A DNA stretch of 64,000 bases. Source: Acetatifactor sp. (GTDB taxonomy: Bacteria > Bacillota > Clostridia > Lachnospirales > Lachnospiraceae). Of the stretch, positions 1 through 64,000 are shown one piece after another. Positions within the stretch are counted from its first letter, which is position 1; the number at the start of each line of letters is the position of its first letter. The DNA is taken from positions 1 to 64,000 of the forward strand of contig JAFLRM010000009.1 in NCBI GenBank assembly GCA_022511465.1. Reading direction: 5' to 3'. The position numbers and the translations under genes were made by a program. The notes beneath the pieces are model-generated. The model ran no database searches and was not told where the DNA came from. It saw only the letters and a list, made by a program, of their open reading frames with translations.

Positions 1-643
1 AGTAGTTCATCATGGAGAACATACCCTTCTTCATCTCGCCGCCGTACCAGGTGTTAACAATAACCTGCTCACGGCTGGTAATGTTGAAGGCAACGCAGGT
101 CTCGGAATTCAGGCCCAGCTCCTTATAGTTCTCAACCTTTGCCTTGGAAGCGTTGTATACGATGAAATCGGGCTCAAAGTCCTTAAGCTCATCCTCGGAA
201 GGCTGGATGAACATATTCTTGATAAAGTGAGCCTGCCATGCCACCTCAACGATGAAGCGCACTGCCATACGGGTGTCCTTGTTAGCGCCGCAGAATGCGT
301 CTACAACAAACAGTCTCTTGTTGGAGAGCTCCTTCTTAGCGATGTCCTTAACGACAGCCCATGCTTCCTCGGTCATGGGATGGTTGTCATTCTTGTACTC
401 GTCGGAAGTCCACCAAACGGTGTCCTTGGAATTTGCATCCATAACGATGTACTTATCTTTAGGGGAACGGCCGGTGTAGATACCGGTCATTACGTTAACG
501 GCACCCAGTTCACTGACTTGGCCCTTCTCATAGCCTTCCAGAGTAGACTTGGTCTCCTCCTCAAACAACATCTCGTAGGAAGGATTGTGTACGATCTCTG
601 TGGTGCCTTCGATGCCGTACTTGCTCAAATTGATCTCTGCCAT
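1..643 (-). CDS. pckA: Phosphoenolpyruvate carboxykinase (ATP), N-terminal part, truncated by window edge
   Basis: Reverse translation begins [31 protein letters not shown]...[21 protein letters not shown]...; the [11 protein letters not shown] motif is typical of ATP-PEPCK. Start codon (cat) at 641-643. Confidence 0.93.
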
Positions 644-763
644 CTACTTTTACCTCTTTTCTTAATATTTTGTTGAGTAACTTTTACATCCTTTGTATTA
701 TCTCAAAACTGGTAAAAAAAGTCAATAATGGGCGCAAAAATTCCTGGCTTGTTCATAAAGATT

Positions 764-2578
764 TTACAATTCGATGGTGCTGTCTGCGCGAGTCTCTTTT
801 CGCAGCCACTCCCGCTCCTCCTCGCTCAGATAAGGAGACAGCTTATCATAGACCTGCTTTTGATAGACCATAAGGAATGTATAATTTTCGACAGTCATAC
901 ACTTCTCGTCAATGGCCTCCAGATCAAAGGGCACCCACGTCAGATTCTCAAAGTGCATAAACTGTCCGTACTCGTTTTTGACATCGTTTTTCGCCACCAT
1001 CACGTTCTCCAGACGGATGCCATACTTTCCCTCCAGATAGACACCAGGCTCGTTGGTGATGTCCATACCCTCCTCCAGCACAGCCTCATTCTGTCCCGGG
1101 GCAAAGCGCCAGCGCATGTTCTGGGGACCCTCATGCACATTTAAGATATATCCCACCCCGTGTCCGGTGCCGCACTTGTAGTCCAGACCAATGTTCCACA
1201 AGGGCCTGCGGGCCAGAATATCCAGATTTCTGCCGGTGCAGCCGTGCAGCCAATGTGCCCTGGCAAGCTCCAGATTTGCGGTGGCAACCAGAGTATAGTG
1301 ATATTTCTCTTTGTCGGAAACAGGCCCCAGAACAATAGTCCTTGTCACGTCCGTGGTGCCGCCCAGATACTGCCCGCCGGAGTCCACAAGGAGCATTCCC
1401 TCCGGCTTCAGTACCGCACAGTTTTCAGGAGTGGCCTCATAGTGCATCATGGCAGCGTTCTCCTTGTAGGCCGCTATGGTCGGGAAGGACAGATCCAAAA
1501 ATTCCGGGATCTCCCTGCGCAGCTTTTCCAGATAGTCCGCCGCGGTGACCTCCGTGATCTCCTCCTTGCCGATATGCGTTTTAAGCCAGTAGATGAATTT
1601 TGTGACCGCCACACTGTCTTTTAGATAAATTTCCTCCATATGAGAGAGTTCCATGGGGTTTTTCACGGCTTTCAAGAGCTCTGTGGGGTTTCTGCCCTCC
1701 ACAAGTTTCCGGCCCTCCGCCAGAAGTCTATAGAGTCCGTAGCTGCACTGATGTACATCCACGAAAATCTTCCCTTCCGGGGGAAGCGCTTTTAGAAAGC
1801 CCGCAATCTCCCCGTACGACTTGACCTCTATGTCATGCTTCACAAAATATTTCTCCGCATCTATATCAAGCGCCCTGCCCTGAAGGAAAATCACCGCCTT
1901 TTCCTGCGTGATATAACCATAGGACATAGCTACCGGGTTACAGGCTACATCACAGCCACGAATGTTAAAAAGCCACATCAGGTCGTCCAACTTGGTGAGA
2001 AACAGACTGTCCGCCCCTTCCTTCTGCAGCTTTTCCCTGACTGCGGCAAGCTTCTCCTTCACATTCTTTCCTGTGATCTCATCGGGCAACACCGTGATCC
2101 TTCCCGCAGGAAAAGCCGGACGATCCTCCCAGATCTCCTCCGCCAAGTCCCGCTCGCACAAGAAGCGGATCTTTTTCTCCGAAAGTGCCTTCTCAAACCT
2201 TTGTCCCTCCTTAGCGGAGATTACTCTCCCGTCAAAGCCGAGGGTCTGCCCTTCTCCCATATGCTCCTGCAAAAACGCCTCGATGGTGGGCACGCCTTCA
2301 TCCTGCATCCGAAACAGGGTGACTGAAGTGCCTGCAAGTTCCCTCTCCGCCTGAATAAAATATCTTCCGTCCGTCCATAACCCGGCACCCTCCTGCCACA
2401 CAAGTAGCGTGCCGTTGGAGCCTGTGAAATTGCAGAAATACTCCCGCACCTTAAAATAATTACTCACGTACTCAGAATTGTGAAAATCTGCCGTTGGGAT
2501 CATGTAGAAATCAATTCCCCGCTTTGCCATCGTTTCGCGCAATTTCTGTAGTCGCTCCAGAATTATCTGATTTTCCAT
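764..2578 (-). CDS. Aminopeptidase P family protein (M24 peptidase, Xaa-Pro aminopeptidase)
   Basis: ORF with creatinase-like N-domain and M24 metal-ligand context (LLVDSGGQYLGGTTDVTRT, GTGHGVGYILNVHEGP, ITNEPGVYLEGKYGIRLEN). Start placed at MENQIIL. Confidence 0.93.
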   Translation of the reverse strand: MENQIILERLQKLRETMAKRGIDFYMIPTADFHNSEYVSNYFKVREYFCNFTGSNGTLLVWQEGAGLWTDGRYFIQAERELAGTSVTLFRMQDEGVPTIEAFLQEHMGEGQTLGFDGRVISAKEGQRFEKALSEKKIRFLCERDLAEEIWEDRPAFPAGRITVLPDEITGKNVKEKLAAVREKLQKEGADSLFLTKLDDLMWLFNIRGCDVACNPVAMSYGYITQEKAVIFLQGRALDIDAEKYFVKHDIEVKSYGEIAGFLKALPPEGKIFVDVHQCSYGLYRLLAEGRKLVEGRNPTELLKAVKNPMELSHMEEIYLKDSVAVTKFIYWLKTHIGKEEITEVTAADYLEKLRREIPEFLDLSFPTIAAYKENAAMMHYEATPENCAVLKPEGMLLVDSGGQYLGGTTDVTRTIVLGPVSDKEKYHYTLVATANLELARAHWLHGCTGRNLDILARRPLWNIGLDYKCGTGHGVGYILNVHEGPQNMRWRFAPGQNEAVLEEGMDITNEPGVYLEGKYGIRLENVMVAKNDVKNEYGQFMHFENLTWVPFDLEAIDEKCMTVENYTFLMVYQKQVYDKLSPYLSEEEREWLRKETRADSTIEL

Positions 2579-2663
2579 TGTTGCCCTCTCTACCTTCAAT
2601 TATGATATCTCCCCAGAAGAACACAACATTTGCGTTTTCCGGAAATGACCTTATTTCTTGTCG

Positions 2664-3335
2664 CTAGTAGCCTTGTTCCTCTATAGTTTCCTGATTGACA
2701 AGTCCCACAGCTTTGGAAGTCCCAATCCTATCACACCCAAGCTCTATAAACATCTCCAGATCCTGAAGCGTGGATACTCCGCCTGCCGCCTTGATCTTCA
2801 CGTTCGGTCCAATAATCTTTCGAAAGAGCTCCACATCCTCCTTCGTGGCGCCGCCCGTTCCAAATCCTGTGGAAGTCTTGATATAGTCCGCCCCTGCAGC
2901 TGTCACCGCCCTGCACATGGCAATCTTCTCCTCCTCCGTCAGATAGCAAGTCTCGATGATCACTTTCAGAATATGTTTTCCACAGGCCACTTTCAGACGG
3001 CGGATCTCCTCCTCCACCTTGTCAAACAACCCGTTTTTTACATCGCTGATGTTCACCACCATGTCAATCTCATTGCAGCCGTCAGCCAGAGCCTGCTCCA
3101 CCTCCGCCACCTTGACCGCCGTCACACTGTAGCCCAGCGGAAACCCCACCACCGTGCAGATGTTGATCTTATCCCCGTAGGTATCGTGGATCCGTTTGAT
3201 ATAAGTGGGCGGCACACAGACGCTGGCTGTGTGATACTGCATCGCCTCCTCACAGAGCTTCTTAATATCTTCCCAGGTGGCAAAGGCCTTCAGCTGGGTG
3301 TGGTCCACCTTCTGTAACATTTCCTGTGTCGTCAT
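2664..3335 (-). CDS. deoC: Deoxyribose-phosphate aldolase
   Basis: VDHTQLKAFATWEDIKKLCEEA...VVGFPLG...IKVIIETCYLTEEE...DYIKTSTGFGTGGAT...KAAGGVSTL, full-length DeoC motifs. Confidence 0.96.
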   Translation of the reverse strand: MTTQEMLQKVDHTQLKAFATWEDIKKLCEEAMQYHTASVCVPPTYIKRIHDTYGDKINICTVVGFPLGYSVTAVKVAEVEQALADGCNEIDMVVNISDVKNGLFDKVEEEIRRLKVACGKHILKVIIETCYLTEEEKIAMCRAVTAAGADYIKTSTGFGTGGATKEDVELFRKIIGPNVKIKAAGGVSTLQDLEMFIELGCDRIGTSKAVGLVNQETIEEQGY

Positions 3336-3354
3336 GTCAACTTCCTCCTTTTAA

Positions 3355-3384
3355 GAAAAAGGGAGCCATCCCAAGACTCCCTTT
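3355..3384 (-). terminator. Intrinsic terminator downstream of thrC
   Basis: aaaaagggag-ccatcccaaga-ctcccttttt: short GGGAG/CTCCC stem flanked by A/T tracts between thrC stop and deoC start. Confidence 0.6.
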
Positions 3385-3400
3385 TCCAATCTATCATATC

Positions 3401-4900
3401 CTATACTCCTAAAAAGCCTTTCACCGCATCTTTCATCTCATCCACCTCGCACTGGTGGTCATGTACCACAGGCGCGGTGCGGATCTCTTCGATAGCTCCC
3501 GGGATCTTCACATTGGCAAGCCCTGACAGTTCGTCCACCAATTCAAGATCGCTCATGGCATCATATTTTTTGTCAATGGCATTCATCACGCTTCTGGTGA
3601 ACTTGAAGGGACTCGCTGTGGAGGCGATCACTGTCTTGGTGGTGTCCCCGGTCTCCGCTATGTATTTCCGATAAACCGCAGATGCCACAGAAGTATGAGT
3701 GTCAAGCACATAACCGCACGCACGGTACAGTCTGGCAATCTCCTCAGCCGTCTCTTCCTCACTTGCAAAGTTTCCGTAGAAATCCTTAAGTTCTTCTCTC
3801 ATGCCGGCACTGATCTCATACCTTCCCTGACCGCCAAGCGACGCCATCAACTCCTTATTCTTGTCAGCATTATCCCCGGCAATATGATAGATCAGACGTT
3901 CCAGATTGCTGGAGATCAAAATATCCATGGAGGGAGAAGAAGTCAGTACAAACTCCCTGTTCCTGTCGTAGGTGCCGGTGCGGAAGAAGTCATACAGCAC
4001 CTTGTTCTCGTTGGAGGCGCAGATCAGCTTGTGGATAGGAAGTCCCATGTTCTTGGCATAAAATGCTGCTAGAATATTGCCGAAGTTTCCAGTGGGCACT
4101 ACCACATTGATCTTCTCACCTTCTGTAATCTTGCCCTCTTTCAAAAGCTGTGCATAGGCGTACACATAATAGCAAACCTGAGGTACCAGGCGTCCGATAT
4201 TGATGGAGTTGGCGGAGGAAAACTGAAATCCCTTTGCATCCAGCTCCTCTGCAAATTCCTTATCAGAGAATATCTTTTTTACACCGGTCTGGGCATCGTC
4301 AAAATTGCCGTGGATCCCCACTACAAAAGTGTTGTCGCCCTTCTGAGTCACCATCTGCTTCTCCTGAATGGGGCTGACGCCGTTCTTGGGATAAAATACA
4401 ATGATCCTTGTCCCCTCTACCCCTGCAAAACCGGCCAAAGCCGCCTTTCCGGTGTCCCCGGAAGTTGCCGTAAGGATCACTATCTCATTTTTTATCTGAT
4501 TCTTGCGCGCAGAAGTTATCAAAAGGTGTGGCAGGATGGACAGGGCCATATCCTTGAACGCAATGGTAGAACCGTGGAACAACTCCAGATAGTACGCGCC
4601 CTGAGCCTCCACAAGCGGAGCAATGACCTCTGTGTCAAACTTGCTGTCATACGCCTTATCGATACAACTTTTCAGTTCCTCCTCCGTAAGATCCGTAAGG
4701 AACAGCTTCATCACCTCATAGGCAACCTGCTTGTAATTCATGGCAGACAGTTCTGCCGGACTCTTGGTAAGCGCCGGAATATGATCCGGCACAAAGAGAC
4801 CGCCATCGTCCGACAAACCTTTTAATATAGCCTGGGACGCCGTCACCGGCTTCCCCTTACTTCTCGTACTGTTATATAATACTTCCGTAATATTCTCCAT
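3401..4900 (-). CDS. thrC: Threonine synthase
   Basis: YNSTRSKGKPVTASQAILKGLSDDGGLFVP, ...FHGSTIAFKDMAL (PLP Lys), ATSGDTGKAALAGF. Start placed at MENITEVLYNSTRS. Confidence 0.96.
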   Translation of the reverse strand: MENITEVLYNSTRSKGKPVTASQAILKGLSDDGGLFVPDHIPALTKSPAELSAMNYKQVAYEVMKLFLTDLTEEELKSCIDKAYDSKFDTEVIAPLVEAQGAYYLELFHGSTIAFKDMALSILPHLLITSARKNQIKNEIVILTATSGDTGKAALAGFAGVEGTRIIVFYPKNGVSPIQEKQMVTQKGDNTFVVGIHGNFDDAQTGVKKIFSDKEFAEELDAKGFQFSSANSINIGRLVPQVCYYVYAYAQLLKEGKITEGEKINVVVPTGNFGNILAAFYAKNMGLPIHKLICASNENKVLYDFFRTGTYDRNREFVLTSSPSMDILISSNLERLIYHIAGDNADKNKELMASLGGQGRYEISAGMREELKDFYGNFASEEETAEEIARLYRACGYVLDTHTSVASAVYRKYIAETGDTTKTVIASTASPFKFTRSVMNAIDKKYDAMSDLELVDELSGLANVKIPGAIEEIRTAPVVHDHQCEVDEMKDAVKGFLGV

Positions 4901-4996
4901 TAGTGTCCTCCATTCCCGCCACACATAGGATCTTGTGTATCATAAATAAAAATCGTCGGTTCATTATACTATACAATCATGAAAAATACAATCTTT

Positions 4997-5647
4997 TTAG
5001 CGTGCTGACGTATAAAATTCATGGTTACCGTGCTGGAACAGATAGGTGAGATGTGTGTCAAACCACGACATTTTCGAGCCATTCGCATACCGCCTGGATG
5101 CAAAGTACAATGCACCCTCGGAAATATCTTCTCCCTCCAGTGCCCGCTGCACCGCCGCGACAGTCTCCTCGCTCACTGTCACTCGGTAAAACCGCCCGCT
5201 TCCCACCGGAGAAAACTGGTACGACCCATTTTTCTCCTGAAAGATCACCTCCCCCACCGTGTCCGGAAAGTGCTTGTCCTTCACTCTGTTGAGCACCACA
5301 TTCGCTACCAGAAGCTTACCGTCCTCGTCCTCGCTTCCGGCTTCCGCCTCCACAATACGGCAGAGAGCATCCATTTCCTCGTCCGTGAGCTCATACAGAG
5401 GCTCTTTCTCCAACACCTGATATCCCACTACACGCTGATCAGAGGCCGCTATAGCCGTGATCCCCAGCGCGCTGCGGGTCTTGTCCGCCTTCAGGGTCTC
5501 GTCCAACTTTAACTCGCTTGCCGGTGTCCGCATAGCTACCGCCATACGTGCAGTTCTAATCTCCGTCACACTGACAAAGCCACATAAAAACAATAGATTC
5601 ATGAGTACCAAGCACGCAAGCGCTCTCTTATACATTACTATTTTCAT
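4997..5647 (-). CDS. Cell wall hydrolase (SleB/CwlJ-like Hydrolase_2 domain)
   Basis: N-terminal hydrophobic signal plus LCRIVEAEAGSEDEDGKLLVANVVLNRVKDKHFPDTVGEVIFQ...YQFSPVGSG, typical SleB-like catalytic domain. Confidence 0.88.
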   Translation of the reverse strand: MKIVMYKRALACLVLMNLLFLCGFVSVTEIRTARMAVAMRTPASELKLDETLKADKTRSALGITAIAASDQRVVGYQVLEKEPLYELTDEEMDALCRIVEAEAGSEDEDGKLLVANVVLNRVKDKHFPDTVGEVIFQEKNGSYQFSPVGSGRFYRVTVSEETVAAVQRALEGEDISEGALYFASRRYANGSKMSWFDTHLTYLFQHGNHEFYTSAR

Positions 5648-5731
5648 CCTTTTCTCCCAATGATTTTGTACCCATCAAAAGATAAGCCCGATATAGTAAT
5701 GTATGAGGCTGTCCTAAAAAATATTTCTAAA

Positions 5732-5760
5732 TTGAATAAATTTTTGAAAAATGTTATACT
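5732..5760 (+). promoter_or_regulatory. Predicted sigma-A promoter for the AP2-HNH ORF
   Basis: ttgaat - 17 nt - tatact, 28 nt upstream of the ATG at 5789. Confidence 0.55.
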
Positions 5761-5788
5761 AAAATGAAGTAAAAAAAGGAGAAAACTC

Positions 5789-6601
5789 ATGGACAGACCG
5801 GATCCAGGCAAGCAATATGCAGGCGTTTTTCCTGCCGTGAAGAAAAACGGGCAGGTCTATTTCCGTGCGTCCCTGACTTATCGCAGGAAGCACATCAGTC
5901 TCGGAAGCTTCCCTTCTCCCTTGGAGGCCCATCTGGCCTATTTGGAAGGGGGTCGTCTGCTCTCTGAAACGGAAATTTCTCTGCTCAGCTATCATTCTGA
6001 TTCCCCTCTCTCCTTTGAAAAGTGGGTGTGTCTCATCAATTTTCGAGATAATGGCATATATTTTGGCACCCCCATATACATGGGTCAGAAGCTCTTTTAT
6101 TATTATATCTCCCCCCGCCACATCCTGAAATTTGACCTGGATGATCTCTTCTACTATTCCTCCCACAAAATTATGCGGAGAGGAAATCATTACTTCGTTG
6201 CGGATTATGGAATGCAGGTAAATATCGCCTCCCGTCACGGCATCAAAAACTACGCGGTCTGTGGTGTAGATTACCGCTTTATCAATGGCGATAATACCGA
6301 CTTTCGCCGCGAAAATATAGAAATTCTGAACACCTACCACGGCGTCCGCAAGATCCAGAAAAAAGGGAAGACCCTATACACGGTCCGCATTCACGTGAAA
6401 GGTAACTACATCGTTGGCACCTACCTCACTGAACTGGAAGCTGCCATCGCATACAACAAAGCGATCGATCTACTCCGGGAAAAAGGCGTTCAAAAAAAAT
6501 ATACTCCCAACTATGTGGAGGGCATCTCTGCAAGCAAATATGCGGAAATCTATTCCTCCCTGGAAATCTCTCCAAAGATTCTAAACTTCCGCATATCTTG
6601 A
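5789..6601 (+). CDS. AP2-like/HNH-like/AP2-like DNA-binding domain protein, probable non-catalytic homing-endonuclease relative
   Basis: N-terminal YAGVFPAVKKNGQVYFRASLTYRRKHISLGSFPSPLEAHLAYLEG and C-terminal YHGVRKIQKKGKTLYTVRIHVKGNYIVGTYLTELEAAIAYNKAID both look like AP2 folds; central VDYRFINGDNTDFRRENIEIL resembles the HNH 'VDHINGDxLDNRxENL' motif without the His. Confidence 0.7.
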   Translation: MDRPDPGKQYAGVFPAVKKNGQVYFRASLTYRRKHISLGSFPSPLEAHLAYLEGGRLLSETEISLLSYHSDSPLSFEKWVCLINFRDNGIYFGTPIYMGQKLFYYYISPRHILKFDLDDLFYYSSHKIMRRGNHYFVADYGMQVNIASRHGIKNYAVCGVDYRFINGDNTDFRRENIEILNTYHGVRKIQKKGKTLYTVRIHVKGNYIVGTYLTELEAAIAYNKAIDLLREKGVQKKYTPNYVEGISASKYAEIYSSLEISPKILNFRIS

Positions 6602-6628
6602 CTTTCCTATCTCACATTCGCAACTATT

Positions 6629-7765
6629 CTATTTTTCCGAGTAGTCGATAAAGCTGATGTCCAGATTGGCATATCCCGCTATTCCGTCAATAATAGCGTC
6701 CTCTTTATACTGCCACATGGCGAAGCGGTAAGGGTAATCCGGAATATCCGACATCTGCGACAGCCACACATCGTAAGCCGTCAATTTTGACATGTCAATC
6801 TCCTTGATCAACCATTCTTTGTCGCCATAAAGCATCCCCACATATCCGGCATCTTGAATCGTGTCCAAAAAAACTTTGGCTATAGCAGTCTTCTCTGCCT
6901 TGCTCAGCGATTCAATCCTTGCGGTGTCGTTGGCAACCAGCTCCATATCAAAGGCGATCGGGTAATCGATCTGATAATCCCCAATATTCTCCAACACCAT
7001 GTTGGCCTCCTCTATGGCCTCCTCCCGCGTGATCGCCTGCGAAGAGAAATACAATCCTATCCGAAGTCCCGCGTCGCTGGCCCGCTTGATATTGTCGTAA
7101 TAGTAATCGTCCAAAACAAGCTGGCCGGTTCCATAGCCTCTGGCACCCACGCGGATCATTACAAAATCAACTCCCGCCTTTCTCAGTTTCACAAAGTCTA
7201 CATAGTCCTGATACTTAGAAATATCAACACCCACAAAGGACACCTGCTTGCCATCCACATAGTATTTCATCAGGTCTGATTGACACACCAGTCTGGTGAA
7301 GTCATAATCATGTTTGGGCAGATAAGGGCTGATCAAAACCCATTCCTCCGTGCCGTCCGCATACTGTACCAGCGTGTGCTTTCCGTCTGTGGAAGGATCA
7401 TTGGGAGCGGAAGATTCCGTTGCCTTGTTGGGGACATTGTTTTGAGAATGGCTGCTTTCCGCTGCCGAGTCCTCCTCCGATGTATCTATGGGATACTTGT
7501 CCCAAAAATCCAGATCCTTTGGTGACAGCACACCTCTCTTTGGCAACTCCTCCACTTCTACATTTTCGCTTCCCAACAGAAACGTGTCGTCCGTCACCAC
7601 TGTCTGTTGCTGCTGCTCCATATTGGTGCGCGGTCTCTCCCCTCGATCGTTCATCAACAGAACCACCACCAGTATCGCACCCACAAACAGGGTCACCGCC
7701 ACAATGGCGGAGACAAGTGTGGGGGTGATACCCGGTCGTTCTCCGTAATCATCCGGTAAACGCAC
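6629..7765 (-). CDS. Membrane-anchored glycoside hydrolase family 25 (lysozyme-like) protein
   Basis: N-terminal TM (SAIVAVTLFVGAILVVVLLM), Ser/Asn-rich linker, then FVGVDISKYQDYVDFVKLRKAGVDFVMIRVGARGYGTG...RIGLYFSSQAITREEAIEEAN...YPIAFDMEL. Confidence 0.9.
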   Translation of the reverse strand: MRLPDDYGERPGITPTLVSAIVAVTLFVGAILVVVLLMNDRGERPRTNMEQQQQTVVTDDTFLLGSENVEVEELPKRGVLSPKDLDFWDKYPIDTSEEDSAAESSHSQNNVPNKATESSAPNDPSTDGKHTLVQYADGTEEWVLISPYLPKHDYDFTRLVCQSDLMKYYVDGKQVSFVGVDISKYQDYVDFVKLRKAGVDFVMIRVGARGYGTGQLVLDDYYYDNIKRASDAGLRIGLYFSSQAITREEAIEEANMVLENIGDYQIDYPIAFDMELVANDTARIESLSKAEKTAIAKVFLDTIQDAGYVGMLYGDKEWLIKEIDMSKLTAYDVWLSQMSDIPDYPYRFAMWQYKEDAIIDGIAGYANLDISFIDYSEK

Positions 7766-7777
7766 TTACATTCCTCC

Positions 7778-8575
7778 TTATATTCTAACAATTACTTTTT
7801 TAGGACATTTTTCGGCACAGGCTCCACAGCCGATGCATCTCTCGTGATCGATCACCGCATGGAAATCAGTGACTGTCACCGCCTTTTGAGGGCAGTTCCT
7901 GACGCAGACCCCACAACCGATACATCCTGCCTGACAAGCTTTCATTGTCACAGGACCCTTGTCCGTAGAGCTGCACGCCACCACCTGTGTTGCCCGATAG
8001 GGAATCAGGGCAATTAAATGTTTTGGACAGTTCTCCACACACTTTCCACATGCCCTGCACTTCTCTTTATCCACTTTTGCCACACCGTTTTCCACGGTGA
8101 TTGCATCAAAAGGACATACCTGAACGCAGGTCCCAAAACCAAGACACCCACTATTACAGGACTTGGGACCACCATTTGGCACGAAACTCATCATCCGGCA
8201 GTCTTTCACACCATAATACTCATAATCCGAACTGGCCTTATCACAATCTCCCTGACAGTGAACATAGGCCACTTTCCGCTCGGTGACACCTGCGTCAACA
8301 CCCATGATCAGAGCCACTTTGTTTCCCACCGGCTCACCGCCCACAGGACAAGCGTTCACCGCGGCTTCACCCTTTGCGATAGCCGCCGCAAGACCGGAAC
8401 ACCCGGCGTAACCACAGCCGCCGCAATTATTGCCCGGAAGAGCCGCAAGAACAGCCTCTTCCCTCTCATCCACTTCCACCTTGAAGCAGAGCCCTGCCAC
8501 ACCGAGGAAGATCCCTACAAAGATGCCAACAATCCCAATTACAGCTGCCGCTGTAACAATCCCCGTTATACTCAT
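7778..8575 (-). CDS. rnfB: Electron transport complex subunit RnfB
   Basis: N-terminal TM, CGGCGYAGCSGLAAAIAKGEA...CPVGG cluster, plus four CxxCxxC...CP ferredoxin-type motifs. Confidence 0.95.
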   Translation of the reverse strand: MSITGIVTAAAVIGIVGIFVGIFLGVAGLCFKVEVDEREEAVLAALPGNNCGGCGYAGCSGLAAAIAKGEAAVNACPVGGEPVGNKVALIMGVDAGVTERKVAYVHCQGDCDKASSDYEYYGVKDCRMMSFVPNGGPKSCNSGCLGFGTCVQVCPFDAITVENGVAKVDKEKCRACGKCVENCPKHLIALIPYRATQVVACSSTDKGPVTMKACQAGCIGCGVCVRNCPQKAVTVTDFHAVIDHERCIGCGACAEKCPKKVIVRI

Positions 8576-8589
8576 AGGCGACCTCCCTT

Positions 8590-9174
8590 CTATAATAAAC
8601 CGGAGAACCCGGTGAAGGCAATGGCCATCAGCCCTGCTGTGAGCAGTACCATCGGCATCCCCTTAAAGGATTCCGGTATATCGTTGTACTCCATCTTCTC
8701 ACGCAGACCGGCAAGGATCACGATAGCAATGGTAAATCCCACTGCAGTGGCGAACCCATTCACTACTCCGGTAAGTATCCCATACTCTGCCTGTACATTG
8801 TTGAGCGCAACGCCCAGCACCGCACAGTTGGTGGTGATCAGCGGCAGATACACACCCAGTGCCTCATAGAGCGAGGGGATGATCTTCTTCAAAAACATCT
8901 CCACAAACTGCACCAGCGCAGCGATCACAAGGATGAAAACAATAGTATCCAGATACTCCAGATCAAGCCTTTGAAGAATAAATTGGTGAATCGCCCCCGC
9001 CACTGCACTCGCCAGCGTGATGACAAAGATCACAGCGGTGCCCATGCCGGCAGCAGTCTTCACCTTTCTGGACACTCCGAGGAACGGGCACAGCCCAAGA
9101 AACTGACTCAGCACCACATTGCTGACCAGAGAGGAGCCGACAAGCAAAAGCAATAATTCTCTCACACTATCCAT
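8590..9174 (-). CDS. rnfA: Electron transport complex subunit RnfA
   Basis: Multi-TM; LLLLVGSSLVSNVVLSQFLGLCPFLGVSRKVKTA, ITTNCAVLGVAL, typical of RnfA. Confidence 0.95.
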   Translation of the reverse strand: MDSVRELLLLLVGSSLVSNVVLSQFLGLCPFLGVSRKVKTAAGMGTAVIFVITLASAVAGAIHQFILQRLDLEYLDTIVFILVIAALVQFVEMFLKKIIPSLYEALGVYLPLITTNCAVLGVALNNVQAEYGILTGVVNGFATAVGFTIAIVILAGLREKMEYNDIPESFKGMPMVLLTAGLMAIAFTGFSGLL

Positions 9175-9993
9175 CTAATTGCCCTCCTTATCCAGATCCA
9201 TGATCGTCATGTCCTCTTCTGTCCGTTCCGTTATCATAATGATCTCACTGTCCAATTCTTCGCTGCTTTGCACAACCCTTGGCTCCTCTTTCTTTTCGGA
9301 GCCGGTATCATAAAATCTCTTGCTGCATCCGGTGTCGGGACAGCTTAAGCAGTCCTCGCTGCATCCTGACTGCAGCTTGCTGTAATCCTTGCCTTTCTTC
9401 TTTCCTTTTATCTTCACATAATTTTGAAGGGCTGTCAAAATCGCCAGAACAAAGAATGCTCCGGGTGCCAGACCAAAAATGTTGATGGTGACATAGGATC
9501 CCGGCATAATATCATATCCAAAGATACTTCCCTGCGCCAAGATCTCCCGCACCGCACCAATACAGGTCAAAGCTACGGTAAATCCAAGCCCCATGCCAAG
9601 CCCGTCAAACAGAGACGGGATCGGCGGATTGCCGTACGCATAACTCTCCGCGCGCCCCAGAATAATGCAATTTACCACGATCAGAGGTATGTACACACCC
9701 AGCGCCTTGTTCAAGTCGGGCAGATACGCTTTCATGAGAAGCTGGATCACAGTCACAAAGGACGCGATGATCACAATAAACGCCGGTATACGGATGCGGT
9801 TCGGTATCATCTTCCGCAGGATGGATATGAGGAGGTTGCTCATGGTCAACACCGCCATAGTAGCCAGTCCCATTCCCAGTCCGTTGACCGCATAGGTGGT
9901 GACTGCCAGAGTGGGGCACATTCCCAGCATCAGCACAAAGGTGGGGTTCTCTTTCACAAGGCCGTTTATGAGCCTTTCTCCTGCCCTATTCAT
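9175..9993 (-). CDS. rnfE: Electron transport complex subunit RnfE with Cys-containing C-terminal extension
   Basis: NRAGERLINGLVKENPTFVLMLGMCPTLAVTTYAVNGLGMG, VNCIILGRAE; extra tail GCSEDCLSCPDTGCSKRFYD. Confidence 0.93.
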   Translation of the reverse strand: MNRAGERLINGLVKENPTFVLMLGMCPTLAVTTYAVNGLGMGLATMAVLTMSNLLISILRKMIPNRIRIPAFIVIIASFVTVIQLLMKAYLPDLNKALGVYIPLIVVNCIILGRAESYAYGNPPIPSLFDGLGMGLGFTVALTCIGAVREILAQGSIFGYDIMPGSYVTINIFGLAPGAFFVLAILTALQNYVKIKGKKKGKDYSKLQSGCSEDCLSCPDTGCSKRFYDTGSEKKEEPRVVQSSEELDSEIIMITERTEEDMTIMDLDKEGN

Positions 9994-10651
9994 CGGCGCC
10001 ACCTCCAATCTCCACGATCACCTCATTCCAGTTATCCGCCAGATATCGTGCCGTGCGGATACCGCCATTCACCGCATCCACAACGGCTGAGGTAGTGACG
10101 GTGGCACCGGTGATGGCATCCACCTCGTTGTCTGCCACTGAGCCGGTCTTTGTATAGACAAAACTCTCCACATTTCTGTCCGCAAACTGGGGCACCAGCA
10201 CCTCCGGTGCTTTCATGCCAAGGCCCGCCGTCTCCGTCAGCTCCAGAATGGACACGCCCTGTATTGTTCCGTCGGTGGACACGCCCACATACAGCACAAT
10301 ATCACCGCCGTAGCCATTCTTTGATGTGGCCTCCACCACGAAACCGTAGGTCAGAGCTGTGTGTGTCACCGTATATACATTACCGATCTCCACCCCTTCC
10401 GCCGCTAATTCTGCTTCTAGCAGCTCATCCGGCGTATATTCAACAGGCAAAAATGCAAAATCAGTCATCCCCGGCTCAGGACTGGGAAATGCCGCTGCAC
10501 ATGCCTCCTGAATCGCTTTCTCCTCCTGGAGACGGATGGGCTCCTTGGTCAGTTCGTACACAAATCCCAGTATTAGACCGGTGATGATCGTAATGGCCAA
10601 GAGAATGCCAGTCTCTTTCAACACTACTTTTAGATCGCCTTTATTTTTCAT
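9986..10651 (-). CDS. rnfG: Electron transport complex subunit RnfG (covalent FMN-binding)
   Basis: N-terminal TM and DAITGATVTTSAVVDAVNGG (flavinylation motif); position in operon. Confidence 0.94.
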   Translation of the reverse strand: MKNKGDLKVVLKETGILLAITIITGLILGFVYELTKEPIRLQEEKAIQEACAAAFPSPEPGMTDFAFLPVEYTPDELLEAELAAEGVEIGNVYTVTHTALTYGFVVEATSKNGYGGDIVLYVGVSTDGTIQGVSILELTETAGLGMKAPEVLVPQFADRNVESFVYTKTGSVADNEVDAITGATVTTSAVVDAVNGGIRTARYLADNWNEVIVEIGGGADE

Positions 10652-11585
10652 GCTTCTGCCCTCCATGTCTGCGGTACCCGAAGGGTGTCGGCCTGCTCAC
10701 TTTTTCGATCAGCGGGACTAACAGGTTGCCCAAAATAATGGCGTAGGATACGCCCTCTGCTCCCTTTCCCCAAAAACGGAAAATTCCGGTCATAAGGCCC
10801 AAAAAGATACCATAGAGATATTGGCCTTTCACGGTGATGGGTCTGGTCACATAGTCGGTGGCCATGAAGAAGGCTCCCAGCATCAGCCCGCCGCCCGCAA
10901 GTTGTGCGGACAGATAGGCCGGATCAAGTCCTCTTCCTCCAAAGAGTCCTGCGAAGAGAAGAAACGTCACAATATAACTCCCGGGCACGCGCAGATCAAT
11001 AATACCGAGCAAAAGCAGGAAACACGCCCCGATCAAAATTGCGATCATGGAGGTCTCGCCGATAGTCCCCGCCGTACGGCCCAGAATCATATCCATGACA
11101 TTTACGCTCTCTTCCGCCTTCAAGGCTGCAAGAGGTGTGGCCCCCGTGAAGGTATCATATGTAAAGTCGGTCATCTGCACCGGGAAGGAGATCAGCAGAA
11201 AACATCTGGCTGCCAATGCCGGGTTCATAAAGTTCTGCCCCAGTCCACCGAAAAGCTCCTTAACCACCAATATGGCGAATACACCGCCCAATACGGCCAT
11301 CCAAAAGGGAATGCTGACCGGCAGATTCAAGGCCAGCAATAGCCCCGTCACCACCGCGGACAGATCCGTAACGGTGGTTTTTTTCTTATATAGTCCAAAC
11401 AGCACCTCCGTGATCACAGTACTGGCTATAGTCACCAGGATCACCAGCGCAGCTCTTGCTCCAAAGTGATAGATGCCATATCCGGCAGTGGGCAAAAGAG
11501 CGACGATCACCGCCAGCATAATGCCGCTGGTATTCAGCTTCGAGCGAATATGTGGGTTCGATGATACTTTGAAATGTTCACTCAT
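10641..11585 (-). CDS. rnfD: Electron transport complex subunit RnfD
   Basis: SSNPHIRSKLNTSGIMLAVIVALLP, FTGATPLAALK flavinylation-type motif, MATDYVTRPITVKGQYLYGI. Confidence 0.95.
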   Translation of the reverse strand: MSEHFKVSSNPHIRSKLNTSGIMLAVIVALLPTAGYGIYHFGARAALVILVTIASTVITEVLFGLYKKKTTVTDLSAVVTGLLLALNLPVSIPFWMAVLGGVFAILVVKELFGGLGQNFMNPALAARCFLLISFPVQMTDFTYDTFTGATPLAALKAEESVNVMDMILGRTAGTIGETSMIAILIGACFLLLLGIIDLRVPGSYIVTFLLFAGLFGGRGLDPAYLSAQLAGGGLMLGAFFMATDYVTRPITVKGQYLYGIFLGLMTGIFRFWGKGAEGVSYAIILGNLLVPLIEKVSRPTPFGYRRHGGQKHEK

Positions 11586-11597
11586 TGCTCTGTCCCC

Positions 11598-12932
11598 CTA
11601 CTTCTTTTTCTTCTTGGCAAGCTGTATTTTTCGCATAGATTTGATCTCCTGTGTCAGCGGTCGCTTGGCCGGACAGATAAAGCTGCAGCAGCCGCACTCA
11701 CAGCACTCCATACCATGGTTTTCCAGAAAAGCTTCCTCATCAAAATGCTCCGCATAGTCCGCCAGCTTGCTGGGGATCACCCTCCCGGGACATACCTCCA
11801 CACATCGGCCGCAGTTGATACAAGGCCCCGGCTCCATCCCGGCCACCTCGTCCTCGGTAAATGCCAAAAGTGCCGTAGAAGTCTTGGTGGTGGGCACATC
11901 CAGACCGAACATGGCAAATCCCATCATAGGGCCCCCGCATATAAGCTTCTCCGGTTGCTCTTTAAAGCCTCCTGCCGCCTCTGCAAGCTCCCGATAACTG
12001 GTACCGATGCGCACACGGAAATTCTGGGGCTCACTCACCGCGTTTCCCGTCACCGTGACGATGCGTTCCATGAGTGGGCGTCCCTCTATCACTGCACGGT
12101 ACACGGCAACCACCGTGTCCACATTATTCACCACACAGCCCACATCTGCGGGAAGCATGGTGGAGTTGACCATCCGCCCGGTAGTGGCAAAGATCAGCTG
12201 CCTTTCTGCTCCCTGCGGATATTTGGTCTTCAAAGGCTTCACACTGATACGCTTCTCGTTCTTGGTCAGCCGTTTTAACAGTTCAATACAGTCCGGCTTG
12301 TTATCTTCCACCGCCAGTATCCCCTGCGCATGGTCAAAGAGCCGCAAGATACATTTCAGTCCCCCGATCAGTTTTTCCGGCTCCTCCAACATTCTGCGGT
12401 AGTCGGAGGTCAGATAGGGCTCACACTCCGCACAGTTTGCGATCACATAGTCAATATTCTCCGGCTCCTTGGGGGAGAGTTTCACATGAGTTGGGAAACC
12501 GGCACCGCCCATTCCAACAATTCCCGCCTCCCTGACCGCCGTCAAAATCTCCTCCTTGCTCATCTGCTCCAAAGGCTTTACAGGGGGATGGAACGCCTCC
12601 ATATATTTCCCATCGTTCTCTACGATCACACTCATGACCATATCCCCCGTCACCACTCTGCGGGGCTCTATGGCTTTCACCGTTCCAGACACGGAGGCAT
12701 AGACAGGTGCCGACACAAATCCTCCGCTCTCCGCAATCTTCTGACCCACAAGGACTCGGTCACCCTTCTCCACGATCGCGTTCGCAGGAGCCCCAATGTG
12801 CTGGGATAAAGGGTATACCAGCTCTCCAGCCGGCAAAAGATCCCGTATTGGCTTGTCCTTAGACAAATCTTTTCCATCATAAGGATGGATACCACCCACA
12901 AACGTAAACCTTGCCATACCCTTCCCTTCCAT
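11598..12932 (-). CDS. rnfC: Electron transport complex subunit RnfC
   Basis: FVGGIHPYDGKDLSKDKPI, GIVGMGGAGFPTHVKL, CINCGRCVEVCPGRVIP...CCECGCCSFICPAKRPL. Confidence 0.96.
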   Translation of the reverse strand: MEGKGMARFTFVGGIHPYDGKDLSKDKPIRDLLPAGELVYPLSQHIGAPANAIVEKGDRVLVGQKIAESGGFVSAPVYASVSGTVKAIEPRRVVTGDMVMSVIVENDGKYMEAFHPPVKPLEQMSKEEILTAVREAGIVGMGGAGFPTHVKLSPKEPENIDYVIANCAECEPYLTSDYRRMLEEPEKLIGGLKCILRLFDHAQGILAVEDNKPDCIELLKRLTKNEKRISVKPLKTKYPQGAERQLIFATTGRMVNSTMLPADVGCVVNNVDTVVAVYRAVIEGRPLMERIVTVTGNAVSEPQNFRVRIGTSYRELAEAAGGFKEQPEKLICGGPMMGFAMFGLDVPTTKTSTALLAFTEDEVAGMEPGPCINCGRCVEVCPGRVIPSKLADYAEHFDEEAFLENHGMECCECGCCSFICPAKRPLTQEIKSMRKIQLAKKKKK

Positions 12933-13072
12933 TCCTTTCCGAAGTCTGATATCTTATGTTAAATATACTATTTTTTTTTGCAAAATACTACTGTAATTTT
13001 AAATTTTATGCTATGATAATATTGGTATAAATGTAGATATGGGGCAAACCCTGCCCGGAAACGAGGAACACT

Positions 13073-14176
13073 ATGAGAATTTCAGAAGAAACACTGGAAC
13101 AGTTCTCCATATCCTATCCCCTGGAGAAGCTGGCTCCCTTGGAGCAAATCTTATTTCTCGACATAGAGACCACCGGTTTTACGGCCAAGTCATCCTATCT
13201 TTATCTGGTTGGATGCGCCTACTATCGTGGCAAAAGGTGGCACACGATCCAGTGGATGGCGGAGAATTTTAACGAGGAGACTGCTCTTCTCAAAACATTC
13301 TTTAAATTTGCCGCCTCCTACCGGTATCTGATCCACTTTAACGGCAACAATTTTGACCTGCCCTTCTTAACCCAGAAGTGCAAGCAGTTTGACCTGCCCT
13401 ACTCCTTTGACCATCTGGAGGGCATTGACCTTTACAAGAGAGTCTCGCCCTATAAGTTTTTCCTGAGACTCCCCAACTGTAAGCAGAAGACCTTAGAGCA
13501 GTTTCTGGGAATTAACCGCACCGACGTTTTCTCCGGCGGTGAGCTGATCGGCATTTATCATGACTATTTAAAGACTCCATCCGAGTTCGCGGAGAAGTCC
13601 CTCTTCCTCCACAATGCGGACGATTTGAAAGGCATGCTGGAAGTGCTTCCCATGCTCGCCTACTATGACATGTTCAACGACAATGTGCGGGCAAGAAAGG
13701 TGCAGGCTAACACCTACAAAGACTACAATGGTCACCGCCGCAAGGAGCTTCTGATCACGCTCACGCTGCCCACCACGCTCCCACAACCGGTGTCTGCCTC
13801 CGCCAATAACTGCTATTTCTACGGAAGCGGAGACGAGGCAACTTTAAAGGTGCCTATCTATGAGGAGGAGCTGAAGTACTTTTACGCCAACTATAAAGAT
13901 TACTACTATCTCCCCACAGAGGATATCGCTCTGCACAAGTCCGTTGCCACCTTTGTGGATAAGGATCACAGAGTGCAGGCTTCCGCCTCCAACTGCTACA
14001 CCAGAAAACACTCCCAATATCTCCCCCAGTGGGAATATCTCTTCGAGCCTTTCTTCAAGAGAGAGTACAGGAGCCGTGAACTGTTTTTCGAGCTCACCGA
14101 CGAGATGAAGCGCAACCGCGCAGGCTTCACCGCCTACGCAAATCATATTTTGTCCATGATCGTGACGACGTATTGA
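13073..14176 (+). CDS. Ribonuclease H-like (YprB/DEDD exonuclease-like) domain protein
   Basis: ILFLDIETTGF (DxE exonuclease motif I), IHFNGNNFDLPFL, LFLHNADDLKGMLEVLPML. Confidence 0.85.
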   Translation: MRISEETLEQFSISYPLEKLAPLEQILFLDIETTGFTAKSSYLYLVGCAYYRGKRWHTIQWMAENFNEETALLKTFFKFAASYRYLIHFNGNNFDLPFLTQKCKQFDLPYSFDHLEGIDLYKRVSPYKFFLRLPNCKQKTLEQFLGINRTDVFSGGELIGIYHDYLKTPSEFAEKSLFLHNADDLKGMLEVLPMLAYYDMFNDNVRARKVQANTYKDYNGHRRKELLITLTLPTTLPQPVSASANNCYFYGSGDEATLKVPIYEEELKYFYANYKDYYYLPTEDIALHKSVATFVDKDHRVQASASNCYTRKHSQYLPQWEYLFEPFFKREYRSRELFFELTDEMKRNRAGFTAYANHILSMIVTTY

Positions 14177-14210
14177 TCTTTGACTCATGACATCATTTTT
14201 ACGATAATAT

Positions 14211-14236
14211 AAAAAGGAACCTTGACGGTTCCTTTT
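14211..14236. terminator. Bidirectional intrinsic terminator between convergent genes
   Basis: aaaaaggaac-cttgacg-gttcctttt hairpin between the + strand YprB-like gene and the - strand cheR-like gene. Confidence 0.8.
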
Positions 14237-14268
14237 ATATTTACTATTTTAGATCCTGACTTTTGCTG

Positions 14269-15045
14269 CTACGGTTTCTGATAGAAGAAAGAATTCTTCC
14301 TATCAAATCCCACATCCTTGTAGTTGATGATCTGCTCGGTGCTTCCGATAAACAGGACACCACCTCTGCACAGCGTCTTGCTAAACTTGCGGAACACTTC
14401 GTCCTTGGCTTCCTCCGTAAAGTAGATAAGCACGTTGCGGCACACGATCATATGATAATCTGTAGGATATGTATCTTTCAGCAGGTTGTGCTCTTTAAAC
14501 TCCACCCTCGCCATGATCTCATCCGAAATCTTGTAGGATGGGCCAACCTTCGTGAAATATTTCTTTTTAAAATCATCCGGCACAGCGGCAATACTCTTCT
14601 CCGAATACAATCCCTGCTTCGCAGCTGCGATCACCTGCTTATCCAAGTCAGTAGCCGTGATCTTGATCTGATTTAACGGAATATGTCTGGACAATGCCAT
14701 TACCAAAGAATACGGTTCATCTCCTGTGGAGCATGCTGCACTCCAGACCTTTAAATTCTTGCCAAACTTGGCGATCAATTCTGGTATTACGGTCTTATCC
14801 ATGATCTGCCACTGATCCGGATTGCGATAGAACTCTGACACATTGATCGTAATATAGTTGACAAACTCATCAAACCTCGCCTGGTCCGTCTTCAGAGCGT
14901 GCACATACTGATCATAACCTACAATTCGGTTCTTAGTGATCAAAGTGTCAATACGGCGTTTCATCTGTTTCTCTTTGTAAGCGTTGAGATCTATGGACGT
15001 CAGCGCCATTACCTCTTTTTTTAAGTACTCGTAATCATATGCCAT
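14269..15045 (-). CDS. CheR-type protein-glutamate O-methyltransferase
   Basis: FVNYITINVSEFYRNPDQW, LKVWSAACSTGDEPYSLVMAL, YHMIVCRNVLIYFTEEAK, GGVLFIGSTEQI. Confidence 0.93.
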   Translation of the reverse strand: MAYDYEYLKKEVMALTSIDLNAYKEKQMKRRIDTLITKNRIVGYDQYVHALKTDQARFDEFVNYITINVSEFYRNPDQWQIMDKTVIPELIAKFGKNLKVWSAACSTGDEPYSLVMALSRHIPLNQIKITATDLDKQVIAAAKQGLYSEKSIAAVPDDFKKKYFTKVGPSYKISDEIMARVEFKEHNLLKDTYPTDYHMIVCRNVLIYFTEEAKDEVFRKFSKTLCRGGVLFIGSTEQIINYKDVGFDRKNSFFYQKP

Positions 15046-15085
15046 ACTTACTCACCATCCCGTCATCTATTTTATGAATGAGGGT

Positions 15086-16228
15086 TTATTCCTCCTCATT
15101 CTCTGCTGCGATCACCGCATCAATATCAACGGAGACTACTTCCTCATCGGAATCCTCCTTTTCCTCCTTGGGCTCGGGAGCCATCATCGCCTTAATGCTT
15201 AAGGATATCTTTCTGTCAGCCTCATTGAAGTCAACCACCTTGGCTGTCACTTCCTCGCCAACACTCAGCACGTCAGAGGGCTTCTCTATGTGCTCCTTGG
15301 CGATCTGAGATACATGCAGCAGCGCGTCCACACCGGGCTCCAGCTCCACAAATGCACCAAAGTCAGTCATTCTGGCAACCTTTCCGGTCACCACAGCACC
15401 TACCACATACTTGGAGGCCGCATCTTTCCAAGGGTTCTCGTCGTCAAACTTCAAGGACAGCGCGATCTTGTTACCGCTGATCTCCTTGATCTGTACATTC
15501 AGCTTATCGCCAACCTTGAATACTTTCTTAGGATGCTCTACTCTGCCCCAAGACATCTCGGAGATGTGGAGAAGGCCATCCGCACCACCCAGGTCGATGA
15601 ATGCGCCAAAATCAGTGACATTCTTGACAACACCTTCCACGATGTCGCCCTCTTTGATGCGCTCAAACAGTTCTTTCTGGAGCTCTGCTTTCTGCGCCGC
15701 AACCAGCTGTCTGCGGTCACCGATGTATCTTCTTCTCTTAGGGTTGTACTCGCTGATCACAAACTCAATCTCCTGCCCTGCATACTTGGTCAGGTCTCTC
15801 TCGTAGGTATCGGATACGAGGCTTGCGGGGATAAAAATTCTGACCTCATCAACCACAACACTTAAACCGCCGTCCAAAACCTGCGTAACAACTGCTTTCA
15901 GCACTTCTCTATTATTATATGCTTCCTCAATCCTCTTATTACCTCTATCTGCAGCGAGACGCTTGTAGGTAAGAAGCACCTGGCCCTCGCCGTCATTGAC
16001 CTTTAGAACTTTCACCTCCATGGTATCGCCAACCTTGGCCACCGTGGTCAGATCCACGCTGGAATCGTTAGTATACTCATTCTTGGTGAGAATACCATCC
16101 GACTTGTAACCGATGTTGAGAATGATCTCTTCCGGTTTCACATCAATGACTGTGCCCTCTACTACCTCTCCTGTCCGTATTGTCTTCAATGATTCTTCCA
16201 ACATTTGTTCAAAAGTTAATTCTGACAT
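15086..16228 (-). CDS. rpsA: S1 RNA-binding domain protein (30S ribosomal protein S1 homolog), four S1 repeats
   Basis: Four S1 motifs e.g. GDIVEGVVKNVTDFGAFIDLGGADGLLHISEMSW and GAVVTGKVARMTDFGAFVELEPGVDALLHVSQIA. Confidence 0.92.
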   Translation of the reverse strand: MSELTFEQMLEESLKTIRTGEVVEGTVIDVKPEEIILNIGYKSDGILTKNEYTNDSSVDLTTVAKVGDTMEVKVLKVNDGEGQVLLTYKRLAADRGNKRIEEAYNNREVLKAVVTQVLDGGLSVVVDEVRIFIPASLVSDTYERDLTKYAGQEIEFVISEYNPKRRRYIGDRRQLVAAQKAELQKELFERIKEGDIVEGVVKNVTDFGAFIDLGGADGLLHISEMSWGRVEHPKKVFKVGDKLNVQIKEISGNKIALSLKFDDENPWKDAASKYVVGAVVTGKVARMTDFGAFVELEPGVDALLHVSQIAKEHIEKPSDVLSVGEEVTAKVVDFNEADRKISLSIKAMMAPEPKEEKEDSDEEVVSVDIDAVIAAENEEE

Positions 16229-17078
16229 AGCTTTGAACCTCCTCGATTAATTTGTTTGGGGTGGAAGCCCCCGCAGTAATACCCACCAGTCGAACAGCTT
16301 TAGGTAGCTCTAAATGCAAGTCATCCAGTGTCTGTATAAAATAGGTGTGTTCACACTCCCTGCTGCATATATCATACAACTTTCTGGTATTGGAGCTGTG
16401 CTTACCTCCTATCACAATCATAACGTCAGCTTCCGCTGCAATGGCTTTCGCCGACCGCTGTCGTTCTTCTGTCGCATTACAGATAGTATTTACAATATTA
16501 TCATTGTAACCTTTTTTCTGGAAAATTTCAACTATCTCTTGAAATTTATTGTAATTAAATGTCGTTTGAGAGACAATACACACCCTTTTCTCCTCGGTGA
16601 GAAAAAAATTTTCAGCCTCCTCCAAAGTCTCAATGATCGTCACCGGTCCGCTGCACCAGCCTTTTATCCCCTCCACCTCAGGATGGTTGGGATCTCCCAC
16701 GATAACAATGTGACATCCGGCCTCGCTCTCTTTCTCCACGATACGGTGAATCTTCTTCACAAAAGGACAGGTAGCATCCACGCACTCAAAACCTTTTTGA
16801 TTCAAAATATCGTGAATCTCTCTCGGCACGCCGTGAGCGCGGATGATCACGGTCGGCGCAGACTCCCCTGTCATTTGTAGGAGTTCGTCCTTATTCTCTA
16901 TCACGCGGACACCTTTCTCCTCCAGATCTCTCACGACCTCCTCGTTGTGTACGATAGGCCCATAGGTATATATAGTTTTCCCTGCTTCTGCCTGTTCATA
17001 CACGGTGTCCACCGCGCGCTTTACACCAAAACAAAAGCCTGCACACTCCGCCAGCCGAACTTCCATACTCTTCTCCAT
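16209..17078 (-). CDS. ispH: 4-hydroxy-3-methylbut-2-enyl diphosphate reductase
   Basis: AECAGFCFGVKRAVDTVYE, DATCPFVKKIH, SQTTFN, IGGKHSSNTRKL, VGITAGASTPNKLIEEV. Confidence 0.96.
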   Translation of the reverse strand: MEKSMEVRLAECAGFCFGVKRAVDTVYEQAEAGKTIYTYGPIVHNEEVVRDLEEKGVRVIENKDELLQMTGESAPTVIIRAHGVPREIHDILNQKGFECVDATCPFVKKIHRIVEKESEAGCHIVIVGDPNHPEVEGIKGWCSGPVTIIETLEEAENFFLTEEKRVCIVSQTTFNYNKFQEIVEIFQKKGYNDNIVNTICNATEERQRSAKAIAAEADVMIVIGGKHSSNTRKLYDICSRECEHTYFIQTLDDLHLELPKAVRLVGITAGASTPNKLIEEVQSYVRINF

Positions 17079-17747
17079 TCATCTTCTCGCCCGCTCACAG
17101 ATCCCCATGATCTTCTCGATAACTTCCTCCACGGTCAGATCGGAGCTGTCCACCAGAATAGCGTCCTCCGCCTGCTTTAACGGAGAAGTCTCCCTAGTCA
17201 TATCCCGATGATCCCGATCCTCGATATCCGCCTTGATCTGAGCCAGATCGCAGCTTTCACCTTTGGCGGTCAGTTCGTCATATCTCCTCTTTGCACGCAC
17301 CTCGCTGCTGGCGGTCAGGTAAATCTTCACCTGCGCATTTGGAAGCACACAGGTGCCGATATCACGGCCGTCCATGATACAGTCACTCTTTGCCGCCAAT
17401 ACCTGCTGCAGCTCCACCAGCTTCCTTCGCACCGCCGGCTGGGCACTGGTGACGGAAGCCATGTTGCCTACCTCCTCCGTGCGCAGAAAAGCGTTGACAT
17501 TTTCGCCGTTCAGATACACCACCTGCTCGCCATTCTCATAGCGAATAGTGATGTCTGCCTCCTGACACTTACCGCTGATAGCAGCCGCGTCATTTTCGTC
17601 CACCTGTTCTCTTATCATAAATAGCGCCATGGCGCGATACATTGCTCCCGTATCCACATAGATCAGATTCATTTTCTTCGCCACCGCCTTAGCGATAGTG
17701 CTCTTTCCTGCACCCGCAGGCCCGTCAATTGCGACATTATAACTCAT
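17079..17747 (-). CDS. cmk: Cytidylate kinase
   Basis: NVAIDGPAGAGKSTIAKAVAKKMNLIYVDTGAMYRA, MDGRDIGTCVLPNA, DDRDH-type motif IEDRDHRDMTRETSPLKQAEDAILVDSS. Confidence 0.96.
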   Translation of the reverse strand: MSYNVAIDGPAGAGKSTIAKAVAKKMNLIYVDTGAMYRAMALFMIREQVDENDAAAISGKCQEADITIRYENGEQVVYLNGENVNAFLRTEEVGNMASVTSAQPAVRRKLVELQQVLAAKSDCIMDGRDIGTCVLPNAQVKIYLTASSEVRAKRRYDELTAKGESCDLAQIKADIEDRDHRDMTRETSPLKQAEDAILVDSSDLTVEEVIEKIMGICERARR

Positions 17748-17774
17748 GTTTTACCCTCTTTCTAATATTTCTAT

Positions 17775-19055
17775 CTATGACTGCTGGCAACCGGAGAGAT
17801 ATCCCGTAGACCAAGCGATCTGCAGATTAAATCCTCCCGTCATGGCATCCACATCCAGAACCTCCCCCGCAAAGGAAAGCCCTCTCACCAGCTTGGACTC
17901 CATGGTGGAAGGATTGATATCCTTGACCGAGACACCGCCCTGCGTGATGATGGCCTCGGCAAAGGAGCGTGTCCCCGTTACAGTCAGGGGAAACTCCTTA
18001 GTCAGCTCCAAAAGCCTCCGGCGCTCCTCCCTGGTCACCTCGTTGATCTGCTTGTCCGGATGGATCTCCGACAGTCTTACCATCACCGGTATCAACTTCG
18101 CCGGAAACAATCCTCCCAATGCATTCTTAAACTGTTTATTTTTCTGCCCCTCAAAATCCCGAAGAAGCCGCTTATCAAGCTGCTCCGGATCAAGCGCCGG
18201 TTTTAAATCAATGTAGAGCATCACATCGTCGCTCTTCCGTCTCCCATAAAAACTGCTGGCGCTCAAGATCAGGGGGCCGCTCACTCCAAAATGGGTGAAG
18301 AGCATCTCGCCAAAGCCCTGATAAAGCTCTTTTTTACCGTTCACCATGCGCACAGCGACATTCTTAAGGGAAAGTCCCATCAGCTCCCCACACCAGCTCT
18401 CCCGCACCTCCAAAGGAACCAGCGCGGGCCTTGGCAAAGTCAACCCATGCCCCGTACTCTCCGCAAAACGGTAACCATCCCCGGTAGAACCGGTGGAAGG
18501 ATAGGATATCCCACCGGTACAGACAATACACCGGTCGGACTCGATCGTCTGTCCACCCGCCAGCCGGACACCCGTACACACGGTCTGATATCCTTTTTGG
18601 GCAGACGCTTCATCCTGTACTGTCTCCTGTGGTGGCAATGGGCGTGTAAGTAATTCTTTTACTTCCGTATGGAGTCGCACCTCCACACTCCGCCTCTTCA
18701 CTTCTCTTTGCAGCGCTGCGATAATATCGGAGGAATGATCCGATACCGGAAAAACTCTCTCTCCCCGCTCAATCTTCAAAGGACAGCCTGCTTTCTCCAA
18801 AAGTTCCATGACCGCCCGGTTGTCAAACTGATAAAAGGCGCTGTAGAGAAACTTGCTGTTGGTGCACACGCTCGCAAAAAAACCGTCCATATCCGCCGCA
18901 TTGGTCACATTGCAGCGTCCTTTGCCGGTGATAAAGAGTTTTTTGCCCAGCTTTTCATTCTTTTCCAGCAAGAGAACCTCATTCCCTGCATCTGCCGCAG
19001 CGATGGCCGCCATCATACCGGCTGCCCCACCACCGATCACAATTACTCTGCGCAT
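17775..19055 (-). CDS. NAD(P)/FAD-dependent oxidoreductase (HI0933/YhiN family)
   Basis: RRVIVIGGGAAGMMAAIAAADAGNEVLLLEKNEKLGKKLFITGKGRCNVTN...; GLSFAGEVLDVDAMTGGFNLQIAWSTGYLSG. Confidence 0.94.
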   Translation of the reverse strand: MRRVIVIGGGAAGMMAAIAAADAGNEVLLLEKNEKLGKKLFITGKGRCNVTNAADMDGFFASVCTNSKFLYSAFYQFDNRAVMELLEKAGCPLKIERGERVFPVSDHSSDIIAALQREVKRRSVEVRLHTEVKELLTRPLPPQETVQDEASAQKGYQTVCTGVRLAGGQTIESDRCIVCTGGISYPSTGSTGDGYRFAESTGHGLTLPRPALVPLEVRESWCGELMGLSLKNVAVRMVNGKKELYQGFGEMLFTHFGVSGPLILSASSFYGRRKSDDVMLYIDLKPALDPEQLDKRLLRDFEGQKNKQFKNALGGLFPAKLIPVMVRLSEIHPDKQINEVTREERRRLLELTKEFPLTVTGTRSFAEAIITQGGVSVKDINPSTMESKLVRGLSFAGEVLDVDAMTGGFNLQIAWSTGYLSGCQQS

Positions 19056-19985
19056 CTATTTCTCGTCGTCCTGTCTTCTAAGTGAATAATTCAAGATGGG
19101 TTCATCGTTGATAAAGTCGATCTCGTCGTTCAAATATACCTGATAGTTGTTCCAGGTCTCCTCCAACATCTCCAGATTACGCTTCACATCCTGAGGGCAT
19201 TTCAGGCACAGTGCCACCACCAGAGCGTTGATCACGCTTAGAGGCGCTACAAGGGAGTCCACAATGGACACCATGTCGCTTCTGGCAAAAAGATTGCAGG
19301 AAGAATACAGGTTCATGGGAGAATGCACAGTATCGGTGATCGCGATCACCTTGGAGTTCCTGTCATTGGCAAACTCCATCGCCTTCAATGTACGCATGGA
19401 ATATCTGGGAAAACTGATACCGATAAAGCAGTCTTTCTCGCTGATGCGGATCATCTGCTCAAAAGTTTCCGTCACGCTGGTGGTTTTTAAGAGCACCACA
19501 TTTCCGCGGATCATATTTAGATAAAAGTGAAGAAATGCTGCCAGAGGCTCGTTGCTGCGGAGTCCCATGATATAGATAGTCTCCGCCTCCAAAATGATAT
19601 TGACCGCCGTCTCAAAGGCCGCCGGATCCAGATTATGTATAGTGTGCTGCAATTTCTCTATATCGGCCGTGATCACGGAAGTCAGGATCTCGGACTGAGT
19701 GCTTCTGCCATACTTGGCATCCATCTTCTGGATGTTGCTGAGCTTTCCCTGAATACACTCCTCCAACGCTTTCTGAAATTCCGGATAACCGGCATAATCC
19801 AGACCTGACGCAAAACGTACCACGGTGGACTCGCTGACTCCCAACGTTTCCCCCATCCGGGCTGCCGTCATGAAAACTGCCTGATCATAATGCTCCAGAA
19901 TATAACCGGCGATCACTTTGTGGCTTTTGCTCATGTGATCGTACCGCTCCTGTATTCTGCTCAAAACATCATACTGTTTCTCCAT
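19056..19985 (-). CDS. MurR/RpiR family transcriptional regulator (HTH + SIS domain)
   Basis: TAARMGETLGVSESTVVRFASGLDYAGYPEFQKAL; SIS-like region IYIMGLRSNEPLAAF. Confidence 0.93.
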   Translation of the reverse strand: MEKQYDVLSRIQERYDHMSKSHKVIAGYILEHYDQAVFMTAARMGETLGVSESTVVRFASGLDYAGYPEFQKALEECIQGKLSNIQKMDAKYGRSTQSEILTSVITADIEKLQHTIHNLDPAAFETAVNIILEAETIYIMGLRSNEPLAAFLHFYLNMIRGNVVLLKTTSVTETFEQMIRISEKDCFIGISFPRYSMRTLKAMEFANDRNSKVIAITDTVHSPMNLYSSCNLFARSDMVSIVDSLVAPLSVINALVVALCLKCPQDVKRNLEMLEETWNNYQVYLNDEIDFINDEPILNYSLRRQDDEK

Positions 19986-20003
19986 GCTTCCAAACGCTCC
20001 TTA

Positions 20004-20564
20004 TCATGCCCCTTGACTTCCGGCAAAATCCTCATAGGAACGCTCCAAAAGCTCCATTGTCTCCACGTCGGAGAGATCGTAATCCCCGGTCAGGGTCATG
20101 CATGCCGCACCGTGGATAAAGATCCACATGCGCATAAACAGGGCGCTGGGATCCTTACATCCCGCCGCTCTGGCCAGATTGACCTCGTACACCACATTGC
20201 CGCCGGGACCGTTCAAAAGCTCGTACATACTCTTTCCCCTAGTGCTTCCGGACACAAAGAGAAGTTCAAACAAATGCTTTTCCTTCTTTGCAAAAGCAAT
20301 ATAAGCCATTCCAAGGTTGGTAAAGGGGGCTTTTCCTGTTCTGGGATAGAGGCTGTAATAGTCCTGAAAAAAATCTGCTGCTTTCAAAAAGACTGCATCC
20401 CACAGCTCCTCCATGTTTTTGTAGACACGGAAAATAGGCTGTGTGGAACAGCCTGCTTTTGCGGCTACCTTTCTGGCAGTCACATTGGAAAAGCCTTCCT
20501 CCCTTGTCATGGCGAAAGCCGTGTCCAAAATTTTGTCAATCGTGATCGTCTCCTTACGAGCCAT
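20004..20564 (-). CDS. TetR/AcrR family transcriptional regulator
   Basis: ITIDKILDTAFAMTREEGFSNVTARKVAAKAGCSTQPIFRVYKNMEEL, TetR-type HTH. Confidence 0.9.
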   Translation of the reverse strand: MARKETITIDKILDTAFAMTREEGFSNVTARKVAAKAGCSTQPIFRVYKNMEELWDAVFLKAADFFQDYYSLYPRTGKAPFTNLGMAYIAFAKKEKHLFELLFVSGSTRGKSMYELLNGPGGNVVYEVNLARAAGCKDPSALFMRMWIFIHGAACMTLTGDYDLSDVETMELLERSYEDFAGSQGA

Positions 20565-20748
20565 ATCCTTATCTTTCCTTCCTTGGTACCCCTTTTACGG
20601 CAAAACCTCTATAACACTTGTTATTCTAGTTGGTGTAAGTGGATGTTGTCAAGAGCGATTTGCACAATTTCTGTAAAAGGAACAAAAATTGTGTTTTTAT
20701 TAATTTATAGACACAAGATGATGTATAGTTAGTTGTCGAGAATCAGCT

Positions 20749-21672
20749 TTATCTGATCGCTCTTAACAGCACTATGCTCCACACGGGTGTTGTAAGCAAG
20801 GACAGTACTGTGGTGGTAACGACACATTTGCTGGCATAAGCTGCATCTCCCTCATACTTTGCCGCAAGGATCGCCGTAGTACTGGCGGCAGGCATTGCAG
20901 CAAGCAGAACCGACACACCGGTCACAAGCGAGTCAATATGTAAGAGCACACAGCCTCCGTAAACCAGCAGAGGGATCAACAAAAGCCTCAGCCCGGAGAA
21001 GAGAAAAATGGATCTCTCCAACATATCTTTCGGCTTTACATCCGCCAGTATGGTGCCTATGACCAGCATGGACATAGCCGTATTACAGTTCCCTATATCC
21101 TTTAATGCAGAATCTAAAAAGGACGGCAGTTTTACCTGCGTCAGCATAAATATCAGACCAACAGCCACCGCAATAATGCAGGGATGAGTGATGACCCGTT
21201 TAAACACACTCTTTCTATCGGTGCCCTCCGTAAAGTAGGACACCCCCGCGGACCACATGATGATCCTCTGAGGGATCAGATAGACGGAAGCCAATGCCAG
21301 CCCCATGCTGCCAAACACGCCTTCCGCCACAGGGTTTCCCAAGAAGCCCGCATTAGATGCCACAGTGGCGTACTGCAAGACTTTCCTATGTTCCGGCATC
21401 ATACGATCATAAAACAGCTTCGCAAACACCGCGCAGACCACCTGTATCAGCACTGAGACCAGAAACACCACGCCAAAGTTTTGCAAGGTATTTTCATCAA
21501 ACTCTATCATAAAAGATTTTACTATATTGCAGGGCAGGATCAGATAGATCACCAGGTCGGTGAGGTTCTTTTTCCCTTCCCCGGAGATCCAGTTTTTCTT
21601 CCGAAACAGCAGACCGATCGACATGATCAAAAACATTCTAAGTTGTAATGAAATCAATTCCGTAGTTCCCAT
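20749..21672 (-). CDS. AEC family transporter (auxin efflux carrier-like)
   Basis: Multi-TM; LTDLVIYLILPCNIVKSF, ATVASNAGFLGNPVAEGVFG. Start placed at MGTTELISLQ. Confidence 0.9.
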   Translation of the reverse strand: MGTTELISLQLRMFLIMSIGLLFRKKNWISGEGKKNLTDLVIYLILPCNIVKSFMIEFDENTLQNFGVVFLVSVLIQVVCAVFAKLFYDRMMPEHRKVLQYATVASNAGFLGNPVAEGVFGSMGLALASVYLIPQRIIMWSAGVSYFTEGTDRKSVFKRVITHPCIIAVAVGLIFMLTQVKLPSFLDSALKDIGNCNTAMSMLVIGTILADVKPKDMLERSIFLFSGLRLLLIPLLVYGGCVLLHIDSLVTGVSVLLAAMPAASTTAILAAKYEGDAAYASKCVVTTTVLSLLTTPVWSIVLLRAIR

Positions 21673-21857
21673 ACCTAATCCGTTCCTATATTCTTTAAAT
21701 GGCATATTTGTAACTATTCAGAACCCCATGGGATAACCTTTCTCCTTTTTATGAATGGCTGTGGGATTCCCTGCTTAAAATATTACCATCTTTTCTCTGC
21801 CTTTACTACAGAATCTTACAAACCTTTCATTCAGTTCTTCATGTCTTATATATTTTG

Positions 21858-21866
21858 TGTTATAAT
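21858..21866 (+). promoter_or_regulatory. Predicted extended -10 promoter element for hybrid kinase gene
   Basis: tgttataat (TGnTATAAT) ~80 nt upstream of the RBS (gaggaggt) and ATG at 21945. Confidence 0.5.
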
Positions 21867-21944
21867 ATGCTACAGGGTTTTTCTTCCCCTGTCTTTCAAT
21901 TTTCAGGGCTTATAGGAAACAAAGCTACATTTGAGGAGGTTTTC

Positions 21945-24884
21945 ATGATGACTTTTAGCAATAGAAAAAAGATTGGCCATAATATTTTGATCTCCATAAT
22001 AATTATCGTATTTATCATAGCTTCATTGCTGCTTTTCATGCGCACGAACACCCGGCGCATCATAAGTCAGAACGAGAGCTATATCGCCGATGCCACAATT
22101 CTTTCGGCCGACCACGTCAACAATCGTTTTGCGTCTAAACTCAGTAATATCCAGATGATCGCGGCTTTGTACGGTGAAGCCATGGACAGCCCGACAGTTG
22201 ATACGGATGCGATCATGGAGCTCTGCCCGCAGGGTTATTTTGACCACATCAACTTCATTCCGGCTGACGGTCAGTACCCCACCCCTACCGGGGAGACAGT
22301 TGACCTTACGACGCGTGAGTCCTATATCAACGGAATACAGGGGATTAGTGGTGTCTGTACCGCTGATGACTATTGGGCCACAGGATCCGCTGTGCTTTCC
22401 TTCTACACGCCGATGTATTACAACGGCAAAATTATTGGTGTTCTCTGCGGCTTATATGATACCAAAGGAATTGAAAGCATTATTTCCAATGAATTTTTCG
22501 GTGTGACAGCAAGCGTTTATCTCTGTGCCGGAGATGGTACAGTAATCACTGCTGCAGGCGATGATTCTCCTCCCGATAACATATTGGAAGCTGCCAGAGC
22601 TTCTGATAACTTTTTTGGCAAAACGCAGGATTCGTTTTTTCAGTCTTTTGCAAATCACGAATCATACTCGTTCAGTTATAAAAATCATTTTGAAACGGAA
22701 AATGCCTATATTGCCGCTCTCGATTACAATGACTGGATCCTGGTACAAAGTTTTCCGGTACAGATCACTGCCGATATGCTCCATAGGGCAAACAATGCCG
22801 GCATCATGTTATGCTGCTGCATTATCTTCTCGTTTCTCATCTATATCGTCTTCCTTATGATCATAAAGAGACAAACTGAGATCAGCCTGACAAACGAAAA
22901 CGAGGAGATCAGCAACATTGTCGAGAGTGTTACCGCTGTTTTCAGCCGTTTTGCAGTCGTAGATCTAAAGAATGATAATTATTATTATGTTGCAAAGACA
23001 GACGGAATGCCGCCCAAAGGAAAGTATACCGATCTCATTCAATATATGAGCCAGTTCTATATTCCTGAGAAAGATTATGTTCCTATGTCTGAGGTGGTCA
23101 TGCCGGAACATATTCAGGAAACCATGACGGAGGATCTGGCGTATCTCCAATATGAATACCATATCAACAGAGGAATTGATAAATGGGAGAATCTCTCCCT
23201 CATATGCTTAAAACGTGAAAACGGCAAGCCGATCTCCATTCTCTATGCGGTTCAGGATATCACAGAGCGCAAGCATAAGGAGCTCGAAAGCAGGATTGCC
23301 CTTCAGGAAGCTTTCGATGCGGCAGAAGCTGCCAATAATGCAAAAAGTGAATTTCTTTCCCGAATGTCTCACGATATTCGCACACCTATGAATGCCGTTA
23401 TGGGTATGACGGCTGTTGCGGCTATGCATATTGATGATAAAGAGCGGGTTACAGACTGTCTTAATAAGATCACTGCCTCAAGCCGCCATTTGCTGGCACT
23501 CATCAATGATATCCTTGATATGTCTAAAATCGAAAGCGGCAAGGTTACGCTCTCCGAAGAGTCATTCAACCTCTCGGAAATGACAGAAGGCATCCTTGCC
23601 ATTATGCAGCCGCAGATTAAGGCCAAAAACCAGCAGCTCAATGTTCGGACATCCAATATCGTTCACGAGGATCTAATTGGCGATACACTTAGATTAAGAC
23701 AGGTTTTCGTCAATATCATGGGCAATGCTGTAAAGTTTACCCCTGATGGAGGAAGCCTTTCCCTGGACATATGCGAACTTGATTCCCGAATTCCGGGAAA
23801 AGCCTGCTATGAATTTGTGTTCGCTGACACCGGGATCGGTATGGAGCAATCCTTCATCAATGAAATTTTTGAACCTTTTTCCCGCTCAAAAAATCCAAAC
23901 TCTCAAAAAATTGAGGGTACCGGATTAGGTATGGCCATTGCGAAAAATATTGTAAATATGATGAACGGAGATATCAAGGTTGAGAGCAAGGTCGGGGAAG
24001 GCTCAAAATTCACAGTGCGCGTTTTTCTCACGATCCAGGAGCTGAAAGAAACAGATAACTCTTCCCTTAGATCACTTAAAATTCTTGTTGCTGATGACGA
24101 CCGGGAATCCGCGGAAAGTATACGAGAAATTTTAAACGACATTGGCGTGGATGCGACAAGTGTGTTAAACGGTGAAGATGCGGTCGCTGAGATCATCCGC
24201 CACCATGAGGTCGGGGAAGACTTTGCAGCGGTGATCCTGGATTGGCAGATGCCGAATATGGATGGTGTGCAGGTTACCACTGAAATTCGTCAGAAAGTGG
24301 GCGACGCAATTCCGATCATCATCCTTTCCGCCTACGACTGGACGGATATTGAACAGGAAGCCAGAGATGTCGGCGTAAATGCGTTTGTCGCCAAACCTTT
24401 ATTCCGTTCACGTCTTATTTATGTCCTCAAATCCATAATTGAGCAGGCAGATCGGTTACATAGTACAGAAACCAATCTCCAAAATGAAGATAAATTCAGC
24501 GGCAAGCGTATTCTTTTGGTAGACGATATTGAACTAAACCGGGAGATCGCATGTGAACTGCTGACCATGAATGGCATACTGGTTGAATGTGCGTTTGACG
24601 GTCAAATGGCAGTGGATACCATCACGGAAAAGCCAGAGCATTATTATGATCTGGTCTTTATGGATATTCAGATGCCAAATATGAACGGCTATGAAGCGAC
24701 AAGAGCTATCCGGGCTTCCGGCCGGGAAGATTTAAAGACAATACCTATTGTTGCTATGAGTGCCGACGCGTTTTCAGATGATGTTTATAGATCAAAGGAA
24801 TCCGGCATGAATGAACACATATCAAAGCCGATTGACATTCCAAAACTTATGGAAGTATTGGAAACATGGCTGACACCAAATTAG
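21945..24884 (+). CDS. Hybrid sensor histidine kinase with two C-terminal receiver domains
   Basis: Two TM segments bracketing an extracytoplasmic sensor region; HATPase/HisKA motifs FLSRMSHDIRTPMNAVMG, FVNIMGNAVKFTPDGG, GTGLGMAIAKNIV; REC1 ILVADDD...VILDWQMPNMDG; REC2 RILLVDD...LVFMDIQMPNMNG. Strong RBS gaggaggt at 21933-21940; the ORF-track start at 21855 lies upstream of the likely -10. Confidence 0.94.
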   Translation: MMTFSNRKKIGHNILISIIIIVFIIASLLLFMRTNTRRIISQNESYIADATILSADHVNNRFASKLSNIQMIAALYGEAMDSPTVDTDAIMELCPQGYFDHINFIPADGQYPTPTGETVDLTTRESYINGIQGISGVCTADDYWATGSAVLSFYTPMYYNGKIIGVLCGLYDTKGIESIISNEFFGVTASVYLCAGDGTVITAAGDDSPPDNILEAARASDNFFGKTQDSFFQSFANHESYSFSYKNHFETENAYIAALDYNDWILVQSFPVQITADMLHRANNAGIMLCCCIIFSFLIYIVFLMIIKRQTEISLTNENEEISNIVESVTAVFSRFAVVDLKNDNYYYVAKTDGMPPKGKYTDLIQYMSQFYIPEKDYVPMSEVVMPEHIQETMTEDLAYLQYEYHINRGIDKWENLSLICLKRENGKPISILYAVQDITERKHKELESRIALQEAFDAAEAANNAKSEFLSRMSHDIRTPMNAVMGMTAVAAMHIDDKERVTDCLNKITASSRHLLALINDILDMSKIESGKVTLSEESFNLSEMTEGILAIMQPQIKAKNQQLNVRTSNIVHEDLIGDTLRLRQVFVNIMGNAVKFTPDGGSLSLDICELDSRIPGKACYEFVFADTGIGMEQSFINEIFEPFSRSKNPNSQKIEGTGLGMAIAKNIVNMMNGDIKVESKVGEGSKFTVRVFLTIQELKETDNSSLRSLKILVADDDRESAESIREILNDIGVDATSVLNGEDAVAEIIRHHEVGEDFAAVILDWQMPNMDGVQVTTEIRQKVGDAIPIIILSAYDWTDIEQEARDVGVNAFVAKPLFRSRLIYVLKSIIEQADRLHSTETNLQNEDKFSGKRILLVDDIELNREIACELLTMNGILVECAFDGQMAVDTITEKPEHYYDLVFMDIQMPNMNGYEATRAIRASGREDLKTIPIVAMSADAFSDDVYRSKESGMNEHISKPIDIPKLMEVLETWLTPN

Positions 24885-24931
24885 AGGCAATCGGTCAATC
24901 ATATCCTGATAAATTTGATATGCAAAGAAGC

Positions 24932-24972
24932 GGACAGCATACACCGAAAGAGTATGCTGTCCCTTAAATTTT
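24932..24972 (+). terminator. Intrinsic terminator downstream of hybrid kinase
   Basis: ggacagcatac-accgaaaga-gtatgctgtcc perfect 11-bp stem followed by T-rich sequence. Confidence 0.8.
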
Positions 24973-24990
24973 CCTTAGTGTACTGACACA

Positions 24991-25929
24991 CTAATAATCA
25001 AACTTCCCCTCATTCTTCTCTTCGAGCGCCTTTATCAAATGATACGTCATCTCATTATAAGGCACCGAAATTCCTAATTCCTTCCCCATTTTCATCACCG
25101 CTCCGGCAAACATCCCTACTTCCGTGGGTCTTTCTGCATCCAGATCCTGAAGCGTAGAATATCTCGCCCGCTTCGCCGACGGACTGCTGCTCCCCGCACC
25201 GTCTGTAGGCTTGGAAATATCAATCCCCTTGGCGGCGGCCACTGCAACCACTTCCTCCCGCAGTTTTTCAGAAATATATGCCACATGCTCACTATCCTCA
25301 TAGGCGCCTACTCCACAGCCAATAATTGCCTGCGGCTGATTCCTGCTGACATTCAGGGCAAATTTATACCAAATCTGCGTGAGGATATCCGACACCACAT
25401 GAAAACTTAAAGCAGTTCCCTCAAAGACCTCTGCAATGGCCTCCAGTCTCTCCGTACTCGTGCCTTCCTCCACTTCCCCGAAAAACACTCCCGACGTGGA
25501 AGGTCCGTCAAACACCACCTGATCCCCCTTCCGCTCCGAGGCAATCTTCATCACGGAATAGATCAAATGCTCCTTTCCAATCCGCTCCCCGATAACCTCT
25601 TCGCTGTCCACACCGTTTAAAAGACTCATTACCACCGTATGCTCTCCTACGATCTTCTCAATCATAGGAAGCGATTCTTCCAAACTGCCATACTTCGTCG
25701 CCACAAGCAAAAGATCCACGCCTGCCGCCTCCTCCGGCGTTCGCACATTTAACGCATACTTTCTTCCGTTGATCTCTATTCCATCCCGCAGAAGCCGCTC
25801 CCTGCGCTCGCCCTCCGCGATCACCCAGAGTCTCTCTCCCAGTTTCTCTGAAAGTCCCCATATAAAATAACCTCCGACAGCTCCCGCTCCCAAAATTGCC
25901 ACCGTATTGATCGTCATCTCTTTCCTCAC
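24991..25929 (-). CDS. Ketopantoate reductase family protein (PanE/ApbA)
   Basis: TVAILGAGAVGGYFIWGL Rossmann motif; VDLLLVATKYGSLEESLPMI; VMSLLNGVDSEEVIGE; YKFALNVSRNQPQAI. Confidence 0.9.
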   Translation of the reverse strand: MRKEMTINTVAILGAGAVGGYFIWGLSEKLGERLWVIAEGERRERLLRDGIEINGRKYALNVRTPEEAAGVDLLLVATKYGSLEESLPMIEKIVGEHTVVMSLLNGVDSEEVIGERIGKEHLIYSVMKIASERKGDQVVFDGPSTSGVFFGEVEEGTSTERLEAIAEVFEGTALSFHVVSDILTQIWYKFALNVSRNQPQAIIGCGVGAYEDSEHVAYISEKLREEVVAVAAAKGIDISKPTDGAGSSSPSAKRARYSTLQDLDAERPTEVGMFAGAVMKMGKELGISVPYNEMTYHLIKALEEKNEGKFDY

Positions 25930-25941
25930 AATCCTTTTCCC

Positions 25942-27267
25942 TCAATGTCCATGCCGCCCGGAAAATTCCAGTGCCAGTCCGGTCAGGCATGTATCCTCAT
26001 ACTTGCTCCCGGGATAGACATCCACAATCTCAAATCGAAAACCGATCTCCCCGTTTCCAACCGCGAGAATATCCCCCTCAGGCAATGTAAAGTACTGTGG
26101 TTTTATCGTGTCCTCCAATTCCAGATAAGCATAGGGCTGATCCTCCACATACATTAAGAGGGTCTTGACCCGTCCGTTCTCCTCCCAAGTTTTATCGTTC
26201 TTTGCGTAGCCGTTTACCACACCCACTTCCAGATACCTCATATATCCGTCATAAGGATAGCCATAGTCATCTGTAGCACCAAGCATCCACCAGAGATCAC
26301 GATGATAAGCGCCCCAATCTGTAGCGACGTCATAGACAATAGATTCACCGATTCCCGCTCCCTCTGCTCCCTCTGCCCAAGCATCCGCTCTGGATAATGA
26401 ACGCAAATTGTCTGCGGAATATCTATCGCTGGAAGATGCAAGTGTGGAGGAAGCCACAAGCTGCCTCTCCATGGATCCCGCACAGAAATCCCCGCAGGGA
26501 GCATGCCATTCCGGCCAGCCAAAATCTGTGGCGTCCTCCGAATATTCCATGCTGTTAAAATGCTCGTCGTCCGCACTTTCCCCATAAAAAAACTCCTCCA
26601 CCTGCGGTGTCAAATGCAATATTTCCTCCGGATAACGGATGATCGGCGTCTTATCCATCTCTGTAAAATCAACATTGGCGACTGCCACAAAGCCGTTTTT
26701 CTCCGCGTGATCCGCCACAAGATTTTCCCCTTCTTCCAACTCCCCTTCATAACAGAAATAAAAAGGCTCCTCACACCCCGCAAAGGCATCCTTCCCGATC
26801 ACACAAGCCGTATTGGGAAAAAGTACTTTGTACAACCTCTCATTTCCCCAAAAGGCGCCCTCTCCAATCACCTCCACAGTCTCCGGAAGTATTATCTCCC
26901 AAAATTTCAGTCCTGTAAAAGCACGAGCGCCAATCTCCCTCACCGGAACACCTCCCAATTCCTCCGGAATCTCCAATTCCGATCGGGAGTGCCACTTTTT
27001 ATATCCCTCCTCCGTCATACCGGTAACCACCGCATAAGACCCACTGTCTGTTTCCTTCACCTCATAAGTAAAATATTCTACCTCCTGCTCCGCCTGCGGC
27101 ACGATTTCCTGTAAATCATTTTCCTCCAAGATTTCCTGATATACAGACTGCTCACTCTGCTCGTCACCCGGAAACTCTGCTCTATTTCCGCACGCAGTAA
27201 ACAGCAAAACCAATGCAGCGGATATTCCTAAAATTCTAACCCTATTCATTCCACTCATCATTTTCAC
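25942..27267 (-). CDS. Putative lipoprotein: BspA-like leucine-rich repeat region plus NADase-type glycan-binding (discoidin-like) domain
   Basis: Lipobox LLFTACGN; LRR_5-like EIGARAFTGLKFWEIILPETVEVIGEGAFWGNERLYKVLFP; C-terminal ASSTLASSSDRYSADNLRSLSRADAWAEGAEGAGIGESI. Confidence 0.78.
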   Translation of the reverse strand: MKMMSGMNRVRILGISAALVLLFTACGNRAEFPGDEQSEQSVYQEILEENDLQEIVPQAEQEVEYFTYEVKETDSGSYAVVTGMTEEGYKKWHSRSELEIPEELGGVPVREIGARAFTGLKFWEIILPETVEVIGEGAFWGNERLYKVLFPNTACVIGKDAFAGCEEPFYFCYEGELEEGENLVADHAEKNGFVAVANVDFTEMDKTPIIRYPEEILHLTPQVEEFFYGESADDEHFNSMEYSEDATDFGWPEWHAPCGDFCAGSMERQLVASSTLASSSDRYSADNLRSLSRADAWAEGAEGAGIGESIVYDVATDWGAYHRDLWWMLGATDDYGYPYDGYMRYLEVGVVNGYAKNDKTWEENGRVKTLLMYVEDQPYAYLELEDTIKPQYFTLPEGDILAVGNGEIGFRFEIVDVYPGSKYEDTCLTGLALEFSGRHGH

Positions 27268-27325
27268 CTATCCCACATCTCCACTCATTCTATCCGTGCC
27301 ATGCCTTGTCACTTACTATCACGTC

Positions 27326-27585
27326 CTTCTTTTCGCCGCGACTCAGCCGCAGGGGTAATGTCCTTTCCGCCGACCTTGCGAAGGTTCCCCATTTTTCTTA
27401 CGTGCCGGTCAATTATTCAGGGCAAAACGGGCACGATGTTCGTTTTAGCAAGATATGCGCATGGATGCGCCACATCTTGCGGCCCGTCCCACGCCATAAA
27501 CTTCCCCGGCGCGTTAGAAAAATACGGAACCGCAGCCAGCGGTGGAAAGGACATTGCCCCTGTGGCGGCTGCCCGGCAAAAACAT
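27326..27585. repeat. Large imperfect palindrome / candidate structured leader RNA or fold-back element
   Basis: 27351-27372 aggggtaatgtcctttccgccg is inverted at 27540-27561 cggtggaaaggacattgcccct (20/22 complementary); homology continues inward (ccatttttcttacgtgccgg vs ccggcgcgttagaaaaatacgg) and the centre is a gcaagat..gcgcat/atgcgc..atcttgc hairpin. Confidence 0.7.
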
Positions 27586-27603
27586 CCTCACCCTTATTAT
27601 ACC

Positions 27604-27647
27604 AAAAACAGCGACAGATTTCACCTCCGAAATCCATCGCTGTTTTT
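27604..27647. terminator. Intrinsic terminator of oadA operon (potentially bidirectional)
   Basis: aaaaacagcgacagatttc-acctcc-gaaatccatcgctgttttt. Confidence 0.85.
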
Positions 27648-27685
27648 CATTTCCCTATACGTCTATAGAAAACACTTGTTATTCT

Positions 27686-29113
27686 TTACACAGGATAAGC
27701 CCCTGTCTTCGTATCAGCCTGAGACATATCAACCTTCTCCTGCTGTGCCTGACGATACTTGAAGAAATCAGTAGCAACCTGAGGGAACAATGCATAGCTC
27801 AGCACGTCCTCATCCTGCTGCTTCCACTCCTTCATCTCGCTCTCCAGCTTAGAAAGCTCATTCTCCAAAGTATCCGCATAACGGCAGGTGATGCGCTCCT
27901 CGCCGGGGATAACTTTGTCGATAACCTCCTGGCTCATGGGCTTTACGGTCTGGCCGTACTCGCCGCGAAGCATACCCTTGGTCTCCTTGGTAGCAACCTT
28001 GTATCTCTCGCCCATCAGCACATTGAATACCGCCTGCGTGCCGACAATCTGGGAAGAAGGGGTAACCAGAGGGGGCTCACCCAGATCCTTACGAACCTGA
28101 GGGATCTCTTTCAGCACATCGTAATACTTATCCTCCGCATTCTGCTCCTTCAGCTGGCTCACCATGTTGGAGAGCATACCGCCGGGTACCTGATACAAGA
28201 GAGTCTTGATATCAACGCCCATAACTCTGGGATTGAGCAGACCGCTCTTCAAACACTCATCCCTGTAAGGACGGAAGTAGTCAGCGATCTCAGCCAGCAG
28301 ATTCTGGTCGAATCCGGTATCGTAAGGAGTCCCCTTAAAGGTCTCAACCATAACCTCAGTAGCAGGCTGGGATGTTCCCATTGCGAAAGGACTTATCGCG
28401 GTGTCTATCACGTCCACACCTGCCTCTACCGCTTTCAGATAAGTCATACCTGCCACACCGGAGGTGTAGTGGGTGTGCAGCTGGATGGGCAGCTTGGTAG
28501 CACTCTTCATGGCAGAGATCATTTCGGTTGCCTTGTAGGGAACCAAAAGTCCTGCCATATCCTTGATACAGATAGAATCTGCACCCATCTCCTCAATCTT
28601 TTTAGCCATGCTGGTCCAGTACTCCAGCGTATAAGCATCGCCCAGTGTGTAAGACAGAGCGATCTGTGCGTGTCCTCTGCCCTCCTTCACCTTGAAACGG
28701 TTGGTGGCGTTTACCGCCTCCTGCAGATTGCGCAGGTCGTTCAGACAGTCGAAGATACGGATGATATCAATACCGTTGGAGATAGACTTCTGTACGAAGT
28801 AATCCACCACATCATCCGCATAAGGTCTGTAACCCAAAATATTCTGTCCGCGGAACAGCATCTGCAGTTTCGTATTCTTGAAACCGTCGCGCAGCTTTCT
28901 CAGTCTGTCCCAAGGATCTTCCTTCAGGAAACGAAGGGAAGCGTCGAACGTCGCACCGCCCCAGCACTCTACGGAGTGATAGCCAACCTTATCCATCTTA
29001 TCGATGATGGGAAGCATCAGTTCGGTAGGCATTCTGGTCGCAATCAGAGACTGGTGAGCATCACGCAAAACGGTTTCCGTAATTTTAATCGGTTTCTTAA
29101 CTTGTTCTGACAT
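27686..29113 (-). CDS. oadA: Oxaloacetate decarboxylase alpha / pyruvate carboxylase subunit B-type carboxyltransferase (no C-terminal biotinyl domain)
   Basis: ITETVLRDAHQSLIATRMPTELMLPI, VECWGGATFDASLRFLKEDPWDRLR, LLVPYKATEMI, QLHTHYTSGVAGMTYLKAVEAGVDVIDTAISPF. Confidence 0.94.
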   Translation of the reverse strand: MSEQVKKPIKITETVLRDAHQSLIATRMPTELMLPIIDKMDKVGYHSVECWGGATFDASLRFLKEDPWDRLRKLRDGFKNTKLQMLFRGQNILGYRPYADDVVDYFVQKSISNGIDIIRIFDCLNDLRNLQEAVNATNRFKVKEGRGHAQIALSYTLGDAYTLEYWTSMAKKIEEMGADSICIKDMAGLLVPYKATEMISAMKSATKLPIQLHTHYTSGVAGMTYLKAVEAGVDVIDTAISPFAMGTSQPATEVMVETFKGTPYDTGFDQNLLAEIADYFRPYRDECLKSGLLNPRVMGVDIKTLLYQVPGGMLSNMVSQLKEQNAEDKYYDVLKEIPQVRKDLGEPPLVTPSSQIVGTQAVFNVLMGERYKVATKETKGMLRGEYGQTVKPMSQEVIDKVIPGEERITCRYADTLENELSKLESEMKEWKQQDEDVLSYALFPQVATDFFKYRQAQQEKVDMSQADTKTGAYPV

Positions 29114-29141
29114 TTACGAATATCCTCCATATAATATTTAA

Positions 29142-30293
29142 TCAAAAAACTCCAAAGATCGCCATAAAGGTACCGGCTGCTACCGCAGTTCCAATAACAC
29201 CTGCTACGTTAGGTCCCATAGCGTGCATCAGCAGGAAGTTGGTAGGATCCGCCTCCGCACCCACTTTCTGGGATACGCGGGCTGCCATAGGCACCGCGGA
29301 CACACCGGCGGAACCAATGAGCGGGTTCACCTTGCCCTTGGTGGCAATACACATGATCTTACCGAATACAACACCGGCCGCCGTACCGAACATAAATGCG
29401 ACCAGACCCAAAACCACGATCTTGATGGTGTCCCAGTTTAAGAATGCCTCGGCACTGGTGGTAGCACCTACGGAGGTGCCCAGCAGGATTACCACGATAT
29501 ACATCATTGCATTGGAAGCGGTCTCGGTCAACTGTCTCACCACACCGGACTCTCTAAACAGGTTGCCAAGCATCAACATTCCAACCAAAGGTGCCGTGGT
29601 CGGAAGGATCAGGCACACCACGATGGTAACGATGATGGGGAACAGAATCTTCTCCAGCTTGGATACGGGACGAAGCTGCCCCATCTTGATCTGCCTCTCC
29701 TTCTCGGTGGTGAGCAGCTTCATAATGGGCGGCTGAATAATCGGTACCAGCGACATATAGGAGTATGCCGCCACAGCGATAGGTCCCAGAATAGCAGTCT
29801 GCCCCAGCTTGCTCGCCAGGAAGATAGATGTAGGGCCATCCGCACCGCCAATAATGGAGACCGCAGCTGCAGCCATGTCGTTGAATCCCAATCCAATCGC
29901 TCCAAAGTACGCCGCAAAGATACCAAACTGTGCCGCTGCACCCAGAAGAAAGCTCTTGGGATTGGCGATCAGCGGACCGAAATCCGTCATGGCGCCCACC
30001 CCCATAAAGATCAGGGACGGTAAGATCGCCCATTCGTCTAATTGGTAAAAGTAGTACAGCAATCCGCCTGTGCCGTTGGCTGCGTCCTCAGGATGGATCA
30101 TGATGTCGGGATAAATATTTACCAGCAACATACCGAACGCGATGGGTACCAACAAGAGCGGCTCAAACTCATGACGGATAGCCAAATATAGGAAAACACA
30201 CGCAACGGCGATCATGACATAGTTTCTCCAATCCAGATTGAAGAACGCTGTCTGATGCACCAGGTTGCTAAACGTAGAAACTATATATTCCAT
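29142..30293 (-). CDS. oadB: Sodium ion-translocating decarboxylase subunit beta
   Basis: Multi-[69 protein letters not shown]. Confidence 0.95.
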
Positions 30294-30341
30294 TTTTTAA
30301 CCTCCTGTCTCTGTTTTGCCTTAGTTTCCAATCATATCTGA

Positions 30342-30716
30342 TTAGTTTAAGGTTGCAAGCAGAGCACCGGCCTCAACGGAATCGCCCACTGACACATTGA
30401 TGCTTGCCACAGTGCCGTCCTGAGGAGCAACCACGGGAATCTCCATCTTCATGGCCTCCACAATGACTACAGCGTCACCCTTCTTCACGGCCTGACCAAC
30501 GTTTGCCTCAATCTTGAACACCTTACCGGCTGCACCGGCCTCGATCTTCACGCTGCCGGCTGCACCGCCTGCTGCAGGTGCTTTAGCAGGGGCCGCCTTG
30601 GGAGCTGCCTTAGGCGCTGCGGGAGCCTTCGCTGCCACAGGTGCACCGGTGGATGCGCCCTCTTCTACTACTACATCATATACGTTTCCGTTGACGGTAA
30701 TGGTATAATTTTTCAT
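30342..30716 (-). CDS. Biotin carrier protein (decarboxylase gamma/GcdC-like), Ala/Pro/Lys linker and C-terminal biotinyl domain
   Basis: Ala/Pro/Lys-rich linker followed by VVIVEAMKMEIPVVAPQDGTVASINV (biotinylation motif EAMKME). Confidence 0.94.
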   Translation of the reverse strand: MKNYTITVNGNVYDVVVEEGASTGAPVAAKAPAAPKAAPKAAPAKAPAAGGAAGSVKIEAGAAGKVFKIEANVGQAVKKGDAVVIVEAMKMEIPVVAPQDGTVASINVSVGDSVEAGALLATLN

Positions 30717-30740
30717 TTTTCATTCCTCCAAATATAATTT

Positions 30741-31538
30741 TTAGCGTCTTGCGCGATTAACCTTGTGAATAGAGCGAACGACAAAGCCGTCCGTGGAAGC
30801 TGCACCCTCATATGCCGCTATCGCCGCCGCAAGGACTGCCACCAGTTCCAGATCATCAGAGAGATCCTCTGTCTCCTCATAGTCTACGACCTGAGCCACG
30901 CTGTTGTTGATACCGGTGTTCTGCACTTCCTCTTTTTTCTTCTTTGAAAACGTCTCCTGAAGCTTCGGAATTACCTTGAAACAGGAGATAATAATGCTGA
31001 TCAGGATCAACACGATAAACACAGTGCCCATGCCGATCAGAGTATTTAGCGCTGCGTTGCCCATCAGCTCCCCCATGCCGGAAATCGGGTTCAAGGCAGC
31101 GGACTCCAGAACCAGAAATCTATCGTTGGAGAAGATCACTTCCGCCTCCGCATCTTTCCCGGAGCCCTGAATCTGCACGTGGACAATGATCTGATCATCG
31201 TCTATGACAGCATCCGCATCACCGATGGCAACGATCTTACCCACGCTCTCCAGACCGGACCGGAAGGAATCAACTGCACCCAGGAACGCATATCCCTCCG
31301 TCACAACACCGTGGTCGTTCGCAATGATATATGCGACCTCCTCCGCGGTGTATTCGCTCAGGTCATCGCCCCCCGGAACTGCGTACTTCTCAAGCAAAGG
31401 TATAATAGTATCTGATGCAAGCTCCTTCGCGTCGGCAACCTTCTGGGCCTCGTAGTCGGACAATACTTCCTCACTTCCACAAGCGGTCAATCCGAAGATG
31501 CAGGTAATCATACATACCAAAGCAATCCATTTCTTCAT
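30741..31538 (-). CDS. OadG-like sodium pump subunit with N-terminal lipoprotein/extracytoplasmic domain
   Basis: Signal/lipobox MKKWIALVCMITCIFGLTACGSEE; extracytoplasmic domain; single TM TLIGMGTVFIVLILISIIISCFKVIPKLQE typical of OadG; C-terminal ELVAVLAAAIAAYEGAASTDGFVVRSIHKVNR. Confidence 0.85.
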   Translation of the reverse strand: MKKWIALVCMITCIFGLTACGSEEVLSDYEAQKVADAKELASDTIIPLLEKYAVPGGDDLSEYTAEEVAYIIANDHGVVTEGYAFLGAVDSFRSGLESVGKIVAIGDADAVIDDDQIIVHVQIQGSGKDAEAEVIFSNDRFLVLESAALNPISGMGELMGNAALNTLIGMGTVFIVLILISIIISCFKVIPKLQETFSKKKKEEVQNTGINNSVAQVVDYEETEDLSDDLELVAVLAAAIAAYEGAASTDGFVVRSIHKVNRARR

Positions 31539-31554
31539 CTTATAATCACCCTTT

Positions 31555-32985
31555 CTAGACTGTTCCGTGTTTTTTGTCGGGACGATCCTCGCGCTTTGTG
31601 AATAACATCTCAAAGGCGCCGATCACATATTTTCTGGTGTCAGCCGCATCGACGATCTGATCCACATATCCTCTCTTGGCAGCGCTGGTCACATTGAGGG
31701 CAAGCGCCTCATACTCTGCCGCCTTCTCATCGATTACCGAAGCTCCCTGTCCGTCGTACATGATCTTGGCAGCCAGCTTGCTGTCCATGGTGCCGATCTT
31801 GGCATCGGGCCACGCGATCGTGATATCTGCACCGATAGCTTTGGAGTTCATTGCCACATACGCGGTGCCGTACGCCTGTCCGATGACCACGTTCACCTTG
31901 GGAACCGTAGCATTGGCAAAGGCATATGTCAGCTTTGCAACTGCCTTTGCGATGCGCTTCTCGGAGCACACAGTAGCTTCATAACCTTTCACATTGGTGA
32001 GCGTCAGAACGGGAATACCGAATGCGTCACAGAAGTTTACAAAGTCCGCTGCCTTCTCACTGCCCTTTGCAGTCAGCACAGCATCCAGCTTCTCGGAAAC
32101 CTTGCCATCCTCGTCAACCACTTCGGAGCGGTTAGCCACGGCACCTACAGTCACACCGTTTAAACGAAGGAAACCGGTCACCATCTCCTTGGCATAGCCG
32201 GCCTTCACCTCAAAGAAATCATTGTTGTCTGCCAGAATGGACAGTGCAATGGAGGTGTCACCCACACAGTTAGCCAACTCTGCATTTGCCCGGTTCAGAT
32301 CGTCCGTGCACTCGGCAAGACTCACCGTGTCCTCGTTGTTGGCGGGTAAAAAGCTCACCAGGTCTCTGATCTTTGTATAGATGGAAGCCTCGTCGGCAAC
32401 TACATCCACGATACCGCTCTCCTCGGACTGGAACTTTGCAGAGGAAGTGTCATTTCTGGAAATTTCGTTGCCGTCCAATGCATTAGGAGCGTTGACAAAC
32501 AGCTTTGCGCTCTTCTCCTCCATGAAAGTGAAGTCCGTCAGGGTGGAGAACAGAGCCAATCCACCGCCGCAGGTTCCAAAGATTGCGGTGATCTGAGGGA
32601 TCACACCGGAAGCCAACGTCTGCTTTAAATAGATCTCACCGAACGCTGCCAGCGCATCCGTCGCCTCCTGAAGCCTAAGTCCTGCACAGTCGATCAAACC
32701 GATAACAGGGGATCCAGTCTTCATGGCCAGATCATAGAGGTTCACGATCTTCTTGGCGTGCATCTCACCGATGGTGCCGTTCAAAACGGCTGCATCCTGG
32801 CTGTACACATACACAAGATTACCGTCGATAACTCCATATCCGGTGACTACGCCATCCGAAGGAGTTTCCGTTGGTTTCTGATTAAAATCAGTGGCTCTTG
32901 CCGTGACAAGTCCGCCGATTTCAACGAAACTGTTGTCGTCGAGTAAAGCTGTAATTCTTTGACTCGCTTTTGAAGTAGTACTCAT
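31555..32985 (-). CDS. Carboxyl transferase domain protein (methylmalonyl-CoA decarboxylase alpha/MmdA-like)
   Basis: RITALLDDNSFVEIGGLVTAR, DGVVTGYGVIDGNLVYVYSQDAAVLNGTIGEMHAKKI, IDCAGLRLQEATDAL, FCDAFGIPVLTLTNVKGY. Confidence 0.92.
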   Translation of the reverse strand: MSTTSKASQRITALLDDNSFVEIGGLVTARATDFNQKPTETPSDGVVTGYGVIDGNLVYVYSQDAAVLNGTIGEMHAKKIVNLYDLAMKTGSPVIGLIDCAGLRLQEATDALAAFGEIYLKQTLASGVIPQITAIFGTCGGGLALFSTLTDFTFMEEKSAKLFVNAPNALDGNEISRNDTSSAKFQSEESGIVDVVADEASIYTKIRDLVSFLPANNEDTVSLAECTDDLNRANAELANCVGDTSIALSILADNNDFFEVKAGYAKEMVTGFLRLNGVTVGAVANRSEVVDEDGKVSEKLDAVLTAKGSEKAADFVNFCDAFGIPVLTLTNVKGYEATVCSEKRIAKAVAKLTYAFANATVPKVNVVIGQAYGTAYVAMNSKAIGADITIAWPDAKIGTMDSKLAAKIMYDGQGASVIDEKAAEYEALALNVTSAAKRGYVDQIVDAADTRKYVIGAFEMLFTKREDRPDKKHGTV

Positions 32986-33045
32986 GCTTTCAGCCCTCCA
33001 TTTATAATAAATTAAAACATATTAACGCTTATAGAAGTATACCAT

Positions 33046-33084
33046 AAAAAAAGCAACTCGCAAAGAACGAATTGCATTTTTTTT
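33046..33084. terminator. Intrinsic terminator downstream of dac gene
   Basis: aaaaaaagcaactcgcaaagaacgaattgcatttttttt between the mmdA-like start and the dac stop. Confidence 0.7.
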
Positions 33085-33116
33085 CATAAAATTTACATTT
33101 TTTTGCAGAAGTGTCT

Positions 33117-34484
33117 CTAAGGCAGACAAAACCTCTCGCGAATCTGTTCTACGCACCAGGGCAGGTCGATCTTCTCCACGGACTGTGTAGTGACGATCTT
33201 CTCCGTATAGTAAACCTTATCGTCCACCAGATAGCTGATGTCTCCCACTACCGTTCCGGCTTGAACCGGAGCATCCAGCCTCTCTTTTACATTGCAGATC
33301 ACCTGTACCTCCTCGTCCTCCCGAAGTAGAAGTCCCGCCACGTTCTTATCGTCACTTGCCCCGACTCCCCTGCCTATGATCACCACATCCGTGTACGCCG
33401 TACCTCCCAAAACGTCGGTCTGTCCCCCCGCTACAAGAATGGGATTAAGAGTACTCTCATCAAAAGCCACACCGTCCTCCAGAAAACTGCGGTAAAAATA
33501 ATGATCGATCCCGTACTGCATCAGTTCTTTGGTATCGCTCCACTTGTAGTTTTTATTGTTGGGCCAGCCACAGGCTAGAAGCGCCACCACAAAAGTCCTG
33601 CCGTCCCGCTCCAGCGATCCGACATAGCAATATCCCGCCTTGTTGGTGAATCCGGTCTTTCCGGAGAGCGCACCCTCCATCATGGACAGAAAGGAATTGT
33701 GATTTGCACAGACAAAGCTCCTGCTGTTTGCACTAAAGGTATAGCTTGGCGTGCGGGTGATCTCCAAGAAGAGATCTCTCTGTGGGGACTCTTTGATGCA
33801 GTAGGACATGATCCGCGCCAACTCTGCCGCCGTGGTACAGTGTTCCTTTGTGACTGTCTCCCCGTTCTCCAAAGTGATCGTCTCCGTGGCATCCAGCCCG
33901 TTCGGAGTGATGAAATAGGTCTGAGTGCATCCCAGCTCCGCTGCTTTTTTGTTCATCAGCGCCGCGAAGGCCGCCACCGCCTCCTTGCTCTCCTCCGACG
34001 TAAACGCTCCCGTATCCTTCTCCTGGAGTTTTGGTGAAAGATATTGTTTCCCTATGTACTCGGCCAGCGCCACCGCCGAATCGTTGTGGGACTCTAACAT
34101 CAGGGAGAATAGAAGATCCCGCACCTGATACTGCTCACCTGTCCGCAGATACAGTTTCACCTTAGGCATGCTGGACGCATAGGCCGACACCGTCAGCATA
34201 TCGTCCAGATTCCCGTTTTCCAGCACCGTGATGCAGGTCATGATCTTGGTGGTGCTGGCCATAGGCATCGGTGTGTCCTGATCCTTACCGTAGAGAACTC
34301 TGCCGGAGTCCGCGTCCATCAATACTGCCGCCGTGGCGTACAGGGACAGTTCGGCCGCAGCACTCTCACCTTCCCCTTCGGCAGACGCAGCCACACCAAT
34401 CTGCCCAAAAAGCAAAAGGGCACAAAGAAAGCCCCCTATGATCCTCTTAAACCGCATACACATTTTCCCGGTTTTTTTAATCAT
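33117..34484 (-). CDS. D-alanyl-D-alanine carboxypeptidase family protein (DacA/DacF-like)
   Basis: Signal peptide; PMASTTKIMTCITVLENG (SxxK), LMLESHNDSAVALAEYIG (SxN), LSGKTGFTNKAGYC (KTG). Confidence 0.95.
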   Translation of the reverse strand: MIKKTGKMCMRFKRIIGGFLCALLLFGQIGVAASAEGEGESAAAELSLYATAAVLMDADSGRVLYGKDQDTPMPMASTTKIMTCITVLENGNLDDMLTVSAYASSMPKVKLYLRTGEQYQVRDLLFSLMLESHNDSAVALAEYIGKQYLSPKLQEKDTGAFTSEESKEAVAAFAALMNKKAAELGCTQTYFITPNGLDATETITLENGETVTKEHCTTAAELARIMSYCIKESPQRDLFLEITRTPSYTFSANSRSFVCANHNSFLSMMEGALSGKTGFTNKAGYCYVGSLERDGRTFVVALLACGWPNNKNYKWSDTKELMQYGIDHYFYRSFLEDGVAFDESTLNPILVAGGQTDVLGGTAYTDVVIIGRGVGASDDKNVAGLLLREDEEVQVICNVKERLDAPVQAGTVVGDISYLVDDKVYYTEKIVTTQSVEKIDLPWCVEQIRERFCLP

Positions 34485-34563
34485 ATGAGGCTTTTGATCC
34501 CTCTATTCCAGGTTTTCTTCCTGCAGACACATTTTGTCCGCGGTACTACACTATGTCAGCACA

Positions 34564-35133
34564 CTATACATCCAACTGCAGTTGTATCTCTTCCTCCGCC
34601 TGCTTTTTAAATTCTTCCAGCTGCACGGGATTTAACTCCGGCAACTCATCCAGACTTTTGACTCCAAAACAGCGAAGAAATTGCTCCGTGGTTCCAAAAA
34701 GAAGCGGTCTTCCGGGTGCATCCAGTCTGCCAAGCTCCGTGATCAGATCGTACTCCAACAGTTTGTTAATGGCATGGTCACAGCTGACACCTCGCACACG
34801 CTCTACCTCAATCCTCGTCACCGGTTGTTTATAGGCGATAATAGACAAGGTCTCCAGAACAGTGTCTGTCAGAACCATCTTCCTCGGTGCCTTAGCGATC
34901 TTGATCAGATACTCGTACATCTCCGCCTTTGTGCAGAGCTGCACCGCATTTTCGAACTGGGTCAGAAAAATTCCTCTATCCTCTCTCTCATATTTCTCAG
35001 CCATCCCCTGCAAGATCTCTCTGGTAATGTTTACATCTTCCTCTATGACATCGGCTAATTTACTGATCTCCACGGTTTCTCCCATGGTAAACAAAATTGC
35101 CTCTATCGCAGCCTCTGCTTTGGTCCTATCCAT
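34564..35133 (-). CDS. scpB: Segregation and condensation protein B
   Basis: AAIEAILFTMGETVEISKLADVI, LSIIAYKQPVTRIEVERVRGVSCDHAINKLLEYDLITELGRLDAPGRPLLFGTTEQFLRCFG. Confidence 0.96.
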   Translation of the reverse strand: MDRTKAEAAIEAILFTMGETVEISKLADVIEEDVNITREILQGMAEKYEREDRGIFLTQFENAVQLCTKAEMYEYLIKIAKAPRKMVLTDTVLETLSIIAYKQPVTRIEVERVRGVSCDHAINKLLEYDLITELGRLDAPGRPLLFGTTEQFLRCFGVKSLDELPELNPVQLEEFKKQAEEEIQLQLDV

Positions 35134-35159
35134 CTTTTCTCTCTCTTCTCCATCCGCCC

Positions 35160-35906
35160 CTACGCAACATTAGAGGTGATCATGATATCATCAAATATGT
35201 TCTCCTGACTGATCGTGATCTTGCCAATCTTCATCAGTTCCAAAATGATCAGAAAAGTCACAATGACCTCCATCCTGCTTTTCTGCTTCTCCAAAAGTCT
35301 GCGAAAGCTGAAGCTTTTGTGCTCTCTGGCATACGCTTCCACATACAGAGTCTTCACATCCATGTCGATCTCGTCCTTCTCAATATTGCCATACTGACTT
35401 CGGATGGGATCGATCTTGTCCTCCTGCTTTCGGATGATAGACTTAAAGATCTCATGGAGCTTATTCAGGTTCAGATCGCCTATCAATTCCTCGTAATCGA
35501 TAGGCTGCCTATAAGCCGCCACCTCCTTAGGAAGATGCTGCTCTCTATACAAGTTCCTCGATGCATCCACCTGCCTGTCCCTGAGTTCAAAGGACATAAA
35601 CTTGTACATCTTGTACTCCAACAGCTTCTGTACCAGTTCGGCTCTGGGGTCTTCCTCCTCCCCTTCCTCATTAACTTCCTTGGGAAGAAGCATCCTGCAT
35701 TTGATATCCACCAGTGTGGCCGCCATCACCAGAAACTCACTCACAATGTTCATATCCCTCTCCTGCATCTGTCGGATGTAGTCGAGATACTGCTCCGTGA
35801 TCTCCACAATGGGAATATCATAGATATCTATTTTGTTCTTCTCTATCAGATGAAGCAGAAGGTCCAACGGCCCTTCAAAGGCTTCCAACTTTACGGGAAT
35901 CGCCAT
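35160..35906 (-). CDS. scpA: Segregation and condensation protein A
   Basis: VKLEAFEGPLDLLLHLIEKNKIDIYDIPIVEITEQYLDYI, FLVMAATLVDIKCRMLLP. Confidence 0.96.
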   Translation of the reverse strand: MAIPVKLEAFEGPLDLLLHLIEKNKIDIYDIPIVEITEQYLDYIRQMQERDMNIVSEFLVMAATLVDIKCRMLLPKEVNEEGEEEDPRAELVQKLLEYKMYKFMSFELRDRQVDASRNLYREQHLPKEVAAYRQPIDYEELIGDLNLNKLHEIFKSIIRKQEDKIDPIRSQYGNIEKDEIDMDVKTLYVEAYAREHKSFSFRRLLEKQKSRMEVIVTFLIILELMKIGKITISQENIFDDIMITSNVA

Positions 35907-35986
35907 AATTTACCTCTTTTGCCAACACACAGCATTATTATATCAGCAAATGTATCTATTTGCAAATCATTATACGGCACAAATTG

Positions 35987-36850
35987 TCAAACTTCCTCGG
36001 GCTCAAGATCCACCACAATAAGTTCACCCGGATTGAACAGTCGGATGGGTATCGTGTGCATGCCAAGCCCCCTGCTTAAAAGCATGGCCGTCTCTCCCTC
36101 CCGATACATGCCGCCGTCGTATTTAGGAAAAAATCTGACATTAGGTGACACTACACCTTTCTGTACAAAGGGGATCCGTACCATGCCGCCGTGCACATGT
36201 CCGGACAACACCAGATCTGCCCCCCACGCCGCATACTGAGAAAAATAATCCGGATTGTGGGCGATCAGGATCGTGTATTCTTCCCCGTTTGGCTGCCCCA
36301 ATATCTGCTTTAGATAAGCAGGCTCCATATGCTGCACACGGAACCGTTTGTAATAAAACCTGTCGATCTCCGCTCCATAGACAGCCAGTCCAAACTCTGA
36401 AAGCTCCACATGGCTGTTCACCAGACGATCGATCCCGATGCTGTGAAGTCCTTCCTCGTACCGCTCTGCCATGTCGCCGTAAGTCTCCGGATATAATTTC
36501 ATCCTGTGCTCATGATTTCCGTTTCCATAGTAGACAGGGTAATCCCTCGCAAGCTCCTCCATAAGATGAAGTGCAATATCCAGCTTCTTTCCGGGTCTTG
36601 CCGTGGGAATATCTCCTGCCACCAAAATAAGATCCGGTTTGCATTCCCGGATCGCCTCCAGCAGCCTCTCATTGTCCCTTCCGTACAGTTTGTTGTGAAG
36701 GTCTGCCAGCACCACCGCCCGACAGTTTTTCCTAATACGTTTGTCCGTAATCTGATATCTGGTCACTATAAATCGATTGCTGTCATAGAGCATGATCCAC
36801 AAAAGTATTAAAAAAACCACGCCTATAACGATAAACAAGATGTCCAACAT
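35987..36850 (-). CDS. Membrane-anchored metallophosphoesterase
   Basis: N-terminal TM MLDILFIVIGVVFLILLWIML; VVLADLHNKLYGRDNERLLEAI, LVAGDIPTA, YGNGNHEHRM, LIAHNPDYFSQYAAWGADLVLSGHVHGG. Confidence 0.92.
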   Translation of the reverse strand: MLDILFIVIGVVFLILLWIMLYDSNRFIVTRYQITDKRIRKNCRAVVLADLHNKLYGRDNERLLEAIRECKPDLILVAGDIPTARPGKKLDIALHLMEELARDYPVYYGNGNHEHRMKLYPETYGDMAERYEEGLHSIGIDRLVNSHVELSEFGLAVYGAEIDRFYYKRFRVQHMEPAYLKQILGQPNGEEYTILIAHNPDYFSQYAAWGADLVLSGHVHGGMVRIPFVQKGVVSPNVRFFPKYDGGMYREGETAMLLSRGLGMHTIPIRLFNPGELIVVDLEPEEV

Positions 36851-36879
36851 GCCAAAACCTTTCTGCTGTAATGGTAATG

Positions 36880-36913
36880 TATAAAGGCAGAGCCTCAAAA
36901 AACTCTGCCCTTA
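36880..36913 (-). terminator. Intrinsic terminator downstream of second dac gene
   Basis: ggcagag-cctcaaaaaa-ctctgcc stem between dac stop (36940) and metallophosphoesterase start. Confidence 0.65.
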
Positions 36914-36939
36914 TGCAGTATATCATAAATACTTCGCAT

Positions 36940-38136
36940 TTACAAAAGGAAATAGCTCCACGCTTTTTTCAGGTAGTCGCGATAACCCGCTTTATCCACA
37001 CTTTCAGAGTAGAGGATCGGCACGTTTCCAACCTCTGTACCATCCAACAGATATCTGGCGTAGCCTGCCACCGTCCCCTGCTCCAGAGGAGCTTTTGCGC
37101 TCTTTGGCAGGTCGATCACTTTCTCCATCTGATCCAACTGGCTGCCGGCAGTGTCCAAATAGCGGAATTCTCCCAGATATTGGACTGGCACCTCCTCCGC
37201 AACGCCTCCTTCCACCACAAGTGGACGCAGAGTATCCTGATTCTCATCTATGTACAGTTTGCTCACGTTGAAGCCATAGCTCAATAAGGTCTGCGCATCC
37301 TGAAAACGTTCCGTACCGGTGGGCGATCCCATAACCACTGCGATCAGATCGATCCCGTCCCTGCTCGCGGTAGCAGAAATACAGAATTGTGCCTTGCTGG
37401 TAGAACCGGTTTTTAATCCCGTGGTCCACTGATATTGTTTTAACAGCTTGTTGGTACTGTTTAAGGTAAAGTTGGTTGTTCCCTGCTTGGTCTCGTGAGT
37501 GATATCCTCCATCCAGATCTGTGTATAATCAAACACTTGCGGATATTTTGTGGTAAGCTCTCTGGACATAATAGCTACGTCCCTTGCACATGAGTAATGA
37601 TCGTCGGAATCCGTCAGCCCGCAACAATCCTCAAAGTGTGTCTCCGTCATGCCGAGTGCCTCCGCCTTCTCATTCATCAACCCCACAAATGCTGCCTCCG
37701 TGCCCGCAATGTATTCGGCTACCGCCACACTGGCATCATTGCCGGAGGCAACCGTAATACATTTGATCAGTGTTTCCAGTGTCTGCGTCTCTCCATCCGC
37801 GAGAAAAACCTGTGAACCGCCCATGGAGCTTGCATAGGCGCTGGTAACCACCTTATCATCCAACCTAATTTTGCCCGCCTCCAACTGCTCAAAGGTGATG
37901 AGAAGGGTCATGATCTTGGTGATGCTGGCCGGACTTCTCCGCTCTGTGGAATTGTTCTCATAAATTGTCTGGCCGGTGGACGCCTCTATCAGAATGACGG
38001 ATGGCGCGGACACGTCCAGTTCTGCCGCCTTTGCCTTGATCGCTATGGACAGGATGTTCACACTGATCAGAAACAGGGTGAGTGCAAAGGCTATTACTCT
38101 TTTCCTCAAATTCATATAAAAATGCCACACTCCCAT
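36940..38136 (-). CDS. D-alanyl-D-alanine carboxypeptidase family protein (DacF-like)
   Basis: Signal region MNLRKRVIAFALTLFLISVNIL; SPASITKIMTLLITFEQLEAG (SxxK), VASGNDASVAVAEYIAG (SxN), TGLKTGSTSKAQFCISATA (KTG). Start is uncertain: 38136 or 38115. Confidence 0.94.
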   Translation of the reverse strand: MGVWHFYMNLRKRVIAFALTLFLISVNILSIAIKAKAAELDVSAPSVILIEASTGQTIYENNSTERRSPASITKIMTLLITFEQLEAGKIRLDDKVVTSAYASSMGGSQVFLADGETQTLETLIKCITVASGNDASVAVAEYIAGTEAAFVGLMNEKAEALGMTETHFEDCCGLTDSDDHYSCARDVAIMSRELTTKYPQVFDYTQIWMEDITHETKQGTTNFTLNSTNKLLKQYQWTTGLKTGSTSKAQFCISATASRDGIDLIAVVMGSPTGTERFQDAQTLLSYGFNVSKLYIDENQDTLRPLVVEGGVAEEVPVQYLGEFRYLDTAGSQLDQMEKVIDLPKSAKAPLEQGTVAGYARYLLDGTEVGNVPILYSESVDKAGYRDYLKKAWSYFLL

Positions 38137-38172
38137 ATTCTATCTCTATTACAGAATATGGAAATGCGGCAT
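38122..38172 (-). promoter_or_regulatory. Terminator-like hairpin overlapping the translation initiation region of the dac gene
   Basis: Minus strand ATGCCGCATTTCCATATTCT-GTAATAGAGAT-AGAATATGGGAGTGTGGCAT-TTTTTAT: 20-bp stem fully paired with three G-U wobbles, then U-tract, then ATG at 38115. Confidence 0.75.
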
Positions 38173-38175
38173 GAT

Positions 38176-38739
38176 TTATGACTTGTGTAAAACAGACTTT
38201 ACATCAAAGTGAAATGCCCTCGAAAGCTGGATCACATAATCAATCGCCACGATAAACAGGATCACCGCTACCAGCCGTACCCCCAGATCATAATTCACTC
38301 TGTCGATCAGCCAGTAGATACCCTCATGCACAAAACCAATGACACCCAGCGCATAGAACCCCCACGCGATGGTGCTCTCCAAACAGATAATTCCCTGAAA
38401 ATTAAACGGCTTCTCCTTGTAATCCCACCACAGTTCGCCAAACAGACGGATCATCGCTCTGCCGACAATATACTCAAAGATAGTTGCGAGAATCGCCCCG
38501 ATCACATAGATTTTTATATATTGCCCGCGCAGGGGACTTAGGATAAGGTAACAGGAAACCGCGCCAAAACCATAGATGGGACAGAATGGGCTCTTGGCAA
38601 ATCCTCTGTTGGTCAGCTTCTTATTGCAAAAGGACATGTAGACTGACTCAAGAAACCATCCTAAAATACTATACATCACAAAAGCCGCTACCAGATGATA
38701 GACATCTGTGCCCAGCACTTCTTTTGTCCACATAAACAA
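38176..38739 (-). CDS. Putative ABC transporter permease-like membrane protein (CmpB/PF06541-like)
   Basis: YSILGWFLESVYMSFCNKKLTNRGFAKSPFCPIYGFGAVSCYLIL, ILATIFEYIVGRAMIRLFGELWWDYKEKPFNFQGIICLESTIAWG. Confidence 0.85.
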   Translation of the reverse strand: MFMWTKEVLGTDVYHLVAAFVMYSILGWFLESVYMSFCNKKLTNRGFAKSPFCPIYGFGAVSCYLILSPLRGQYIKIYVIGAILATIFEYIVGRAMIRLFGELWWDYKEKPFNFQGIICLESTIAWGFYALGVIGFVHEGIYWLIDRVNYDLGVRLVAVILFIVAIDYVIQLSRAFHFDVKSVLHKS

Positions 38740-38808
38740 TCATCTCCCTGTAGGATCGGAGCCTGTCCGCTCCGACACAAGACATCCTTGCGTTAAGCAA
38801 TTAAACAA

Positions 38809-38834
38809 AGTCCCCGGCACCAAAGTCCGGGGAT
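38809..38834 (-). terminator. Intrinsic terminator downstream of rpsU
   Basis: ccccggcaccaaagtccgggg hairpin just 3' of rpsU stop. Confidence 0.6.
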
Positions 38835-38841
38835 CATTGCT

Positions 38842-39018
38842 TTAGTTATATTTACGCTTTCTTGCCGCTTCAGATTTCTTCTTACGCTTTACGCTAGGCT
38901 TCTCGTAATGCTCTCTCTTACGAATCTCCTGCTGGATACCAGCTTTTGCACAGCTTCTCTTGAAGCGACGCAAAGCGCTATCTAAAGTCTCGTTTTCTTT
39001 TACGATTACGTTTGACAT
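38842..39018 (-). CDS. rpsU: 30S ribosomal protein S21
   Basis: [58 protein letters not shown]. Confidence 0.98.
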
Positions 39019-39165
39019 ATCCGCACCTGACCTCCCTTCAGTCCCTCTAGTAACATGACTGATTGGGTTAATATTATGTATTGCCTTGGCACATACACAC
39101 ACATTATTATATCATAAAACTTTGATACGTCAACTACTTTTTTCCTGAAATTTCTATTTTTATCT

Positions 39166-41835
39166 TTATCCAATCTGCCCTTCCAGCACCTTGGCCGCCT
39201 CCTCAATCGCAGCCGGAATGCCGGCGGGGTTCTTGCCGCCTGCCTGCGCCATATTGGGGCGTCCGCCGCCGCCACCGCCCACAAGCGACGCAATGCCTTT
39301 GATCAGATTACCGGCGTGCGCACCGCTCTTCACTGCACCGTCCGTAGCCATAGTGATCATATTGACCTTGCCGTCCTGACTGGAAAGGAGAACGACGACA
39401 CCCTCTCCCAGCTGGCCTTTAAGCTGATCGCCAAGATCGCGCAGTCCATTCATATCCACACCGTCCACACTGGTGGCAAGAAGCTTTACACCCCTAACCT
39501 CTTTCACTTGATCCATAACATCACCCAGAGCATCCTTTGCCGCCTTGCTCTTTAAAGATTCATTCTCGGAAGCAAGCGCTTTCATCTCCGCCATCACGTG
39601 CTCTGCGCGCTCCACCAGCCCCGCAGGAGTAGTCTTCAGCACTTTGCTCGCCGCCTCAAGCGTGTTCTCCAGATTCTTGTAGTAGGCGAACACTCCCCTG
39701 CCGGTCAGAGCCTCAATACGGCGCACGTTTGCCGCCACACCGTTCTCGGAAATAATTTTAAATGCAGAGATCACGCCCGTGTTGGCCACATGGGTACCAC
39801 CGCAGAACTCCACAGAGAAATCCCCCATCTTTACCACGCGAACCTTCTCACCGTACTTCTCGCCAAACAGTGCCATAGCGCCGGTCTTTCTGGCTTCTTC
39901 GACATCCATGACTTGTGTTACAACAGGCAGATTCTCGGCGATCTTTTGATTCACCAGACTCTCCACCTTCTCAATCTCTTCTGCCGTCATGGGAGAGAAA
40001 TGGCTGAAATCAAAGCGTAGTCTGTCACCGTCCACATAGGATCCGTTCTGCTCCACGTGGGTACCCAAAACCTCACGAAGCGCCTTCTGCAACAGATGCG
40101 TCGCAGAGTGATTCTTGCAGGTGTCTGCTCTTCTGCTGTCATCCACAGTCAGTGTAGCCGCATCACCCACCTTGATCATACCACTTGTCACGACACCGAT
40201 GTGTCCCACCTTGTCGCCCACCAGCTTCACGGTGTCTTTCACCTCAAAGCTGCCGTCCTCTGTAGTGATCACGCCGATATCGCCGCACTGTCCGCCCATG
40301 GTGGCATAGAAAGGAGTCTCCTCCACAATGATGGTGCCCACCTGTCCGTCGGTGAGCGCTCCCACCACCTCTGTCTCCGTGGTGAGGGCCGTCACGGTGG
40401 AATTATGCTGCAGTCTGTCATAGCCTACGAACTTGGAGGTAATATTTACATCTATGGACTCATAGATCGTAGCATCAGCTCCCATGTAATTGGTCACCTT
40501 GCGGGCCTCCTGTGCCTTCTTCCTCTGTTCTTCCATACACGCCTTAAAACCGGCGTGATCGATGGTAAATCCTTTCTCCGCAAGAATCTCCTCAGTCAGA
40601 TCTACGGGGAAACCGTAGGTGTCGTAGAGTTTAAACACATTTTCGCCGGAGAGCTCTTTTGTGCCGGAGGATTTCAGCTCCTCTTCCATCTCGCTCAGGA
40701 TACTCATACCCTGATCGATAGTTCTGTCAAACTTGTCCTCCTCCTGAGTCAGATTGATCAGGATAAAGTCTTTCTTCTCCTCCAACTCCGGATAGCCATC
40801 TTTACACTCGTTTATAACGGTCTGGCTCAGGTTGGCCAAAAACTTGCCGTCGATGCCAAGAAGCCTTCCGTGTCTTGCAGCACGACGGATCAGGCGCCTG
40901 AGCACATAGCCCCTTCCCTCGTTGGAGGGCATGATGCCGTCACTGATCATAAAGGTGGAGGAACGGATGTGATCCGTGATCAGACGGATGGACACATCTT
41001 TCTCCTCATTCTCCTGATAAGCCACCCCGGCGATCTCGCAGATGCGGTCGCGGATAGCCTTCATGGTATCAATATCAAACACGGAATCCACGTCCTGGAC
41101 CACCACGGCCAGACGCTCCAGCCCCATGCCGGTGTCGATGTTCTTCTGGGCAAGCTCCGTGTAATTTCCGTGCCCGTCGCTGTCAAACTGCGTGAACACA
41201 TTGTTCCAGACCTCCATAAAGCGGTCACAGTCACAACCCACCTTACAATCCGGTTTGCCGCAGCCGTACTTTTCACCTCTGTCGTAATAGATCTCAGAGC
41301 AGGGCCCGCAGGGGCCTGCTCCGTGCTCCCAGAAGTTATCGCAGGCACCGTTCTCATCCCGGTAGAAACGAGTGATCTTCTCTGCCGGCACTCCGACCTC
41401 ATTCACCCAGATATCATACGCCTCGTCATCCTCACAATAGATGGAAGGATAGAGCCTCTCCGGCTCCATTCCGATCACCTTGGTCAAAAACTCCCAGCTC
41501 CATGCGATAGCCTCATGTTTGAAATAATCCCCAAAAGAAAAGTTGCCCAACATCTCAAAGAAAGTAAGATGTCTAGCGGTCTTACCCACATTCTCAATGT
41601 CTCCGGTGCGCACACACTTCTGACAGGTAGTCATCCTCTTTCTGGGCGGGATCTCCTGTCCGGTGAAGTATGGTTTCAAGGGAGCCATGCCTGAGTTAAT
41701 GATAAGCAGACTGTTATCGTTGTGAGGTACAAGGGAATAACTGTTCTTCTTCAGATGATCCTTGCTCTCAAAAAATTCAAGGAACATTCTTCGCAATTCA
41801 TTTACACCACGTTTCTGCACGGTTTTATCCTCCAT
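39166..41835 (-). CDS. alaS: Alanine--tRNA ligase
   Basis: ELRRMFLEFFESKDHLKKNSYSLVPHNDNSLLIINSGMAPLKPYFTG; C-terminal GGGGGGRPNMAQAGG. Confidence 0.98.
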   Translation of the reverse strand: MEDKTVQKRGVNELRRMFLEFFESKDHLKKNSYSLVPHNDNSLLIINSGMAPLKPYFTGQEIPPRKRMTTCQKCVRTGDIENVGKTARHLTFFEMLGNFSFGDYFKHEAIAWSWEFLTKVIGMEPERLYPSIYCEDDEAYDIWVNEVGVPAEKITRFYRDENGACDNFWEHGAGPCGPCSEIYYDRGEKYGCGKPDCKVGCDCDRFMEVWNNVFTQFDSDGHGNYTELAQKNIDTGMGLERLAVVVQDVDSVFDIDTMKAIRDRICEIAGVAYQENEEKDVSIRLITDHIRSSTFMISDGIMPSNEGRGYVLRRLIRRAARHGRLLGIDGKFLANLSQTVINECKDGYPELEEKKDFILINLTQEEDKFDRTIDQGMSILSEMEEELKSSGTKELSGENVFKLYDTYGFPVDLTEEILAEKGFTIDHAGFKACMEEQRKKAQEARKVTNYMGADATIYESIDVNITSKFVGYDRLQHNSTVTALTTETEVVGALTDGQVGTIIVEETPFYATMGGQCGDIGVITTEDGSFEVKDTVKLVGDKVGHIGVVTSGMIKVGDAATLTVDDSRRADTCKNHSATHLLQKALREVLGTHVEQNGSYVDGDRLRFDFSHFSPMTAEEIEKVESLVNQKIAENLPVVTQVMDVEEARKTGAMALFGEKYGEKVRVVKMGDFSVEFCGGTHVANTGVISAFKIISENGVAANVRRIEALTGRGVFAYYKNLENTLEAASKVLKTTPAGLVERAEHVMAEMKALASENESLKSKAAKDALGDVMDQVKEVRGVKLLATSVDGVDMNGLRDLGDQLKGQLGEGVVVLLSSQDGKVNMITMATDGAVKSGAHAGNLIKGIASLVGGGGGGRPNMAQAGGKNPAGIPAAIEEAAKVLEGQIG

Positions 41836-41889
41836 AGAACTCGATTTTTACCATTACACATTATAGGAGTTAATTGCAGGCTTGTCAAT

Positions 41890-43575
41890 TTATTTGTCCT
41901 CTTCCTCCAAAACCTCATTCAGATCCTGCCTCGCATCCATGATCTCGTCATGGTCTCCCCTCTTTAATGCTGCCTCAAAGGCAGTGATATAATGATCCAG
42001 CTTCTTCCGACTTTCTCCCAGCGCCTCCTCATACATCCGTTCTGCCCGAAGCAGCACCAGACGGTTCTCCTCGTAATCTCTGGGCTGTATCTTCAGATAG
42101 GCCAGCTCTTCCATGCGCTTTTGGATCTCTTCGTCCGTCATCTGGTTGTCCTGCCCCTTGATGATCATCTTCTGGCTCCTGCCGGTGGAAACCACCTTGA
42201 CCTCCACTTCCAGGAGCGAATTTATGTCGTAGGTGTAGGTTACATCCACAGATTCCTGGCCTTTGGGGGCCTTTGGCACCTCAATCTCCAGCTCGCCCAG
42301 ATACAGATTATTCCTCGCAAAACGGCTCTCACCCTGAAGCACTCGCACTCGCACCTTGTCCTGATTGTCGCGAACGGTAAAAAGTCTCTCCGTATGGCTG
42401 GCAGGGATCACCGTGTTCCGCTCGATGATGGGACAGAATCTTCCGTCCTCAAATTTTCCCTCCTCATACTCCACCACAACCTCGGTGCCCAGCGTGAAAG
42501 AACACACATCTGTCAGGATGACCTCCTTCACTTCCTCGCGCCGCTCTTTCATGGCAGCCTGTACAGCGGCTCCAAGGGCCACCGTCTCGTCGGGATTAAG
42601 CTTGGTATCCGGGAATTTCCTAAACAGTCTTATCAGAAAATCTCTCACGATAGAAAGTCTGGTGGCGCCGCCTATAAGCAACACTTCGTCGATGTCGGAA
42701 AGCTTTAACCCCGCGTCGGCCAGACTCTTTTTTACCGGCTCCCTGATCTTCATCAAAAGCTCCTCGCATGCCTCCTCATACTCCTTGGCTGAGATCTCTG
42801 CCTCCTTGGTCTCCTCCTTGTAGAGAAAACCAAACGTCACTTTGTCCGTATCGTTGATGTCACACTTTGCCTTCTCCGCCTGACGGTACAGGCGCACTTG
42901 CTCTTTCTCGGAGAGACTCTGCAGTGAAAGACCACTCTTCTGCAGAAAAAGCTTTGCCATCACCGCTGTAAAGTCTTCGCCTCCTAAATAGTTGTCTCCG
43001 GCAACAGCACGCACCTCGAGAATGTTGTGATACAGCTCCAGAACGGAAACATCAAAAGTTCCTCCGCCCAAGTCAAACACCAGAAAACGCGTATCCTTTG
43101 TCCTGTCATACAGGCCGTACGCCACGGCCGCCGCGGTAGGCTCGGATATCATGCGCTCCACTTTGAGCCCCGCCAGTTCTCCGGCACGTTTGGTGGCCTT
43201 TCTGCGCTTGTCATCAAAGTATGCGGGCACACTGATCACCGCCTCCGTGATCTCCTCCCCGAGAAATGCCTCCGCGTCTTCCTTTAATGACCGCAGCACC
43301 ATACTGGAGAGTTCCTCCGGCTTAAATTTGTGGCCGCTTAAATTATATTCCCTCTCTGTGCCCATGCTTCGCTTAAAGGTCTGTGCCACCGAGTCCGGAT
43401 ACAGGCTCATGCGTTCCCTTGCCGTCTCACCCACATACACATTGCCTTCCTCGTCCACGCTGACCACGGACGGCGTCAGATGCTTCCCCAGTCTGTTGGG
43501 GATGATCTTCGGCTCTCCGTCCGCAAAGTATGCGATCAGGCTGTTTGTTGTTCCCAAATCAATTCCTACTATCAT
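41890..43575 (-). CDS. Hsp70 family protein (short, HscC-like)
   Basis: VGIDLGTTNSLIAYF, SEPTAAAVAYGLYDRTKDTRFLVFDLGGGTFDVSVLEL, DEVLLIGGATRLSIVRDFL; 561 aa, shorter than DnaK; adjacent to a J-like/TPR gene. Confidence 0.93.
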   Translation of the reverse strand: MIVGIDLGTTNSLIAYFADGEPKIIPNRLGKHLTPSVVSVDEEGNVYVGETARERMSLYPDSVAQTFKRSMGTEREYNLSGHKFKPEELSSMVLRSLKEDAEAFLGEEITEAVISVPAYFDDKRRKATKRAGELAGLKVERMISEPTAAAVAYGLYDRTKDTRFLVFDLGGGTFDVSVLELYHNILEVRAVAGDNYLGGEDFTAVMAKLFLQKSGLSLQSLSEKEQVRLYRQAEKAKCDINDTDKVTFGFLYKEETKEAEISAKEYEEACEELLMKIREPVKKSLADAGLKLSDIDEVLLIGGATRLSIVRDFLIRLFRKFPDTKLNPDETVALGAAVQAAMKERREEVKEVILTDVCSFTLGTEVVVEYEEGKFEDGRFCPIIERNTVIPASHTERLFTVRDNQDKVRVRVLQGESRFARNNLYLGELEIEVPKAPKGQESVDVTYTYDINSLLEVEVKVVSTGRSQKMIIKGQDNQMTDEEIQKRMEELAYLKIQPRDYEENRLVLLRAERMYEEALGESRKKLDHYITAFEAALKRGDHDEIMDARQDLNEVLEEEDK

Positions 43576-43617
43576 GCCAGTTCATTCCTTTTTATTTATA
43601 AAAGTAGTCTGAGAGTC

Positions 43618-46600
43618 CTATCCAAGTAGTCCCTTCAGTTTGTCCAAAAGTCCACTCTTTTTCTTCGCTGCCACTTGTCCTACATATTTGCTGCCTTGGC
43701 TCTCATTCACAGCGGGGGTGCTTCCCTTCTGCGCCTTCTTCGGAGCAGGTTCAGGAGCCTTGATCACAACCCCGTTTTTCACGCACATGTTTTTGATCGC
43801 CAACATATACTCGTCCAGAGGCTGGCGCTCCAGGTTCTGCTCCATGCGCGCCAGAGCTTCCTCGCGCTTTCCCTGTCGCAGCAGAAACACAATGTGCATG
43901 GACTCCAGCTCCTTGCAGACGAGGTAATGGCAGTGATGACAGATCTCTGTCCGCTCGTCCTCAGCCAAAAACTGCTCTATGCGTTCCTCCGGCTCCCGGT
44001 AGTAGGCCGCAAGAACCGCCTCACGAAGATGGGCCTTGCTCCGGTAAAAACGCACGCTGCCATCCTCATTGTAAGCAGTGGCATAGCCTTTTTTCACCCT
44101 GGCCATCAACTGATCCCCAAGCTCCCGGCCTCTCTTATCCTTCCCGCACAAAATACATAAAAATATCGCATCCCCCAGCGTCCCGAGGCTCATATCCATC
44201 TCGTTGCTCTCATCCTGCGCCAGTGCAATGATCTTGTCATAATACTCCACACTCCTGCTGCCATCCCCGTAGAGCACATCCTGCCATGCCATGCGGATAT
44301 AAAACTTTTCATGATCCCAAGCTGATACCCCGCTCTGAAGAGCAAAAAGTTTCTCCTCCCACTCTTTCAGCTGTTCGGCCGCCTTCTCACCATCCCCGGT
44401 AATCTGATAGAGATCAACCAGATGATCAAAGCGCTCTAAGTGACTATCCCTCAGCTCAGACCGGTATTTCTGTATAGCCTCCTCAACTTTTCCCGCTCGG
44501 GCCATACACAGCGCCAGCCTCTCCAGATGGTAGGTGGAAAGTTTTGTGTTTTTAATGGCGTAAATTCGATAACTTTTAAGTGCTTGGTCATAATTTCCTA
44601 AAAGTGAATACAGGTTAGCCATATCCGCATAGATAATGGAACTCATATCCTGCTCGCGGTAGCGGATCGCCCGCTTAATATAGATCAATGCCTTCTCATA
44701 GTCGCCCTGATATTTGTATACAAAACTCAGAGCATTCAATGCATAAGGCTGACAGGGGTTCTCCTGAAGCGCTTTTTCAAAATCGGCTTTTGCCTCTTCG
44801 TAGTGTCTGGCGATCCGGTGAAACAATCCTCGCTCCACCAACATATAAGTGCCGGGGTACCAGTACAGATATTCCGTTAGAATGGGAAGCCCCTCCATAT
44901 AAGCGTTTTCATCGTGCTGATACTCCACCGTGTTGAAGTAAGTATTGCGAAATTCCTTTAACTTTTGATCCAGCACCTCTGTCTCCGGCGGTTTGCGCAT
45001 CATCTGGTAGCGATAGGCGTCCAAAATAACACTCTCCGCGTTATTTTTCTTCGCTTCCTCCAGCAGCGCCTCCAAATCCTCTCTGCGCCCAAGATCTAAA
45101 AAGACCTTGGCCACATGCTCGTATGCTCTGGCATAGTTCGGAAAAAACTGAATACAGCTTCGACCCGCCTGAACAACACCACCGGCATTCCACTGTCTGC
45201 GGTGGATCTCAAGCTCCGTGGCGTACGCTGCATACACCTGATACTCCTCGATCAACCGTTTTGTCAGATCCAGTCCCTTTTCAAACTCCTCCATCTCCAT
45301 ATAGATCTGTGCCATCTCCATGAAAAGTCCGATATCCTGTGCGGAGCCCTGCAAAAGCGCTGCTTCTCCCTCTGCGATCGCTTTTTCATAGGCATTCCTG
45401 CGCGTTTCCGGTGCGCTTGTCTTCACATCGCCGATGGCACGTAAACTCTGCATCCGGATGGCGTGGGATTGACGCAAACGATCTCTGTCTTTCTCTTTCT
45501 CCCCCTCATCTTCATCCGACTCGAGTTTCTTCTGTAAAGCTTCCTCCCATTTTTCTGCCAAAGCGATCGCCTGATCGTACTCAGTCTCCTCTATGTACAG
45601 CTTCGTCAAAAGCCCCTTATATTCGGCATCCTTTTCTTCGGGAAGATCTGCGCTCAGGGATTCTGCCAGCTTAATTCCTTTGCTGACCTTTCCGTCCTGC
45701 AAATAACACCAGCACAATTCCAAACCGATGTTGACATCTTGGTTTCTGCGATAGTCGGCCTCCATTTCTTTCTCGATCTCTTGATTTACCTTGGCCAGCA
45801 ACTCCATAAAGCTGTCGTCGGCACCTGCAGACAGCACTTTTTCCGCACAATCCTTGGACTTGTGATACTCTCCCTGATCGTAATACCATTCTGTCAAACG
45901 GAAATTCGCCATGTAATGTGAGTCGTTCTCCTCCTTGATCTTCTGATAGACCACAGCGGCCTCCTCGCGCCCGCCATGGTGCCAGAGAATCTCTGCAGTG
46001 TTATAGCTCACCATGGAATCTTTGGGATAACGCTCCAGAAGACTCCGCATGATCCCAATCGCTTCCTCTGCCTTCTCACGCTCCACCAAAAGATGTGCCT
46101 TGCACACTTCCAGCACAGGGTGAAAGATGGAAAGTTCCTCCGCGTTTTTGATAAACTCCTCCGCCTGCTCCAAATTTCGCTCCTGAAGTGCGTTCCAACA
46201 CCGATCATAATACTGTAGATACAGATCGTAGGGTGCCTCCGCTTCCCCTTCAAACTGGCTGAAATCCAGATCCTCTCCCCGCTCACACCGGCTGACAATA
46301 TAGTGAATATAATCCACAGGAAAACGCTCCCTGAGTCCCTGTGCATCCGCCACAATATTCAACTTTTTATCCAAAAGCTTCCACACATCCGTGGGCAGCT
46401 TATAATGATCCATCAAAAAACTCAGCAGCTTAAAACGACAATTCTCTTCCTCCTCCAAAGACAGAAAGAGATCATCCTCAAAAAGCTCCTGCCATTTGTT
46501 CAGATCACACCGCGCAACAATATTTTTATAAATATCTGCCGCGCGCTGTGCCCACTGACCCGAAGGCGTATCATCCTGTTTTTCCGGTGCACCTGTTTCC

Positions 46601-46794
46601 TCATCCTCCGTCTTTGCATAGACACAGGCTTCCTCGTAAGCCGTGCGCAGCCTCTTAAACCCTTCCGGATCATCCTCCGGATTCGTCACCGCCAACTTCT
46701 CCCGATAAGCATTCTTGATCGCCTGCTCATCTTTCGTCGCCCCAATCCCCAACACCTGGAACATCTCAATTACGTCCATAACACTCTCCATCAC
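43618..46794 (-). CDS. J-like domain / tetratricopeptide-repeat protein
   Basis: N-terminal EMFQVLGIGATKDEQAIKNAYREKLAVTNPEDDPEGFKRLRTAYEEA resembles a J-domain; many TPR-like repeats downstream (e.g. YEEAKADFEKALQENPCQPYALNALSFVYKYQGDYEKALIYIKRAI). Confidence 0.87.
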   Translation of the reverse strand: MMESVMDVIEMFQVLGIGATKDEQAIKNAYREKLAVTNPEDDPEGFKRLRTAYEEACVYAKTEDEETGAPEKQDDTPSGQWAQRAADIYKNIVARCDLNKWQELFEDDLFLSLEEEENCRFKLLSFLMDHYKLPTDVWKLLDKKLNIVADAQGLRERFPVDYIHYIVSRCERGEDLDFSQFEGEAEAPYDLYLQYYDRCWNALQERNLEQAEEFIKNAEELSIFHPVLEVCKAHLLVEREKAEEAIGIMRSLLERYPKDSMVSYNTAEILWHHGGREEAAVVYQKIKEENDSHYMANFRLTEWYYDQGEYHKSKDCAEKVLSAGADDSFMELLAKVNQEIEKEMEADYRRNQDVNIGLELCWCYLQDGKVSKGIKLAESLSADLPEEKDAEYKGLLTKLYIEETEYDQAIALAEKWEEALQKKLESDEDEGEKEKDRDRLRQSHAIRMQSLRAIGDVKTSAPETRRNAYEKAIAEGEAALLQGSAQDIGLFMEMAQIYMEMEEFEKGLDLTKRLIEEYQVYAAYATELEIHRRQWNAGGVVQAGRSCIQFFPNYARAYEHVAKVFLDLGRREDLEALLEEAKKNNAESVILDAYRYQMMRKPPETEVLDQKLKEFRNTYFNTVEYQHDENAYMEGLPILTEYLYWYPGTYMLVERGLFHRIARHYEEAKADFEKALQENPCQPYALNALSFVYKYQGDYEKALIYIKRAIRYREQDMSSIIYADMANLYSLLGNYDQALKSYRIYAIKNTKLSTYHLERLALCMARAGKVEEAIQKYRSELRDSHLERFDHLVDLYQITGDGEKAAEQLKEWEEKLFALQSGVSAWDHEKFYIRMAWQDVLYGDGSRSVEYYDKIIALAQDESNEMDMSLGTLGDAIFLCILCGKDKRGRELGDQLMARVKKGYATAYNEDGSVRFYRSKAHLREAVLAAYYREPEERIEQFLAEDERTEICHHCHYLVCKELESMHIVFLLRQGKREEALARMEQNLERQPLDEYMLAIKNMCVKNGVVIKAPEPAPKKAQKGSTPAVNESQGSKYVGQVAAKKKSGLLDKLKGLLG

Positions 46795-46883
46795 TTAACC
46801 AATCTCATCTACAATCGTAACACTAATTATGTAACATTAGTTATCCATTTTCTGACATCACACAGCCTAGGCCAAGCGTAACA

Positions 46884-46914
46884 CAGGGAGCAGAACCCAA
46901 AATTCTGCCCCCTG
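46884..46914 (-). terminator. Candidate terminator downstream of glyQS
   Basis: cagggagcagaa-cccaaaa-ttctgccccctg near-perfect 12-bp stem; no obvious U-tract. Confidence 0.45.
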
Positions 46915-46934
46915 CCATACCACACAATTCTCCC

Positions 46935-48338
46935 CTAAAAAATGAACTTATCCGCAAAATAAGCATCCAGCTCTGCAATCTTTACTCTCTCCTGCTCCAT
47001 GGAATCGCGGAAGCGCACTGTCACGCAGCCATCTGTCTCAGACTCGAAATCATATGTAACACAGAAAGGTGTACCGATCTCGTCCTGACGGCGATATCGC
47101 TTACCGATATTGCCCCTGTCGTCAAACTCACAGTTATACTTCTTGCAAAGCTCCATATAAATCTTCTCCGCGCCCTCATTCAGCTTCTTGGAAAGAGGAA
47201 GTACACCGATCTTCACCGGTGCCAGCGCAGGATGGAACCTAAGCACTGTGCGCATATCGCCGCCCTCCAACTCCTCCTCGTCGTAGGCCGCACAGAGGAA
47301 TGCCAGAACCACACGGTCAGCGCCCAGAGAGGGTTCGATCACATAAGGAACATATTTCTCCTTCTTCTCATCGTCAAAATAAGACATATCCTCACCGGAG
47401 GTATTTTGATGCTGCGTCAGGTCATAGTCTGTCCTGTCCGCGATACCCCACAGCTCACCCCACCCAAAGGGGAACAAAAACTCAAAGTCCGTGGTGGCTT
47501 TGCTGTAGAAAGAAAGCTCCTCGGGAGAGTGGTCACGCAGACGCAATTCCTCCTCTTTGAGGCCGAGGGACAAAAGCCAGTCACGGCAGAAACCTCTCCA
47601 GTACTGGAACCACTCCAGATCTGTGCCGGGCTCACAGAAAAACTCCAGCTCCATCTGCTCAAACTCTCTGGTGCGGAAAGTAAAGTTGCCGGGCGTGATC
47701 TCATTTCGGAAAGATTTTCCGATCTGGGCAATACCAAAAGGAACCTTCTTGCGGGAGGTTCTCTGAACATTCTTAAAGTTCACAAAAATACCCTGGGCCG
47801 TCTCAGGTCTCAAGTAAACCGTGTTCTTGGCATCCTCGGTGACACCCTGAAAAGTCTTGAACATCAGATTAAACTGACGGATATCCGTGAAGTTATGCTT
47901 ACCGCAGCTGGGACAGGGGATGTTTTTCTCCTCGACAAAATTCTTCATCTGCTCCTGACTCCACGCGTCCACACTCTCCTCCAGAGTAATACCATTGTCC
48001 TCGCAGTAATCCTCGATCAGCTTATCCGCACGAAAACGCTCATGGCACTCCTTACAGTCCATCAGCGGATCGGAAAAACTGCCCAGATGACCGCTGGCCA
48101 CCCATGTCTGGGGATTCATCAAAATTGCGCAGTCTACACCCACATTGTAGGGATTTTCCTGCACAAACTTCTGCCACCAAGCTCTCTTTACATTGTTTTT
48201 CAGTTCCACGCCGAGATTGCCGTAATCCCAAGTATTGGCCAGCCCGCCGTAAATCTCAGAACCGGCATATATAAAGCCTCTTGCCTTTGACAGCGCTTGA
48301 ATTTTATCCATTGTCTTTTCCATATCAGTAATCTCCAT
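46935..48338 (-). CDS. glyQS: Glycine--tRNA ligase (homodimeric type)
   Basis: [102 protein letters not shown]. Confidence 0.97.
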
Positions 48339-48394
48339 TCTTTTCTATTTTCTATCTCATTGCACAGCGCTTTCGGCTGCCGCAATTTTTGTCA

Positions 48395-49021
48395 TTACTT
48401 TTTCATAAGAATGATGCCGGTGCCCTCACAAGCCCTCATATCCACGCTTCCATCCTCATTCAGCACCGCTCCGTCGCTTATATAAGTCACGCTGTAAGGA
48501 CAGTAAAAAATAATGTGCTCCTGTGTGATCAGAACATGCTGCTTGGAGGCTTGCTGCCGCAGATAACCATTCTGCGCCTGTGAGCCGTCTTTCACGCTGA
48601 AAATGTCTTCATCCTTCAAAGCATATCCCGCCGCGATAGCCTCGTTCACCGTTCCGTAGAACAGCTCCACATCATTGTAGTCACAGTAGGTGTCCACACT
48701 ATCGTATCGGAAAGTGATCATCGCCTTGGAAGAGTCGCTCTCCAAAAGCTCCACCGTCTCCACCTTTACCACATCATCCTGTCCCGCTACAGACACATTG
48801 TCGTTGTAGCCGGAAGCCTCACCCGTCACCATATTTTCTAACTCTTGTAAACTGTAATATTCTCTGGCGAAATTACCTACCAGATAAGCAGTAACACTCC
48901 CCTTGCCATTCAAAACCAGCGTTGTGCTCTCAATCTTATCCGGTCCATTTGCCTGCCCGCATCCGGACAGAAAAACCATGCAAAGAAACAGACACATTCC
49001 CGTTTTTCCATATTTGCCCAT
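48395..49021 (-). CDS. Hypothetical lipoprotein
   Basis: Signal with lipobox MCLFLCMVFLSGCGQANG; no recognised domain. Confidence 0.75.
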   Translation of the reverse strand: MGKYGKTGMCLFLCMVFLSGCGQANGPDKIESTTLVLNGKGSVTAYLVGNFAREYYSLQELENMVTGEASGYNDNVSVAGQDDVVKVETVELLESDSSKAMITFRYDSVDTYCDYNDVELFYGTVNEAIAAGYALKDEDIFSVKDGSQAQNGYLRQQASKQHVLITQEHIIFYCPYSVTYISDGAVLNEDGSVDMRACEGTGIILMKK

Positions 49022-49082
49022 GTATGAGCCTCCTTATTGCCCCTGCTTTTCAAAATACTTCCCACAATAATATAAGATTTTA

Positions 49083-49730
49083 TCACAGTGTTTTCAGTAT
49101 TTCAAGACTTTTGAAGGAACGATCCATAAAGCGTTTCCGATAGTCCTCTGCCACTTTAGAAAGCTCCGTCAGCACGGAAGCCGTCACTGTGAAGGTATAG
49201 AGCTTCTCTACAGGGCTGTTTTCTATGTAGCGCAGAGCGTAGACAGTGGACTCCTCCAGTTTCCGGTCCGTGGGTATGCCGGGAAATTCACCGTTTACTG
49301 CGATCGCTTTCAACTCGTAGATACATTTCACCAAAGTCCTGGACAGCGACGGTGCACTCAGCGCCCGAAGAGATTGATAGAGGAGTTTGAGCATCTCCTT
49401 CTCGTCGTTGTTCTCTCTGGTGTAATAGTCCGCCACCTCCGCGAAGTACATCCCATAGTAGGCGCCTTCATAATCCGTCATAAGCTCTTCAAAGTAATTC
49501 TGAATCTCTGCATCCGCCATCGTGTAAGAATCCCTTCCCACATACAGCTTAAACGTCCCAAAACAAAAAGGATTGGTGGCCGCAGCCAGACGGCTGTTCG
49601 GTTTCCTGGCCCCCCTTGCAAAAGCTGCTATCTTGCCCCTCTCCTTTGTGAGAATGCAGACACGTCTGTCATATTCCGCGATGGGTATCTGCTTCAATAT
49701 CATTCCTGTCACACATACGAACTCCTGCAT
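49083..49730 (-). CDS. recO: DNA repair protein RecO
   Basis: CVTGMILKQIPIAEYDRRVCILTKERGKIAAFARGARKPNSRLAAATNPFCFGTFKLY, RecO OB-fold motifs; adjacency to era. Start placed at MQEFVCVTG. Confidence 0.93.
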   Translation of the reverse strand: MQEFVCVTGMILKQIPIAEYDRRVCILTKERGKIAAFARGARKPNSRLAAATNPFCFGTFKLYVGRDSYTMADAEIQNYFEELMTDYEGAYYGMYFAEVADYYTRENNDEKEMLKLLYQSLRALSAPSLSRTLVKCIYELKAIAVNGEFPGIPTDRKLEESTVYALRYIENSPVEKLYTFTVTASVLTELSKVAEDYRKRFMDRSFKSLEILKTL

Positions 49731-49866
49731 AAGGACTCTCTTTAGACTTCCCTTCCACTCCTGACACGGCCCCGCCATCCGGCTCGCCGCGGTGGGAACT
49801 GTAGGTCAGATAATCTTCAATCTTTCCGGTACTTTCAAACTGCTTCCAGTAATTTATGCTACGCAT
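49669..49866 (-). CDS. Small YqzL-like protein overlapping the recO 5' end
   Basis: MRSINYWKQFESTGKIEDYLTYSSHRGEPDGG...; strong RBS (GGGGGT on minus strand) upstream of the ATG; placed between era and recO as in other Firmicutes. Confidence 0.6.
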   Translation of the reverse strand: MRSINYWKQFESTGKIEDYLTYSSHRGEPDGGAVSGVEGKSKESPYAGVRMCDRNDIEADTHRGI

Positions 49867-49998
49867 CTTTGGCTACCCCCTATTCCGCTTTTATCACCAG
49901 TGCTGACACCGTTTTTTATCCTCTACCGGAAATCTTATGCCGGTACATCGGGCTAAGAATAGGGTTTACATTTTTTTGTTTTCTATGCGCTAATGCTT

Positions 49999-50916
49999 TT
50001 AAGAATGTATATCCATATCCTGGGGATGATATCCGAAATTTTTCAGGAGAAGATCGCTGTCTCTCCAATCCTTTTTCACCTTTACCCAAAGCTGCAGGTT
50101 CACCTTTCGCTCCAACAGATCCTCTATTTCAGGGCGCGCTTTGGAGCCGATCTGCTTCAGCATCTGACCGCCCTTTCCGATCACGATGCCCTTGTGAGAA
50201 TCCTTCTCGCAGATAATGGTCGCCTCGATGTCATACAGGCCTTTTCTCTCTTTCATGCTCTCGATACTGACTGCTATTCCGTGAGGGATCTCTTCGGACA
50301 AAAGACGAAGCGCTTTTTCCCGGATCAGCTCCGCCACGATCTGACGCATGGGCTGGTCTGTGATGGTGTCCTCATCGTAGAAAGCCGGCCCATAGGGGAG
50401 ATATTTTAGAATACACTGCACCAACGTATCCGTGTTGTCGCCTTTCAGCGCTGACACCGGAACAATCTCCTGAAAATCCAGCTCTTTTCGATAGGTGTCT
50501 ATAAATTTTAATATCTCTTCTTTTTTTACGGTGTCCGTCTTGTTGATCACCAAAATAACAGGCGTTCTTGTTTTCTTCAGCTGTTCGATGATGTGGCGCT
50601 CACCTGCGCCTATAAAAGTGGACGGCTCCACCAGCCACAGCACCACATCCACCTCATTCAGCGTCCGCTCCGCCACACTCACCATATAGTCTCCCAGCTT
50701 ATTTTTGGCTTTATGAATGCCCGGTGTGTCCAGAAATACGATCTGTCCCTCCGGCAGCGTCAGAACCGTCTGAATGCGATTTCTGGTGGTCTGGGGCTTG
50801 TTGGAGGTGATCGCGATCTTCTGTCCGATCAGCCGGTTCATCAGGGTAGATTTCCCCACATTGGGCCTGCCGATCAGCGTGGCAAATCCGGATCTGTGTG
50901 CATTGTTTTCACTCAT
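49999..50916 (-). CDS. era: GTPase Era
   Basis: GFATLIGRPNVGKSTLMNRLIGQKIAITSNKPQTTRNRIQTVLT, FLDTPGIHKAKNKLG, NKTDTVKKEEIL, C-terminal KH region KGIVIGKGGQMLKQIGSKAR. Confidence 0.97.
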   Translation of the reverse strand: MSENNAHRSGFATLIGRPNVGKSTLMNRLIGQKIAITSNKPQTTRNRIQTVLTLPEGQIVFLDTPGIHKAKNKLGDYMVSVAERTLNEVDVVLWLVEPSTFIGAGERHIIEQLKKTRTPVILVINKTDTVKKEEILKFIDTYRKELDFQEIVPVSALKGDNTDTLVQCILKYLPYGPAFYDEDTITDQPMRQIVAELIREKALRLLSEEIPHGIAVSIESMKERKGLYDIEATIICEKDSHKGIVIGKGGQMLKQIGSKARPEIEDLLERKVNLQLWVKVKKDWRDSDLLLKNFGYHPQDMDIHS

Positions 50917-50943
50917 AAAATTGATGATCTCCTATAACATATG

Positions 50944-50974
50944 AAAGACGGCCGGAAACGCTCCCGCCGTCTTT
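50944..50974 (-). terminator. Intrinsic terminator downstream of DUF4349-type gene
   Basis: aaagacggc-cggaaacgctccc-gccgtcttt perfect 9-bp stem. Confidence 0.8.
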
Positions 50975-51020
50975 GCTTTCCCTGTTTAGTATAGCAGACT
51001 ATCTCTCATTTGAAAAGCGG

Positions 51021-52079
51021 TTATTTCTGAGGATCGTCATTTTGCACACTGTCACCTTGCGCCTTATTCTGCGCTGCCTGCGCCACCATCTGCTGTCTCT
51101 GTGCCATCTTCCTCATAGTCTTCTTATGATACCGCTTCACGATCACCCACACGATCAGAGTGAATACCGCGATCACTAGTGCCCACACGATCAGATAGGG
51201 AATGTGGATCACAAACCAGATGCCAAACTCCGCCAGGCCGTCGAGAACGTCTTCCACGCTGTCCACGAAGCCCTCGCCCATGCGCTGCCATGCTGTCCGC
51301 TCCTCCACAGGTGTGAGCTCCCGCACCTCACTTACGGTAAGATACACCGTACTGTAATTCACCCGATTATCAAAAGTGCGCAACTGGGACTCCATGCTCT
51401 CGATCTGGTAGCGCACCTCGGAAAGTCTGCTCTCGATGACGATAATATCCTCAATATTCTCAGCCTGCCCCATGAGTTCCAGCAGTCTGTCCCGCTCCAC
51501 CTCCAACGCATTCCTGCGGCTCTCCAGATCCACATAGGTGAGCGTTACATCCTCCACATTCTCAGAGCTTCTCACCACATTGCCAATATCGGACACTGTG
51601 TTTAAGAGGTTATTGAGCTGCCTCTGGGGGATTCGGATCGTCAGCGTCGCATCCCGGCTGCTGCGGTAACTGGAGTAGCTGCTGCCGTTGTACATGTCCA
51701 TATTCTCTATGTAGCCGCCAAGTTCCGCCACCCGTCTCTGCAGCGCATCCATCATGGTGTCAAACTCTTTGGTCTCCACATCCATATTGACGGTCTTGAT
51801 CAGCTTGCGGGAGGTGTCGGACACCTCCACACTCTCATCCACACCTTGTTCAAACTCTATGCTCTCCATCGACATGGCGCCCTCCGTCATGGAGGGAGCA
51901 GATGAAGCGCTGCCATTCTTATCATAGGCCCACTCCTCAGCGACAGCCTTGTCACTGGCATACCCACTTGCGCCGCAGCCTGCAAGAATCAATGCCATAC
52001 AGCCCACAAGACCGGCGGCAGCCAGCTTCCTCGCTAAATGTTTTCCACTTCTCATAACAGGTGTTACATATCTTTTCAT
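51021..52079 (-). CDS. DUF4349-type lipoprotein with coiled-coil and C-terminal TM
   Basis: Lipobox MALILAGCGASG; RKLIKTVNMDVETKEFDTMMDALQRRVAELGGYIENM...ATLTIRIPQRQLNNLLNTV...; TM near C-terminus. Start placed at MKRYVTPV. Confidence 0.88.
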   Translation of the reverse strand: MKRYVTPVMRSGKHLARKLAAAGLVGCMALILAGCGASGYASDKAVAEEWAYDKNGSASSAPSMTEGAMSMESIEFEQGVDESVEVSDTSRKLIKTVNMDVETKEFDTMMDALQRRVAELGGYIENMDMYNGSSYSSYRSSRDATLTIRIPQRQLNNLLNTVSDIGNVVRSSENVEDVTLTYVDLESRRNALEVERDRLLELMGQAENIEDIIVIESRLSEVRYQIESMESQLRTFDNRVNYSTVYLTVSEVRELTPVEERTAWQRMGEGFVDSVEDVLDGLAEFGIWFVIHIPYLIVWALVIAVFTLIVWVIVKRYHKKTMRKMAQRQQMVAQAAQNKAQGDSVQNDDPQK

Positions 52080-52145
52080 AATATCCTCCTCTCCGGAATG
52101 GCTCATATGATCATGCCTTCCTGTTATTTCAATAGACGCATTTTC

Positions 52146-55064
52146 TTAGAAAAGGTTCTCTATCTTTTTAAAAATTTTCTCCTCCTCTTTGATCTTGCCG
52201 GCATTGCCGACCACACAGAGCTGCTCCTCCTCCATAAAAGCACGGATATGATCAGCCAGTGCACGTATGTCCTCAGGAGAGGCAGACAGGATCTCATCCC
52301 GTTCCTCCTGCAGCATCTCTTCTGTGAGCCCCGTCATGTAGGCACTTAGAGAGTAAAGCCCCTTAGCCGCCGGATTCATGGGCATATCCAGATCGCTGAC
52401 GGCGCCAATGATATACTGGGTCATGACTCGCTCGTCCGCATCGAATGCCGCAACTGCATCCGCGGCTCTCTCATAGACATCGATGGTTCCTTTTAAATTG
52501 GGGTCGCGATAAGACACAAAGTAGCTCTCCCCCGTCTTGCCAAAGCTGCACATACACCCATAAGCGCCGCCCTTCACCCGGACGTTAAACCACATATATT
52601 CATAACCCATGATCACTTTCAATACTTTTAGCGTTCCCTTGTAGGGAAGCCCCTTGTCTCTAAAATTCCCTGCACGACATACATACTGTACCTGACCGGA
52701 GGTCATAAATCCCTCGTTTTTCTTCTCCATAACGGGCATAAAGCGCGCCTTCTCCACAGGACAGTCATAGAGATTTGCTTTCAGTTCCTCGATGGGCGCA
52801 CCTAAATTTGCAACCACCTGCTCTTCGCCCACAAAATCCACCATCAGATTCTCCCTGCGAAAAACCATCTTGGCGAGAGTTTTCAGCTTCTCCACCAGTT
52901 CATCCTTTCGTTCTTCAAAATTAGCCTCCAGATCAGTCACCAGACGATAAAAAGGAATGCCGGAAAACTCCTCGTTGAGCCGTCCCGCCACACTTCCGTA
53001 GGACAGTGCTCTGCCCACGGCCACACTGTGCCCCGCAACCATCATCTGCGCTTGCAGGCGAGACTTACCCTCCGCCAGAATCTCATACAGACGCTTGGTG
53101 TCCGCAAAGTCGCTGGTCAAAATGATCTCCTCCATAAGTTTGATCGCCTTTTCCAAGTTGGGGTACAGCACCTTGGTCTTCAACTCTAATGTCGCCTTGC
53201 ACCGATCCTTATCCTCGAGGGAGGCGTAAGCATTGTTCACCGCAGACATGCCGCCCGTCACCAGATTCATCTCGTTAAAGAGATCACCATAGCTGTAATC
53301 AGCGGTGTTTAACAGCCCCAGACAGCCCTTTAAGATCCCTACATAAGAGAAATGATCCGCCGGGATATCATCCAGTGAAAAGATCAGACGCAGATATCCG
53401 ATACCGTTGGTGGACAGCTTGTGATACAAAAGCCTGGTATCCCCGATCATGCGCTCCTCATTGACAAGACCCGCCGTCTCCTTTTTAAGGTCAGCCCTGG
53501 TAAGCAGCGGAATTTTCCTAAGATCCTCCTCGTCGTCCTCTCTCTCCTGAAATTCTCTGAGCGCCCGGTATTTGTCCATGACCTCTTTAAGCTCTCCGGG
53601 CGTCATAGAAGCCTTTTTCTCCGAAAGCTCCTTTCGGAATGCCTCCACTCTCTCCTCCTCCAGTCCCAGTCGGGGCTTTAAGATCACTACGCTCCGATGG
53701 GGATTATCCAGAAAGTATCTCCTTACAAGCCCCTCAAAGTAGCCGGCCGTCACCTTCTCCCTGAGCGCCGCAAAAGTGGCGTTTGCCTCAATGTGTATGA
53801 AGGGCTTTCCCCCATCGTAAAGCCAACTGTCCAAAGCCTGAAGACCGTACATCAACCCCTTGGGGTAGGATCCGAAATCCGCCTCCCTATAGCGGAACTC
53901 ATAGTAGTTGATCGCCGCGAGAAGGGCTTTCTCATCAAATCCCTTCTCCACAATGCCCTCTAACACCTCCTGTACGGTGTCAAGGAATTCCTTCTCCCTG
54001 TCCACCGTAGTGTCCTTGGCCACAATGCTGAAATAGGGCTGTTTGATGCCATTTTCATAGTGACTGTATATGTCCTTACCAATCCCTCTGTCCACGAGTA
54101 CCTGCTTGACGGGCGCCCCCGGAGCCGTACACAGCGCATAATCCAAAACATCAAAAGCAATATACAATTCCTTGTCCAGACTGTCGCCCACGGAAAAATT
54201 CAGGGACAGAAAGGTATTCTCCTCCTCGTCCTCACCCTCGTTCAAAGGACATTCCTTCACCACCCGCACAGGCTTTTCAAAAACCGACTCTGCATCAATG
54301 ACGGAATCCACCTTCTTTTCCTCAAAGTGGGACAGATAGTGCTCGTCGATAAATGCCATTTTCTCTGCCATATCCATGTTGCCGTAGAGATAAATGTAAC
54401 TGTTGGAAGGATGATAGTAGGTGCTGTGAAACTCCAGAAACTGTTCGTAGCTAAGCTCCGGAATTGCCGCAGGATCGCCGCCCGACTCACAGCCGTAAGT
54501 GGTATGGGGATAAAGGGAATTCATCATCTCACGCTCCAGCACATCATCCGGTGAAGAGAAAGCTCCTTTCATCTCGTTGTAAACCACGCCGTTTACTTTG
54601 AGCTCTTCCTCCGCACTCTCCAACTCATAATGCCAGCCCTCCTGACGAAAGATGGACTCGTTTTGGTAGATGTTAGGATAAAACACGGCATCCAGATATA
54701 CATGCATAAGGTTCTGAAAATCCTTGTCGTTACAGCTGGCTACCGGATAGACCGTCTTGTCCGGGTAGGTCATAGCGTTTAAGAAGGTGTTTAAGGATCC
54801 TTTCACCAGCTCCACAAAGGGGTCTTTCACCGGAAACTCCCTGGAGCCGCACAGCACGGAATGCTCCAAAATGTGCGCCACACCAGTGGAATCCTTAGGC
54901 GGTGTGCGAAAACCAATGTAAAATACCTTGTTCTCGTCGTCGTTGGACAAAAGCGCCACACGGGCCTTTGTCTTTTTATGTCTGCACAGATACGCCATAC
55001 TTTTGATATCTGCGATCTCTCTCTTCTCCAATATCTCGTAGGCTGTTAGTTCTTCCACCTTCAT
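52146..55064 (-). CDS. Insulinase-family (M16C/presequence protease-like) metallopeptidase
   Basis: GVAHILEHSVLCGSREFPVKDPFVELVKGSLNTFLNAMTYPDKTVYPVAS (HxxEH motif), 972 aa. Confidence 0.95.
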   Translation of the reverse strand: MKVEELTAYEILEKREIADIKSMAYLCRHKKTKARVALLSNDDENKVFYIGFRTPPKDSTGVAHILEHSVLCGSREFPVKDPFVELVKGSLNTFLNAMTYPDKTVYPVASCNDKDFQNLMHVYLDAVFYPNIYQNESIFRQEGWHYELESAEEELKVNGVVYNEMKGAFSSPDDVLEREMMNSLYPHTTYGCESGGDPAAIPELSYEQFLEFHSTYYHPSNSYIYLYGNMDMAEKMAFIDEHYLSHFEEKKVDSVIDAESVFEKPVRVVKECPLNEGEDEEENTFLSLNFSVGDSLDKELYIAFDVLDYALCTAPGAPVKQVLVDRGIGKDIYSHYENGIKQPYFSIVAKDTTVDREKEFLDTVQEVLEGIVEKGFDEKALLAAINYYEFRYREADFGSYPKGLMYGLQALDSWLYDGGKPFIHIEANATFAALREKVTAGYFEGLVRRYFLDNPHRSVVILKPRLGLEEERVEAFRKELSEKKASMTPGELKEVMDKYRALREFQEREDDEEDLRKIPLLTRADLKKETAGLVNEERMIGDTRLLYHKLSTNGIGYLRLIFSLDDIPADHFSYVGILKGCLGLLNTADYSYGDLFNEMNLVTGGMSAVNNAYASLEDKDRCKATLELKTKVLYPNLEKAIKLMEEIILTSDFADTKRLYEILAEGKSRLQAQMMVAGHSVAVGRALSYGSVAGRLNEEFSGIPFYRLVTDLEANFEERKDELVEKLKTLAKMVFRRENLMVDFVGEEQVVANLGAPIEELKANLYDCPVEKARFMPVMEKKNEGFMTSGQVQYVCRAGNFRDKGLPYKGTLKVLKVIMGYEYMWFNVRVKGGAYGCMCSFGKTGESYFVSYRDPNLKGTIDVYERAADAVAAFDADERVMTQYIIGAVSDLDMPMNPAAKGLYSLSAYMTGLTEEMLQEERDEILSASPEDIRALADHIRAFMEEEQLCVVGNAGKIKEEEKIFKKIENLF

Positions 55065-55110
55065 AAATATTCTTCTCCTTTTTACAGATTTACGGATTTA
55101 AAACGAACTC

Positions 55111-55530
55111 CTACAGGGATAGCATTGCCAGTTTGCTCACCTTGAGCTCCTGAACCACTAATCCCTTTTTCTCTTTCTCGGCAGGCGGCATCGCGGTCAA
55201 CTGCTCGATAGTGTAAGTCTGCGTTGTGTACTCCCGCTTGGTCTTTCCTGTGATAGTGCGCTTATCCTCGATCACATTTACCTTGATCCGCGCTTTCAGT
55301 TGCTTGTATATCTGCACCAGAAAGCTGTCCGACTCCAGATAGTACAGATGTGTCTCCAGAGTGTCCTCCACGTCTGCCTTAGGCAATATATATCGTTCCA
55401 CGATCAGGCGAAATTTAAACGTAATATCCTCCGCTGCCATCAATTCCCCCAATGTGTACTTGGCTCCCACATACAGGGAACTCACATCCTGCATACTATA
55501 TTTATGATCCTCATATACGGTCTTGTTCAT
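55111..55530 (-). CDS. Conserved hypothetical protein
   Basis: 139-aa ORF in tight array with the sigma-like and rhomboid-like genes; no recognised domain. Confidence 0.75.
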   Translation of the reverse strand: MNKTVYEDHKYSMQDVSSLYVGAKYTLGELMAAEDITFKFRLIVERYILPKADVEDTLETHLYYLESDSFLVQIYKQLKARIKVNVIEDKRTITGKTKREYTTQTYTIEQLTAMPPAEKEKKGLVVQELKVSKLAMLSL

Positions 55531-55541
55531 CCTGCCGTTCC

Positions 55542-56273
55542 TCACTCAATGTACTCTATCTGAAAACCGCTGATACGCACGGCATCCCGAATGGCCTTCT
55601 CCGTCATTCCTGACTCCTCTGCAAGTTCCTCCACTGTCACCTTGCGATGCAGCTCCTCCGACAGGGCTTTCGCTTTCTTTAATACCTTGTTGACCTTGTC
55701 CAGAGCATGTTTGTCAAGCTTCTCCTGCTCTGCGTTTCCCTGTATATACTCTTCCATGGCATCCATGATAAGCTTCCCTAACATCCCGTCTGCTTCCGCC
55801 GGCGTTTCCATACTCCCCAGCATAGTCACACCTATGGTCAAGGCCATGTTGCCCTCCCCAATCAGATCCTCCAGAAAAACACCTTGTCCAGCATAAATCT
55901 TGGCAATATCCACCACATCCCGCAGATACACCTCGATCAGCTTCTTCTGGGCCTCCGTATCTCCAGCCATGGCCGATATAGTGAAGGCCTCCTTTTCTCC
56001 TCTCGTATATGTGGGCAAAAGCGCCAGCTGATCCAGATAATTTTGCAGGTAATTTTTCTCCTTGTCCGTCAGATAGTCGTCTAAATCCACCGGCTCTCCA
56101 ATTCCAATTTTATGTTTTACCAGATAGTCAAACACCAATTGAAGCTGATCGTTGTCCAGCGAAAGGGGAGCAAAAGCCTCCTGAACCTGCGCCTCGCTGA
56201 CACAGTTTCCCTGTTCCTTCGCCGTCTTTCGCACCTGCTCCAAGGTTTTTGCAAACAGAACTTCCCGATCCAT
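55542..56273 (-). CDS. Sigma-70-like protein, apparently lacking regions 2.3/2.4 and 4
   Basis: Region 1.1-like N-terminus; GDTEAQKKLIEVYLRDVVDIAKIYAGQGVFLEDLIGEGNMALTIGV (region 2.1-2.2-like); LDKVNKVLKKAKALSEELHRKVTVEELAEESGMTEKAIRDAVRISG (region 3-like). Confidence 0.82.
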   Translation of the reverse strand: MDREVLFAKTLEQVRKTAKEQGNCVSEAQVQEAFAPLSLDNDQLQLVFDYLVKHKIGIGEPVDLDDYLTDKEKNYLQNYLDQLALLPTYTRGEKEAFTISAMAGDTEAQKKLIEVYLRDVVDIAKIYAGQGVFLEDLIGEGNMALTIGVTMLGSMETPAEADGMLGKLIMDAMEEYIQGNAEQEKLDKHALDKVNKVLKKAKALSEELHRKVTVEELAEESGMTEKAIRDAVRISGFQIEYIE

Positions 56274-56288
56274 ATCCCTCTCCCACTC

Positions 56289-57158
56289 TTATTTTCTGTG
56301 TTCGTGTGTAAACAGATGATTCTGGCAGTACTCATAGTTTCCGTTACACTTGGAACAGAACCGAAACTCCAGCTCCGGAGAATCCTCGTCCGTCCTGCCG
56401 CAGATAGCACACTTATGCTTTGTGATGACACTGTTTCTTTTGACCTCCTGCCTGAACTGTGTCCTGCGCTTGATCTGCTTGGGGGACATAACTACCCTTT
56501 TGATATTTACCAGATAGAACACTGCAAAGTTGAGCAGCGACGCTCCCACCGCAAACTTAGTGAACACATTTCCTGTGATCATCATATAGATCATCAGGAT
56601 ACCATCCAAAATACCCATCCACTTTACTTTCACGGGAATCACAAACATGAGTAGCACCCTCGCATCCGGATAGGTAGCAGCAAAAGCCAGATAGATGGAC
56701 AAGTTGATATAATAGGTGCTGAACATCAGAGAGCCGCTCATAATGAGAGTCTCAAATGGAAGCACCATCCCGTTCATCACTATAGGAGATGCTCCTCCGT
56801 TTATCATATAACAAAATCCAAGACACAAAAAACTTCCTATGATCGTAAAGAGCATGCCGGAGAACAAGTATACATTATAACGATAGGTTCCCCAGGTGCG
56901 CTCCAATGCGGTGCCGATACTGTAATAGAAAAAGAGCATGATGATGGTGAACAGATCCAGCGAAGACGGAGGCACGATCAGCCACGTCACAAGTCTCCAT
57001 ATCTGCCCGTGCAGGATCTTCCAGGGATCAAGAGTCAGATAGATCAAAAAATTGGAGTTGATCAGTTCTATCACATACCCCACTACATAGCACAAGATCA
57101 GCAGCAGAGTGATATTGGGTATCGCGTATTTTCCAAATTTTTTCTCAAATTTACTCAT
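56289..57158 (-). CDS. Rhomboid-fold membrane protein without recognisable Ser-His dyad, with C-terminal Cys/His (zinc-ribbon/treble-clef-like) tail
   Basis: HGQIWRLVTWLIVPPSSLDLFTIIMLFFYYSIGTALERTWGTYRYNVYLFSGMLF resembles rhomboid TM1-3; tail HKCAICGRTDEDSPELEFRFCSKCNGNYEYCQNHLFTHEHRK. Confidence 0.78.
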   Translation of the reverse strand: MSKFEKKFGKYAIPNITLLLILCYVVGYVIELINSNFLIYLTLDPWKILHGQIWRLVTWLIVPPSSLDLFTIIMLFFYYSIGTALERTWGTYRYNVYLFSGMLFTIIGSFLCLGFCYMINGGASPIVMNGMVLPFETLIMSGSLMFSTYYINLSIYLAFAATYPDARVLLMFVIPVKVKWMGILDGILMIYMMITGNVFTKFAVGASLLNFAVFYLVNIKRVVMSPKQIKRRTQFRQEVKRNSVITKHKCAICGRTDEDSPELEFRFCSKCNGNYEYCQNHLFTHEHRK

Positions 57159-57319
57159 TGCTTCCTCCATCTCAGAATAAATTAAACTACCAAAAAATTT
57201 CAAACAGTCACTATACATTGTATCATTCCTCCCCCCATAAGTAAACCAAGCAATTTCCTATACTGGTACTTTTTATGGAAATTTCCTTTATTTTATAAAG
57301 TTTTTACATGTTTTCTTCA

Positions 57320-57348
57320 TTGCATTTTGACGTTATGTGTCGTATAAT
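57320..57348 (+). promoter_or_regulatory. Predicted sigma-A promoter for the dehydratase-activase-like gene
   Basis: ttgcat - 17 nt - tataat, ~50 nt upstream of the ATG at 57401. Confidence 0.6.
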
Positions 57349-57400
57349 ACCAGAGAATGTCAAATACTTTGTGCTTTTACAGAAAGGTATGGTTATCATT

Positions 57401-60400
57401 ATGGAATTCACGCAAAAATATGCAACCTTAGGTATCGATATCGGTTCCACTACGGTCAAGATTGCTATTTTGGATGAAGCGCATACTATTTTGTTTTCTG
57501 ATTATAGGCGCCACTATGCCAACATTCGGGAGACTCTTGCCTCCCTTCTTAAGGACGCGTATGAAAAGCTTGGGAACCTGACACTATGCCCTATGATCAC
57601 CGGTTCCGGCGGCCTGGCGCTGGCTGATCATCTGAAGGTTCCTTTCACACAGGAGGTGATCGCAGTTGCCACCTCCCTTCAGGAGCTTGCTCCCAAGACG
57701 GATGTTGCCATCGAGCTGGGCGGCGAGGACGCCAAGATCATCTACTTTGAGGGCGGCAACGTAGAGCAGAGAATGAACGGTATCTGTGCCGGCGGCACAG
57801 GTTCCTTTATCGACCAGATGGCGTCTCTTCTTCAGACGGATGCTTCCGGTCTGAACGAATATGCCAAAGAGTACCAGTCCCTGTACTCCATCGCCGCACG
57901 TTGCGGTGTATTTGCCAAGACGGACATTCAGCCTCTGATCAATGAGGGCGCCACCAAGGAAGACTTGGCGGCTTCCATCTTTCAGGCGGTGGTAAACCAA
58001 ACTATCAGCGGTCTTGCCTGCGGTAAACCGATCCGCGGCCACGTAGCTTTTCTGGGTGGTCCTTTGCACTTTCTGTCCGAGCTGAAGGCGGCCTTTATCC
58101 GCACTCTGAATCTGGACGAGGAGCATATCATCGACACGGATAATTCCCACCTTTTTGCCGCCATCGGCTCCGCGCTGAACGCCAAAAAAGAGACTTCCTA
58201 CACTATGGAGGAGATGGTAAACAAGCTCTCCTCCGATATAAAGATGGAGTTTGAGGTAGAACGCATGGAACCCCTATTTGCGGACGATGAAGCATATCGG
58301 GAATTCTGTACCCGCCACAGCAAGCACCACGTGGGCACAGGTGACCTGACTGCTTATCAGGGCAACGCATTCTTGGGAATTGACGCCGGTTCCACCACCA
58401 CCAAGATCGCACTGGTGGGCGAGGATGGCTCCCTGCTCTATTCTTTCTACAGTAACAACGACGGCAGTCCCCTAAAGACCGCCATTCGCTCCATAAAGGA
58501 AATCTACTCCCTCCTTCCGGAGGGAGTGAAGATCGTCCGTTCCTGCTCCACCGGCTACGGAGAAGCTCTGTTAAAGGCTGCTTTCCTGCTGGATGACGGC
58601 GAGGTGGAAACTGTGGCACACTACTATGCCGCCGCTTTCTTCAATCCGGATGTGGATTGCATTTTGGATATCGGCGGACAGGACATGAAATGTATCAAGA
58701 TCAAAAACCAGACGGTGGACAGCGTCCAGTTGAACGAAGCCTGCTCCTCCGGCTGTGGTTCCTTTATCGAAACTTTCGCAAGGTCCTTGAATTATTCCGT
58801 TCATGACTTTGCGGATGAGGCACTCTTTGCCAAGCACCCCATTGACTTGGGCACCCGCTGCACCGTGTTTATGAACTCCAAGGTAAAGCAAGCCCAGAAG
58901 GAGGGCGCGTCCGTGGCGGATATCTCCGCGGGACTTGCCTACTCTGTCATCAAGAATGCTCTCTTCAAGGTGATCAAGGTGTCCGACGCCTCGGAGCTGG
59001 GCAAAAATATCGTGGTTCAGGGCGGTACATTTTATAATGATGCGGTTCTTCGAAGCTTTGAGAAGATCGCAAACTGCGAGGCCATCCGCCCCGACATCGC
59101 CGGCATCATGGGAGCTTTCGGCGCAGCTTTGATCGCAAGAGAACGCTACGAGGAGGACTACGAGACCACCATGCTGACATTCGACCAGATCTGCGAGCTT
59201 AAGTTCGAGACCAGTATGGCAAAGTGCAGAGGCTGCACCAACAGCTGTCGTCTGACCATCAACAAGTTTTCCGGCGGCCGTCAGTTTATCTCCGGAAACC
59301 GCTGCGAGCGAGGCATCGGCGGACAGAAAAATGCAAACAATGTGCCCAACCTTTTTGAATATAAACTAAAAAGACTTTTTTCCTATGAGGCTCTGGCACC
59401 GGATCAGGCTCCCAGAGGCACGGTGGGAATCCCAAGAGTTCTGAACATGTATGAGGATTATCCCTTCTGGCACGTCTTTTTCACCCAGTTGGGCTACCGC
59501 GTGGTGCTCTCACCCAACTCCACCCGCAAGATCTACGAGCTGGGCATTGAGTCCATCCCCAGCGAATCCGAGTGCTATCCTGCCAAGCTGGCTCACGGCC
59601 ATGTGACCTGGCTGATCAGACAGGGTGTAGAGTTTATCTTCTACCCGGCCCTGTTCTACGAGCGCCATGAGGTGGAGGGTGCCAACAACCATTACAACTG
59701 CCCTATCGTGACCTCCTACTCGGAGAACATCAAAAATAATGTGGAAGAGATCAGTGACGGCCAGATCACTTTCCGCAATCCTTTCATGTCCTTCAGAGAC
59801 CTTGGCACCGTGACCGACGCGCTTACCAAGGAGTTTACGGAGATTCCTGCTTCTGAGATCGCCGAGGCATGCAGAAAGGGCTGGGAGGAACTTGCCAAGG
59901 CCAGAGATGATATGCGAAAGAAGGGTGATGAAGTTCTGAAATACCTGGAGGAGACCGGAAAACGCGGCATTGTGTTGGCAGGACGTCCCTACCATATCGA
60001 CCCGGAGATCAACCACGGCATCCCTGAGCTGATCACTTCCTACGATATTGCAGTGCTGACAGAGGACGCAGTCTCCCACTTGGGCGTTCCGGAGAGACCC
60101 CTGATCGTGTCTGACCAGTGGATGTATCACTCCCGCCTCTACGCGGCGGCAAGCTACGTAAAGACAGTGGACAATCTGGATCTGATCCAGTTAAATTCTT
60201 TCGGCTGCGGCCTGGACGCCGTGACCACAGACCAAGTCAGCGATATTTTGTCCGGCTCAGACAAGATCTATACCTGCCTAAAGATTGACGAAGTGAACAA
60301 TCTGGGCGCGGCCAGGATCCGTATCCGCTCTCTGCTCTCCGCACTCCGGGTGCGTGAAAAGATGGGCAAGCAGCGCACGATCCGTTCCGCTGCTATCGAG

Positions 60401-61648
60401 AAAAAGCCTTTTACGGAGGAGATGCGTGAGAACTATACAATCCTCTGTCCCCAGATGTCGCCTATCCATTTTGAGATCCTACAGCCTGCTTTCAACGCCT
60501 GCGGTTACAACTTTAAGGTACTGGACAACGACAATAAGCATTCCGTGGATGTGGGGCTGAAATATGTAAATAATGACGCATGTTATCCTTCTCTGCTGGC
60601 AGTGGGACAGATCATGGAAGCGCTGCTCTCCGGAAAGTATGACTTGAACAGAACTGCCATCATTATGACACAGACCGGCGGCGGATGCCGAGCCACCAAC
60701 TACGTGGGCTTTATCCGCAGAGCATTGGAAAAGGCTGATATGGCACAAATTCCGGTGATCTCCTTAAATTTAAACGGTATGGAGAAAAACCCGGGCTTTA
60801 AGCTGAACGCCAATCTGGGACTGCGGGCCGCTCTCGGCGCAGAGTTCGGCGATATCTTCATGCGCTGTGTGTACCGCATGCGCCCCTACGAGGCCGTGCC
60901 CGGCAGCGTGGACGCCATGCACGATAAATGGCGAAAGGAAGTCATCAAGTTTGTCACCGCAAATCACATTAAATTGTCCAAATTTAACAAGATGTGTCGT
61001 CAGATCATACAAGATTTTGACAACATTCCAACCCTTGATATTCAAAAACCCCGCGTTGGCATCGTAGGTGAGATCCTTGTAAAGTTTTCCCCTGCCGGAA
61101 ATAACCATCTGGTAGAACTTTTGGAGGCTGAAGGCGCAGAGCCCGTCGTTCCCGATCTGATCGACTTTTTGCTCTACTGCTTCTACAACCAGATTTACAA
61201 GGCAGAGCACTTCGGCACCAGCAAACGCGCCGCAAAGCTCTCCAAACTTGCGATCTGGGCCATTGAAAACCTGCTGCGAGGCGCGGCCACAAAGGAGTTT
61301 GAGTCGAGCAAACACTTTGATCCTCCCACCTCCATCTACAAGACCGTGTCCTACGCGGAACCCATCGTATCCATTGGCAATCAGACCGGTGAGGGATGGT
61401 TTTTGACCGGCGAGATGGTGGAACTGATTCAGGAGGATGTACCTAACATTGTCTGTACACAGCCTTTCGGCTGTCTGCCCAACCATGTGGTGGGCAAGGG
61501 TGTGATCAAGGCGCTGCGGAAAGCTTACCCTGAGTCCAACGTCGTGGCCATCGACTATGACCCCGGTGCCAGCGAAGTAAATCAGTTAAACCGCATCAAG
61601 CTGATGCTTTCCACCGCACAGAAGAACCTGCTGAAAAAGGCACAATAA
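57401..61648 (+). CDS. Giant 2-hydroxyacyl-CoA dehydratase activase-like protein (tandem BadF/BcrA ASKHA domains + DUF2229/dehydratase-like domains)
   Basis: Two ASKHA domains ([19 protein letters not shown] and [19 protein letters not shown]), [11 protein letters not shown] and [14 protein letters not shown], then [33 protein letters not shown] and dehydratase-like C-terminal region. Confidence 0.93.
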
Positions 61649-61676
61649 GATGTTATAGAAAGCAACAAAAGGCAAT

Positions 61677-61715
61677 AAAAAGCGGGTGCCGCCAAAAGCG
61701 ACACCCGTTATTTTA
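61677..61715. terminator. Bidirectional intrinsic terminator
   Basis: aaaaagcgggtgccgccaaaagcgacacccgttatttta between convergent genes. Confidence 0.75.
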
Positions 61716-61717
61716 CT

Positions 61718-61957
61718 TTAGGAAGCATTTTCTGCACGGTTTTCGATGTACTGTTGCAGCATCTCCACAACTTCCTCCGGTTCAAGCCCCGCATCCTCGA
61801 TCAGGTCGCTGACAGCTTCCAGCTCCTTGCGCCGCTTCTCCTCATAGAGCTCCGCAAGCTCTCTCTTCTCCGACTCCACACGGGTCATCAGCGCAGAGAT
61901 CAGCTCCTCCTTTGCCGTGATCTTCTCTTCTATGGTCTTTCTCTGTCCTCTCGCCAT
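61718..61957 (-). CDS. Small coiled-coil hypothetical protein
   Basis: 79-aa highly charged helical ORF MARGQRKTIEEKITAKEELISALMTRVESEKRELAELYEEKRRKELEAVSDLIEDAGLEPEEVVEMLQQYIENRAENAS; RBS AGGAGGTAAG upstream. Confidence 0.75.
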   Translation of the reverse strand: MARGQRKTIEEKITAKEELISALMTRVESEKRELAELYEEKRRKELEAVSDLIEDAGLEPEEVVEMLQQYIENRAENAS

Positions 61958-62085
61958 ATCTTCTTACCTCCTGTCCATCTTTTCTCTGATTTCAACAGCG
62001 CATATGACACTATTGTTTAATACAGTATATGGACAAGAATGGTAAAATATACCTGATCTTATAAATTTGTAAAAAAATATGTGTG

Positions 62086-62727
62086 TTAATCCAAGACTTC
62101 TATGCTCTCAATGATCGGCTGATATTCTGCCGGAACCGTGCCATTCATATCCACCACCACAGCATTTTCACAGATCTCATCCACAATCTCCATTCCCTCC
62201 GTCACATACCCAAAAACCGCATAGTCACCGTCCAACCGCACGGAATCCTGATGAACAATAAAAAACTGGCAACTTGCACTGTCCATAGATATACTTTTTC
62301 TCGCCATGGAGATCGCCCCTCTGGTGTGGGATAGGGGATTGCCTACTCCATTGTTGGAGAACTCGCCCTTGATCGTCTGTTCGGAGCCACCGGTCCCGTC
62401 TCCCAGAGGATCTCCCCCCTGCATCATAAATCCGTCCATAATGCGGTGAAAGGTAAGCCCGTCATAAAAACCGGATTGGGCAAGAGTGACAAAATTGGTT
62501 ACCGTGATGGGAGCATTGTCCGCATCCAGCTCTACGGAGACGGTTCCATAATCTTTAATATTGATATTCACGTGGTGCAGACCTGTCAGCAGTTCTTCCT
62601 CCGGCATTGTCTCCTCCTGCGTTGTATCTGTGTTGCTGTTACTCTCCTGTGGGTCACTGCCGCATCCTATCAGCAAAAATACGGTGACCATACACATCGC
62701 AAGCATTTTAATAACAATCGTTTTCAT
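62086..62727 (-). CDS. Cyclophilin-type peptidyl-prolyl isomerase lipoprotein
   Basis: Lipobox FLLIGCGSD; APITVTNFVTLAQSGFYDGLTFHRIMDGFMMQGGDPLGDGTGG...CQFFIVHQDSVRLDGDYAVFGYVTEGMEIVDEI. Confidence 0.95.
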   Translation of the reverse strand: MKTIVIKMLAMCMVTVFLLIGCGSDPQESNSNTDTTQEETMPEEELLTGLHHVNINIKDYGTVSVELDADNAPITVTNFVTLAQSGFYDGLTFHRIMDGFMMQGGDPLGDGTGGSEQTIKGEFSNNGVGNPLSHTRGAISMARKSISMDSASCQFFIVHQDSVRLDGDYAVFGYVTEGMEIVDEICENAVVVDMNGTVPAEYQPIIESIEVLD

Positions 62728-62738
62728 ATTTTCTCCTC

Positions 62739-63671
62739 CTAAATCCACATTGCAGCAGGTACCTCCCCCAAATCGTAGGGAGTCATTTGATATACGTAAT
62801 AATTCAGCCAGTTACTGTACAGATTGTTGCTGTGGGCACGCCACTGAAGAAGCGGCTTCTCGTCAGGGTTATCATCCGGATAATAATTGTAGGGAAGCTG
62901 GATTTGGAGGCCCTTGTCCAAATCTCTGTGGTATTCATTGTTTAATGTATACCTGTCATACTCCGGATGACCGGCCACAAAAATCTTCCGTCCTCCCTCC
63001 GCGATGGCCAGAAGTACCCCAGCCACCGGTGACTCCGCAAGCACCATCAGTTCCTTACAGGCATGAATCTCCTCCGCGGGTGTCTCCGTGTGCCGACTGT
63101 GGGGAGCTAGGAAAATATCGTCAAATCCCCTCACAAGGGGGATCTTACGATTGGAAACCCGATGCTCATAGACACCAAAAAGCTTCTGTGAGAGCTTCCT
63201 CTTATTGATCCCATAATAATGGTAGAAGCCCGCCTGGGCTGCCCAGCAGATATGTAGTGTGGACGTCACATGGGTCTGCGCCCAATCTAAAATTTCACAG
63301 GTTTCCTCCCAGTAATCCACCTCCTCAAAGGAAATGTCCTCCACCGGCGCACCGGTGATGATCATGCCGTCATACTTATTGTTCTTCACCTCGTCGAAGG
63401 TGGTATAAAACTTGTTCAGATGGCTGGCCGGCGTATTCAGAGACACATGACTTTTCGCATTCATAAAGGTTACGTCTATTTGAAGAGGAGTGTTGGACAA
63501 TGCGCGCAGAAGCTGCAGTTCCGTATCCTGCTTTAAGGGCATATTGTTCAGGATCAGCACTTGAAGAGGACGGATATCCTGATGCATTGCTCGATATTCG
63601 TCCATGACAAAGATATTTTCATTCTCCAGAATTTCTCTTGCGGGCAGATCCCTCTGTATTCTGATGGGCAT
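62739..63671 (-). CDS. metA: Homoserine O-acyltransferase (MetA family)
   Basis: MPIRIQRDLPAREILENENIFVMDEYRAMHQDIRPLQVLILNNMPLKQDTELQLLRALSNTPLQI; THVTSTLHICWAAQAGFYHYYGI; FVAGHPEYDRYTL. Confidence 0.96.
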   Translation of the reverse strand: MPIRIQRDLPAREILENENIFVMDEYRAMHQDIRPLQVLILNNMPLKQDTELQLLRALSNTPLQIDVTFMNAKSHVSLNTPASHLNKFYTTFDEVKNNKYDGMIITGAPVEDISFEEVDYWEETCEILDWAQTHVTSTLHICWAAQAGFYHYYGINKRKLSQKLFGVYEHRVSNRKIPLVRGFDDIFLAPHSRHTETPAEEIHACKELMVLAESPVAGVLLAIAEGGRKIFVAGHPEYDRYTLNNEYHRDLDKGLQIQLPYNYYPDDNPDEKPLLQWRAHSNNLYSNWLNYYVYQMTPYDLGEVPAAMWI

Positions 63672-63682
63672 GTTGATTCCTC

Positions 63683-64000
63683 CTACATATACTTCTGTAA
63701 AAATTCATCCTCCGTGAGCACCGGCACCTGAAGCTCCTTGGCCTTCTTGTTCTTGGCAGAACCCGATGTGCTGTCATTGTTGATCAGACAGGTGGTCTTG
63801 CCAGTGACGCTCCCTGTAACCTTGCCGCCCCGCTTCTCGATCTCCTCTTTGAGTTCACTGCGGCTGCCGTAGTGATCGAGGCTGCCTGTGATGACAAATA
63901 CAAGTCCCGACAGGGTCTGGCTGTCCGCGTCAAACTGAGGTGTCTCTATGATAAGCTCCGGCAGAAGCCGACCCAGCTTAGCCAGATTATCCGCATCCTG
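63683..64000 (-). CDS. ligA: NAD-dependent DNA ligase, C-terminal BRCT region, truncated by window edge
   Basis: Reverse translation ...SGLVFVITGSLDHYGSRSELKEEIEKRGGKVTGSVTGKTTCLINNDSTSGSAKNKKAKELQVPVLTEDEFLQKYM*, BRCT domain typical of LigA. Confidence 0.9.
   Translation of the reverse strand, partial: QDADNLAKLGRLLPELIIETPQFDADSQTLSGLVFVITGSLDHYGSRSELKEEIEKRGGKVTGSVTGKTTCLINNDSTSGSAKNKKAKELQVPVLTEDEFLQKYM

Follow-up and report, generated by a model that had tools for sequence, protein, structure and literature searches.

The 270-aa protein P0001, encoded on the forward strand of the window (the whole 64,000-nucleotide stretch of DNA that was analyzed), is probably a nuclease-dead, domesticated homing endonuclease that binds DNA in a sequence-specific manner and most likely serves as a transcription regulator. 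Two AP2 domains flank a degenerate HNH domain in this protein, the lesions in its active site are shared by its homologs, and the gene is conserved across a whole order of Clostridia, where it occupies a fixed locus and is under purifying selection.

Architecture of the AP2-HNH-AP2 protein

The gene and its parts, with the evidence on which each is based, are as follows.

5732..5760, +, promoter of the AP2-HNH-AP2 gene, TTGAAT-17-TATACT with extended -10 TGtTATACT (sequence; conserved upstream of orthologs)
5789..6601, +, P0001, a putatively domesticated AP2-HNH(dead)-AP2 protein of 270 aa (ORF; homologs; AlphaFold2 model)
5819..5968, +, AP2 domain 1 (AP2-1), residues 11-60 (bbba in model; column conservation in 101 homologs)
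6164..6334, +, degenerate HNH domain, residues 126-182 (profile-profile alignment; I-HmuI match; columns of 101 sequences)
6335..6487, +, AP2 domain 2 (AP2-2), residues 183-233 (model; profile alignment; column conservation)

The initial annotation, made from the sequence alone, had described a plus-strand ORF at 5732-6601, and the ORF of 270 aa is real; however, position 5732 is that of the -35 box and the gene itself starts at 5789. The promoter that it reported (TTGAAT at 5732-5737, a spacer of 17 bp and TATACT at 5755-5760) is present, and an extended -10 element (TGnTATAxT-like) was found upstream of 69 of 102 orthologs as compared to about 12 in shuffled sequence. The gene is also flanked by minus-strand cell-wall genes as had been claimed, and because it is monocistronic and set between opposing genes, it offers no operon partner from which its function might be guessed.

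Searched as a single sequence, the window protein gave no credible match in Pfam and none in NCBIfam or the PDB, and neither Pfam nor NCBIfam contains a dedicated family for it; in PHROG, it matched the HNH endonuclease family phrog_99 with an E value of 1.4e-9. In a family alignment of 62 homologs (A1), HNH_3 matches were obtained for 32 members, most of them weak (best E 0.0013), and Pfam AP2 matches, again mostly weak and not established as reaching the gathering scores, for 20 members (best E 7e-7), the window protein not being one of these. The AlphaFold2 model based upon this alignment has a pLDDT of 95.1 and a pTM of 0.83. In this model three strands followed by a long helix, which is the AP2 pattern (bbba), are seen both at residues 13-59 and at residues 186-231; residues 126-182 are HNH-like, and residues from about 61 to 125 form a separate mixed domain. 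The best Foldseek matches in the PDB were the AP2 domains of the plant proteins TEM1 and WRI1 (E 4e-3 to 2e-2, probability 0.8-1.0), that of TEM1 having an E value of 4e-3 and a probability of 1.00, while in BFVD the HNH/AP2 endonucleases of giant viruses and phages were matched with E values down to 2e-10. The AP2 domain of WRI1 was also matched by the sequence profile of the family (E 2.2e-5). Thus, two AP2-like segments and an HNH-derived segment between them, as initially proposed, are recovered here, with the AP2 fold predicted at high confidence rather than being absent.

The HNH active site and the selection acting on the protein

For comparison with the family, a set of intact HNH-AP2 enzymes was assembled, consisting of seven phage proteins and the prophage protein P0002 (L224) from another family of the same order (HNH_3 E 2.7e-6, AP2 E 5.3e-6), for which a single-sequence fold was too poor to be used (pLDDT 39). 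In the alignment of the profile of these enzymes with I-HmuI (1U3E), residues D74, H75, N87, and N96 correspond to the motif VDHINGD..DNRRxNLR....N; the catalytic residues of I-HmuI are D74, H75, and N96 (PMC12724721). The profile-profile alignment of the family with the intact enzymes, which has a probability of 96.7% and an E value of 4.2e-10, covers 118 residues and displays two lesions. In the first of these, the VDH of the intact enzymes is replaced by VDY plus two residues, which agrees with the loss of the catalytic His and the two-residue insertion that had been noticed earlier. The second lesion, which is larger and goes beyond that reading, is a deletion of 16 residues shortly after the N87 equivalent and before the second AP2 domain; it removes the stretch to which the third catalytic residue (N96) belongs, and the HNH core runs directly into AP2-2. 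The span from D161 to G185 is 25 residues in 101/101 homologs, as compared to 39 for the equivalent D144-G182 in P0002, and the model has no helix between residues 180 and 186. At position 162, the equivalent of H75, Tyr is present in 76 and Phe in 23 of the 101 homologs (Cys and His occur once each, and the window protein has Y162), hence what the alignment revealed was a conserved loss of the His and not homologs with an intact HNH motif. In addition, the first HNH His is an invariant Gln143. From these columns, the loss of catalytic residues is an old one that the homologs have in common, and not private to this genome.

Residues D161, R173, and N176 are invariant in the 101 homologs, D161 and N176 being the equivalents of D74 and N87 of I-HmuI, and H126 is also conserved. 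As D161 and N176 are metal-site or structural residues, their retention makes a residual binding of metal or phosphate possible. These invariant residues together with H126 could also be taken as signs that the protein remains active as a nuclease, perhaps as a nickase, with an active site rearranged around D161, N176, H126, or H134. However, this appears quite improbable in view of the Tyr or Phe at the H75 equivalent in 99/101 homologs, the invariant Gln in place of the first His, the deletion of the N96 segment in 101/101, the presence of Tyr at H134 in 20/101, and a fixed single-copy locus that is unlike those of homing genes.

For six close pairs of sequences, an overall dN/dS of about 0.10 was obtained; the value is 0.04-0.06 for the HNH-like part and about 0.14 for AP2-1. 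Column entropy among the 101 homologs is likewise lowest in the HNH-like part, and these two observations together indicate that the dead domain is needed, its role probably being that of a scaffold or a DNA grip. The loss of catalytic residues would likewise be seen if the gene were what is left of a mobile endonuclease undergoing decay, but the purifying dN/dS, reading frames that are intact in essentially every carrier genome, the order-wide spread and the presence of invariant residues throughout the domain leave this explanation scarcely credible, and it was rejected based upon the dN/dS and the conservation. Thus, of the two outcomes that the initial annotation had entertained, domestication is supported by the conservation, the fixed locus and the AP2 fold, whereas neutral decay is contradicted by the selection observed.

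In AP2-1, the alternating strand positions R26, S28, and T30, followed by H35 and S37, are 95-100% conserved among the 101 homologs, while those that separate them in strand 2 are occupied by various hydrophobic residues. In AP2/ERF-DNA complexes (AtERF1), it is these sheet residues that read the bases. The counterpart sheet positions of AP2-2 are variable in the same homologs except for H202. The frozen state of the presumed reading face of AP2-1 over the order predicts a single conserved DNA target, which would be the opposite of what is expected for a homing enzyme that tracks moving targets.

Distribution and chromosomal locus

The AP2-HNH-AP2 gene is present in one copy in its own genome and as an intact single copy in 75 of the 101 genomes of the genus that were examined (58-84% identity). 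It is similarly intact and single in 120 of 299 genomes of the bacterial family, sampled at about one per genus. Five other families of the same order were also found to have it, but no homolog was detected in about 275 genomes from other orders of the class. Judging from gene content, the bacterial family and the order are probably Lachnospiraceae and Lachnospirales. When mapped onto an rpoB tree constructed for 80 genomes, the pattern of presence is accounted for by 11 changes, with presence as the ancestral state, as compared to a minimum of 18 and a mean of 27 changes when the pattern was shuffled. The tree of the gene itself correlates with rpoB (Mantel r 0.35, with none of 2000 permutations as high), although only four splits are in common. 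Because the resolution of the gene tree is too poor to establish vertical descent (1/35 branches is strongly supported) and one strongly supported grouping conflicts with rpoB, some transfer of the gene within the bacterial family is possible. In 20 genomes that lack the gene, no remnant was found beside the threonine synthase gene; in three of them the hydrolase gene still adjoins it.

The neighbors of the gene in the window are the following.

3401..4924, -, conserved neighbor (cluster c2), a putative threonine synthase by similarity
4997..5647, -, cell-wall hydrolase (Hydrolase_2, SleB-like), conserved divergent neighbor (Hydrolase_2 E 3e-26)
5698..5726, -, back-to-back promoter of the divergent hydrolase, presumably sigma-E-like by resemblance to the sigma-E consensus, AAATATT-14-CATACATT (sequence)
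6629..7765, -, GH25 muramidase, conserved convergent neighbor (GH25 E 2.5e-23)

Threonine synthase is close by in 19/21 loci with wide flanks, and one or more of the usual three neighbors (threonine synthase, hydrolase, GH25) could be seen in 55/58 loci for which about 1.5 kb of flanking sequence was available. In other families of the order, where the flanks were short, a divergent hydrolase gene likewise precedes the AP2-HNH-AP2 gene in 6/14 loci. The neighborhood, whose conservation the initial annotation had proposed to examine, is therefore constant across homologs and scattered positions were not found. Constant neighbors and a fixed locus are unlike the behavior of homing endonuclease genes, and the variable insertion sites and patchy presence that accompany mobility are not seen in this single-copy gene.

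Homologs of the protein are also present in two records from human feces labeled as 'Bacteriophage sp.' (L079, MT836856.1; L080, MT837267.1). These metagenome records, and the fact that the parent architecture is common in phages, could point to a gene related to phages or to defence that travels with a mobile element. However, the chromosomal neighbors are constant, and L079 has threonine synthase upstream on the opposite strand, which makes it probably a mislabeled bacterial contig. As both records are unannotated fecal contigs of which at least one looks chromosomal, a mobile or phage origin of the extant gene was rejected; an anti-phage defence role was rejected since PADLOC gave no match for the protein. 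No real homolog of the protein was found on plasmids, and we consider this explanation exceedingly improbable.

In three loci (L042, L046, and L087), the gene seems to have been inverted in place without its neighbors, with threonine synthase downstream on the same strand; in L042 GH25 is located upstream of the apparently flipped gene. In the window, the GH25 gene is followed by genes on the minus strand (7778-12932) that read like an Rnf electron-transport complex, and an RnfB-like gene is a frequent neighbor in the genus.

Predicted role and relationship to known systems

These results suggest a course of events in which the ancestor of this Clostridia order, or an early lineage within the order, acquired an HNH-AP2 homing endonuclease and domesticated it. 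Its nuclease center would have been dismantled by replacement of the general-base His and deletion of the stretch that bears the third catalytic residue. Strong purifying selection would have preserved the AP2-HNH-AP2 scaffold, the gene being a stable part of the chromosome and having a vegetative-type promoter of its own. The present protein may bind a specific DNA sequence, mainly via the frozen sheet of AP2-1 and without cutting, with AP2-2 and the HNH remnant serving as an accessory grip or scaffold. Its most likely job would be transcription regulation, plausibly including that of the promoter region shared with the divergent cell-wall hydrolase. Between the sigma-E-like promoter of the hydrolase and the -35 box of the AP2-HNH-AP2 gene there are five bases, and since the two promoters are back to back, the region shared by them is the first candidate target. 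The sigma-E-like block is kept in those orthologs of the genus that retain the hydrolase and is missing in L026 and L029, which lack it. A link with sporulation, which the SleB-like neighbor and the sigma-E-like promoter had brought into consideration, was rejected because the presence of the gene showed no association with that of SpoIVA (76/44/120/59 genomes, Fisher p = 0.54). Hence, the main role must lie elsewhere or be a wider one, and the sporulation-type neighbor is not an obvious target.

The evidence from sequence is the same for a domesticated DNA binder that is not a promoter-specific regulator but is architectural, chromosome-organizing, associated with replication or repair, or a guard that occupies a site. 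The monocistronic gene agrees with such a role, and when the upstream regions of the orthologs were aligned and inspected by eye, no recognizable operator or other conserved site was seen in the gene's own promoter region besides the promoter elements. However, AP2 folds elsewhere are mostly found in transcription factors or homing endonucleases and a reading face as frozen as that of AP2-1 is suggestive of a single defined target, and we regard such a role as rather unlikely. Returning to the reading as a regulator, we incline to the broader view that this is an order-wide bacterial transcription regulator derived from a domesticated HNH-AP2 homing endonuclease, with the dead HNH domain kept, which would parallel the proposed origin of the plant AP2/ERF factors and be an HNH/AP2 counterpart of WhiA.

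The closest known systems are the phage HNH-AP2 homing endonucleases (PHROG 99; HNH_3 PF13392 and AP2 PF00847), which resemble this family in the order of HNH followed by AP2, the D and N of the motif and the bbba AP2 fold. In contrast to them, the family lacks the catalytic His and the third-residue segment, has an extra N-terminal AP2 domain, and is present in single copy at a fixed chromosomal locus with a vertical-looking distribution. With respect to I-HmuI, the reference for the HNH active site, the equivalents of D74 and N87 are kept as D161 and N176, whereas those of H75 and N96 are missing and AP2 domains take the place of its NUMOD/HTH DNA-binding parts. Thus, by HNH homology and the D74/N87 equivalents the protein would be counted among the HNH homing endonucleases, but by its catalytic residues it would not. 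The plant AP2/ERF factors (WRI1, TEM1, ERF1) share the AP2 fold and the sheet-helix pattern, and WRI1 also has two AP2 domains, whereas the present family is bacterial, keeps a degenerate HNH between its AP2 domains and has a role that is a predicted one. An origin of AP2/ERF from HNH-AP2 endonucleases has been proposed (review PMC5318435). WhiA, a transcription regulator conserved in Gram-positive bacteria, is built on a LAGLIDADG-derived homing-endonuclease scaffold (PMC3781837, PMC11701221). Its likeness to the family is in concept only, a functional analogy, as its nuclease fold differs (LAGLIDADG plus HTH) and Pfam/NCBIfam scans of the family revealed no LAGLIDADG and HTH homology to it.

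In the open-access literature we found nothing on this bacterial AP2-HNH-AP2 family, which represents a conserved, unnamed single-copy gene in many gut-type Clostridia. That AP2/ERF factors descend from homing endonucleases is an idea based upon similarity of sequence. In the present family, a change from nuclease to DNA binder appears to have occurred in bacteria, and intact parents (the prophage HNH-AP2 proteins) and tamed descendants may be compared within the same order.

Several other AP2-containing proteins were also noted. A longer version of the family protein, of 373 aa and with a third, C-terminal AP2 domain, is encoded at 652-1773 of L104 (genome G679, family f79). A separate protein of 255 aa in L223 (genome G720) has two AP2 domains and the degenerate HNH motif VLHKNSDPLDFRRKNLEIL, and is possibly a related or intermediate form. 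Lastly, genome G297, which lacks this family, encodes four stand-alone proteins (L225, L231, L234, and L235) that possibly constitute another AP2 family. They have cysteine repeats of the CDCG type and end in an AP2 domain, and in L231, L234, and L235 large acidic surface-type proteins are encoded nearby.
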